Shown here: positions 1 to 39,116 of the stretch, piece after piece
How positions within the stretch are numbered: position 1 is the stretch's first letter
How the letters are laid out: every line of letters begins with the position of its first letter
Source of the DNA: an uncultured Lachnospiraceae bacterium
GTDB lineage: Bacteria; Bacillota; Clostridia; Lachnospirales; Lachnospiraceae
Direction: 5' to 3'
DNA length: 39,116 nucleotides
Assembly (NCBI GenBank): GCA_944380025.1
Contig: CALWGL010000002.1
Location: 1 to 39,116 of the forward strand
Program-made: the position numbers and the translations under genes
Notes under the pieces: model-generated
Databases searched by the model: none
What the model was told of the DNA's origin: nothing
Seen by the model: only the letters and a program-made list of their open reading frames with translations

Positions 1-63
1 CTGCGTAGCAAATATTTTATGATCCGACTCTATTACCGCTGCAACAACTCTGACAGTTTTCAT
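1..63 (-). CDS. NUDIX (MutT-like) pyrophosphohydrolase, N-terminal fragment
   Basis: Only the first 21 codons are in the window; the gene continues past the left edge. The translation starts MKTVRVVAAVIES and runs on to KIFATQ, the usual opening strand of (deoxy)nucleoside triphosphate pyrophosphohydrolases of the MutT group, which hydrolyse oxidised or non-canonical NTPs. The Nudix box itself lies outside the window. A GAGGAG ribosome binding site lies about 12 bp upstream of the ATG. The start is 20 bp after the stop of the HNH gene on the same strand, so the two are probably cotranscribed. The family call rests on a short stretch and is moderate. Confidence 0.6.
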   Translation of the reverse strand, partial: MKTVRVVAAVIESDHKIFATQ

Positions 64-83
64 TGGTCTTATTTCTCCTCTTC

Positions 84-1259
84 TTACCTGCCAAACCGCC
101 AGATCTCATACCCCTGTCTCCATGCGGAATCATAGATCGGCTTCATATTCCTCTGCAGAATGGCTGTGAATTCCTCCCTTGTGTTTCCCGGCCGATACAG
201 CTCGCGCTGGGCCCAAATGGAATGGAGATTATCCCGGTAACAGCCTTCATACAGCTTTCGGATATGAGAATTGCTTTGAATCATCTCATACAGCATGAAC
301 TGATTTCCCGCAAATCTGACAAAATATGGATCCCATTTGGGCAGGCGGCTGCTTTTTGAGGCATTCAGGGAGGAATCCATAGGCATCAGATTCCACAGCT
401 CATCATTCATAACAAAGGACCATGGTACAAAATGATCCACGTCATAGGCTTTGGTCTGCAATGGCCTGCCGGTGAACACATCAGGAACCGGTCTCATCTC
501 CAGAATCCCCTCCCAGAGCTTCCGCACATGTCCCAGCTTTCTCATCTTCTCGTCCAGAGGAGCCAGCTTATAAACAAGGCCCGGCACCTCCGGATTATTC
601 GCCTGAAGCCATTTCACCTTTTCATATTGAATCCAGCCCAGAATGGGAACCATGTTGTCCTGGATCATCTTCATCCACTCCGGATCAAACCGCAGCTCCC
701 GTTTCAGCCCGCCGCTCGTTCCCAGCGTATAGGGAAGCGGCTTTTCCAGGCGGTTGATCCGTTCAATATATTCCACCATCCGCGCAATGCTGTTCCACGC
801 GGATCCGGGATTTTCTTTGAAAAACCCCGCCAGAGCCCGGTAAGGAACCATATTCGTCAGCTGTTCCTTATGGACTTTCAGTTCCTTTTCATGTTCATGA
901 ATAGCATTCTTAATTTCCAGCTTTGAGGCACCGGAAGAAAGACCGCTTATCTGTGCCAGGCATACCACCGCTCTTTCCAGACCGTCACGCACCTCGCCGT
1001 CCTGTACGCCGCTTAAATGGATATGAAACTCCCGAACCGGATACCAGGCGTTGGCGATCATTTCATCTATAACCGTATCAAAAGTGGTCTCCCTCATCCC
1101 TTCCGAGATCAGTACTGCCAGAGCCTCCAGCCAGAAAAATTTATAACAGTAAGAAGGGTCCTTCAGCATTCGGGAAAAGCCCTGGATATCCAGTGTATTA
1201 TTATATTCTCCGTTGATTCTCAGCGTATAGCCGATTTTTGAAGGATCGTATTCAGCCAC
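84..1259 (-). CDS. HNH endonuclease-domain protein
   Basis: A protein of about 391 aa whose C-terminal third carries an HNH nuclease core: YDVDHFVPWSF (Asp-His pair near residues 274-276), then WNLMP and SLNASKS, supplying the conserved Asn and Lys. HNH domains cut nucleic acid with a bound metal ion. The N-terminal about 260 residues are helical and charged and I do not recognise them. I chose the GTG at 1259 because AGGGGAGAGG sits just upstream; an ATG at 1301 would add 14 residues and lengthen the overlap with the methyltransferase gene. The neighbours are a SAM methyltransferase upstream (overlapping) and a NUDIX gene downstream. This could be a defence or mobile-element nuclease, but the target is unknown. 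Confidence 0.75.
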   Translation of the reverse strand: MAEYDPSKIGYTLRINGEYNNTLDIQGFSRMLKDPSYCYKFFWLEALAVLISEGMRETTFDTVIDEMIANAWYPVREFHIHLSGVQDGEVRDGLERAVVCLAQISGLSSGASKLEIKNAIHEHEKELKVHKEQLTNMVPYRALAGFFKENPGSAWNSIARMVEYIERINRLEKPLPYTLGTSGGLKRELRFDPEWMKMIQDNMVPILGWIQYEKVKWLQANNPEVPGLVYKLAPLDEKMRKLGHVRKLWEGILEMRPVPDVFTGRPLQTKAYDVDHFVPWSFVMNDELWNLMPMDSSLNASKSSRLPKWDPYFVRFAGNQFMLYEMIQSNSHIRKLYEGCYRDNLHSIWAQRELYRPGNTREEFTAILQRNMKPIYDSAWRQGYEIWRFGR

Positions 1260-1816
1260 CGTTCCTCTCCCCTTTCCGGACGGACATCCCTGGAAATCCA
1301 CATTTCCTGAATCACAAGCTTATGAAACCCTCCGGCAAATTCTGCAAAAGATGCTTCCGTAAAATCGGTAAAATGCCTCCCGTTTCGTTCTCCCTCAAAG
1401 CTTCCATATTTGAAGGAAGCATAAAGAATCCCGTTTTTCCGCAATGCAACTGCCATCCTGTCAAAAACGTCGGATAACTCCCCTTTAGGCAGGTGAAGGA
1501 TGGAAGCGCAGGCCCATATTCCGTCATAGGTATCCACTGTATCCAGCTCCTGAAAAAGCATCTGCCGGATCGGTATTCCGGTATACTCTCCGGCGATTCG
1601 GCACATCTCTGAGGAACCATCTATGGCATCCACCTGAAAACCGCGATTCAGAAAATATCCGGTATCCCGTCCGGAGCCGCAGCCAAAATCCAGAATTCGG
1701 GCGGGCCGCGGCATACAGGACAGGAAATGCTCCTGGATAGAACGGAAATCAAGGGCCTGGGTAGCGGATGTATAGGACCTGGCGTTTTGGTTGTAGTAGT
1801 CCAGAGTAGCAGACAT
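1220..1816 (-). CDS. Class I SAM-dependent methyltransferase
   Basis: A 198-aa Rossmann-fold methyltransferase. Motif I is ILDFGCGSGRDTG, the acidic end of strand 2 is VDAIDGSSEM, and IWACASILHLP corresponds to motif IV. There are no DNA-methylase signatures (no DPPY or NPPY), so it looks like the small-molecule or tellurite-resistance-like group rather than a restriction-modification methylase. The start is the ATG at 1816, preceded by GGAGGAA; upstream in-frame codons lie inside the promoter. Its 3' end overlaps the HNH gene by 40 bp, so translation is probably coupled. The substrate cannot be told from sequence. Confidence 0.8.
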   Translation of the reverse strand: MSATLDYYNQNARSYTSATQALDFRSIQEHFLSCMPRPARILDFGCGSGRDTGYFLNRGFQVDAIDGSSEMCRIAGEYTGIPIRQMLFQELDTVDTYDGIWACASILHLPKGELSDVFDRMAVALRKNGILYASFKYGSFEGERNGRHFTDFTEASFAEFAGGFHKLVIQEMWISRDVRPERGEERWLNTILQKSAIR

Positions 1817-1871
1817 TTTATTCCTCCACAGCATCTCTGTCAGATTTCCTCGCCATAAAATTCCTAATCCC

Positions 1872-1900
1872 ATTCTATAATTATGCAAATATCCTGTCAA
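1872..1900 (-). promoter_or_regulatory. Sigma-A type promoter of the methyltransferase-HNH operon
   Basis: On the minus strand TTGACA (1900-1895) and TAGAAT (1877-1872) are separated by exactly 17 bp. Transcription would begin near 1865, leaving a leader of about 50 nt before the ATG at 1816. It lies between the inverted-repeat element at 1934-2081 and the gene. Confidence 0.7.
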
Positions 1901-1933
1901 CGAACGGCCGCGCAATTCTTTTCATGCAAAGAA

Positions 1934-2081
1934 GCGCCCGTTACTGTTCAGACAGGTCTGCGCATTTACTGCGCAGGCCGTACGAAAACGTACAGGCAGG
2001 AAGCATCCGGCCCATCGCGAAGCGATTGGAATGGCCGGATGCCGTTACTGTTCTGCCGAAGGCTGAACAGTAACAAGCGCC
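1934..2081. repeat. MITE-like multi-hairpin inverted-repeat element, copy A
   Basis: The element is bounded by terminal inverted repeats: GCGCCCGTTACTGTTCAG at the left end, and at the right end CTGAACAGTAACAAGCGCC, whose complement is GGCGCTTGTTACTGTTCAG. Inside are several hairpins: GTCTGCGCA/TGCGCAGGC, a CGTACGAAAACGTAC stem, a long GCATCCGGCC/GGCCGGATGC stem with an inner ATCGCGAAGCGAT palindrome, and one capped by CCGAAGG. About 115 bp of the core recurs nearly identically in opposite orientation at 15191-15345. It carries no gene and joins the MerR reading frame directly at 2082. Confidence 0.75.
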
Positions 2082-2177
2082 CCTTCCGGCATGACGCAGA
2101 AGTCCGATTCTGTCATAATACTGCAGGGTGCGAACGCTCACGCCGGTCAGCCGGCTCACTTCCTTTACCGTCATCAT
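2082..2177 (-). pseudogene. MerR-family regulator, truncated N-terminal remnant
   Basis: The reading frame from the ATG at 2177 (a second ATG follows at 2174) opens with MMTVKEVSRLTGVSVRTLQY and then YDRIGLLRHAG. This is the winged-helix DNA-binding start of MerR regulators, normally followed by about 80-220 further residues. After roughly 30 codons the frame runs into the inverted-repeat element and ends as non-homologous sequence about 45 codons later. No C-terminal part of a MerR protein is seen beyond the element. The GGAGGAAAC ribosome binding site and a MerR-type promoter are still present. The product would lack the dimerisation helix and effector domain, so it is probably non-functional. 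Confidence 0.75.
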
Positions 2178-2204
2178 CGGCGTTTCCTCCTTCCGTGTGA
2201 ATAC

Positions 2205-2235
2205 AGCATAAGCTATGACGTAAGGTCGGAGTCAA
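2205..2235 (-). promoter_or_regulatory. MerR-type promoter with 19-bp spacer and operator dyad
   Basis: On the minus strand TTGACT (2235-2230) and TATGCT (2210-2205) are 19 bp apart, the over-long spacing typical of promoters that MerR proteins untwist. The spacer overlaps a dyad with TGAC and GTCA ends. This fits autoregulation of the truncated merR-like gene, and shows that the control site outlived the protein. Confidence 0.6.
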
Positions 2236-2334
2236 TCTGCTTTTTCGTGGTAATTTGCAAAAAATTGCATATAATATCAGAGAGCAGGCAAACAGCGCTC
2301 AAAAAGATATTTCGCAGAAAATGCCATTTTTTCA

Positions 2335-2362
2335 TTGACTACGGGCCTGTTTCTGCTATAAT
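2335..2362 (+). promoter_or_regulatory. Sigma-A type promoter before the structured leader
   Basis: TTGACT (2335-2340), a 16-bp spacer and a perfect TATAAT (2357-2362). Transcription would start near 2369 and run through the structured segment towards the gene at 2563. Confidence 0.65.
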
Positions 2363-2368
2363 GCAGGT

Positions 2369-2543
2369 AGAGGATAGCGGCATTGATCAGCTATCGCGGC
2401 ATTGAAGCAGTTGACTGTTTCGGTATGCAGCCGGCTGTGGAGCCTGATCTTGGGTTATGCGTTTACCTCAAACCGAATAGGTTCCGCGGAACTGAACGAA
2501 AATGCTTTATAAGGGCCTTGCATGTGCAGGGCTCTTTCATTTT
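2369..2543 (+). ncRNA. Candidate structured leader or small RNA with terminator-like end
   Basis: This roughly 175-nt segment between a good promoter and the 2563 gene folds by eye into a nested stem: GCATT (2399-2403), CAGTT (2408-2412) and TTCGGT (2419-2424) pair in order with ACCGAA (2472-2477), AACTG (2490-2494) and AATGC (2501-2505). A 5' hairpin GATAGC/GCTATC precedes it. It ends in an 11-bp hairpin (2512-2535, with GU pairs) followed by TTCATTTTC, resembling an intrinsic terminator. I match it to no known riboswitch or to 6S RNA. It may be an attenuating leader of the downstream gene or a separate small RNA. The folding is manual. Confidence 0.4.
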
Positions 2544-2562
2544 CACAAAGGACGATTACGAT

Positions 2563-3162
2563 ATGGATTTTTTGCAACAATCTGCTTCAGCCTGGAAAGA
2601 GCTGACCGAATACCGTTATATATTTACATATGGCTACAGGCAAAAGCTATATCCTGTAAGTCTTACCTTCTCGCCGAAGGATTATCCTCACCTGGCCGGT
2701 TTTCGGTATATGAAGGATATATCCCTTCCGAACTACTCTTCGACAAAAGTGGTTGATCGTATTATGGACGGGAAAATATTAAACGGAGCAATTCAAAAAG
2801 CTGCCCTGTATACAGAAATGATTGAGCCCCGGCTAAAGGCTTTAATCCATCTGAAAAATTCTCTGGACAACGACTTTACTCTCTATTCCTATATGCCTCA
2901 CATGTACCCGTTTCCCACTTCTATCAAAGCAGATTATCTTATTTCAAGTCATATTGGCATTGACAGTTTTATCTTCGTCATTCAGGCTGACGCACAGGAA
3001 AACTCAAAACATGATTTTCTATGCTGCTCCGCATTCCAACAGGGAACCCGCAACTATGAAGCAAATCAACGATCCCGAATTTTAATGAAAAAAGAACGTA
3101 TTCATCTTCCCTCAAATACCTCAACGCTTCTTCTGGATAAGCTGGCACTTCAGAAACTTTAA
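2563..3162 (+). CDS. PBECR4-like domain protein (putative phage-type nuclease fold)
   Basis: A 199-aa protein starting at the ATG at 2563, with AAAGGA about 10 bp upstream; a longer in-frame start at 2383 would lie inside the structured leader. The pattern YIFTYGYRQKLYPV, then LTFSPKDYPHLAGFRYMKDI, then the SSHIGIDSFIFVI strand and CSAF turn resembles the PBECR4 family (phage-Barnase-EndoU-ColicinE5/D-RelE-like nuclease 4). That family is usually found in prophages and accessory regions of Firmicutes, and the HLAGF block is its most recognisable feature. Activity is not established. The gene is AT-richer than the 3200-20000 block, which suggests acquisition. It converges on the PARG gene. Confidence 0.55.
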   Translation: MDFLQQSASAWKELTEYRYIFTYGYRQKLYPVSLTFSPKDYPHLAGFRYMKDISLPNYSSTKVVDRIMDGKILNGAIQKAALYTEMIEPRLKALIHLKNSLDNDFTLYSYMPHMYPFPTSIKADYLISSHIGIDSFIFVIQADAQENSKHDFLCCSAFQQGTRNYEANQRSRILMKKERIHLPSNTSTLLLDKLALQKL

Positions 3163-3200
3163 AAAGCTGTGGCTGAATTTAAAATTTCCCCTTCACAGCT
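3160..3200 (-). terminator. Intrinsic terminator for the PARG operon
   Basis: On the minus strand AGCTGTG pairs with CACAGCT around an inner GAAATTTTAAATTC palindrome, and the stem runs straight into TTTTT. The T-run overlaps the last codon and stop of the converging PBECR4-like gene. Confidence 0.6.
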
Positions 3201-3253
3201 CCGTATACCTTTCCTTATGATCTCATCCAGAGCCATGCCGCAGGTATCCGCCA

Positions 3254-4150
3254 TCATAATGCCGGAGCGTTCAGCGCCTCATCAAACACCAGATAATTCC
3301 GCATATCATCTGGGCGGCAATATACCGCGAAATGCACCTTTTCAAACACGCCGGAAAATCCCGGCAGCACCTCCGCCCAGGCGTGGGCGGCCGTTTCCGG
3401 CGGATTGCGGAAAGCGCCGCAGCCAAACGCGCCCAGGATCAGGATGTCCTCCCGGTTTTCGGCGGCCACGGAAAGGATGCGGCGGGCGCGCTGCTTCAGG
3501 AGGGATAAAAGCGCCTCCGACGTTATCCGCACCGGTCTGGAAGGGCCGGGATTCATGGCGTTGGAGGGGCGCTCCCGCAGGTTGGGCGCGGCGCAGCTGA
3601 TCACGTCCAGCCTGCACCAGCGTTTTTCCTCCATGCGCTCCGGCGCGTCGTCGTCCGTTTTGATCACCAGAATGTCCGGCGTATAGACGCAGGCGTCGGT
3701 ATAAAGGGCGTCATGGCGCTGCCTGTGAAAATCGTAATAGGCCTTTTTCAGCTCCGGCGTATTCAGGCAGGGGTAGAGCGTGGACAGGCGGCAGAGGGAT
3801 TCCTCCTGCGCGCTGCTTCCCTTCGTCACACCGCCGCCCGGGTTGGTGGCGGAGGCAAAGTTGAGGACGGCTGTTCTTTTTTCCGGATCCCGTCTCTTCT
3901 CCCGCATGGCCGCCGCGAAGGAACGAAAGGCCGTTACCTCCACCTGCGTCCTTTCATACCGCTTTGGGAAATCAGCGCGCTCCGCTTCCTTACCGCAGGA
4001 AGAGCCGCCTTCCGGCAGGATGGAAGCCGGATAAAATACCGTGCGCTTCTTCGTCTCTTCCACCGCAGCCCGCAGCGTCCCGTTCTGCCTAAGCCAGGCC
4101 ATGGTATCCTCGAATACCGCGATGTTCTGTTCCTTCCTGTTTATCCTCAT
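3254..4150 (-). CDS. TIGR02452-type poly(ADP-ribose) glycohydrolase (PARG) macrodomain protein
   Basis: A macrodomain protein of about 298 aa. The PARG signature is plain: NFASATNPGGGVTKGSSAQEE, i.e. GGG, six residues, then QEE, where the second Glu of the pair is the catalytic acid in bacterial and eukaryotic PARGs. A conserved GAFGCGAFRNPP block near residue 240 and VHFAVYC near the end complete the fold. The family removes ADP-ribose polymers or modifications from proteins. The ATG at 4150 sits 11 bp after GGAGG; a GTG at 4159 is too close to that site. It is the last gene of the minus-strand run starting with the pRiA4b-like gene. Confidence 0.85.
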   Translation of the reverse strand: MRINRKEQNIAVFEDTMAWLRQNGTLRAAVEETKKRTVFYPASILPEGGSSCGKEAERADFPKRYERTQVEVTAFRSFAAAMREKRRDPEKRTAVLNFASATNPGGGVTKGSSAQEESLCRLSTLYPCLNTPELKKAYYDFHRQRHDALYTDACVYTPDILVIKTDDDAPERMEEKRWCRLDVISCAAPNLRERPSNAMNPGPSRPVRITSEALLSLLKQRARRILSVAAENREDILILGAFGCGAFRNPPETAAHAWAEVLPGFSGVFEKVHFAVYCRPDDMRNYLVFDEALNAPAL

Positions 4151-4228
4151 ATGCTGCACATCCTCCTCCGATAAGTGCAGGATTTTCCGCCAAAGGCGCT
4201 GCCTGTCTCTTTTCCGCCGGACCGTTCC

Positions 4229-5461
4229 TCATTCCTCCCAGTCAGAATATTGCTTCGGAGCCGCCTTTTCCGAGCGGATGATCTCCGGCTGCTCCACACG
4301 CTCCTCCAGAAGCTTTAATACCTTGATCTCAAACCGCCAGGAATCGCCGAAATCAAACAGATAGGAAAACTTCTGGCTTTTTTTCAGCTTCAGGCTGCCC
4401 AGCCGGGTCTCCTCCGCCGACAAACCGTCGTCCCAATCCTGTGCCCTTCCGGACATATAAGTCCTCTGCAGGCTGCCATGGCCCACATAAAAAGCATACA
4501 GATGATCGTCGTCAAACTGAAAGGCTTTCTGGATCATGGCATGCAGATCGCCCAGCGTGTCTGCCAGGCTCATGCGCACCGCCCGCATGCTGTCATGATA
4601 TCGGGGCCGGATTTCCAGTTCGATCCCCTGGCCGCTGTAATCCGTTTCCTCCGGCTCACAGAAAAGCTTCCGGATCGCGCCTGTTTTCCTGTCCCCGTCC
4701 GTTTTTCCGCCCGGCAGGCGTTCCTTCATAAACTGGCCGAAGCAGAAATTGACCATTTCCTCTTCTGAAAAAAATCCCTTTTCCCTGATGCTTCTGTGCA
4801 GGTCCCTTCCCAGACCGAAAAGAGGCCGGATCTCCACTCTCCAGGAAGCGGTTCCTCTTCTCTGATCCAGGTCCGTTTCCGGGAGAACCCGAAGCATTCC
4901 CAGCTCTTCCATGATCATGAGGACTGCCGGGCGGTCGGTTTCTTTATATCCACGCGCCGGCAGCAGCAGGGAATATTCCTTTCCGGGCGTCGGACTGGCG
5001 GTTCTGAACCATTCTGCGAATGCCCCGTATTCCGATATGAAAGGACGCCCGTCTTCTGAAAGATCATCACTTTCCAGAAAAATAAGGGCGAACAGCAGGA
5101 AGCGCTCCACATCGGACGCCTGATGGAAAATCTCCCAGTTTTCTCCCTTCTGCACGCCGGTTCCCTTTTCGTCTATCTCCAGAATCTGAAAATTCATGGC
5201 AACGTAGTGCCAGAAATGGATGACCGGATAAAAGGTCTGAAAGCGGGTAGGCTTCTCATAATTCTCCTTTGCCCGCAGAAGGCCGTTCAGCGCAAAGCAG
5301 TCCTTTTTTCCGATATATCCCGTATTTTTTGAAAGCTTTATTTTCTCCTGCAGCAGAAAGCCGCAGAACAATTCAAATTCCCGGCTGACCTCAGCCGCTT
5401 CCGGCCCGATCCGCTCTCTGTCGTCCTTTTCCTCCGGGAAGAACTCCATTTGTCCCTTCAT
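4229..5461 (-). CDS. Plasmid pRiA4b ORF-3-like (IS1096 passenger TnpR-like) domain protein
   Basis: A 410-aa protein. The C-terminal part (about residues 270-400) reads ELEIRPRYHDSMRAVRMSLADTLGDLHAMIQKAF, then DDDHLYAFYVGH, then FSYLFDFGDSWRFEIKV. This is the pattern of the pRiA4b ORF-3 family (PF07929), found in many bacteria, often in mobile or accessory DNA, with no known biochemical role. The N-terminal about 260 residues are a separate domain I do not recognise. GGAGAGAAGG precedes the ATG. The start is 21 bp after the esterase stop and its own stop is 78 bp before the PARG start, so all are probably in one transcript. Confidence 0.75.
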   Translation of the reverse strand: MKGQMEFFPEEKDDRERIGPEAAEVSREFELFCGFLLQEKIKLSKNTGYIGKKDCFALNGLLRAKENYEKPTRFQTFYPVIHFWHYVAMNFQILEIDEKGTGVQKGENWEIFHQASDVERFLLFALIFLESDDLSEDGRPFISEYGAFAEWFRTASPTPGKEYSLLLPARGYKETDRPAVLMIMEELGMLRVLPETDLDQRRGTASWRVEIRPLFGLGRDLHRSIREKGFFSEEEMVNFCFGQFMKERLPGGKTDGDRKTGAIRKLFCEPEETDYSGQGIELEIRPRYHDSMRAVRMSLADTLGDLHAMIQKAFQFDDDHLYAFYVGHGSLQRTYMSGRAQDWDDGLSAEETRLGSLKLKKSQKFSYLFDFGDSWRFEIKVLKLLEERVEQPEIIRSEKAAPKQYSDWEE

Positions 5462-5482
5462 CCTTCTCTCCTTAACATTGTT

Positions 5483-6283
5483 TCAGTTCCGCAGCAGCCA
5501 TCGAAACGCTCTTTCCATCCGTCCCTCCGGGTCGGCAAAATGGTTCCCCGGATTGGTTTCAAAGAAAACCCTCTCTTCTCCGGCCTGCTTTCTCCCAGTC
5601 TGCTTTCTTCCGGCCCGCTCTCCCCCGACATCACCGAGCTCCTCCCGCAGAAGCCTCACCGCTTCCAGCGTGCCCTCCTCCACCCGGGCCATGCGGCGGT
5701 TTCCGGTTTTCTTTTCCCTGTCCCCCAGAGAAAAGTAAGCCCTCTCCAGCCGCGCGGACGGCTTATGTGCGCACATAAAGGCAAGGAAATCATCATACCA
5801 GAGGGAGCCGGAGATGCTTGCGATCCGGTCGAACAGGTCCGTCCGGTACGCCGCGTATACGGAAAAAAGCCCGGCAAGGGACACGCCTGCCAGGGCCCGG
5901 AAGCGGGGTTTAACAGAAAGCACCTCCTCCGTACGGGGAATGATCGTTTCCGCAAGAAGGGCCAGATAGGCGTCCGCCTTTCCGCCGAAATCCTCCCCTC
6001 TTTTAAAAACCCGCTCCGCAGGCCAGGGCGTCAGATCCCGGTTCCAGTCCTCGCCGGAAATGCAGACGCAGGCCGTGTTCGCAGCCTCCAGAAGCTCCTC
6101 CGGCAGGCGCAGGCCGTCCTGCGCGCCGTGAAACCAGATCAGGCCGGGCCTGAAATCCGCTGCTCCGCTGTCCGTCCAGCCGCCCTGTATCCCGCGTTCT
6201 TCCGGAACGCATTTCCCATTCCCGCTCTCCGGAAGCAGACAGGTCAGCGTCAGCCCCGCTTTCCTCAGAACGATCCGTTTCAT
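5483..6283 (-). CDS. Alpha/beta-hydrolase, putative esterase (esterase D / enterobactin esterase-like)
   Basis: A 266-aa serine hydrolase. The nucleophile elbow is GVSLAGLFS (GxSxAG), followed by FDRIASISGSLWYDDF and by YFSLGDREKKTGNRRM, the characteristic acid-loop region of this esterase group. NPGNHF near residue 257 provides the catalytic His. Residues about 225-250 are a low-complexity Gly/Lys/Gln/Arg insertion (GRKQTGRKQAGEE) just before the His segment. The ATG overlaps the stop of the MBL-fold gene by 4 bp, so translation is coupled. Substrate unknown; acyl or siderophore esters are the usual options. Confidence 0.75.
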   Translation of the reverse strand: MKRIVLRKAGLTLTCLLPESGNGKCVPEERGIQGGWTDSGAADFRPGLIWFHGAQDGLRLPEELLEAANTACVCISGEDWNRDLTPWPAERVFKRGEDFGGKADAYLALLAETIIPRTEEVLSVKPRFRALAGVSLAGLFSVYAAYRTDLFDRIASISGSLWYDDFLAFMCAHKPSARLERAYFSLGDREKKTGNRRMARVEEGTLEAVRLLREELGDVGGERAGRKQTGRKQAGEERVFFETNPGNHFADPEGRMERAFRWLLRN

Positions 6284-7080
6284 CCGGCTTCTCCTTCCGT
6301 TCTTTTCCCCGACTTCCCTTTGTCGTCCGCGCCGCTGTTTCCGGAAGGCCTTTGTCCGCCCTGCGCGGACATTTCATCCTTCTCCCCGTGATCCGCATCG
6401 CAGAGGAACACCGCCGCGTCCGCTTCATAGCGTTTCAGCGGGATCCCCATGAAGGCCGCTTCCGAAGCCGCAAGCTCTCCGCGCTCCAGCTTCGCCGTCT
6501 GGGAGATCAGGCGGGAGATCAGCTCCTTTTTCACCGGAAAACTGCCGTGGGAGGGATAGATCAGATCGAACCGGCCCGTCATGCCTTCCAGCCGCTTCAG
6601 GCTGTGATAAAAAGCAGGGATATTGCGCATGGGTCCGAACAGAAAAATGCTGCCGTCCTGAACCGTATCGCCGGAAAAGAGCACGCGCCGCTCCACATCC
6701 AGCACCGCGATGCTTCCGGGGGTGTGCCCGGGGATCTCAATGATCTCCAGGCGGCGTCCGCCCAGATCGATGCTGCTGCCGTCCCGGATGGGAATGATAT
6801 CCGAGGCCTTTTTCGCGAGAGGATAATTGACCAGCTCCGCCGGACTCATGTAGACCGAGTCGAACTCCGCGTTGCTTCCGATATGATCCCTGTCCGCATG
6901 CGTGTTGAGAAGGGACAGGGGAAGCGCGGTCAGCCCTTTCGCCAGCTTCTTCGCGTTATGCACCTGCATGCCGCTGTCGATGAGCAGGGCGCTCCGGCTT
7001 CCCGTAAGAAGGAAAAACCGGACGCCCTCTTCCTCCAGTCTCCAGGTCTGATCGTCGATCCGTATGATCCTGCAATCCAT
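6280..7080 (-). CDS. MBL-fold metallo-hydrolase
   Basis: A protein of about 266 aa with the metallo-beta-lactamase signature LLNTHADRDHIG (HxxxDH metal ligands), then IPGHTPGS, LFSGDTVQDG and IYPSHGS as later ligand motifs. This matches the glyoxalase II-like hydrolase group, which binds two metals. The last about 40 residues are a Gly/Lys/Asp-rich tail with no recognised role. The start is the ATG at 7080, with AGAGGTGG directly upstream; an in-frame start at 7107 has no site. It is coupled by a 4-bp overlap to the esterase and follows the SUV3-like helicase after a hairpin-rich gap. Substrate not predictable. Confidence 0.8.
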   Translation of the reverse strand: MDCRIIRIDDQTWRLEEEGVRFFLLTGSRSALLIDSGMQVHNAKKLAKGLTALPLSLLNTHADRDHIGSNAEFDSVYMSPAELVNYPLAKKASDIIPIRDGSSIDLGGRRLEIIEIPGHTPGSIAVLDVERRVLFSGDTVQDGSIFLFGPMRNIPAFYHSLKRLEGMTGRFDLIYPSHGSFPVKKELISRLISQTAKLERGELAASEAAFMGIPLKRYEADAAVFLCDADHGEKDEMSAQGGQRPSGNSGADDKGKSGKRTEGEAG

Positions 7081-7114
7081 ATCCACCTCTCCATTCCACC
7101 GCCGCAAGGCAGCA

Positions 7115-7200
7115 TCTCATTCAGGAAAGAACGGCGGCAGCCGTTCCTTGGCACGAACCCTGTTCGTGCCGCCCTCCATTCTGCCGCCGTAAAGCGGCAC
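7115..7200. repeat. Three consecutive hairpins between helicase and MBL genes
   Basis: Read on the minus strand: TGCCGCTTTACGGCGGCA, then a perfect 9-bp stem GGCACGAAC/GTTCGTGCC with a 3-nt loop, then GAACGGC/GCCGTTC followed by TTTCC. The last may be a weak terminator or an RNA processing site that separates helicase expression from the MBL-esterase pair. Confidence 0.5.
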
Positions 7201-7202
7201 CG

Positions 7203-9554
7203 TTATTCCGCCGCGCTGTTCCCGGATGAGCTCTCCGGGAAAGGCCCGCTCTCCTGCACAGCCTGTACGGGATTGCCCCCGGTCTTTTTCGGCCTTCTGC
7301 GTCTGCGCCGGCGCTTCTTCTTCGTTTCCGCGGCTTCCCCGCCGGAGAGGCCCGCTCCGGTATCAGCCATTTTCCTGCCTTCCGCTTTCCTGTCAGCCGC
7401 CTTCAGGCCTTCCGCTTTTAAGTCTTCCTCTTTTCTATCGGCCGCTTTCAGGCCTTCCTCTTTTCTATCGGCCGCCCTCAGGCCTTCCTCTTTCGCTCTG
7501 CCTTTTCTTCTGCCGCCCCTTTCCGGCCGCTTCTTTCCTTTTCCGCGTTTTCCCGCTTCGTCCGCGCCTCTGTCAGCTCCAGCCGCCGCTCTGCGGCGGG
7601 CAAACAGGCCCCTGCTCCCCTTCATCTGCGCGTAGCAGGCGTCGCAGATACGGCCCTGCGCGCCCAGGGGAAGGAGCGCGCCGCAGTACTGACATTTGCG
7701 GATGTAGTCCTTCTTGTCGCGGGTCAGGTAACGCATGATGGTCTCTTCCGTTTTTTCCCGCTCCGTGTCCAGGCGCTCCGTGTCGATCTCCTTTCCCAGA
7801 CGGACAGAAAACTGGTAATAGAGATCCAGCATTTTATAAAAGGTCTCGTATTTCATCAGCCCCTTGTCGCTGCACATCATCAGGGACGGAAAATGCAGGG
7901 AAACGTCCGCCGTATAGGTCTTGCAGTAATAGAGCCACAGATCCACGATATCCCGGTTCTTGATGTCCAGAGAGCAGGTGAGCATCCGGTAGAGCATGTG
8001 CTTGTCCTCAAAGCCGTCGATCTCCTTCCGGTCGCGGAAGGCTTTTTCATAGAGGAAAAGCACCTCCTCAATGCTGATCTTCTCAAAGGGAGCCGGGGTT
8101 TCCACGCTTTTCCAGATCTTCAGGACCGCGTCCAGAGGCTCGTCCATGTCCAGAAGCACCTGAGGGAAGCCCAGGCTCACATGGGTGATCTCCGGCTCCG
8201 GCTCGTCAAAATGGGCGCGGATGAATTCCAGTCCCTCCTCTCCCACGGCGCTCACATAGCCGGTATCGTAGATGCCGAAGCGCCCGGCCCGGCCCGCGAT
8301 CTGGCGGATCTCCGAGGTTTTTAAGGGGCGGGTCTTTCTGCCGTCAAATTTGTCCGTCTGAATGAAAACGATCCTTTTTACCGGAAGATTCAGCCCCATG
8401 CCGATGGCGTCCGTGGAGACCACCACCTTCGTCTGATGGCCGGAAAAAAGGCGGATCTGCCGGCGGCGGATCTCCGGCGGCAGGCTTCCGTAGATCACGC
8501 TGGCGCGCATGCCTCCCCGCTCCAGCCGTCCCGCGATATCCAGAACGGCCCGCTTGGTGAACACGATCAGCGCGTCCCCTTCCTGCACGTCCTCCGGAAA
8601 ACGGACGGGAACGTCCTCGCAGACCAGGGCGGTCTTGCGCTCATAACGGTGGATCTCATAAGTATCTTCGCAGAGATCGATCAGGTGCGTGACCACCCGC
8701 TCGGCGGCGGGACTCATGCACACATGGACCTCCGGCGCGCGGACGCCGAGAATGGCCCTGGTCCAGGAATGTCCCCGGTCCGGGTCGGCGATCATCTGCG
8801 CCTCATCGATCACGGCCACCTCATAGCTCTGGTCGATGTCCAGCATCTCCACGGTGGAGGAGGTGATGCGGCTGTTGTCCTCGTAGATCCGTTCCTCTCC
8901 CGTGAGCATGGTACAGGGGATGCCGGCGTCCTTGATCTTTTCATAGACCTCCAGCGCCAGCAGTCTGAGCGGCCCCAGATATACGCCGCTTTCCGCCTGG
9001 CGCAGACGTTCCAGCGCCTGATAGGTCTTTCCGCAGTTGGTTGGCCCCACATGCAGCACAAAGTGCCGCTTCATCTGGCGGGTTTCCTGAAACTCCGTCT
9101 CCGGCCGGGCGGGGACCATGTCGATGATCTGTCCCCGGATCCCCGCGCCCGCAAAGCTCGCCGCCAGCCTCCCCATGGTGCGCTGGCAGATCTCATAGGG
9201 CTTTTCCTCCCGGAGATATTCCAGGAAGCGGGCGGTGATCAGCTCCCGGTCCTCCGGCCGCATGGTTTCCAGATCCAGGCGCACCAGCTCCTCCAGCAGC
9301 AGATCCCGGATCTTCATGATGGCGAAGCGGTTCTCCTCCCGGAAGGAAAAATAAGCCAGGTTTCTCAGCTGCCGGTGAAATTCCTCCAGATGCGCCTGGG
9401 AAAGGCGTCCCCTGGGAGCCTGCATATCCTCAAGCAGCCGGTCGATCCGCTGCTCATAGGTTTTCTTTCCTTCGTTGTTCTTCTTTTTATATGCCCGGGA
9501 CCAGTCTCTGTACTGATTGAAATAAAACTGGACCAGCTTTTCCTTCTGTACCAT
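7203..9554 (-). CDS. SUV3-like DExH-box RNA/DNA helicase with zinc-ribbon and basic repeat tail
   Basis: A 783-aa superfamily 2 helicase. Walker A is GPTNCGKT (residues 170-177), motif II is DEAQ (250-253), and motif VI is QIAGRAGRFG (417-426), the SUV3 version. A helical N-terminal domain precedes the core. After the helicase come CQYC and CDAC (about 627-645), a likely four-cysteine zinc ribbon, then a Lys/Arg/Glu-rich tail with repeats of AADRKEEGLK and an RRRRRRRPKK run. SUV3 proteins unwind RNA in RNA turnover; bacterial members of this kind are little studied. GCAGGAACG precedes the ATG. It follows the MATE gene by 116 bp on the same strand. Confidence 0.85.
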   Translation of the reverse strand: MVQKEKLVQFYFNQYRDWSRAYKKKNNEGKKTYEQRIDRLLEDMQAPRGRLSQAHLEEFHRQLRNLAYFSFREENRFAIMKIRDLLLEELVRLDLETMRPEDRELITARFLEYLREEKPYEICQRTMGRLAASFAGAGIRGQIIDMVPARPETEFQETRQMKRHFVLHVGPTNCGKTYQALERLRQAESGVYLGPLRLLALEVYEKIKDAGIPCTMLTGEERIYEDNSRITSSTVEMLDIDQSYEVAVIDEAQMIADPDRGHSWTRAILGVRAPEVHVCMSPAAERVVTHLIDLCEDTYEIHRYERKTALVCEDVPVRFPEDVQEGDALIVFTKRAVLDIAGRLERGGMRASVIYGSLPPEIRRRQIRLFSGHQTKVVVSTDAIGMGLNLPVKRIVFIQTDKFDGRKTRPLKTSEIRQIAGRAGRFGIYDTGYVSAVGEEGLEFIRAHFDEPEPEITHVSLGFPQVLLDMDEPLDAVLKIWKSVETPAPFEKISIEEVLFLYEKAFRDRKEIDGFEDKHMLYRMLTCSLDIKNRDIVDLWLYYCKTYTADVSLHFPSLMMCSDKGLMKYETFYKMLDLYYQFSVRLGKEIDTERLDTEREKTEETIMRYLTRDKKDYIRKCQYCGALLPLGAQGRICDACYAQMKGSRGLFARRRAAAGADRGADEAGKRGKGKKRPERGGRRKGRAKEEGLRAADRKEEGLKAADRKEEDLKAEGLKAADRKAEGRKMADTGAGLSGGEAAETKKKRRRRRRRPKKTGGNPVQAVQESGPFPESSSGNSAAE
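7372..7500. repeat. In-frame degenerate repeats in the helicase tail
   Basis: Imperfect repeats of about 21-36 bp encode AADRKEEGLK, AADRKEEDLK and AADRKAEGRK on the minus strand. The near-identical units suggest recent slippage expansion and probable length variation between strains. Confidence 0.6.
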
Positions 9555-9670
9555 AAACGTTCCTGCCGGGCCGCCCCGCGGCCCTCTTTCTTTCTTTTTG
9601 TCAATGCCTTCCGGCGGGCTCCACCCTTTTTATGCGCCGCGTCCTCACGCTCCGACGGGCTTCTTCCTTT

Positions 9671-11083
9671 TCACGGGCCCTGTACGAATCTCTTTTTCCA
9701 GGCGCCGTCCCGGCTCCCTGCGCCTTTCAGGAACCGGCGCCCCAGCAGCAGACAGCGGGTCACATTGTCTCCCACCATACACACCCACACCAGCTCCAGT
9801 CCGGCGTGGAGAAAAATCACGCAGAGACAGGTTCCCGCAATCCGCACGCCCCACATGGAAATGATGGAGAACACGAAAGGCGCTCTGGTATCCCCGATTC
9901 CGTTAAAGACGCCCTCAAAAATGATCAGGGCGGCGAACATGGGCTCGGAAACCGCCACGATCCGCAGCACCGTGATCCCTCCGGCGATGACCTGCGCATC
10001 CTCCGTAAACAGAGACATCATCACTCCCGGAAAGGCGAACAGCAGCGCGCCCGTGATGGTCATCAGAAGGACCGCGATGGCCGCGATGGTTTTCGTCACC
10101 TGTCTGAATTCCCTTTCGTCCCGCTTTCCCAGGGCGTTGCCCGCCATGGTGGAGGCGGCCGCCTGCATGCCGTAGCCGGGAATGTAAAAGGCCTGTTCCG
10201 CGGTGATGGCGATGGAATGGGTAGCAAGGGCCAGCGTGCCAAGCCGCGTCACCAGAGAGGTGAAAACCACCTGCCCCAGACAGGCGCTGATCCGCTCCAT
10301 GGCCACAGGCGTGCCGATCCGCAGGCATTTGGCCGCAAGTGTCCGGTCAAACCGCAGCGGATGTCCCTTCGGGGAAAGGATCGGATTTTTCCAGTATACC
10401 ACGATCATGAAAATGCCGCCCACGCAGTAGGCCACGGCCGTTCCGATGGCCGCTCCCACAACGCCCAGCCCCGCGCCGGGGATCGTCACCGTCAGCCCGC
10501 AAAACCGCACGGGCCGGGTGGCATAGATCAGGAAAAAATTGAACACAATATTGGTCAGGTTCATGAGGATGTTTGCCGTCATGGGACTTCTGGTATCGCC
10601 CGCCCCGCGCATGACGCTTCCCAGAATGACGGAGAAGGCGCGGAAGATCATGGGCGAACAGCAGATGGCAAAATACAGGGACGCGTCCCGGTACAGCTCC
10701 GGCTCCGCCCCAAGCCACCTGGGCAGAAAAGGGCTGATCCCCACCATGAGAAGGCCAAGGACGAGTCCCAGGACCACGGCGAAATACAGCGACTGAACGC
10801 CGTACCGCCTGGCCTTTTCCTTCTCCCCCGCTCCGATGGATTCCGCGATGCTGGAAAGCACGCCGATCCCCATGGCAAAAAGAGGGGCGTTCACCAGCCA
10901 GGTCATGGTGCTGGTCAGCCCCACCGAAGCGGAGGCCTGCGCGCCCAGCCTGCCTACCATGGCCGTGTCGATGTACTGCACCAGCGTCTGCAGCGCCTGC
11001 TCCACCACCGCGGGCCAGGACAGGTAAAAAATGGTTTGAAAAATGCTTCTGTTTTCCCGGTAATAGCTCCTGATTCTGTTCAC
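9671..11083 (-). CDS. MATE-family multidrug and cation efflux transporter
   Basis: A 470-aa membrane protein with about 12 hydrophobic helices. The N-terminal half has IFYLSWPAVVEQALQTLVQYIDTAMVGRLG, the usual MATE first helix and loop, and the second half repeats it (RIGTPVAMERISACLGQVVFTSLVTRLG). MATE proteins export drugs or metabolites using Na+ or H+ gradients. The start is a GTG at 11083 with AAGGAAG upstream. A 17-bp-spaced promoter lies at 11178-11206. It is the first gene of the minus-strand run that continues into the helicase. The drug specificity cannot be read. Confidence 0.9.
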   Translation of the reverse strand: MNRIRSYYRENRSIFQTIFYLSWPAVVEQALQTLVQYIDTAMVGRLGAQASASVGLTSTMTWLVNAPLFAMGIGVLSSIAESIGAGEKEKARRYGVQSLYFAVVLGLVLGLLMVGISPFLPRWLGAEPELYRDASLYFAICCSPMIFRAFSVILGSVMRGAGDTRSPMTANILMNLTNIVFNFFLIYATRPVRFCGLTVTIPGAGLGVVGAAIGTAVAYCVGGIFMIVVYWKNPILSPKGHPLRFDRTLAAKCLRIGTPVAMERISACLGQVVFTSLVTRLGTLALATHSIAITAEQAFYIPGYGMQAAASTMAGNALGKRDEREFRQVTKTIAAIAVLLMTITGALLFAFPGVMMSLFTEDAQVIAGGITVLRIVAVSEPMFAALIIFEGVFNGIGDTRAPFVFSIISMWGVRIAGTCLCVIFLHAGLELVWVCMVGDNVTRCLLLGRRFLKGAGSRDGAWKKRFVQGP

Positions 11084-11177
11084 TGCACTTCGACTTCCTT
11101 TGTATCCGTTTCCTTACGGCTCCCCTGCCGCCCTCTGCCCGCAGGGCGCCGCTTCTCAGAAAGCCGCTCTGAAATGT

Positions 11178-11206
11178 ATTCTACCCGTTATTTGGAATAC
11201 AGTCAA
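11178..11206 (-). promoter_or_regulatory. Promoter of the MATE-helicase operon
   Basis: On the minus strand TTGACT (11206-11201), a 17-bp spacer, and TAGAAT (11183-11178). It lies back to back with the bile salt hydrolase promoter, only 1 bp away. Confidence 0.65.
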
Positions 11207-11207
11207 C

Positions 11208-11236
11208 TTGTTAGTCCCGGCAGAAACGGGTATCAT
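11208..11236 (+). promoter_or_regulatory. Promoter of the bile salt hydrolase gene
   Basis: TTGTTA (11208-11213), a 17-bp spacer and TATCAT (11231-11236). The transcript would have a leader of about 115 nt containing the threefold repeat at 11242-11286. Confidence 0.5.
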
Positions 11237-11241
11237 AAAGG

Positions 11242-11286
11242 CATCCAAGGAAAACGTATCCACGGAAAATGGATCCATGGAAAATC
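11242..11286. repeat. Three 15-bp tandem repeats in the bile salt hydrolase leader
   Basis: Three consecutive units of the form ATCCA-N-GGAAAA plus three variable bases, with N being A, C and T in turn. They lie just downstream of the -10 box, in the untranslated leader, and could bind a regulator or simply be slippage products. Confidence 0.6.
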
Positions 11287-11359
11287 TGTCTGCGGAGGGC
11301 AGGTGAAAGGAGCCGATGCTCAGAAAGAAGCGTTTCCTGCGCTTCGGAAAGAGGTAGAT

Positions 11360-12355
11360 ATGTGTACAAGCATCACAGTTTTTCAGGGAGGCGGATACTT
11401 TGGCCGCAACCTGGATCTGGAATATTCCTTCGGGGAGCAGCCGGTCGTCATGCCGCGCCGGTTTCCCCTGCATTTTCACAGGCTGCCGGATATGGACAGC
11501 CATTTCGCCATGGTCGGGATGGCAAACGTGGCGGAAAATTATCCGCTCTACGCGGAGGCGGCCAACGAAAAGGGCCTCTACATGGCGGGGCTGAATTTTC
11601 CGGGAAACGCCTGGTATGAGGGAGACATCCCCGAAGGCTGCTCCGCCGCCGCCCCCTGGGAGCTGATCCCCTGGATCCTCGGCTCCTGCGAAAATCTGGC
11701 GCAGGCCAGAAAGAAGCTTTCCCGCTTCCGGCCGCTGGCAGCTCCCTTCGCCCTTTCCCGCCCGGCCGGCGCCGTCCTGCCTTTGGCTTCGCTGCACTGG
11801 CACATCGCGGACCGGACGGGCGCTCTGGTGCTGGAAGCCACAAAGGACGGCGTGTTCCTTTATGACGATCCGGTGGGCGTCCTCACCAACAACCCGCCCT
11901 TCCCTTTTCATCAGATGAATCTGAATCAGTATCAGACCCTGTCCGCGCGGCCTGCCGAAAACCGTTTTTCCTCTGCCGCCCCGCTGAAAGCGTTCGGGCA
12001 GGGGATGGGGGCCATCGGCCTTCCGGGTGACGCTTCTCCCGCCTCCCGCTATGTGAAGGCGGCCTTTCATAAGCTGAACGCGCCGGATCGGGAAACGGAG
12101 GACGAACAGGTCTCCCAGTTCTTCCATCTGCTGGATTCCGTGGCCATGGTGCGCGGAAGCGTGGTCACGGAGGAAGGGCGCTTCGATATCACCACCTATT
12201 CCTGCTGCATCAGCGTGCAAAAGGGGATCTACTATTATAAGACCAGTGAAAACAGCCGCATCCGCGCGGTGCGTCTGTTCGGGGAAAACCTGAACGCAGA
12301 GGAGCTTCTGCTTTTCCCTCTCTGCGAAAAGCAGGATATCCGGTTCCTGAACTGA
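11360..12355 (+). CDS. bsh: Choloylglycine (bile salt) hydrolase-like Ntn amidase
   Basis: A 331-aa N-terminal nucleophile hydrolase. The protein starts MCTSIT, so removal of Met exposes the catalytic Cys2. Other active-site residues are in place: Arg16 and Asp19 in GRNLDLEY, Asn83 in LNFPGNAWY, Asn178 in TNNPPFP and Arg230 in SRYVKAAF. The blocks YPLYAEAANEKGL and MAGLNFPGNA are typical of clostridial bile salt hydrolases, which split glycine or taurine from conjugated bile acids in the gut; penicillin V acylases share the fold. Length matches the family (about 325-330 aa). GAAAGAGGT precedes the ATG. There is no signal peptide, as expected for an intracellular enzyme. It converges on the retron locus. 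Confidence 0.85.
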   Translation: MCTSITVFQGGGYFGRNLDLEYSFGEQPVVMPRRFPLHFHRLPDMDSHFAMVGMANVAENYPLYAEAANEKGLYMAGLNFPGNAWYEGDIPEGCSAAAPWELIPWILGSCENLAQARKKLSRFRPLAAPFALSRPAGAVLPLASLHWHIADRTGALVLEATKDGVFLYDDPVGVLTNNPPFPFHQMNLNQYQTLSARPAENRFSSAAPLKAFGQGMGAIGLPGDASPASRYVKAAFHKLNAPDRETEDEQVSQFFHLLDSVAMVRGSVVTEEGRFDITTYSCCISVQKGIYYYKTSENSRIRAVRLFGENLNAEELLLFPLCEKQDIRFLN

Positions 12356-12395
12356 AGCCGTTTATCCCGCAAGAAGTCCTTCCGCCCGCTGCCGG

Positions 12396-12920
12396 CTACG
12401 CCAGGACCGTCATCAGCAGGATCCCGAACAGACCGATCCCCGCCCCGACGGGCAGAAGGATCAGCCACAAAAGACGCAGGCTCTGCAGGGAACCGCAGAA
12501 CGCCTTTTCCGGCTTTCCCGGCACATAATGCACCTCCATGGCGCTGCCGGCCGGGAACCAGTCCCGGACCGGATCCACATGGTTCAGGCAGTGCCGGGAA
12601 GCGTAGCAGTGCAGAACGTATTTCTCATCCAGCACCCAGTCCGCTTCCGCTTTTTTCACACTGTTATAACAGACGGCCGTATACCGCTGTTCGCACCGCA
12701 GGCGTTTTCCTTCCGCCGTATATTCCACCACGGCGCAGGGATAGCGCACGGAAACGTTTTCCGTGCTGCTTTGCCGCCATTTATGGGATACCACGGTTCC
12801 CATCACGCTTCCGCTGTAGCGGTATTTTCTGGTCTCGTCCCAGATCAGGATGCCGAACGCCGCCAGGCAGAACAGAAGTCCTATCACCAGGATCCAAAAT
12901 CCTGCTTCCTGATTCGTCAT
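12396..12920 (-). CDS. Two-helix membrane protein (DUF3592-like), coupled to the retron RT
   Basis: A 174-aa protein with one hydrophobic segment at each end (about residues 8-28, GFWILVIGLLFCLAAFGILIW, and 148-170) and a soluble middle domain of about 115 residues containing YPCAVVEYTAEGKRL and WFPAGSAMEVHYVPGKP. This arrangement matches the DUF3592 group. The start is the ATG at 12920 with GGGGAGGAAAAAAC upstream. It overlaps the reverse transcriptase stop by 4 bp (ATGA), so the two are translated together. Some retrons, such as Ec48, use a small two-transmembrane protein downstream of the RT as toxic effector. By position and topology this could be one, but DUF3592 proteins also occur alone, so the role is inference. 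Confidence 0.6.
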   Translation of the reverse strand: MTNQEAGFWILVIGLLFCLAAFGILIWDETRKYRYSGSVMGTVVSHKWRQSSTENVSVRYPCAVVEYTAEGKRLRCEQRYTAVCYNSVKKAEADWVLDEKYVLHCYASRHCLNHVDPVRDWFPAGSAMEVHYVPGKPEKAFCGSLQSLRLLWLILLPVGAGIGLFGILLMTVLA

Positions 12921-14080
12921 GTTTTTTCCTCCCCTGTCCTTTCGTCTTCCCCGCCCCGCATCTGCCATGCGGCCGCGGCCCGGAGCATCTCTCCGCATGC
13001 CTCCCGGTATCCCAGAAACTCCCGGTTCTCCGGCTCCATCTGCAGCACGTACCCGATCCGTCCCCGCAGCGACTGCAGGAAGGCGTACTCTTCTGCGGCT
13101 GTCTCCGCTTCTCTTTCCGCTTCCGTTTCCGCCTTCCCTGCCCGTTCCGCCTCTGCTTTCCCTTCCGCCTTCCTTTCCGCTTCCGTTTCCGATTTCCTTT
13201 CCGCTTCCGTCCCGTCCAGCTTTCCCGCAGCTCTCAGATGCTCCCGCACGCCGAATTTTGTGCAGTAATACATTTCCTGCCGGATCCTCCTGCGGTACGC
13301 GGCGTCCGTCCGGACACGGTCGTTTACCACAAGCCCCGTAACGCTCTGCCGCATCCCCTGCCTGGCCATGACCGTCTTTTTCCGGTTCACTTCAAAGCCC
13401 ATGACTCTCAGAAAGCCCTCCGCCCTGCGGAAAACCTCCTTCCCATCGAACGATCCGGAAAAAGCCAGATCGTCGCAGTAGCGGGTATAGGCGATCTGCC
13501 GCTCTTCACACCATTTTCCCATGAAATCGTCAAAGGGCTTCATCACCAGGTTGGAAATGGCCGGCGACGTGGGAGCTCCCTGAGGAAGCCGGTCGTAACA
13601 GCAGCACAGATGGGTCAGCAGCCCCGCGGCCGCCGGCGGAAACAGGCTCTCCGGAAACGCCGCCACATACACCCTCGGAAAAAGGATGCTGTCAAAAAAG
13701 TCCCGGATGTCCAGCTTCAGAAGGATTTTGTCCTTTTCCCCGCCCGCATGAGGCGCGGCATTGTCAAGCGGCGACAGCCCCCGCCGGTAGGCGCAGGCGT
13801 GGGCGGATACGCTGCGTCCGTCCAGACAGTGATGCAGGATATTCCTCTGCACGCTCTTCAACAGCCCGTCCGGCACCAGAAGCCTGCGGCTTCCGCCGTT
13901 TTTCTTCGGGATCCGCGCCCTCCGGTAATGACGTTCCGTGTGGTTGCTCAGGGCATACAGCAGGGAAAGCTGCGCCTCCCCGCTCATGCGCTCCCGCATG
14001 CCGGCGGGAAGCAGGTTCAGGGACAGGATAAATTCCTTTTCCTGCTGCGTGCCGCAGTATTTCCAGAACTGACCGCTCAT
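12917..14080 (-). CDS. Retron-type reverse transcriptase
   Basis: A 387-aa RNA-directed DNA polymerase. Residues 107-111 are NAAPH, the NAxxH motif characteristic of retron RTs; motif A is LKLDIRDFFDSI (121-132), then LPQGAPTSPAISN (165-177), the catalytic YCDD (201-204, Cys in place of the common Ala) and VTG (247-249), the second retron hallmark. No maturase or integrase domain follows. Residues about 291-330 are a low-complexity EAERK-type insertion in the thumb region. The start is the ATG at 14080, supported by GGGAGGCAGGT; upstream codons in frame cover the hairpin region. Retron RTs make multicopy single-stranded DNA from an adjacent RNA and act in anti-phage defence with an effector. 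Here the partner is probably the overlapping membrane protein. Confidence 0.9.
   Translation of the reverse strand: MSGQFWKYCGTQQEKEFILSLNLLPAGMRERMSGEAQLSLLYALSNHTERHYRRARIPKKNGGSRRLLVPDGLLKSVQRNILHHCLDGRSVSAHACAYRRGLSPLDNAAPHAGGEKDKILLKLDIRDFFDSILFPRVYVAAFPESLFPPAAAGLLTHLCCCYDRLPQGAPTSPAISNLVMKPFDDFMGKWCEERQIAYTRYCDDLAFSGSFDGKEVFRRAEGFLRVMGFEVNRKKTVMARQGMRQSVTGLVVNDRVRTDAAYRRRIRQEMYYCTKFGVREHLRAAGKLDGTEAERKSETEAERKAEGKAEAERAGKAETEAEREAETAAEEYAFLQSLRGRIGYVLQMEPENREFLGYREACGEMLRAAAAWQMRGGEDERTGEEKT
13091..13210. repeat. Low-complexity EAERK-coding repeats inside the RT gene
   Basis: About 120 bp of near-repetitive purine-rich coding sequence (minus strand) encode repeats such as TEAERK, AEGKAEAER and AETEAERE. 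The expansion keeps frame and lies after the VTG motif, in the segment that normally forms the thumb. Confidence 0.6.
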
Positions 14081-14113
14081 ACCTGCCTCCCTTTTCTTGT
14101 TTCTCCGGCTCCG

Positions 14114-14135
14114 GAGCCCGCCCTCCGGCGGGCTC
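14114..14135 (-). promoter_or_regulatory. Stable hairpin just upstream of the RT ribosome binding site
   Basis: A perfect 9-bp GC-rich stem GAGCCCGCC/GGCGGGCTC with a 4-nt loop lies between the 3' end of the candidate retron RNA and the RT start. It could limit translation of the RT or protect the RNA end. A competing CTCCGG/CCGGAG stem overlaps it. Confidence 0.5.
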
Positions 14136-14148
14136 TGAATCCGAAGCC

Positions 14149-14376
14149 AAATCCCCTTCCGGCACAATACGCTGATTCCGCAGAATGCGCAGGGGTACAG
14201 CCGAAGGCGGCAACACAATCCGCGAAGCGGAATTGTGCGTTGTACCCTGAAGCAGGCTGCGGTGCAGGCCATCCTGCCTTCTCCCGATCCTGTCTCCCGG
14301 CGGCGACTCGCCGCCGGTCCGAAGCTTTGCGCAGCCCTGACGTCTGCCTCCGGTTTCTCTGCCGGCAGGGGATTTC
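14149..14376 (-). ncRNA. Candidate retron msr-msd RNA
   Basis: On the minus strand the segment starts with AAATCCCCT (14375-14367) and ends with AGGGGATTT (14157-14149), a perfect 9-bp inverted repeat in the a1/a2 position, 69 bp before the RT start. A G directly follows a1 (14366), where retrons place the branching guanosine. Then come a small CCGG stem, a strong CCGGCGGC/GCCGCCGG hairpin, GCAGG/CCTGC, and a branched stem CAGGGTACA/TGTACCC-CTG enclosing CACAATTCCGC/GCGGATTGTG and GCCG/CGGC hairpins. Size (228 nt) and order suit a retron. An extended -10 promoter would start transcription at about 14376. The fold was made by eye, and the branched msd is unusual. Confidence 0.5.
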
Positions 14377-14382
14377 TTTTTC

Positions 14383-14411
14383 AACATATCACAAAACCAG
14401 CCATATGAAAA
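14383..14411 (-). promoter_or_regulatory. Extended -10 promoter of the retron
   Basis: On the minus strand TGA-TATGTT (14391-14383) is an extended -10 element; a weak TTTTCA (14411-14406) lies 17 bp upstream. Predicted initiation falls at about 14376, at the edge of the a1 repeat. Confidence 0.5.
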
Positions 14412-14448
14412 GCCCCCTCTGTCCCGTCCGCTGCGGGGAGAGAGGGGG
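14408..14448 (-). terminator. Intrinsic terminator upstream of the retron
   Basis: Minus strand: CCCCCTCT pairs with AGAGGGGG, then after one mismatch TCCC with GGGA, and the stem is followed by CTTTTC. It would stop transcripts coming from the repeat array or ddh and isolate the retron transcript. Confidence 0.6.
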
Positions 14449-14492
14449 GGATATTGAGGTAAGAATAGGATTCATGTGCCGAAGGATCCGGG

Positions 14493-14550
14493 TATGATAT
14501 CTCTGCATGATATTTCTATATGATATCTCTGCATAATGAAATCTCTGCAT
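14493..14550. repeat. Short degenerate tandem repeats (TGATATCTCTGCA)
   Basis: Four adjoining variants of TGATATCTCTGCA, two of them identical, one shortened to TGATATTTCTA and one reading TGAAATCTCTGCA. They lie between the retron terminator and the large phased array. No function can be assigned. Confidence 0.5.
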
Positions 14551-14579
14551 GCTATCCTGACAGAGCGCCCCGGCAGGCT

Positions 14580-15185
14580 GGACGGTTAAAATTGGGAAAT
14601 TCCTGTCCTGTAACCGTACCAAAAACGCCCTGCGACGGTTAAAATCTGCCTTTCGAGGGCCTGGAACCGTACATTTTGGAGCTTCTGGAAAACCGATACG
14701 GTTAGGATCCGCCTTTCAGAAGCCTGGAACCGTACATTTTGGAGCCCTCGGCAGACCGGTACGGTTAGGATCTTCTTTCCGGGGGGGCCTGGAACCGTAC
14801 ATTTTGGAGCTCCTGGAAAACCGGTACGGTTAGGATCCGCCTTTCAGAAGCCTGGAACCGTACATTTTGGGATCCTGTACGGTTCCAAGCTGATTTTCGG
14901 GGACCTGGAACCGTACATTTTTGAATCTTGTACGGTTAGGATCTCCTTTTCAGGGTTTGGGAACCGTACATTTCAGATTTGGGTACGGTTAGATTCCATA
15001 TTTTTGAAAATGGAACCGTATCATGGCCTGATTTGACATCATATCAAAATGTACGGTTCCGAATGCCTTTCCATGTACGACTCTGAATGCCTTTCCATGT
15101 ACGACTCTGAATGCCTTTCCATGTGCGACTCTGAATGCCTTTCCATGTGCGACTCTGAATGCCTTTCCACGTTTCCCAACCGTAT
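14580..15185. repeat. Array of 18 alternating GTACGGTT / AACCGTAC sites in helical phase
   Basis: Forward sites (GTACGGTT or one/two-base variants) start at 14580, 14633, 14696, 14759, 14824, 14877, 14930, 14983 and 15051. Reverse sites (AACCGTAC or AACCGTAT) start at 14612, 14665, 14728, 14793, 14856, 14909, 14962, 15014 and 15178. Orientation alternates without exception. Forward-to-reverse distance is 31-32 bp (once 34, once 127 across the 24-bp repeats); reverse-to-forward is 21 or 31 bp (once 37). Almost all equal two or three DNA turns. Flanks are also conserved (TAGGATC after forward sites; TGG before and ATTTTGG after reverse sites). Not CRISPR: the repeats are too short and the spacers resemble each other. 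Confidence 0.85.
15052..15171. repeat. Five tandem 24-bp repeats derived from the array
   Basis: Five units of the form TACGACTCTGAATGCCTTTCCATG. The first still contains TACGGTT, so the block looks like an expansion starting from the ninth forward site; the later units have lost the site (TACGACT, then TGCGACT). The period of 24 bp does not fit whole helical turns, but the block as a whole leaves the last reverse site 127 bp (about 12 turns) from the ninth forward site. Confidence 0.85.
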
Positions 15186-15190
15186 ATGAG

Positions 15191-15345
15191 TGAAAATTTC
15201 GTATCAGTTCAGCCTTCGGCAGAACTGTTACGGCATCCGGCCATTCCAATCGCTTCGCGATGGGCCGGATGCTTCCTTCCTGTACGTTTTCGTACGGTCT
15301 GCGCAGGAAATGCGCAGACCTGGATGAACTGTTTCAAAATTTCCA
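15191..15345. repeat. MITE-like multi-hairpin inverted-repeat element, copy B
   Basis: The reverse complement of the core of copy A at 1934-2081, with the same GCATCCGGCC, CGTACGAAAACGTAC and GTCTGCGCA stems. Its ends form an imperfect terminal inverted repeat of about 22 bp (TGAAAATTTCGTATCAGTTCA against TGGAAATTTTGAAACAGTTCA). The outer ends differ from copy A while each copy keeps its own ends matched. It lies 8 bp after the ddh stop codon region and might serve as its transcript end. Confidence 0.75.
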
Positions 15346-15352
15346 GGAACGA

Positions 15353-16345
15353 TTACAGCATCGTCCTGCGCAGGGTCTCGCCGTCCATGGCGCTCAGGTA
15401 AGCGGGCGCGATATCGAATACGGTCTTGCAGCCGCACTGTCCTTCCTTTGCCAGACGGTATGCGGCGCGGGCGAACGCAACGAGCACGGAAGAGGTGAAG
15501 GCCGGGTTGGAATCCAGCTTCAGGCTGTATTCGATCACATCGCCGTACTCCTCATTCCATCCGGTCTTTCCGGTGCGGATCACGAAGCCGCCGTGCGGGA
15601 TGCCGCTGTGGTCGCGCTTCATTTCCTCGGCGCTGATGAAGTGCACCGTGGTATCATATTCGTCAAAATAGTTGGGCATGGTCTTGATCTCTTCCTCGAT
15701 CCGGGCAAGATCCGCGCCCTCCTCGGCCACCACGAAGCACTCTCTGGTGTGCTTTTCTCTGGTGGTCAGCTCCGGGTTTTCTCCCGCGCGCACCCGCTCC
15801 AGCGCTTCCTCCACGGGAATGGTGTACTGTCTGGCGTCCGCAACGCCTTCAATCCTGCGGACCGCATCGGAATGGCCCTGGCTCACACCCTTGCCCCAGA
15901 AGGTATAATCCTTGCCGCAGGGAAGGATCGCGTTGGCATACAGACGGTTCAGGGAAAACATGCCGGGATCCCAGCCGCAGGAAATGATGCCGACCTTACC
16001 GCTCTTTTTCGCAGCCTCATCCACCGCCGCGAAATGCTCCGGAATCTTCGCATGGGTGTCAAAGCTGTCGATCACATTGAAATACTGAACATATTCCGGG
16101 GTCTGCACCGGAAGATCCGTAGCGCTTCCGCCGCAGAGGATCATCACGTCGATCTCGTCCTTCATCGCCGCCGCTTCTTCCACACGGCAGACCTTCACGC
16201 CCTCCGTCAAAATGGAAACTGCCGCGGGGTCGCGTCTGGTGAACACCGCCGCAAGCTTCATATCCGGGTTCTGTTTAATGGCGCATTCCACGCCCTTTCC
16301 CAGGTTTCCGTAACCCAGGATACCGATTCTGATCTGTTCGCTCAT
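15353..16345 (-). CDS. ddh: meso-Diaminopimelate D-dehydrogenase
   Basis: A 330-aa NADPH-dependent enzyme making meso-diaminopimelate in one step from tetrahydrodipicolinate, for lysine and peptidoglycan. The N-terminal Rossmann motif is IGILGYGNLGKGVE, followed by VFTRRD for the cofactor ribose. The central ISCGWDPGMFSLNR and HSDAVRRIEGVADARQYT blocks are hallmarks of the family, as is GGFVIRTG. The length fits the usual 320-330 aa. The start is the ATG at 16345 with AGGAGGAAA upstream; in-frame codons further up lack a site. It has its own promoter, which overlaps the terminator of the GH4 gene. Confidence 0.95.
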   Translation of the reverse strand: MSEQIRIGILGYGNLGKGVECAIKQNPDMKLAAVFTRRDPAAVSILTEGVKVCRVEEAAAMKDEIDVMILCGGSATDLPVQTPEYVQYFNVIDSFDTHAKIPEHFAAVDEAAKKSGKVGIISCGWDPGMFSLNRLYANAILPCGKDYTFWGKGVSQGHSDAVRRIEGVADARQYTIPVEEALERVRAGENPELTTREKHTRECFVVAEEGADLARIEEEIKTMPNYFDEYDTTVHFISAEEMKRDHSGIPHGGFVIRTGKTGWNEEYGDVIEYSLKLDSNPAFTSSVLVAFARAAYRLAKEGQCGCKTVFDIAPAYLSAMDGETLRRTML

Positions 16346-16401
16346 TCTGAATTTCCTCCTGTTCTGCCGCAACGGGCAGTCCTATGCGTTTTTCGTGTTC
16401 C

Positions 16402-16430
16402 AGTATATAACAAAACCGGCCGGAAGCCAA
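16402..16430 (-). promoter_or_regulatory. ddh promoter
   Basis: Minus strand TTGGCT (16430-16425), a 17-bp spacer and TATACT (16407-16402), about 57 bp upstream of the ddh start. The -35 region lies in the loop and 3' arm of the preceding terminator hairpin. Confidence 0.6.
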
Positions 16431-16448
16431 TCCCTTTTCCGACCGGTT
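16414..16448 (-). terminator. Intrinsic terminator after the GH4 gene
   Basis: Minus strand: a 12-bp stem AACCGGTCGGAA/TTCCGGCCGGTT (one TG wobble) with an 11-nt loop, followed by TTGTT. It ends 30 bp downstream of the GH4 stop codon. Confidence 0.65.
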
Positions 16449-16477
16449 CTGTCTGATAAAAACAGCATTTCTTTTTC

Positions 16478-17869
16478 TCAGTTAAAATACATCCCCAGAT
16501 ACTTCCTCGTATTCTCCGCCATCTCGTCAAACAGCCGTCTGGCGTCGGGTATGGAGAGGTTCATATTGGGATCCATCTGGAAAGCGCGGAAGGCTTTTTC
16601 CAGATCCCGGTCCAGGGCAGCCTGCACGATCAGCTCCTGAATGCCGCTGACGCGGGAAACGAGCGGATAGATGGATTCCGGAAGCGGGCCGGCAAATACG
16701 GGACGGACGCTGTCCGCAGAAAAATGCGCGTTGGTCTCCACGACGGCTCCGACAGGCAGATTGGGGATCTGGCCCAGGTTGGGAATGTTCACGTTGGTCA
16801 CCAGATCGCGCAGGCCCAGGATGGCCCGCATCTGCTGTACGCCCTCCTCGCCGGTCTGACTGATGACGGGCGCTTCCTCTCCGGTATACAGGCGTTCGCT
16901 TCTCTCCAGGCGCTTCTTCAGGTCCTCTTTTCTCCAGGCCACGGTGGTCAGGCCGAAGCACCAGCTCTTCACCGTCTCCGGATCCTTCAGGTACCAGCTT
17001 CCCGGACAGAACTCCGCCAGATGTCTGTCTCCTGCCGCCGCGATCGCGCCGAAGCGCAGGAACAGATCCATCTTCACCCGCTCCCTGCTGGCAAAGGAAT
17101 TGTTCATCCAGTTATTGTCCGCCTGCTCGGAAAAGCCCTCCGCCGCGTATTTTTCACAGAAGCTCCGATACAGGGGGAACAGGTCGATGTTCTTATATTT
17201 TGCCTCGGTCAGCCAGGTGAAATGGTTCACGCCCACCACGTTCACCCGGATCTCTTCCCGCTTTGCATCCTCGATCCACAGCATGTCCTTTAACACAAGC
17301 GCCAGCAGCTTCTGGGTGCCGAACACCTCATGGCAGCAGCCGAAGGCCTTGATCTGCGGGAACACCCGATACAGCGTCCGGACGCAGACCGTCATGGGAT
17401 TGGTGTAGTTGATCACCCAGGCGTCCGGGCAGAAATCCCGGATGGCCGCCGCGATCTCCTCAAACATGGGGATGGTGCGAAGCGCACGCATCAGGCCGCC
17501 GGGGCCCGCGGTATCTCCCACGGACTGATAGATACCGTATTTTTCCGGCGCATGCACGTCGCTTTCCATCTCGTCAAAGGTTCCCGGCAGGATGGAGATC
17601 ACCACGAAGTCCGCTCCTGTCAGCGCCTCCTTCAGGCTGTCCGCCGCCGCATACTTCCAGGCGGACCTGCAGTCGGGAAGCTCCTTCATCCGGTTCCCGA
17701 TCACCGCGTTTTTCTCCGCCGCCTCTCTGTCAATGTCATAGAGCGCCACGGTGCCGTTCATGTCGTCCACCGCCGCCAGGTCGCTCATCAGCCCCCAGGC
17801 CCAGCCTCTGGATCCCCCGCCGATGTAAGCGATTTTCACATCCTCTGCCCGATTGTTTTCGTACCTCAT
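16478..17869 (-). CDS. GH4 family glycosidase with CHEV motif, putative alpha-galacturonidase
   Basis: A 463-aa NAD+- and Mn2+-dependent glycosidase. The N-terminal IAYIGGGSRGWAWGL binds NAD; NYTNPM (154-159) and GVNHF (His216) are GH4 motifs. Residues 179-182 are Cys-His-Glu-Val in GCCHEVFG. The Cys and His bind the metal, and the residues after them track specificity: CHEV was described as the signature of alpha-galacturonidases such as B. subtilis LplD. GH4 enzymes cleave by oxidation at C3 and elimination. Start ATG 17869 has GGAGGTAAAC. It is divergent from an AraC regulator, its probable controller. The activity is predicted from the motif only. Confidence 0.85.
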   Translation of the reverse strand: MRYENNRAEDVKIAYIGGGSRGWAWGLMSDLAAVDDMNGTVALYDIDREAAEKNAVIGNRMKELPDCRSAWKYAAADSLKEALTGADFVVISILPGTFDEMESDVHAPEKYGIYQSVGDTAGPGGLMRALRTIPMFEEIAAAIRDFCPDAWVINYTNPMTVCVRTLYRVFPQIKAFGCCHEVFGTQKLLALVLKDMLWIEDAKREEIRVNVVGVNHFTWLTEAKYKNIDLFPLYRSFCEKYAAEGFSEQADNNWMNNSFASRERVKMDLFLRFGAIAAAGDRHLAEFCPGSWYLKDPETVKSWCFGLTTVAWRKEDLKKRLERSERLYTGEEAPVISQTGEEGVQQMRAILGLRDLVTNVNIPNLGQIPNLPVGAVVETNAHFSADSVRPVFAGPLPESIYPLVSRVSGIQELIVQAALDRDLEKAFRAFQMDPNMNLSIPDARRLFDEMAENTRKYLGMYFN

Positions 17870-18050
17870 GTTTACCTCCAAAGCGTTCTGCGCCGATGCC
17901 GCAGAAGGCGGTCACACCGATGATCTCCCCTCTGCGGCCCCTCTCCTTTCCTGTCTGCACAGGCCTATTCTGATTCATGTTCATGGTAGCACAGCCGGTG
18001 CCTTTTTTACAGACAAAATCCTGCTTTTTTCTCCGAAAAACGTTTAAATA

Positions 18051-18079
18051 TTGCTCTGTTTTTCTTTCTCTGCTATACT
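18051..18079 (+). promoter_or_regulatory. Promoter of the AraC-type regulator gene
   Basis: TTGCTC (18051-18056), 17 bp, TATACT (18074-18079). The 266-bp gap between the divergent GH4 and regulator genes must also hold the GH4 promoter and operator, which I could not place with confidence. Confidence 0.55.
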
Positions 18080-18135
18080 CAGAAAAAAGAGCCCATTCTG
18101 TTTTCATCATCCCGAGAAAGAAGGAACATTTCCAG

Positions 18136-18990
18136 ATGGATCATACCGAATACGTGCCCGATACCGGCCTCAGCGTGGACTATATCGCCCGTCCGCGCAA
18201 AAACGACATGAAAACACAGCATTACCACGATTCCTATGAGCTTTATCTGCAGACCGCAGGCGAGCGCACGCTCCTTCTGAACGATCTGCGCTACACCCTG
18301 CGCTCCGGCGACCTTTATTTTCTGAAGCCCTTTGAACTGCACTATACGAAAAGCTATGAATCTTCCTATTATGAACGTTACCTGATGAATATTCCCATCT
18401 CCTGCCTGTCCTCCCTCCTGACGGAGGCGGAGACAGCCGCCCTCTTCGGCTCTCTGGATTCCTGCGTCCTCCATCTGGATGAAAAACAGGCCGCCTTTGC
18501 CCTGGACGCCTTCCGCAAGGCGGAGCTCTACAGCCGCCGGAACGGTTTTCTTTCCGGAAAGCTCCTCTGCTCCGTCGTCCTCCAGATGCTGGCCTTTATC
18601 TCCGAGCTGCTCTCTCAAAAGGAAAATGCGGAGGCGCTGTCCGCAGAGCACATCCCGGACGAGATCGTCTCCGCCATCCGCTACATCAACCGCCATTACA
18701 GCGAGCCGGTGAGCCTGGAGCAGGCCGCGGAACGCGTACATATGAGCCGCTATCACTTCTGCCGCGTCTTTCACAGCGCAACCGGAGCCACCTTTCTGGA
18801 ATATCTCTACAATGTAAGGCTGGCCAGGGTGCATCAGCTCCTCCTCGGCACGGATCTGGGACTCAGCGAGATCGCTTCCCGCTGCGGCTTTTCCTCCACG
18901 GCCCATCTGACCCGGATCTTTAAAAACGCCTACGGCGTACCGCCCCGGGAATTTCGAAAAATACAGGGAAGGGGCCGGAGCGCCGGCTGA
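18136..18990 (+). CDS. AraC-family transcriptional regulator (cupin plus HTH)
   Basis: A 284-aa regulator. The N-terminal half is a cupin-like sensor (HYHDSYELYLQTAGERTLLLNDLRYTLRSGDLYFLKPFELH), a typical sugar-binding beta-barrel. The C-terminal about 100 residues hold two helix-turn-helix units: LEQAAERVHMSRYHFCRVFHSATG and LSEIASRCGFSSTAHLTRIFKNAYGVPPREFRK. The start is the ATG at 18136, after AAGGAAC. It is divergently oriented from the GH4 gene, so it probably senses a galacturonide or related sugar and activates that gene. Effector unknown. Confidence 0.9.
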   Translation: MDHTEYVPDTGLSVDYIARPRKNDMKTQHYHDSYELYLQTAGERTLLLNDLRYTLRSGDLYFLKPFELHYTKSYESSYYERYLMNIPISCLSSLLTEAETAALFGSLDSCVLHLDEKQAAFALDAFRKAELYSRRNGFLSGKLLCSVVLQMLAFISELLSQKENAEALSAEHIPDEIVSAIRYINRHYSEPVSLEQAAERVHMSRYHFCRVFHSATGATFLEYLYNVRLARVHQLLLGTDLGLSEIASRCGFSSTAHLTRIFKNAYGVPPREFRKIQGRGRSAG

Positions 18991-19082
18991 TTCAGATGGA
19001 TTCCGAAACCGGAAAAAAGGGCCTCCTGCCGGAAAGCTTCTCCCCTTTACATCCGTTCCCCTGTTCTCCGGTCCGCTCTCCC

Positions 19083-20174
19083 TCAGCCGCCGCTTTTCTT
19101 TCCGTACTTCACCGTTTTGTAAACGGTCACTCCAGTCTCGATCAGAATACAGGCCCAGATCACCAGCAAAAGGAGGCTTTCCAGCCGCCCTGTTCCAAAC
19201 AGGCGCAGCAGATCTCCCTTCCCGCTCTCCCGGTCAAACGCCATCCGCACCTCTTCCATGAAGTCCGGATTGAAAAAAGGCAGTCCCTTCATCAGGATCC
19301 AGACAGATACTGCCTGAACCGCTCCGCTTACCAGACAGACGAAAAAGACCGTCCGGCAGTAGCAGCCGTATACCAGCCGCACCACATCATCCGCAAAGCC
19401 CGCCGCCAGCGAGAGCAGAAGCACCGGAAGGATCCTTCCCCATGCCTCCAGATTGAAGATCGGAATGGTTCGCACAAAGCTTCCTTCCTCAAACACATAA
19501 GCTCCGAACAGCCCGGGCGCAAAAATCATCAGCCCGGCAAGCAGCGCTTCAAAAGCCAGATTCACCGCGCAGTCTGACCGCTTCACCACTGCTCCGGGCT
19601 CCGGCACCGGAGGAAGCAGCTGAGGAACCCAGGAAAGTTCTCCTTCGCGGTTCCATCCTTTCCCGGCCGTTCCGTCTCCCTTCTTTCCTTCCCCGGCTTT
19701 TCCCTCCCCGGGCTTCCTTTCCGGAGAAAATTCCCTCCTGAAATCCACCCGGAGCTTTTTCCTTTCAAGGATCATAAAAAGAACCGTCACCGCTCCCACC
19801 GCGCTGAGCGCTCCCGTCACTGCGCTGGAAACGACCTCCGTCAAAATCCCTGCCCCATCCCTCTGGAGCGCTCCCTGTACCACTCCGGAAACGACGACGG
19901 AAAGCGCCACCGCGGCCAGCACGATCTTTAAAAGCCACCGGTAATCCTCCGCATATTCCGGCCCGATCACCCAGCCCGGCTCCTCCCGGTATTTCTGCGC
20001 AAAAGCCGCCGGATCCCCAAGCTCCTTCAGCGCTTCCTCCATACCCTTCTGCTCCGCCATGTCCGTGATCAGCTCCTCCAGCTCCCTCTCGGTCTCTTCC
20101 CGCTGGTCCTTCGCAAGCCTTCTTGTCACCTGATAAATGTACCGCTTCATCAGCTCTCTGTCCGCTTCCGTCAT
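19083..20174 (-). CDS. Membrane protein with HAAS/DUF1700-like N-terminus, partner of PadR regulator
   Basis: A 363-aa protein. The first 70 residues (MKRYIYQVTRRLAKDQREETERELEELI, then ALKELGDPAAFAQKYR) are the helical cytoplasmic HAAS-type prefix that occurs next to PadR genes. Two hydrophobic helices follow, then a charged low-complexity linker (about residues 150-175, Gly/Lys/Glu rich), then three or four more helices. Proteins of this kind are encoded after PadR repressors and are thought to affect envelope stress or transport; none has a firm function. GGAGGAGTGAGGAT precedes the ATG, 4 bp after the PadR stop, so the pair is coupled. Confidence 0.7.
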   Translation of the reverse strand: MTEADRELMKRYIYQVTRRLAKDQREETERELEELITDMAEQKGMEEALKELGDPAAFAQKYREEPGWVIGPEYAEDYRWLLKIVLAAVALSVVVSGVVQGALQRDGAGILTEVVSSAVTGALSAVGAVTVLFMILERKKLRVDFRREFSPERKPGEGKAGEGKKGDGTAGKGWNREGELSWVPQLLPPVPEPGAVVKRSDCAVNLAFEALLAGLMIFAPGLFGAYVFEEGSFVRTIPIFNLEAWGRILPVLLLSLAAGFADDVVRLVYGCYCRTVFFVCLVSGAVQAVSVWILMKGLPFFNPDFMEEVRMAFDRESGKGDLLRLFGTGRLESLLLLVIWACILIETGVTVYKTVKYGKKSGG

Positions 20175-20178
20175 ATCC

Positions 20179-20517
20179 TCACTCCTCCCGCAGCAGTCCG
20201 TTCATGGTTTCAGAAACCGCAGACCACTGCTTCTTCATTTCCTCATACATGAAATCTCCGAGCACAGTGCGGCGATAGTATTTTCTCGGCTTCGCCTCTT
20301 TCGTATCCCACTCGCTCTTTAGCAGCCCCTGCTTCTCCAGCCTCCGCAGAAGCGGATACAGGGTGTTCGCCTCGATTTCCACGCCCTTCTCCTCCAGGCT
20401 CTGCACCAGCGCATATCCGTATTTCGGTTCCTTCATCTGACTCAGGACACTCAGGATCAGCGTTCCCCTTCGCAGCTCCTGTCTGAGATTTTCCAGCAGA
20501 TCTCTTTCTTCACCCAC
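20179..20517 (-). CDS. PadR-family transcriptional regulator
   Basis: A 112-aa winged-helix repressor. LRRGTLILSVLSQMKEPKYGYALVQSLEEKG and EIEANTLYPLLRRLEKQGLLKSEW are the classic PadR DNA-binding helices and wing, followed by PRKYYRRTVLG and a C-terminal dimerisation helix. The start is a GTG at 20517, decided by AGGAGGT nine bases upstream; the in-frame ATG codons further up overlap the -10 box and the spacer and cannot be used. Probably autoregulates itself and the membrane gene behind it. Confidence 0.9.
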   Translation of the reverse strand: MGEERDLLENLRQELRRGTLILSVLSQMKEPKYGYALVQSLEEKGVEIEANTLYPLLRRLEKQGLLKSEWDTKEAKPRKYYRRTVLGDFMYEEMKKQWSAVSETMNGLLREE

Positions 20518-20539
20518 GGTAGATGTACCTCCTGGATTC

Positions 20540-20569
20540 ATTATAGTGTGTATCATACAGTATTGTCAA
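20540..20569 (-). promoter_or_regulatory. PadR operon promoter with palindromic operator
   Basis: Minus strand TTGACA (20569-20564), an 18-bp spacer and TATAAT (20545-20540), both perfect consensus. The spacer contains the palindrome TGTATGATACA (20549-20559), a likely operator for PadR, whose binding there would block RNA polymerase. Confidence 0.75.
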
Positions 20570-20606
20570 TTATAAATTATTTCTATTTTAATTACTGATA
20601 GAAATT

Positions 20607-20634
20607 CCCCGGGCCGCCTGTTCCCGGTCCGGGG
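20607..20634 (-). terminator. Possible terminator after the ABC exporter
   Basis: A CCCCGG/CCGGGG stem with a GC-rich loop, followed on the minus strand by AATTTCTATC, about 22 bp after the exporter stop. The T-run is weak, so this is tentative. Confidence 0.35.
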
Positions 20635-20655
20635 CATATCTGTCAATTCCTGTTT

Positions 20656-22452
20656 TCATGTATAAAACTGCGCCTGCATCTCAAACAGCTCCGCATAGAC
20701 GCCTTTTCTCTCCATCAATTCCTCATGCGTACCCTGCTCCACGATCCGTCCGCCAGCGAACACTGCAATCTCATCGCAGAACCGGGTACTGGAAAGCCTG
20801 TGCGAAATATAAACGGCGGTCTTTCCTTCTGTAAGCTCATTGAAATGCCGATACAGTTCAAACTCGGCCCGGGGATCCAGCGAGGCTGCGGGTTCGTCCA
20901 GCACCACGATGGACGCGTCTCTATACAGGGCGCGTGCCAGCGCGATCCGCTGTCCCTCTCCGCCGGAAGGTTCAAACCCGGTCTCATCAAAGTTTTTATA
21001 CACCGCCGTACGGATTCCTCCAGACAGACTGTCCAGCTTTTCTCCAAAGCCGGCGCGCCGCAGGGCATCTTCCGCCTTTCCTTCCTCCGCGGGCCGGGCG
21101 AGCGTCACATTTTCCTCCAGTGAAAAGGAAAAGAGCCGGTAATCCTGAAAGACTGCTGAGAAAGCCGACATATAACTGTCGTAGTCGTATTCCTGTATCG
21201 GAATTCCATCCATCCGGATTTCTCCCTTCGTGGGATCATACAGCCTGGTGAGCAGCTTTACAAAGGTGGTTTTGCCCGCTCCGTTTTCTCCTACAACGGC
21301 CAGCCTGGCTCCGGGCTTTAACGTCAGGTTCACATCCCGCAGCGCCCAGGTATCGCTTCCGGCATAACGGAATCCCACGTTTCTGAATTCGATTACGTGT
21401 TCCCCTTCCGACAGGATTCTCTTCTTCTCTTTCCGGCCGGATATGTCATGGTTCCGGCCATCGTCATCCCCCCGGAGCCTGGCAGGTACGGACAGATACT
21501 CATCCAGCCGGTCATAAAACCGGTCGTAGACCCGGATCTCCGTCAGGTTATCCAGAACGGTGCGCAGTGCGGAGGCAAAGGTGGTCACCGCACTCACGTA
21601 CATGGTGAGGGATCCCACGGAAATCCCTCCCTGCATGGTCCGCAGAATGAGCCAGGCATAAGCCGCGCACTGCTGCAGGAACGTACAGCCGCAGCCGATC
21701 AGTCCGGAGCGGATATAGCCGTCATTCTGCTGCTTCAGGTTATCGTTTACGCGGGTAAAAAACGCCCGTTCCCGTTTCAGAAGCCAGTTTCCCATGCCAT
21801 TCAGCCGGATCTCCTTCCCATAACCAAAGTTCTCAAACAGCCCGGAATAGTACATCCATCCCCTCTGATCCGCGCTGATCTGTTCTGTCAGCTTCGCTGC
21901 CCGTTCCTTTGCATGTCCTTCCGCAAACGTCCCGGCTCCGGTCAACACAAGGAAGATCAGAACAACCCGCACGTCCAGCGTGGCAATGATCGCCGCTACT
22001 CCCGCGAGTGTGAACGTCTGCCCCACGATGTTCAGCGCGCTGTCCAGCAGATAGCCGAAGCCGTGCCAGTCAGAATACAGAAATTTTTTCGCTTTTTCCT
22101 GCATATCCAGAAAATCCGGATTTTCCAGCTGTTCCAGATCCGCCCGGGCAAGTCTCTTATGCAGCCCGCTGTCAAATTCCGCCGCCACACGACAGCGTCT
22201 GGTAAAGCCGTCCATGCTGAAAAACACGGAAAGCCCTCCGGCAATGAGCGTATAGCCTGCAGGCAGCCCTACATAGAGCACCAGCATCTGCGGTCTCGCC
22301 TGCCCCATCAGCTCATCGATGATATACCTGGGAGCCAGCGCCGCAATCACCGGAATCATGGAATTAACAAGCTGATAAAAAACATTCCACAGAATATAGC
22401 ATTTATCATACTTCCAGCCCTGTTTTACAAAAAACATCAGTCCCTTAAACAT
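20656..22452 (-). CDS. ABC exporter, fused membrane and ATPase domains
   Basis: A 598-aa half-transporter: an N-terminal six-helix exporter domain (residues about 1-310) and a nucleotide-binding domain. Walker A is VVGENGAGKTT, the signature is SGGEGQRIALARAL (Gly-Glu-Gly instead of the usual SGGQ), Walker B is IVVLDEPAAS, and YISHRLSSTRFCD is the H-loop. It acts as a dimer in the membrane, exporting drugs, lipids or peptides; no partner half-transporter is adjacent, so it may be a homodimer. The start is the ATG at 22452 after AGGAGGAAAAATC. A leader peptide and terminator immediately upstream suggest induction by ribosome stalling. Confidence 0.9.
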   Translation of the reverse strand: MFKGLMFFVKQGWKYDKCYILWNVFYQLVNSMIPVIAALAPRYIIDELMGQARPQMLVLYVGLPAGYTLIAGGLSVFFSMDGFTRRCRVAAEFDSGLHKRLARADLEQLENPDFLDMQEKAKKFLYSDWHGFGYLLDSALNIVGQTFTLAGVAAIIATLDVRVVLIFLVLTGAGTFAEGHAKERAAKLTEQISADQRGWMYYSGLFENFGYGKEIRLNGMGNWLLKRERAFFTRVNDNLKQQNDGYIRSGLIGCGCTFLQQCAAYAWLILRTMQGGISVGSLTMYVSAVTTFASALRTVLDNLTEIRVYDRFYDRLDEYLSVPARLRGDDDGRNHDISGRKEKKRILSEGEHVIEFRNVGFRYAGSDTWALRDVNLTLKPGARLAVVGENGAGKTTFVKLLTRLYDPTKGEIRMDGIPIQEYDYDSYMSAFSAVFQDYRLFSFSLEENVTLARPAEEGKAEDALRRAGFGEKLDSLSGGIRTAVYKNFDETGFEPSGGEGQRIALARALYRDASIVVLDEPAASLDPRAEFELYRHFNELTEGKTAVYISHRLSSTRFCDEIAVFAGGRIVEQGTHEELMERKGVYAELFEMQAQFYT

Positions 22453-22486
22453 AGATTTTTCCTCCTGATTTGATGTCTTTTTACGC

Positions 22487-22585
22487 AAAAAAGGCTGTAA
22501 AGGCAACATCAAACCAGAGGGTCCTCCGAAATCCTTTCCGGAAGGCCCCGTCAGAAAAAATCTGTGTCTGATGCCGCTTTACAGC
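22487..22585 (-). terminator. Attenuator terminator before the ABC exporter
   Basis: On the minus strand GCTGTAAAGCGGCATC (22585-22570) pairs with GATGTTGCCTTTACAGC (22510-22494) with one bulged C, enclosing a second hairpin built on GGG-CCT-CCG/CGG-AGG-CCC. The outer stem runs into CCTTTTTT. The 5' arm includes the last Leu codon and stop of the 13-codon leader, so a ribosome at the end of the leader would prevent stem formation. Confidence 0.65.
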
Positions 22586-22620
22586 TCAGTGTAGATAAAA
22601 GGCGCGTAATTTTTAAACAT
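22579..22620 (-). CDS. Putative 13-aa leader peptide of the ABC exporter
   Basis: ATG at 22620 is preceded by GAGAGGGAGAACAGT, a good ribosome binding site. The frame encodes MFKNYAPFIYTEL and stops at a TAA inside the 5' arm of the terminator stem. The layout is that of ribosome-sensing leaders such as BmrB ahead of the B. subtilis bmrCD exporter. The peptide has no similarity I recognise; its proposed role is regulatory. An alternative is an exported small peptide. Confidence 0.5.
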   Translation of the reverse strand: MFKNYAPFIYTEL

Positions 22621-22646
22621 ACTGTTCTCCCTCTCGTTTTTTTCGC

Positions 22647-23800
22647 CTAATCAATAATACGAAAAGTCTCGCAGGTCATTGTTGTTCTTTTGCTTTTCTT
22701 CAGTTCCCCTTCAATTTCTACATAGAGTCCCTTTTCATGTGCTTCGATCGCTTTATCGTAATCACTTTTTTCAAGCTTTACCGTTGCCACCTTTTTCTTA
22801 TCGTTTTCATCCAGATAAACTATCGTTATTTTTCCTTCTTTTCTCTGGGTTATATCCGGAGCTGATTCCAGCTTATTGATTCTTCCCAGAATTTTCGTTG
22901 AGGTATTCGTTTTTTCCTTTAATTTACTGACAGCCGTTTCTATCGGCTGGCAATAATCGTGGGTGAGTAATATCCTGTCTTTTACATGGCTTTTACTTTT
23001 TACGACCGGAGACCATTCAGCGATAAACTCAACGTCCGCTCCCTCCAGATCAAGATTTAAACCTGTAAGAGCTTCATAAAAATTCGCACTTATGGTTTCT
23101 TCGCCCTCTTTTTCCAACAGCCCCTCCAGATTTCCGTCATCAATATATCTTTTTATCTGACTGATATTATCCATCACACGGCTTGTTACCCGGCGTGTCA
23201 GAGAATTGGCGCACGCTTCCTCTTCTGAAAAAATACTCAGCTGTTTATATCCTTCTTTTTCATCCAATTCCGCGAAAGGGCAGACTACTGAAACGACATA
23301 ACTGCCTATTTCTGTCTGTCCAAAACGGCAGCCTGCCAGAAACTGTGAAACAGCATCATCCATACGTCCCTGATGATATCTCTTCGGATGGAGAATATCC
23401 AGCGCCGTCGCTGCCAGCAGCTTCTTTGTATTCTCATACATCCGAATCGCATCATCAAACAGAATGCTTCCGGCCTCAATATCTTTTCTGTCCAGTCTGA
23501 TTTTCAAAATATCCGTATTGGGATTCAACAGATACAGCATTACCTGTTCTATGGATTTTTTTCCACTTCAGCAACCGTTATTATCGCTTTATACATTGCG
23601 TCCTTATAATCAGCCAGTCTTTTTTCAAGCGGTACTGTCACCTGGTAGAATTCATCATCCTTCTCATATTGATAGACCTTCACATCTTTTCTTTTCGTCT
23701 GAAACAGATTCCAGCCTGTATCCTTCAGATATTTTGAAAAAGCAAGCGGGTTGATCTTTTCCGTTAAATCCAGAAAATTTACTGAATAAATCATGGCCAT
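22647..23800 (-). pseudogene. Unrecognised protein of about 380 aa, interrupted by a frameshift in an A7 run
   Basis: Two frames join into one protein: MAMIYSVNFLDLTEKINPLA onwards up to ITVAEVEK (23800 to about 23556), then, one base shifted, SIEQVMLYLLNPNTDILKI to the stop at 22647. The switch lies at GGAAAAAAATCC (T7 on the plus strand, 23556-23562), after which the original frame stops at once with TAG. One extra A, or a -1 slip, restores continuity. The C-terminal about 65 residues look like a small beta-barrel (GKITIVYLDENDKKKVATVKL, then GLYVEIEGELKK). No domain is recognised. The gene overlaps the DUF4365 fragment by 10 bp and is AT-rich. Sequencing error, decay or programmed slippage are all possible. 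Confidence 0.6.
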
Positions 23801-24142
23801 TCCTCCCTTGCGATTTTTTCCAGAATCTGATTCAATGTTTCCACATTTAATACCTGTCTCTTATCAATAGTGATGGTAACACTGCCTGCATTCTCCGACT
23901 CTGAGGAGCCTGAAAACTCTGTCCAATACATGCACCCTTTAATGAGCAGCTCCTCTTTGCTCCATGACAGCCATTCCTTTTCATTTTCCGGCAATACCAG
24001 CAATCCCAATATAATCGGAGTCGTCGATGGCAGGCATAAATCATTATAATTTTTTACCTTCAGTTTATATGCCAGCACGTCTCCGCGATCTGTATACTGA
24101 CTGAGAGCAGAGGTACATTTTAGCTGAATTCTCAATTCAGCC
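23791..24142 (-). pseudogene. DUF4365 domain protein, N-terminally truncated
   Basis: The sequence IQLKCTSALSQY, then YKLKVKNYNDLCLPSTTPIILGLLVLP, WLSWSKEELLIKGCMYW and SVTITIDKRQVLNVETLNQIL is the C-terminal part of DUF4365, a family with a restriction endonuclease-like fold whose QxK motif is present here (QLK). The usual first 50-60 residues, with the acidic catalytic residues, are missing. In their place the frame continues upstream into the end of a HAD hydrolase. The composition changes from GC-rich to AT-rich at the join, which is marked by the palindrome GCTGAATT-GAG-AATTCAGC (24123-24141). Probably a dead remnant; a start at the Met codon of WMVSSQ could still give a short product. 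Confidence 0.6.
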
Positions 24143-24844
24143 TTTATCTCCTCCTGGCTGCTCACCATCCAGACATCCTCCCGCCTCTCAACCGGCCGTA
24201 CCGCAGCTCCCACATACCATACCGGAAATATTCCCACATTCTTCGCTCCCATCACGTCACACTCATAGCTGTCCCCAACATACCAGACCTCTTCAGGTGC
24301 AAGCTCCGCTTTTTTTCAGAGCCAGTTCAAAGATTCTCCGGTCCGGTTTCCGAAACAGATATTCGCTGGTAGCTAGGATAAATTCAAAGGAATGCCCGGG
24401 AAGCAGTTTCCGGATGCGCCTTTTTACCACGTCCGGCGCATAGGATATGTTGGTGATTACTCCGCTCCGTATACCCTGTTCCTTTAACCACATAAGGAAA
24501 TCTTCAATCCCTGCCGTGGGTTTTCCCGGCGCAGCCGTATTCCAGAACACCTCATCGATCTGCTCCGGCGAAAGGGAAAGTTCGATCCCGAGCGATTCAT
24601 ACAGATAAGCGTTAAACATGTGGTTGGGAATCTCCACCTGATGCATATGTCCGCTCGCCGGACCGAATCTGCCCAGCGACCGGTTCAGCTGATCCGCCGC
24701 CCTTTGCACCTCCTCCGCCGTCCGGCGGCCAGGATTTTTCACCGCGTACCGAAGAACCGCCTCCGTTCCTCTTACGCCCTGAAACTCCCCCTCATCCGCC
24801 AGTGTCTGACCGTAATCAAAGAGAATCATCTTTGGCTTTTGCAT
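24143..24844 (-). pseudogene. HAD-family hydrolase, frameshifted
   Basis: The N-terminal 183 codons show the HAD nucleophile motif ILFDYGQTLAD (DxG variant of DxDxT), motif II VITNISYAP and motif III region SEYLFRKPDRRIFELALKK. At CTGAAAAAAAGCG (T7, 24310-24316 plus strand) the frame goes wrong and stops soon after as SGACT. Dropping one A gives AELAPEEVWYVGDSYECDVM, the classic motif IV with GDSxxxD, continuing into MGAKNVGIFPVWY. So one gene is split by a single-base insertion. The restored frame runs into the DUF4365 fragment instead of ending normally. It starts 1 bp after the AlkZ-related stop codon. Confidence 0.75.
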
Positions 24845-24845
24845 C

Positions 24846-25604
24846 TCACCCCAGAATAAATTTCCGTATCCGTCCCGGTTTCGCCTGCGGGTTCAGCTTC
24901 CGGATCTGCGCTTCCAGCCTCCGGTATGCTTCGGCCGGGTCAGTTTTTTCCGCCTCCCGCATCACTTCTTCTCCCCAGAAGTCTTCCGTCAGGCAGAAAA
25001 CGGAAGAAAACCATCCGTATTCCTCCCCTTTTCTGGAAACCTTTCTGGCCTGTCCGCAGATGGAGATGTAAAATCCGGCCTGAAGCTGTACCAAAGCCCG
25101 TTCAAAGACGGGCCCATATTCCTTTCCTGCAAATCCGCCGTACTGTCTCAGCTGATGCGCGGAAAGCTCCCGGTACTCCTGAAGCAGGCGGTAGACGACA
25201 AGCGCCTCCCGGCTCACGTTTCCATCCTCATATTCCTCCTCCAGCGTTTTCGCCCCACGCCGCCATGTCCTCTGTTTCCCCACATTTTCAGGCCGCGTAT
25301 CCCCCAGAGTCACGTCGCCTTCTCCCATAAGGCGGCGCGCTGCATAGAAGCCGGGAAACCATTCCTTTGTGATGTAGCCACCGTTTCCGAAGAAAAATTT
25401 CCCATAGGAGAGATCCCGGTATTCCTGAAGCACACGGATACGCCATTCCCACGGGTCTGTCTGCGCATCCTCCGTATGCCACCGGATTTGCGGGCCGAAG
25501 AAAGCAGACAGCGCGAATATGCCGCCGTCCTTCTCCCCGCCCATGCTGAATCCGGCCTCCCGGAGATCCTGAACAAAATCGTCAAAGCTACAAATGGTTC
25601 TCAT
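24846..25604 (-). CDS. AlkZ-related protein (winged-helix DNA glycosylase-like)
   Basis: A 252-aa protein. Blocks such as DPWEWRIRVLQEYRDLSYGKFF, GGYITKEWFPGFYAARR, FERALVQLQAGFYISICG and RKGEEYGWFSSVFCLTEDFWG match the AlkZ-related group, a compact relative of HTH DNA glycosylases. Function is unproven; a role in DNA repair is suggested only by the relationship. The start is the ATG at 25604, with GAGGGAAAAGAAG upstream. It probably heads the transcript that continues into the broken HAD and DUF4365 genes. Both its 3' end and the DNA just upstream of it carry the same 21-bp sequence. Confidence 0.6.
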   Translation of the reverse strand: MRTICSFDDFVQDLREAGFSMGGEKDGGIFALSAFFGPQIRWHTEDAQTDPWEWRIRVLQEYRDLSYGKFFFGNGGYITKEWFPGFYAARRLMGEGDVTLGDTRPENVGKQRTWRRGAKTLEEEYEDGNVSREALVVYRLLQEYRELSAHQLRQYGGFAGKEYGPVFERALVQLQAGFYISICGQARKVSRKGEEYGWFSSVFCLTEDFWGEEVMREAEKTDPAEAYRRLEAQIRKLNPQAKPGRIRKFILG

Positions 25605-25684
25605 CTTCTTTTCCCTCCATTCCGAAAGGTTTTCCGCTGGAGCTCACACCCGCTTCGGCCCCGCCTGCGGGTTCAGCTTCCGCC

Positions 25685-27400
25685 TCAGCCCGCCTCTTTC
25701 GTCACCGCCTCCAGCAGCTCGCGGCGCGCTTCGCGGTACTTTTCCACGCTCTTTTCAAAATCGCTGTAGCCGCGGAACACCTTCTCTACGATCCGCTCCG
25801 CTGTCTCCGGCGCTTTTTCCTTCAGCGCCTCCAGCATGCACAGGTCCTCGAAGCCGATGCGGTGCCCCTCGCTGCGGACCGAAATGAGCGCCTCGCGGTA
25901 GCCCGGATAGAGCATGCAGGTGTCGCCGCCGGGCAGGAACATGGCGCGTTTCGGGTGGAATTCCAGCGTCTGCTCAGAAAATGTATAGCAGGTGCGCTTA
26001 TAGGGATCCATTCCCATATACTGGTTCGCGCCCCAGTGCAGGTAGCCTTCCAGATTGGGATATTTCGCGGGCGCCCAGCCGAAGTAGACGATGCGCAGCC
26101 GTTCCAGATCCAGAAGGCGGTTCAGATAGTTTCCTCCGGGCGTCAGGCAGGTGTATACAAACAGCCGGTCTCCCTTTTCCGCCTGCGCGTCAAAAAACGC
26201 CCGGTTATTCTCATACACATCGATGGAAGGACACCAGATGTCCAGCGCGCCCTCCAGCTTTTCTGTGGGAAGCACGGGCTCCAGGATCGGAACGCCCGGC
26301 ATTTCCCGGCGGATGATCGAGGTGATCTCCCGGTAAACGGGGCAGAGCGCGTCGTTCGGCTCGTCGAGGGCGGACTGCATCCAGCGTCCCTCCAGGCCGT
26401 ATTTTTTGACCGCCGCCTGAAGCTGCGCCGCCATGGAGGCGATCACGGCTTTTCCCTCCTCGCTGTCCGCCCGCCTGTGGGTCAGGCAGTCGAGCGCGTG
26501 CGTGCCGTTGTCAAAATCGTCGAAGGCCTTCCGTTTGAACTGCTCCGCCACCTCGTCGGAATTTTGAATGTGTTCGTGGTTCAGCGACTGATAAAAAGCG
26601 TCGTCATCGCAGAAATTGGATTCCCGGCAGGTCAGCGCGCCTCCCTCAAAGTAATACATTCCCGCCTTCTGCGCCGCTCTGACGAGCATGGAAAAATGCG
26701 CCTCGTTCAGCCTCACTCCGTTTTCACACACGTCAAAGCAGTCCCCGGGCGAGATCGCCATCATGTTCTGTCTGGCAAAGGCCGCCGCGCGCAGATAACG
26801 CTCCAGGATCGCTTCAAACTCCGGACTCCACTTCTGCACATGATGGCACTGAGCGATCTCATCCAGGCTGAACCAGGTCACGAATTTATGCGTATCCTTC
26901 CCCGCCTTTTTCACCGTGAACGGATACTGATCCACCAAAAAGGTCAGCTCCCGGCTTTCCTTTCCGTGGGTGATCCGGAACTTCCACTTCTGCGTCCGCC
27001 TCTGCCTGCAGTATTCAATGATGGACTTAAAGGAAATGGCCATGGTGGTCATGTCCGCCATAACGATATTGTAAAAAGGCTCCAGCGCATCATAGACAAA
27101 AAAGGGCGCGCGGCGGATCACGTTCTCATTTCGGTCGTTTTTCAGATATTCCGTCCTCTGCTTCGCTCCCGTATTCACCTCCACCGGGACGGGAATCATA
27201 CGGAACAGCTTATAGGCCGTGTTCTCCCCTTCCACCTCCACGCTGACCGGGATCCCTGGCGTCAGCCCGTCGAGCAGGATGTTCACCCCCGCATAGGTTC
27301 CGTTGGCCCCCGCCGTCCGGTATTCCGTCCTTCCCTTTCCCGCTTCCGTGTCCGGATAGCAGGGAGTAAGCTCGTCAAAAAGTCCTGCTGAAAATGCCAT
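25685..27400 (-). CDS. DUF4091 glycoside hydrolase-like protein
   Basis: A 571-aa cytoplasmic protein. A beta-sandwich N-terminus (about 1-150) is followed by a barrel-like domain with WMQSALDEPNDALCPVYREI, LDIWCPSIDVYEN, LFVYTCLTPGGNYLNRLLDL and LEGYLHWGANQYMG. The last two motifs are hallmarks of DUF4091, which resembles GH123-type enzymes; the DEPND Asp-Glu pair is the likely catalytic site. Members occur in loci for plant and host glycans, substrates mostly unknown. The start is the ATG at 27400 after AAAGGAGGAGAGG; it overlaps the end of the SGNH gene by 26 bp. Last gene of the sugar locus. Confidence 0.8.
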   Translation of the reverse strand: MAFSAGLFDELTPCYPDTEAGKGRTEYRTAGANGTYAGVNILLDGLTPGIPVSVEVEGENTAYKLFRMIPVPVEVNTGAKQRTEYLKNDRNENVIRRAPFFVYDALEPFYNIVMADMTTMAISFKSIIEYCRQRRTQKWKFRITHGKESRELTFLVDQYPFTVKKAGKDTHKFVTWFSLDEIAQCHHVQKWSPEFEAILERYLRAAAFARQNMMAISPGDCFDVCENGVRLNEAHFSMLVRAAQKAGMYYFEGGALTCRESNFCDDDAFYQSLNHEHIQNSDEVAEQFKRKAFDDFDNGTHALDCLTHRRADSEEGKAVIASMAAQLQAAVKKYGLEGRWMQSALDEPNDALCPVYREITSIIRREMPGVPILEPVLPTEKLEGALDIWCPSIDVYENNRAFFDAQAEKGDRLFVYTCLTPGGNYLNRLLDLERLRIVYFGWAPAKYPNLEGYLHWGANQYMGMDPYKRTCYTFSEQTLEFHPKRAMFLPGGDTCMLYPGYREALISVRSEGHRIGFEDLCMLEALKEKAPETAERIVEKVFRGYSDFEKSVEKYREARRELLEAVTKEAG

Positions 27401-28520
27401 GATCCTCTCCTCCTTTTTCCCCTTTCCATATCTCTTCCACCCGCTCAATCAGCACCTCCGCCGCCAGCGCATGCTCCTTCTTCCCCGGATGGTTGTCCGA
27501 ACCCACCCAGAGGGGATTGGTAGCCGGGAGCAGCAGAAAGTCCGTCCGCTCGTCCCCGCTCTCCTCCCGGTATTCCCGAACCGCCGTTTCCAGATAGGGC
27601 GCCATTTTGTGCTCGCACATGCCGTAGACCCACAGCAGGTAAGCGCCCGGATTCAGGCGGCGCAGCTTTTTCAGGAAATCCTTCACCGAAGCCTCGAAAC
27701 GGAGGGCACAATCCTCCTCCAGACCGCCGCAGGAACGATCGGACATCTGATGAACAGAGCCGTCCCGGGGATCTGTCCAGGCCGGCTGGCCGACGGCAAA
27801 GCCGTCGTTGCTTCCCAGGTTCACCACCACCAGATCCGGCTGCCAGGCGGCAAAATCGTTTGCTTCAAAAGCTCCCAGCTCCCGGTTCCGCTCCCCGGTC
27901 AGAACGCCGCAGATCTGTTCATAATAGGGCGGCATGATCTGGATAAAATCGTTATAGCAGGAGCAGTGCGCTCCCCAGCCGCACTGTGCCAGGATGCGGA
28001 AATCCGCCTGAAAATGCTCCGCCGCAAGGAGCGCATAATTGCCGTCCAGGCCGTAGACCGCAGGCCCGGTCCCGATCAGAGAGGGGGCTCCGCCCAGTCC
28101 CACTCCGGCGCTCAGACTGTCTCCCACGAACTCGATCCGGCAGCGCTTCTTCGGGACCGGAAACAGATTCCCGTCACAGTCCAGGCCGTGCACCAGCAGG
28201 AAACGCCCTTCGTCATCCCGCATGGGCTGCACCTCCTTCAGTAGCCGAACCGTGCGCAGGCTCCCGGCAGGGAACCCCCGGAAAGCGCAGAGACGGCTTT
28301 TCCCCTTCGGGACCATCATCCGCTGCAGGCAGAAGCCGTCCACCTCAATACGGATCCATTCTTCCATGACATCATAGCCGGATTCCAGCTCAAACCACAG
28401 TTCTCCCGCATCCGTCTGGAATTCCAGCCCGGACGCCGTCCAGAACAGAGGAAGGGGCGTTCCCTTCCGGGTACGTCCCAGGATATGGATCTCCGGTTCC
28501 GTCGGCAGATAATGTCTCAT
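27375..28520 (-). CDS. SGNH/GDSL hydrolase (CE2-like acetyl esterase)
   Basis: A 381-aa two-domain esterase. An N-terminal beta-sandwich (about 1-125) precedes the SGNH domain with block I FVGDSLSAGVG (Ser nucleophile), QCGWGAHCS, VNLGSNDG (block III) and SDNHPGKKEH (block V, Asp and His). The arrangement matches carbohydrate esterase family 2 enzymes, which remove acetyl groups from polysaccharides. There is no signal peptide, so it would act on imported oligosaccharides. GGGAGGAAG precedes the ATG. It is coupled by overlap to the DUF4091 gene and follows the AraC sensor by 71 bp. Confidence 0.85.
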   Translation of the reverse strand: MRHYLPTEPEIHILGRTRKGTPLPLFWTASGLEFQTDAGELWFELESGYDVMEEWIRIEVDGFCLQRMMVPKGKSRLCAFRGFPAGSLRTVRLLKEVQPMRDDEGRFLLVHGLDCDGNLFPVPKKRCRIEFVGDSLSAGVGLGGAPSLIGTGPAVYGLDGNYALLAAEHFQADFRILAQCGWGAHCSCYNDFIQIMPPYYEQICGVLTGERNRELGAFEANDFAAWQPDLVVVNLGSNDGFAVGQPAWTDPRDGSVHQMSDRSCGGLEEDCALRFEASVKDFLKKLRRLNPGAYLLWVYGMCEHKMAPYLETAVREYREESGDERTDFLLLPATNPLWVGSDNHPGKKEHALAAEVLIERVEEIWKGEKGGEDHGIFSRTF

Positions 28521-28591
28521 TCTAAACTTCCTCCCGTATATTCAGAACTCTGCCCCGATTATAAGCCATATCCAATGCGCCGTCCAGCTTC

Positions 28592-30865
28592 TTATGGCTG
28601 TTTTTCCGTCTCCTTCATTACATGCTCTTTTTCATATTGAGACGGTGCGATCCCCACATACATCTTGAACGTTCTCCGGAATGTCACATCATTGGTAAAG
28701 CCGCATCTTATCGCAATTTCCTGAACGTTCAGCTTTCCGTCTCCTTTTTCCAAAAGCTTTTTGGCGTTTTCTATTCTTCTGGAAGCTACATATTTTTGAA
28801 AATTGCAGCCAAACTGTTCTTTAAAATATTTTCCGAAATAAGCGGGTGTGTAGTGCATGACCCTTGCCGTTTCATTCAGGGAAAGCTCCGGATCGGTCAG
28901 ATGCATTTCCACATACTTTTTTATCATCTGATTCCTTGTGTAATAGATCGGATTATACGGCATCCTGCATTGATCTATGAACATTTTCAGTTTAAGCCAA
29001 AATGTCTGCAGATAATTTTCCAGATTTGCGAAATTCCCCGGATCAAGCAGTTCCATCTGTTCAATCAGACCAGCCTCTGCTTTTTCCGAAAAAAGTCTCA
29101 GGATTTCGGCATTCAATTTATGGATTCCGGCCAAAAACGCTTCCTTATGAAGTTTTTTCCCGGAAAAATTGTATGCAAGAATCCTTTTATAATTTTCAAA
29201 GATATACTGGGCGTCCTCTTCCTCTATTGCCCTGGCTATCTCTTTCCGTTCATTTTCTGTAATTTCAAAAGCTTCTCCGTTTCTTTCATGTTCCTCCAGA
29301 TCATTCTCATCCAGACGCATCAGTTTTTTCTGCGGGAAAAAGAAATGATATTCAAGCGCCCTGACCGCCTGATTATAAGCAGAGAGCAGATGCAGGATAT
29401 CCTCATGCTTCATGCTCATACCTACGCAGGCTTCCTCATAGCCGGATTCTGAAAAAGTCTGTATGAGAAAGTCTGCGAACTCTTCCAGAATAGTCTCCTC
29501 CCCATAGCTGATGACCCAGATAAAGAAACCGTCTTCCTCCACAAATGCCGCATGGTTCTGCGGGTATACAGCAAGACAGGAATCAATTTCTCTGACATAC
29601 TGTGCCGCCTGAGGTCCGCTCTTTAACACCAGGCATCGATAGAAAACATATTTTCTTATGGTATTCACATATTTCACTTCATTTGTCTGCGGCTTATTGG
29701 AATTCAGCAAGGCATGCAGAATATACTGTTCAATCAGTGGGTTCTGTTTGAAAACCGCGACTTCAAGCCTCTGTTTCTGAGAATCCAGTTCTTCCAGAGC
29801 CTTTTCTATGATCTGATATTCATTTTCTTCTTCCCCGGCTTCTCTGTCCAGCATATTCATGATGTGCTCCAGCGGCTGGTAATTGTACACTGCGAGTCTG
29901 TATGCCACATAAAAGATCAGGCAGAGCAGCAGAGCATATCCCATGATCAGCCATTCCGCAAACATCCGGAAATCGCGGTGAAGGACCTCATTGTTCAGGA
30001 TCTGAAACAAGCCGATATCCATTCCCTGTTTGGCATAACAGGATGTCCATACGCCATATTCTCTGTCATAAGCAAAAAGTCCGTTGTTTTGCCGTTTTTC
30101 TATGGAATCACCTTCAGAAAAGATCTTCTCCTCCCCTTCCGGAGCATAAATGACCTTTTTCCCATCTGTCAGAAACAGACTTTCCGTTCCCTCATCCAGG
30201 AAATTACTGATATAACCATGCAGTTCTTCATATGGGATAAAGAAAAGAATATTTGCTTCACCTGAGTAATAATTTTCCAGCGGGATCGTCTGGATCAGAA
30301 AGAATCCTTCCTCCCGCTTCCCGTTTTTCAGAAAATTCACGTTATGGATGATCGTTTTCTGGTTATTTCTGGTCAATATGGCTCCGGAAAGAAAAGTTTT
30401 ATCTTTGCACTCAATTTCATACAGATCAACATATCCCTGCCAGTTCACTCTTCCCTGACTACTGATCCCGAATTCTCCGGCGCTGTAATAAATGAAGATA
30501 GATTCTACCAGGCTGTCGTTGATCTCCGATAATGAAATCGTGCTCGCGTAATCAGATATGTCCGAGGCCGAAATGTTCTTTTCGATCAGTTCCGGGTATT
30601 TCTGCATATATTTCAGCCGTTTCACCCAGGGCGTCATGGAATACTGCGCAGCGGATTTGATCAGGTTATCCATCACCTTTTTCAATTCCCCGTTCACATT
30701 CTGGGCTATCGTGTTTTCAAAATCAAGCATACTGTCCCTGGACATTCTGAAATACAAAAAAGAAAGCAGTCCGGAAATCACTGTCAACAGCATGATCGGA
30801 ACGATAATATAAGAAACAAACATTTTTCGTTTCGTCTGATGTTTTTTCAGTAATTGTTTTTCCAT
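28592..30865 (-). CDS. Membrane-anchored AraC-family sensor-regulator
   Basis: A 757-aa regulator: an N-terminal helix (about 15-40, FVSYIIVPIMLLTVISGLLSFLY), an extracellular ligand-binding region of about 250 residues, a second helix (around 310-335, LIMGYALLLCLIFYVAYRL), a helical cytoplasmic linker, and a C-terminal AraC DNA-binding domain (LNETARVMHYTPAYFGKYFKEQFG and VQEIAIRCGFTNDVTFRRTFK). Such proteins, common in Lachnospiraceae and Paenibacillus, sense sugars outside the cell and switch on the adjacent importer. The start ATG 30865 has AGGAGGCAG; the gene begins 22 bp after the glycosidase-like stop, within the operon it likely controls. Confidence 0.9.
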   Translation of the reverse strand: MEKQLLKKHQTKRKMFVSYIIVPIMLLTVISGLLSFLYFRMSRDSMLDFENTIAQNVNGELKKVMDNLIKSAAQYSMTPWVKRLKYMQKYPELIEKNISASDISDYASTISLSEINDSLVESIFIYYSAGEFGISSQGRVNWQGYVDLYEIECKDKTFLSGAILTRNNQKTIIHNVNFLKNGKREEGFFLIQTIPLENYYSGEANILFFIPYEELHGYISNFLDEGTESLFLTDGKKVIYAPEGEEKIFSEGDSIEKRQNNGLFAYDREYGVWTSCYAKQGMDIGLFQILNNEVLHRDFRMFAEWLIMGYALLLCLIFYVAYRLAVYNYQPLEHIMNMLDREAGEEENEYQIIEKALEELDSQKQRLEVAVFKQNPLIEQYILHALLNSNKPQTNEVKYVNTIRKYVFYRCLVLKSGPQAAQYVREIDSCLAVYPQNHAAFVEEDGFFIWVISYGEETILEEFADFLIQTFSESGYEEACVGMSMKHEDILHLLSAYNQAVRALEYHFFFPQKKLMRLDENDLEEHERNGEAFEITENERKEIARAIEEEDAQYIFENYKRILAYNFSGKKLHKEAFLAGIHKLNAEILRLFSEKAEAGLIEQMELLDPGNFANLENYLQTFWLKLKMFIDQCRMPYNPIYYTRNQMIKKYVEMHLTDPELSLNETARVMHYTPAYFGKYFKEQFGCNFQKYVASRRIENAKKLLEKGDGKLNVQEIAIRCGFTNDVTFRRTFKMYVGIAPSQYEKEHVMKETEKQP

Positions 30866-30887
30866 TCTGCCTCCTGTATTTCTCTCC

Positions 30888-31910
30888 TCATGTCCGCTCA
30901 AACAGATCCTTATGATTCAGATATGCAGCGCCGATCCGTTCCTGCACCCATATCGGCTCATCATATTCCGCCCCATTATACCACATCATCCATCCTTCTC
31001 CCACCTTCAGGACAAAAGGCTTATATACAGCAACGCTGTCCCATGCTCCTTCGTCCGGACAGATCAGCGGATTTTCCGGGTGTTTTTCCCAGCCGCGTAT
31101 CCCGTCTCTTGATCGTGCCAGCCCAACCTGCGCGCGCTCTTCATGAAGATGTCCCACATAGAACATATAAAACCAGCCGTTTTCCTTTATCACGCACGGT
31201 GCGACTACTTTATGCTGTTCCCACAGCTTTGTCCCGTCCGGGCAAAGAACAGGATTGCCCGGATATTTCTCCCAGTGAATCCCATCCGCACTTTCTGCAT
31301 ATCCGATCGCGTCCGGTTCATGATTGCATCCTGCGGCATACCACATTTTAAACAGAGAATCCTCTTCATCATAGATCACATGCGGACACATAACCGCCTG
31401 AAGCTCCCACTTCTGATCCGGTATCATAACCGGCCGGGCTCTCTTCTTCCAGCGGATCCCGTCTTCGCTTTCCGCCATTCCGATAACCGATCGTCCATCC
31501 TCCATATAAGGTCTCATCTGTCCTGAATACCACATCATATAACGGCCGTTATGAAATACGACAGAAGGACGATTCACCTCATCCCCATCCCATTTCGAAC
31601 CGGGAGTAACGGAAAGGACCTCTGACGGCTCTTTCCACTGCAGTCCGTCACTGCTCTCCGTATATCCGATCGCTTTTCTGGTCCTCCAGGAAAACCACAT
31701 CCGGAACAACGGCTTTCCCTGTGTGTCCTCTTCCAGAAGGAGCGTCACATCAAAGCATGTTCCTGTCTCTCCCCCTCCAAAAACAGGATTGTTCCTGTAT
31801 TTTTTCCACCCGCCTGAAGTTCCGTACTGATAAAGTACCTTGTTTTCCTCACAATCATAAAAGGCGATCCGTTCTGCGCTGCTCATGCCCTCCGGCGCTT
31901 TCCTGTTCAT
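30888..31910 (-). CDS. Five-bladed beta-propeller glycosidase-like protein (GH32/43-type superfamily)
   Basis: A 340-aa protein with recurring blade motifs: IGYTESSDGLQWKEP, IGMAESEDGIRWKK, IGYAESADGIHWEKY and GLARSRDGIRGWEK. Each follows a segment such as FRMWFSW, YMMWYSG, FKMWYAAG and WMMWYNG. This is the layout of the five-bladed furanosidase superfamily (GH32, 43, 62, 68, 117 and relatives), but I cannot place it in one family or confirm the three acidic catalytic residues. No signal peptide is present. AAGGGAGAAAAT precedes the ATG. It lies between the permeases and the AraC sensor, so it probably acts on the imported sugar. Confidence 0.75.
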   Translation of the reverse strand: MNRKAPEGMSSAERIAFYDCEENKVLYQYGTSGGWKKYRNNPVFGGGETGTCFDVTLLLEEDTQGKPLFRMWFSWRTRKAIGYTESSDGLQWKEPSEVLSVTPGSKWDGDEVNRPSVVFHNGRYMMWYSGQMRPYMEDGRSVIGMAESEDGIRWKKRARPVMIPDQKWELQAVMCPHVIYDEEDSLFKMWYAAGCNHEPDAIGYAESADGIHWEKYPGNPVLCPDGTKLWEQHKVVAPCVIKENGWFYMFYVGHLHEERAQVGLARSRDGIRGWEKHPENPLICPDEGAWDSVAVYKPFVLKVGEGWMMWYNGAEYDEPIWVQERIGAAYLNHKDLFERT

Positions 31911-31940
31911 ATTTTCTCCCTTCTTTCTATGTCACATCTG

Positions 31941-32801
31941 TTACTTTACAGCTCCGATCAAAACCCCTTTTTCAAAATATTTTTGGATAAACGGATACAG
32001 GATCATGATCGGGAAGCAGGCTACAACGATTACCGCATATTTCATCTGCTCATTCATCAGAATTGCGTCAAGCCCCATCCCCGACGCCTGAACCTCGCTG
32101 GTGATCAGAATGCTCCTCAGATATAACTGGATCGGCTGCAGCTTCCCGTCTGACAGAAAAATAAGCGGCGCAAAGTAGCTGTTCCAGTATCCTACCCCAT
32201 AAAATAAAATCAGTACCGAAATGATGGGTTTGGATAAAGGGCAGAAGATTCTTGTCATAACCGTCCACTCCGATCCCCCGTCTATTTTTACAGCCTCAGC
32301 CATTTCTTCCGGAAGAGATTCAAAAAAAGACCTTGTAATGATCAGATTATAAGCGCTGATGATATAGGGCAGGATGATCGACCATCTGGTGTTGTACAGG
32401 TGCATCTTCTGAACCAGCATATACAGCGGGATAAGCCCGCCGCTTACAAACATTGTCAGCGTCATCAGAAAAGATAATTGCTTCCTGAGAAAAAATCTTC
32501 TTCTTGACAACGCAAATGCCGTCGTTGCCGTCAGCGTCACGCTCATTGCCGCTCCCACAAAAGTATACCAGAGCGTATTGGCAAAAGACCTCAGAACAGT
32601 TTCATTATCCAGGATCATCCGGTACGCCTTCAGCGAAAAACCCTTTGGCAGCAGATAGACATCCCTTGCCAGTACATGAGCCGGATCGCTGAAGGACATG
32701 CTTACCACATATATGACCGGATACAGCGTAATGATGATGATAAAGCATGTCACGACCGTAATGGGAATGTCTGAAAAAACAAATCTATTCTTTCTTTTCA
32801 C
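31941..32801 (-). CDS. Carbohydrate ABC transporter permease (LplC/YtcP-like)
   Basis: A 286-aa inner-membrane permease of the MalG type with six helices. The EAA loop, which docks the ATPase, reads FESLPEEMAEAVKIDGGSEW. The sequence IPITVVTCFIIIITLYPVIYVVSMSFSDP is typical of LplC/YtcP-group permeases. The start is a GTG at 32801, supported by GGAGGCGGAGAAACT; an ATG at 32861 lies inside the preceding gene. It pairs with the LplB-like permease 25 bp upstream. No ATPase gene is present, as usual in this group, which shares a MsmX-type ATPase. Confidence 0.9.
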   Translation of the reverse strand: MKRKNRFVFSDIPITVVTCFIIIITLYPVIYVVSMSFSDPAHVLARDVYLLPKGFSLKAYRMILDNETVLRSFANTLWYTFVGAAMSVTLTATTAFALSRRRFFLRKQLSFLMTLTMFVSGGLIPLYMLVQKMHLYNTRWSIILPYIISAYNLIITRSFFESLPEEMAEAVKIDGGSEWTVMTRIFCPLSKPIISVLILFYGVGYWNSYFAPLIFLSDGKLQPIQLYLRSILITSEVQASGMGLDAILMNEQMKYAVIVVACFPIMILYPFIQKYFEKGVLIGAVK

Positions 32802-32826
32802 AGTTTCTCCGCCTCCTCCCCGCGGA

Positions 32827-33741
32827 TCAGAAAATACTTGTCTCCGTTGTTTTTCTGGCAATAAAATTCGCTCCCAGCAAAATCACAACATTCACAGCGG
32901 AATTCGCCAGTCCGACCGCAGACGCAAAGCTGTACTGCGCATTCAGCAAGCCTTTTCTGTAAACATATGTAGAAAAGATATCCGCTGTGGAATAGGTTGC
33001 GGAGTTATACATCAGAATCACCTTTTCATATCCGATATTCAGCATATTTCCCATGTTCAGGATCAGCAGCAGAATAATGGTCGGAGCAATGGACGGCAGC
33101 GTGATATAGATCAGCTTTTTCCATCTGCCTGCGCCGTCCAGCGAGGCAGATTCATACATTTCCTGATCGATCCCGGAAATAGCGGCCACATAGATAATGG
33201 AATTCCAGCCGAATTCCTGCCAGACACCTGAGCCGACATACAACGTTCGAAATGCTTCCGGAAGATTAAAATAATTTTTAGGCTCCACCCCGAAAAGAGA
33301 AAAAAGCTGGGTCAGTACTCCTCCGTCAGATGCCAGCAGATCTTTTAAGATTCCAACAACTACCACAACAGAAACAAAATGCGGAAGATAGGCTGCTGTC
33401 TGGGCGATACGCCTGAAACCGCTGTGCCGGATCTCATTCAGCAGCAGCGCGAACGCGATCGGGACCGGGAAAGACCAGAAAAGCTGCTCAATGCTCAGCA
33501 GAAATGTATTTTTCACCAGCCTTCCAAAATATACGGAATCCACCAATTCCCTGAAATGCTTCATCCCGGCCCATGGACTTCCCCATATTCCCTTCGAGAT
33601 ATTGTAGTCCTTGAATGCCATCAGTATCCCGTACATGGGACCATAACAGAAAACAGCAAAATAGACTGCTCCGGGAAGAACGATCAGCAGAAGCATCCAG
33701 TCCCGTCTGATATCTTTTTTTAATCCTTTTATCGTCTTCAT
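32827..33741 (-). CDS. Carbohydrate ABC transporter permease (LplB/YteP-like)
   Basis: A 304-aa permease of the MalF type. It starts with a short basic tail and LLLIVLPGAVYFAVFCYGPMYGILMAFKDY, the hallmark of the LplB/YteP group that imports oligosaccharides such as rhamnogalacturonan fragments. The EAA loop is QEMYESASLDGAGRW. The start is the ATG at 33741 with AAGGAGAGAC upstream. It lies between the binding-protein gene and its partner permease. Confidence 0.9.
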   Translation of the reverse strand: MKTIKGLKKDIRRDWMLLLIVLPGAVYFAVFCYGPMYGILMAFKDYNISKGIWGSPWAGMKHFRELVDSVYFGRLVKNTFLLSIEQLFWSFPVPIAFALLLNEIRHSGFRRIAQTAAYLPHFVSVVVVVGILKDLLASDGGVLTQLFSLFGVEPKNYFNLPEAFRTLYVGSGVWQEFGWNSIIYVAAISGIDQEMYESASLDGAGRWKKLIYITLPSIAPTIILLLILNMGNMLNIGYEKVILMYNSATYSTADIFSTYVYRKGLLNAQYSFASAVGLANSAVNVVILLGANFIARKTTETSIF

Positions 33742-33801
33742 CTGCCAGTCTCTCCTTGTCCGGAAGGACCGGACCGGACGCAGCCGGTCCGGTCCCATTT
33801 C

Positions 33802-35529
33802 CTATTCCGCGGTCAGTTCCTGATACCGCTCATACTGTGCGCTCTTGATATCAATGATATCCTGCATGCCCATGCTGTAAGCCGTTTCAACATAGTTGTC
33901 GAAATTATCCAGAGATTCCGTACCGATCACAAATGCTGTAAACATCTCGTCCAGATAGGTTGACAGGTCGGGCCAGATACTGGTATATATCTCAGACTCA
34001 TCCGCCGTTCCAAGCATCTCCGGGAAAGGTTCCTTCATGTTCCCATAAGCTTCCCTGCAGGCTGTTTCCACTTTTGTTCCTTCAAATATCTTCATAAAAG
34101 CTTCTCCGGAATCATTGATAAAGTAAGTCGGCCATGCGCCGATACTCCTCAATGCGGAAAATGCGGAAGTATATGTCTCGTTATCCGTAATCAGCTCCGT
34201 AAACTGAATCTCTCCGTTCTCGTCATACTCATAGGAAAGGCCCTCGATCCCATAGTTGTAGAGCATGAGACCGTCTTCGCTCGCGTATACATAATCGATC
34301 CACTGCATGGCAATTTCCGGATTCTCACACGCAGATGTGATTCCATAATAGTGCCAGGTAAGCGCTCGCTTCGTCATCTGAGCCGTCCCATTTTCGTCCT
34401 GCTGAATAACAGGCATAAACTGGTAATTGCATTCCGGATTTCCGGTCAGAGCCAGATCATCGGAAGAAGCCATATTATCTGCCGGATCATGACATACGAT
34501 CCCCACCTTGTCTTCCGTGATGTTCTGAGTAAGAAGCGTTCCGTCCAGATCGTCAGAGATCAGTCCTTCGGCATAACATTTATTCAGGAATTCCAACATA
34601 TCTCTGTACTGCTCTTCTACCGCCGCATAATGCACTTCGCCGCTTTCATCCGTATACCAGAGAGAATTCGTATCATAGCCAAAACCCGTCATCAGGTAGA
34701 AAAGCTGCTGGATCCCGTTTTTCGTTGCCAGAGGAATCTCATCATCAGGATCCCCGTTCCCATTCGCATCCTGCTCCTTAAACGCAACCATTACCTCGTA
34801 CAGTTCATCGATCGTATTCGGCATTTCCAGTCCCAGATTATCCAGCCAGTCCTGTCTGATATAGAGATAATCCGGCACATATTCATTGATATCTCCCCAC
34901 CAGCCGGCAAGCGCATAGATATTTCCGTCAGCGGAAGTACACATAGCCTCCAGCGCAGGATAACGATCAAACAGTTTCTGTATATTCGGCGCATAATTTT
35001 CGATCAGGTCGTTCAGCGGGATCAGAACGCCATTGCTGGAATAAGTATCCACTCCCACATTGGAATCAAACGGCGGGATCTCTACCATATCAGGAAGTCC
35101 TTCCATGGATGCCAGCCGGGTCTGAAGCACTGTTTCCACATCACTGCTGTAGGTATCCCATTCGATATGAACGCCCGTCCTTTTTTCTATTTCCTCCTGT
35201 ACAGCCGTTCCGTCGTTATAACTGACACCTGCGCACCAGGTATCGTTTCCCATGTACGTAAGCGTCACCTCTCCCGGCTCACAAAGGGGAAGCTGCAATC
35301 CTCCAAGATCATATACTGTTCCCGTGGCATCTATATCGGAAGTGTCTGCTGTTTCTGTTCCGCCGTCTTCCTTCCCCTCATCCTTTTCTGTTTCCCCGAC
35401 GGTTTCCGCCGATACGCTTCCTTCTGCCTGTGAATCCTTGGTTTCGGAGTCTGCCGTACTGCCGCACCCGGAAACCATCCCCAATAGCAGAGAAGCTGCC
35501 AATAAATACGCCACTGCTCTCTTTTGCAT
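33802..35529 (-). CDS. Extracellular sugar-binding lipoprotein (LplA-type)
   Basis: A 575-aa solute-binding lipoprotein. The signal peptide MQKRAVAYLLAASLLLGMVSGC ends in a lipobox (VSGC) whose Cys is lipidated. A Ser/Glu/Asp-rich linker of about 50 residues follows, then a large two-lobed binding domain typical of the LplA/YtcQ group (about 500 residues). It captures oligosaccharides outside the cell and hands them to the two permeases. The start is the ATG at 35529 after AGGGAG; a longer start would put 14 charged residues before the signal. It is the first gene of the sugar operon. Confidence 0.9.
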   Translation of the reverse strand: MQKRAVAYLLAASLLLGMVSGCGSTADSETKDSQAEGSVSAETVGETEKDEGKEDGGTETADTSDIDATGTVYDLGGLQLPLCEPGEVTLTYMGNDTWCAGVSYNDGTAVQEEIEKRTGVHIEWDTYSSDVETVLQTRLASMEGLPDMVEIPPFDSNVGVDTYSSNGVLIPLNDLIENYAPNIQKLFDRYPALEAMCTSADGNIYALAGWWGDINEYVPDYLYIRQDWLDNLGLEMPNTIDELYEVMVAFKEQDANGNGDPDDEIPLATKNGIQQLFYLMTGFGYDTNSLWYTDESGEVHYAAVEEQYRDMLEFLNKCYAEGLISDDLDGTLLTQNITEDKVGIVCHDPADNMASSDDLALTGNPECNYQFMPVIQQDENGTAQMTKRALTWHYYGITSACENPEIAMQWIDYVYASEDGLMLYNYGIEGLSYEYDENGEIQFTELITDNETYTSAFSALRSIGAWPTYFINDSGEAFMKIFEGTKVETACREAYGNMKEPFPEMLGTADESEIYTSIWPDLSTYLDEMFTAFVIGTESLDNFDNYVETAYSMGMQDIIDIKSAQYERYQELTAE

Positions 35530-35665
35530 AAATACTCCCTTTCCGCGATATCTCATCGCTTTTTCCTTCAAATCAGAAACTTTTTCCTATCCAATCCCTC
35601 TTTTCTGTATGAACCTTCAGCAAGTCCGGCCGGAAGCTTACCATTGGGATGCTTTTAGTATGCCA

Positions 35666-35694
35666 TAATATGCACAAAAATAAAGAAGCAGAAA
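35666..35694 (-). promoter_or_regulatory. Probable promoter of the sugar-utilisation operon
   Basis: Minus strand TTCTGC (35694-35689), 17 bp, TATTAT (35671-35666). An overlapping TGG-CATACT extended -10 element a few bases downstream is an alternative. The leader would be about 130 nt. Confidence 0.5.
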
Positions 35695-35716
35695 ATCATT
35701 TTTTATGCGTTTCTGC

Positions 35717-35735
35717 TCAAAAAAACTTTTTTTGA
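35717..35735. repeat. Perfect A/T palindrome upstream of the sugar operon promoter
   Basis: TCAAAAAAA and TTTTTTTGA flank a single C. It lies about 25 bp upstream of the -35 box, between the two divergent operons, where an activator such as the AraC sensor could bind; equally it may only be an upstream A-tract that bends DNA. Confidence 0.45.
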
Positions 35736-35903
35736 TCGAAATCTCTTATTCTGTTCTGTCAATTCTTCCCGCTGGAATGGCCGTTCTGCGCCCTGAAATC
35801 TGTATCGCCGGGCGGAAAATCTATGGAACGGATAACGCTTTGTAAAATCCCGGAAAAATTTTTCTCTCTTTTGCACAAAAGGCTGTCCTTTTTACCGTTT
35901 TTG

Positions 35904-35912
35904 TGGTACAAT
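35904..35912 (+). promoter_or_regulatory. Extended -10 promoter of glgC-glgD
   Basis: TGG-TACAAT, an extended -10 element, with no good -35 box at 16-18 bp. Initiation would be near 35920, about 33 nt before the glgC start. The rest of the 423-bp gap (35530-35952) holds only the features listed here; I see no gene in it. Confidence 0.5.
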
Positions 35913-35952
35913 TTCAACATCACCATTTAATTTGAACCAGGGGGATATCATT

Positions 35953-37161
35953 ATGGCCAAAGAAATGATAGCAATGCTTCTTGCCGGCGGCCAGGGATCA
36001 CGTCTGTACGCCCTGACCCAGAAGCTGGCAAAACCCGCAGTTCCCTTCGGCGGAAAGTACCGGATCATCGACTTTCCGCTGTCCAACTGCGTAAACTCCG
36101 GCATTGATACGGTGGGCGTTCTGACCCAGTATCAGCCGCTGGTGCTCAACGAGTATATCGGGAACGGACAGCCCTGGGATCTGGACCGCCTGCACGGCGG
36201 CGTCCACATCCTTCAGCCTTATCAGCAGGCGAGCGGCTCCGACTGGTACAAGGGCACTGCAAACGCGATCTATCAGAACATTCCTTTTATCGAGCGCTAT
36301 GATCCGCAGTATGTGATCATCCTGTCGGGCGATCAGATCTGCAAGCAGGATTACAGCGATTTCCTGCGTTTCCATAAAGAAAAGAACGCGGAATTCAGCG
36401 TAGCCGTCATGGAGGTGCCGTGGGAAGAGGCTTCCCGTTTCGGCCTGATGGTAGCGGATGCGGATGACAGGATCACGGAGTTCCAGGAGAAGCCGAAGGA
36501 GCCCAAGTCCAATCTGGCTTCGATGGGAATCTACATTTTCAACTGGGATATCCTGAAGAGATATCTGATCGAGGACGAGGCCGATCCGGAATCCGAAAAC
36601 GATTTTGGAAACAACATCATCCCCAATCTCCTGCGCGACGGACGCCGTATGTATGCTTATCATTTCAGCGGATACTGGAAGGATGTGGGAACCATTTCCT
36701 CCCTGTGGGAAGCGAATATGGAGGTCCTGGATCCGGAGCACAGCGGCATCAACCTGTTTGACAGCGACTGGAAGATCTACAGCCGCAACAGCGGCATGAC
36801 CGGTCATCGGATCTGCCGCGGGGCGACGGTGGAGAACTCCATGATCACCGACGGCTGCCATGTGGAAGGAAACGTGAAGCATTCCATCCTGTTCGCGGGC
36901 GTGCGCGTGGAAGCCGGCGCGACGGTGGAGGATGCGGTCGTCATGGGCGGAACGGTCATCAAGTCCGGCGCGGTCGTGAAGCACTGCATCGTTGCCGAAA
37001 ACGCGGTGATCGGTGAGAACGCGGTAGTCGGAGCCATGCCCGAGGGCGACGAGAACGGCGTAGCGACAGTCGGCCCCGGCGTTTATGTGGGAGACGGCGC
37101 CAAGATCGGCCCGCATGCCATGGTGAATAATAATGTAAAAGGCGGTGAAGAACAATGGTAA
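35953..37161 (+). CDS. glgC: Glucose-1-phosphate adenylyltransferase, catalytic subunit
   Basis: A 402-aa ADP-glucose pyrophosphorylase, which makes ADP-glucose from glucose-1-phosphate and ATP for glycogen. The nucleotide-binding start is [39 protein letters not shown], followed by [24 protein letters not shown] (the G1P-binding Lys) and GYWKDVGTI. The C-terminal third is a left-handed beta-helix (repeats near [22 protein letters not shown]). The start is the ATG at 35953 after GGGGGATATCATT. It overlaps glgD by 7 bp; the two subunits usually form a heterotetramer in Firmicutes. Confidence 0.97.
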
Positions 37162-38300
37162 ATTCCAACGCAGATGCACTGGGCATCATTTTCCCGAACA
37201 GCTATGACTCTCTGGTACCCGAGCTGGTAGGCGAGCGCCTTATGGCCTCCATCCCCTTTGCCGGACGTTACCGCCTGGTGGATTTCATCCTGTCCAGCAT
37301 GGTAAACTGCGGCATCGGAAACGTTTCCATCGTTGTCCGCAGGAACTACCACTCCCTGATGGACCATCTCGGCTCCGGCCGTGAATGGGACCTGACCCGC
37401 AAGAACGGCGGCCTTCATATCTTCCCGCCCTATTCAGACAAGACCGTTAAGATCTACAGCGGACGCGTGGAAGCGCTGGCGAGCATTGTAGATTTCCTCA
37501 GGGATCAGAAGGAAAAATATGTGGTGATGTCGGATGCGAACATCGCCGTGAACTTTGACTTCAACGCCATGATCGATGCGCATATCGCAAGCGGCGCGGA
37601 TGTGACCGCGGCCTACCGCGTGGAGCCGATTCCCGATGTGGCGATGAATTCCTCCGCGGTGCGCAAGGAAATGTACTATACCCTGGACATGGACGAGACC
37701 GGAAAGGTCACGCAGATGCTCGTCAATCCCCAGGTGGACGGAGATCAGAATTTCTGCCTGAACATCTACATCATGGACCGCGAGCTTCTGGTCAGCTGGA
37801 TCGAAAAGGCGTTCATGCGCGGCGACATTTATTTTGAGCGTGACATTCTCGCCCGTTCCCTTGACCGCCTGAATGTGAGAGGCTTCCGTTTCGACGGCTA
37901 TGTGGCGCGTATCTGCGACATGAAGAGCTATTTTGATGAGAACATGAAGCTTCTGGATGAGGATAATCTGAACGCCCTGTTCACTCCCGGATCCGTTTAT
38001 ACCAAGATCCGTGACGACAATCCGACCCGCTATATCAACGGCTCCAAGGCGGAAAACATCATGGCCGCCGACGGCTGCGTCATTGAGGGCGAGGTGGAAA
38101 ACAGCGTTCTCTTCCGCGGCGTGAAGATCGGCAAGGGCGCAAAAGTGAAGAACTGCGTCCTGATGCAGGATACCGTGGTGGAAGACGGCGCGAGCCTGGA
38201 ATACATCGTTACCGACAAGGACGTGACCATCACCGCCGGCAAGGAAATGCGCGGGACCGACAGTCTGCCGGTCTATGTGGCAAAATATCAGGTAGTATAA
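37155..38300 (+). CDS. glgD: Glucose-1-phosphate adenylyltransferase, regulatory subunit
   Basis: A 381-aa GlgC paralogue. The N-terminus ([41 protein letters not shown]) has lost the GGxGxRL loop that binds ATP in GlgC, as in all GlgD proteins, so it is a regulatory rather than catalytic subunit. Residues GLHIFPPY and [10 protein letters not shown] follow the family, and a beta-helix ends it ([20 protein letters not shown]). The ATG lies inside the end of glgC (ATGGTAA), giving coupled translation and a matched subunit ratio. Followed by a strong terminator. Confidence 0.95.
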
Positions 38301-38367
38301 ATGCACGGCTGCGCTTCCCGGGAAGCGCAGCTGCAAAAGGATATCAGCCGGAGAACTTTTTATAAAA

Positions 38368-38418
38368 GAGCCTCTGTCCGGCAGACGGTTTGGGCCGTCT
38401 GCGGCAGGAGGCTCTTTT
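38368..38418. terminator. Bidirectional terminator between glgD and ldh
   Basis: GAGCCTC pairs with GAGGCTC (38408-38414), enclosing an inner GCAGACGG/CCGTCTGC stem. The plus strand continues with TTTT and the minus strand with CTTTTATAAAAAG, so it can stop both converging transcripts. Confidence 0.75.
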
Positions 38419-38432
38419 GGGCAGGATATTCC

Positions 38433-38478
38433 GTCCGTTTCTTATTCTGTCCGTTTCTTATTCTGTCCGTTTCTTTTT
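38433..38478. repeat. Three 16-bp tandem repeats (GTCCGTTTCTTATTCT)
   Basis: Two exact units and a third partial one (GTCCGTTTCTTTTTGC) lie between the terminator and the end of the ldh gene. Likely slippage; no role seen. Confidence 0.75.
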
Positions 38479-38540
38479 GCGGGCTTATCCCGTTTTTCCG
38501 GATACTCTTCTGCGAAACACTCTTTTCCTTCATCCGCCGG

Positions 38541-39116
38541 TCAGTCTGTCTCCAGTCCTTCCAGCACCTTTTTCAGCGTGTCCGCGGATTTCCTCAGCTT
38601 CTCCTCTTCCTCTTCGCTCAGCGAAATGGGAACCCCCGTTTCAATGCCATCCTTTCCTACGATGGAGGGCATGCTCAGGACCACATCCGAAATTCCGTAT
38701 TCCCCGTGCATCATCGAGGATACGGGAAGGATGGATTTTTCATCCCGGACAATGGCTTCGCAGATCCGCTTTACGGACATGGCGATGCCGTAATAGGTGG
38801 CGTGCTTTTTGGCGATGATCTCATAGGCGCTGTTCTTTACCTCCTCCGCGATCCTGCGGGCCGCGGCCTCATGCTCGAAGTGGCCGCGCATCTCGCAGAA
38901 ACGGTTTAAGGGAATCCCGGATACGTTTGCGCTGCTGAAGACGGCGATCTCGCTGTCCCCGTGCTCTCCGATGATGAAGGCGTGCACGCCCCGGCTGTCC
39001 ACGGAAAGGTGCTCGCCCAGACGGTATTTCAGCCGGGCGGTGTCCAGAACAGTGCCGGAGCCGATCACCCGGTTTTCCGGAAGGCCGGAAAGCTTCAGCG
39101 CCGTCCAGGTCAGAAT
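38541..39116 (-). CDS. ldh: L-lactate dehydrogenase, C-terminal 191 residues (partial)
   Basis: The gene enters from the right edge and ends at 38541. The visible part begins ILTWTALKLSGLPENRVIGS and continues GTVLDTARLKYRL, the LDH substrate loop region, then IIGEHGDSEIAVFSSANVSG with the catalytic His of the EHGDS motif. The segment IYSVKRICEAI-like helix and SMPSIVGKDGIET strand complete the fold. It reduces pyruvate to L-lactate with NADH in fermentation. Whether it has the allosteric fructose-bisphosphate site cannot be judged, as the N-terminus is outside the window. Confidence 0.93.
   Translation of the reverse strand: MLTWTALKLSGLPENRVIGSGTVLDTARLKYRLGEHLSVDSRGVHAFIIGEHGDSEIAVFSSANVSGIPLNRFCEMRGHFEHEAAARRIAEEVKNSAYEIIAKKHATYYGIAMSVKRICEAIVRDEKSILPVSSMMHGEYGISDVVLSMPSIVGKDGIETGVPISLSEEEEEKLRKSADTLKKVLEGLETD

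Follow-up and report, generated by a model that had tools for sequence, protein, structure and literature searches.

An array of phased inverted repeats in a Lachnospiraceae genome and its probable link to a family of nuclease-like proteins

We analyzed a stretch of 39,116 nucleotides (the window) from an uncultured Lachnospiraceae bacterium, genome G000. The window contains an array of short alternating sites at 14580-15185. Sequence comparisons indicated that a nuclease-like protein, here named X, likely has a binding array of which the window array is a distal copy; the X gene lies beside a similar array on contig C253. The link between arrays and X ties a large family of nuclease-like proteins to DNA arrays with a readable code, which offers a handle on their function.

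The window array and its copies in Eisenbergiella

The original prediction described nine GTACGGTT and nine AACCGTAC sites in strict alternation, and this was confirmed by locating the sites in the window sequence. Thirteen of the 18 sites are exact and five are inexact. Forward sites start at 14580, 14633, 14696, 14759, 14824, 14877, 14930, 14983 and 15051, and reverse sites at 14612, 14665, 14728, 14793, 14856, 14909, 14962, 15014 and 15178. The forward-to-reverse distances are 32, 32, 32, 34, 32, 32, 32, 31 and 127 bp, and the reverse-to-forward distances are 21, 31, 31, 31, 21, 21, 21 and 37 bp. The claims of 32 bp in six of nine cases and of 21 or 31 bp in seven of eight were thus both accurate. 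The whole window holds 31 matches to the sites with at most one mismatch, compared to 12.3 expected, and none of 100 shuffles contained as many. Sixteen of the 31 are packed into 479 bp. A chance origin of the array is excluded.

The regular part of the array consists of eight inverted pairs at 14580-15021. The first three (14580-14619, 14633-14672 and 14696-14735) combine the inexact forward sites GGACGGTT, CGACGGTT (two mismatches) and ATACGGTT, respectively, with AACCGTAC at 32 bp. The spacing is 34 bp in pair 4 (14759-14800) and 32 bp in pairs 5, 6 and 7 (14824-14863, 14877-14916 and 14930-14969). In pair 8 (14983-15021), GTACGGTT is followed at 31 bp by AACCGTAT, which is also the reverse site at 15178. 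The ninth pair (15051-15185) is not counted in the regular part, because five 24-bp tandem repeats (15049-15169), which derive from a forward site, lengthen it to 127 bp. The last of these repeats retains GTACGGTT in the ortholog of the array in the relative G006. This ortholog has one unit fewer and identical spacings.

Other repeats are located at the edges of the array. Immediately to its left, 13-bp tandem repeats ATGATATCTCTGC occupy 14494-14556 and are fewer in the G006 ortholog. A 135-bp MITE-like insertion at 15201-15335 (GTATCAGTTCAGCC ... GAACTGTTTC), with an 8-bp target duplication AAAATTTC, is absent from that ortholog. It belongs to a second dispersed family of hairpin repeats, whose ends GTTACTGTTCAGCC are similar to those of the 490-bp element described below. 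No RNA family matches the array; the sole match in the window is a drum RNA at 2397-2510 (94 bits).

G000 contains 41 occurrences of GTACGGTT-N(10-30)-AACCGTAC. Most copies sit in a dispersed repeat of about 490 bp with six inverted pairs, spaced 31 bp forward-to-reverse and then 21 or 31 bp to the next site. This repeat carries terminal inverted repeats GTTACTTTTCAYGGG, and its 8-bp target duplications are perfect in 3 of 17 cases (null 0 of 272). Because of these two features we describe it as MITE-like. About half of the array loci sampled in G006 have flanks in common with a G000 copy. About 40 copies of the array core lie in this repeat, whereas no such ends were found around the window array, the arrays upstream of X or those in other genera. 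Two longer arrays lie outside them, the window array and the one on contig C253 (L005), and each has orthologs in G006 and G009. A search within the window for matches to the terminal inverted repeats flanking 14580-15185 gave none. The MITE-like element probably captured an array and spread it using a different transposase.

Pairing of arrays with the X family

The C253 array is about 80% identical to the window array and ends just upstream of the gene for X, which has 276 residues. Blautia merdipullorum (L155) and Claveliimonas (L143) show the same order of array and X gene, which makes three genera with Eisenbergiella. The original prediction proposed a search of related genomes for arrays and linked genes. 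The arrays did recur and the X family is their conserved partner; the retron next to the window array is not. Outside the genus, X was detected in nine of ten array-bearing genomes, and none was detected in G063 (2.1 Mb), which also bears arrays. In G008 a single degenerate array is present and X is absent. Of the 250 Lachnospiraceae genomes sampled, 69 contain homologs of X (E 1e-30), and such genomes often carry several of them as paralogs.

The position of the arrays relative to X was analyzed in 115 non-identical homologs with at least 200 bp of upstream sequence. At a repeat score cut-off of 0.55, a repeat array is located upstream in 69 of 115, compared to downstream in 6 of 110 (Fisher p 1e-19), and 46 of the 115 have no clear upstream array at this score. 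The median distance between the array end and the X start codon is 104 bp. Motifs found upstream of other X genes include CAGTTGTAA/TTACAACTG, TCAGTCGG/CCGACTGA, TTTACTATGCC/GGCATAGTAAA, CTTATCCGCA/TGCGGATAAG and many more. All 28 pairs of X proteins with at least 65% identity have a motif in common, as do 16 of 57 pairs at 50-65% and about 2% of pairs below 50%. Several paralogs in one genome bear different motifs. X subclades have their own inverted-repeat motifs.

These patterns suggest that the X family probably binds the arrays upstream of its genes. X itself contains no recognized DNA-binding domain in a Pfam scan, and distal arrays are mostly found between genes or after gene ends, similar to BIMEs. 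Both observations could indicate that the arrays bind a different protein, such as a nucleoid or topology factor, and that X genes are merely adjacent. However, the motif changes with the X subclade and differs between paralogs in one genome, which a general factor would not explain, and we regard a different protein as very improbable.

The C-terminal 120 residues of X match nuclease-like models in PADLOC in all 22 members scanned. The best match is to PDC-S68 (8e-34), and HEAT_CxxC_PDDEXK is matched in 18 of 22. The motifs SK-E, Y-YE, PDF and EH-G are invariant in 22 sequences; the last lacks the usual lysine of the E...PD...(D/E)XK active site, its EH being invariant together with SK-E and PDF. 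The C-terminal domain is predicted to be PD-(D/E)XK-like. The same 22 members gave no Pfam match of any kind, including HUH Y1 transposases and toxin families such as the ToxN/AbiQ/CptN fold. Sequence searches gave no meaningful relative with a solved structure, and an AlphaFold model built from four sequences was too poor for a fold search.

Several X genes deviate from the common arrangement. G043, from another family, contains six homologs (L176, L181, L185-L188), most of them without upstream arrays, which have a CGATACTA element in common shortly before the start codon. In some Blautia-type genomes X is split into two frames (L200/L204, L201/L203 and L202/L205) and the arrays persist; the split genes are decayed copies or sequencing errors. 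At L166, L168, L169, L195, L196 and L202, in several genera, the X array starts just past the apparent 3' end of rpsI (KKYGLKAARRAPQFSKR). This suggests an old conserved locus for the array-X module.

A three-site pattern was scanned across GTDB contigs and found only in Lachnospiraceae-type genomes, namely Eisenbergiella from the avian gut, several avian Blautia, Claveliimonas monacensis and relatives. The genomes surveyed are mostly MAGs, with mechanical ORF calls. Outside Eisenbergiella the array interiors differ, and the sites and spacing are equal (30-31 plus 22 bp, period 52-53 bp). Dispersal was tested for three motifs and was strongly positive for GTACGGTT, positive for TCAGTCGG and negative for the Blautia CTAC-type motif, for which a strict-pattern search found no distal arrays. 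In the TCAGTCGG clade, one genome has two more multi-unit arrays between genes at loci unrelated to X, and distal copies are therefore not peculiar to GTACGGTT. A second array with arms CCCCACCG / CGGTGGGG and a period near 53 bp adjoins a distal TCAGTCGG array (L296, 2660-2930). It may contain the sites for another X paralog.

The three-site pattern is also present in two viral contigs (L161 916-1033 and L162 5247-5355). Their layout differs, a doubled GTACGGTTGTACGGTT being paired with AACCGTAC at 33 bp. Three matches to X in 'phages' proved to be unannotated faecal contigs, and plasmids contain only the C-terminal domain of X, inside ATPase genes. A viral origin of the arrays was rejected, since the motif in the two viral contigs is a different one and a search of viral contigs yielded no X.

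Helical spacing and the nature of the sites

The periods of the arrays fall into discrete classes of 52-54 bp (30 arrays), 61-64 bp (13), 73-75 bp (11) and 85 bp (1), with few values between. They correspond to 5, 6, 7 or 8 helical turns. At a pitch of 10.5 bp the phase concentration of the periods is R=0.75, which none of 5000 random sets reached, and without the 53-bp class it is R=0.73. The X tree requires at least 12 changes between period classes. The quantization is therefore not one inherited length, and the arrays are not fully independent. The arrays illustrate how helical phasing is retained even as sequences change completely.

Spacing in homologous arrays, on which the original prediction had staked its reading, is not random and clusters over related units. 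Among 463 distinct related units, 438 have forward-to-reverse distances of 30-32 bp. About 275 reverse-to-forward distances were collected in the GTACGGTT clade, 188 of them at 21-22 bp and 67 at 31-32 bp. Across X clades, the forward-to-reverse spacing within units differs and shows no helical quantization (R=0.09). A-tracts lie preferentially on the coding strand of X (51 versus 10 of 61 informative arrays) and weakly favor spacings near 9 and 30 bp. Sigma-70 promoters show no regular position relative to the arrays.

To distinguish DNA sites from RNA hairpins, covariation was analyzed in 448 GTACGGTT-type units chosen by their ACGG core alone. At position 1, 15 compensatory changes were found versus 30.6 expected, together with 189 mismatched pairs. 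In 30 other array families, 3 changes are compensatory versus 99 in a single arm, and departure from the consensus is 4.7% in the arms versus 12.5% at other positions. Stem covariation between the arms is thus not enriched, in line with the original prediction that pairing is not clearly maintained by compensation. The sites appear to be conserved one by one, like DNA-binding sites, which favors DNA over RNA hairpins. The absence of arm covariation and the periods at the DNA pitch argue against a string of RNA hairpins. The spacings, the period steps of about 10.5 bp and the lack of compensation together favor sites on a single face of the DNA helix that are bound by protein, as had been proposed. 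Of the two outcomes named in advance as refuting this proposal, random spacing and stem covariation, neither was observed.

The genomic layout offers an argument for RNA. In type III toxin-antitoxin systems (ToxIN, CptIN, AbiQ), a gene-specific repeat array is located directly upstream of a nuclease-type gene (PMC8860590). The X loci are similar in the nuclease-like character of X and in the tandem repeats, which immediately precede the gene in 69 of 115 homologs. The array could then be transcribed into a repeat RNA that restrains the X nuclease, and the arrays do have an orientation with respect to X that is compatible with this, 51 of 61 having their A-tracts on its coding strand. However, X belongs to another protein family with no Pfam toxin match, the repeats are longer and quantized at the DNA pitch, the arms lack compensatory changes indicative of RNA, and arrays with the same motif are also located far from X. 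We consider RNA restraint of X very unlikely, marginally more so than binding of the arrays by a different protein.

The least probable explanation is plain satellite or MITE DNA produced by tandem duplication, for which spacing and neighboring gene are irrelevant. Many copies do lie within a MITE-like element, and arrays gain and lose units. On the other hand, motif and spacing are conserved across genera despite diverged interiors, the arms are more conserved than the remaining positions, and the periods are quantized. The strong enrichment upstream of X and the co-variation of motif and X also argue against it, and we give it almost no weight.

The probable binding of the arrays by X suggests a possible mechanism. 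Dimers of X would probably occupy the inverted pairs, and neighboring complexes may form an ordered assembly along a single face of the helix. Feedback control or retention of X may be the role of the array next to its gene. Distal arrays, the window array among them, would serve as further docking sites.

Comparison with known systems and the neighboring retron

No earlier description of the arrays or of their pairing with X was found in the literature searched, with preprints and most subscription journals outside its scope. By analogy, the array-X pairs would work most like REP/BIME-RAYT pairs, and the locus resembles a type III toxin-antitoxin locus. We placed them in neither group because defining features of each were tested and were not found.

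RAYT (TnpA-REP) genes have cognate REPs on their flanks, and in BIMEs the REPs are regularly spaced and alternate in orientation (PMC2817692). Complementary mutations reportedly maintain the REP palindromes (PMC2817692), whereas X arrays lack compensatory changes. Like the RAYT loci described there (PMC2817692), the X loci have a chromosomal gene beside cognate palindromic repeats that are specific to a subfamily, and in the GTACGGTT and TCAGTCGG clades the cognate repeats are extragenic, dispersed and alternating. These likenesses, the several X paralogs per genome and the variation in unit number between orthologous loci would fit a selfish RAYT/REPIN-like system. X would be a domesticated nuclease that recognizes inverted pairs and either copies or moves them, with the arrays as its non-autonomous passengers and both docking and phasing as by-products of the complex that mobilizes them. 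We consider such a system unlikely, although less so than the other alternatives. Most Eisenbergiella copies lie in a MITE with terminal inverted repeats and 8-bp duplications, which points to another transposase, and dispersal may be absent for many X arrays. The predicted PD-(D/E)XK-like protein X has no match to the HUH Y1 (IS200/IS605-like) transposases. Its arrays show no GTAG foot, have whole-turn periods and sit upstream of the gene.

Phased operator arrays and plasmid centromere arrays such as sopC consist of tandem inverted-repeat sites beside the gene for the binding protein, with helical phasing. The X arrays have the same tandem sites beside a gene and the same phasing. They differ in being chromosomal, in occupying many loci, and in their association with a nuclease-like protein that lacks a recognized DNA-binding domain.

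We also put forward a tentative proposal, to which we give slightly less than an even chance. The X family may represent a protein-DNA system of a new class. In it, every member of a chromosomal family of nuclease-like proteins would have evolved a private inverted-repeat code, displayed on helically quantized arrays. With the same reserve, these arrays, beside the gene and distal, may store, organize or direct the nuclease. Examples of such roles would be a defense nuclease held on DNA or a chromosome-organizing assembly. Array-X pairs are natural candidates for orthogonal protein-site pairs in studying the evolution of specificity.

The window array lies beside a retron, with which the original prediction considered an association. 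The reverse transcriptase gene (12917-14080) is of the Ec107 type (PADLOC RT_Ec107-like, 1.3e-124), and homologous retrons are found throughout the genus. The association did not hold. In G004 the retron region directly abuts the same neighboring dehydrogenase gene without an array, and the other array loci examined contain no retron. The likeness to Retron-Ec107-like systems is limited to the adjoining reverse transcriptase, and the array was rejected as a retron component on the grounds of the retron without an array at the same locus in G004 and the arrays elsewhere without retrons. The link between array and retron in the window is a coincidence. The lineage comprising G000, G006 and G009 appears to have gained the array between the retron and its neighboring gene. 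The retron ncRNA is likely located just upstream of the reverse transcriptase gene at about 14149-14381, the part conserved in relatives. The reverse transcriptase of G000 bears a low-complexity insert at 13104-13208.
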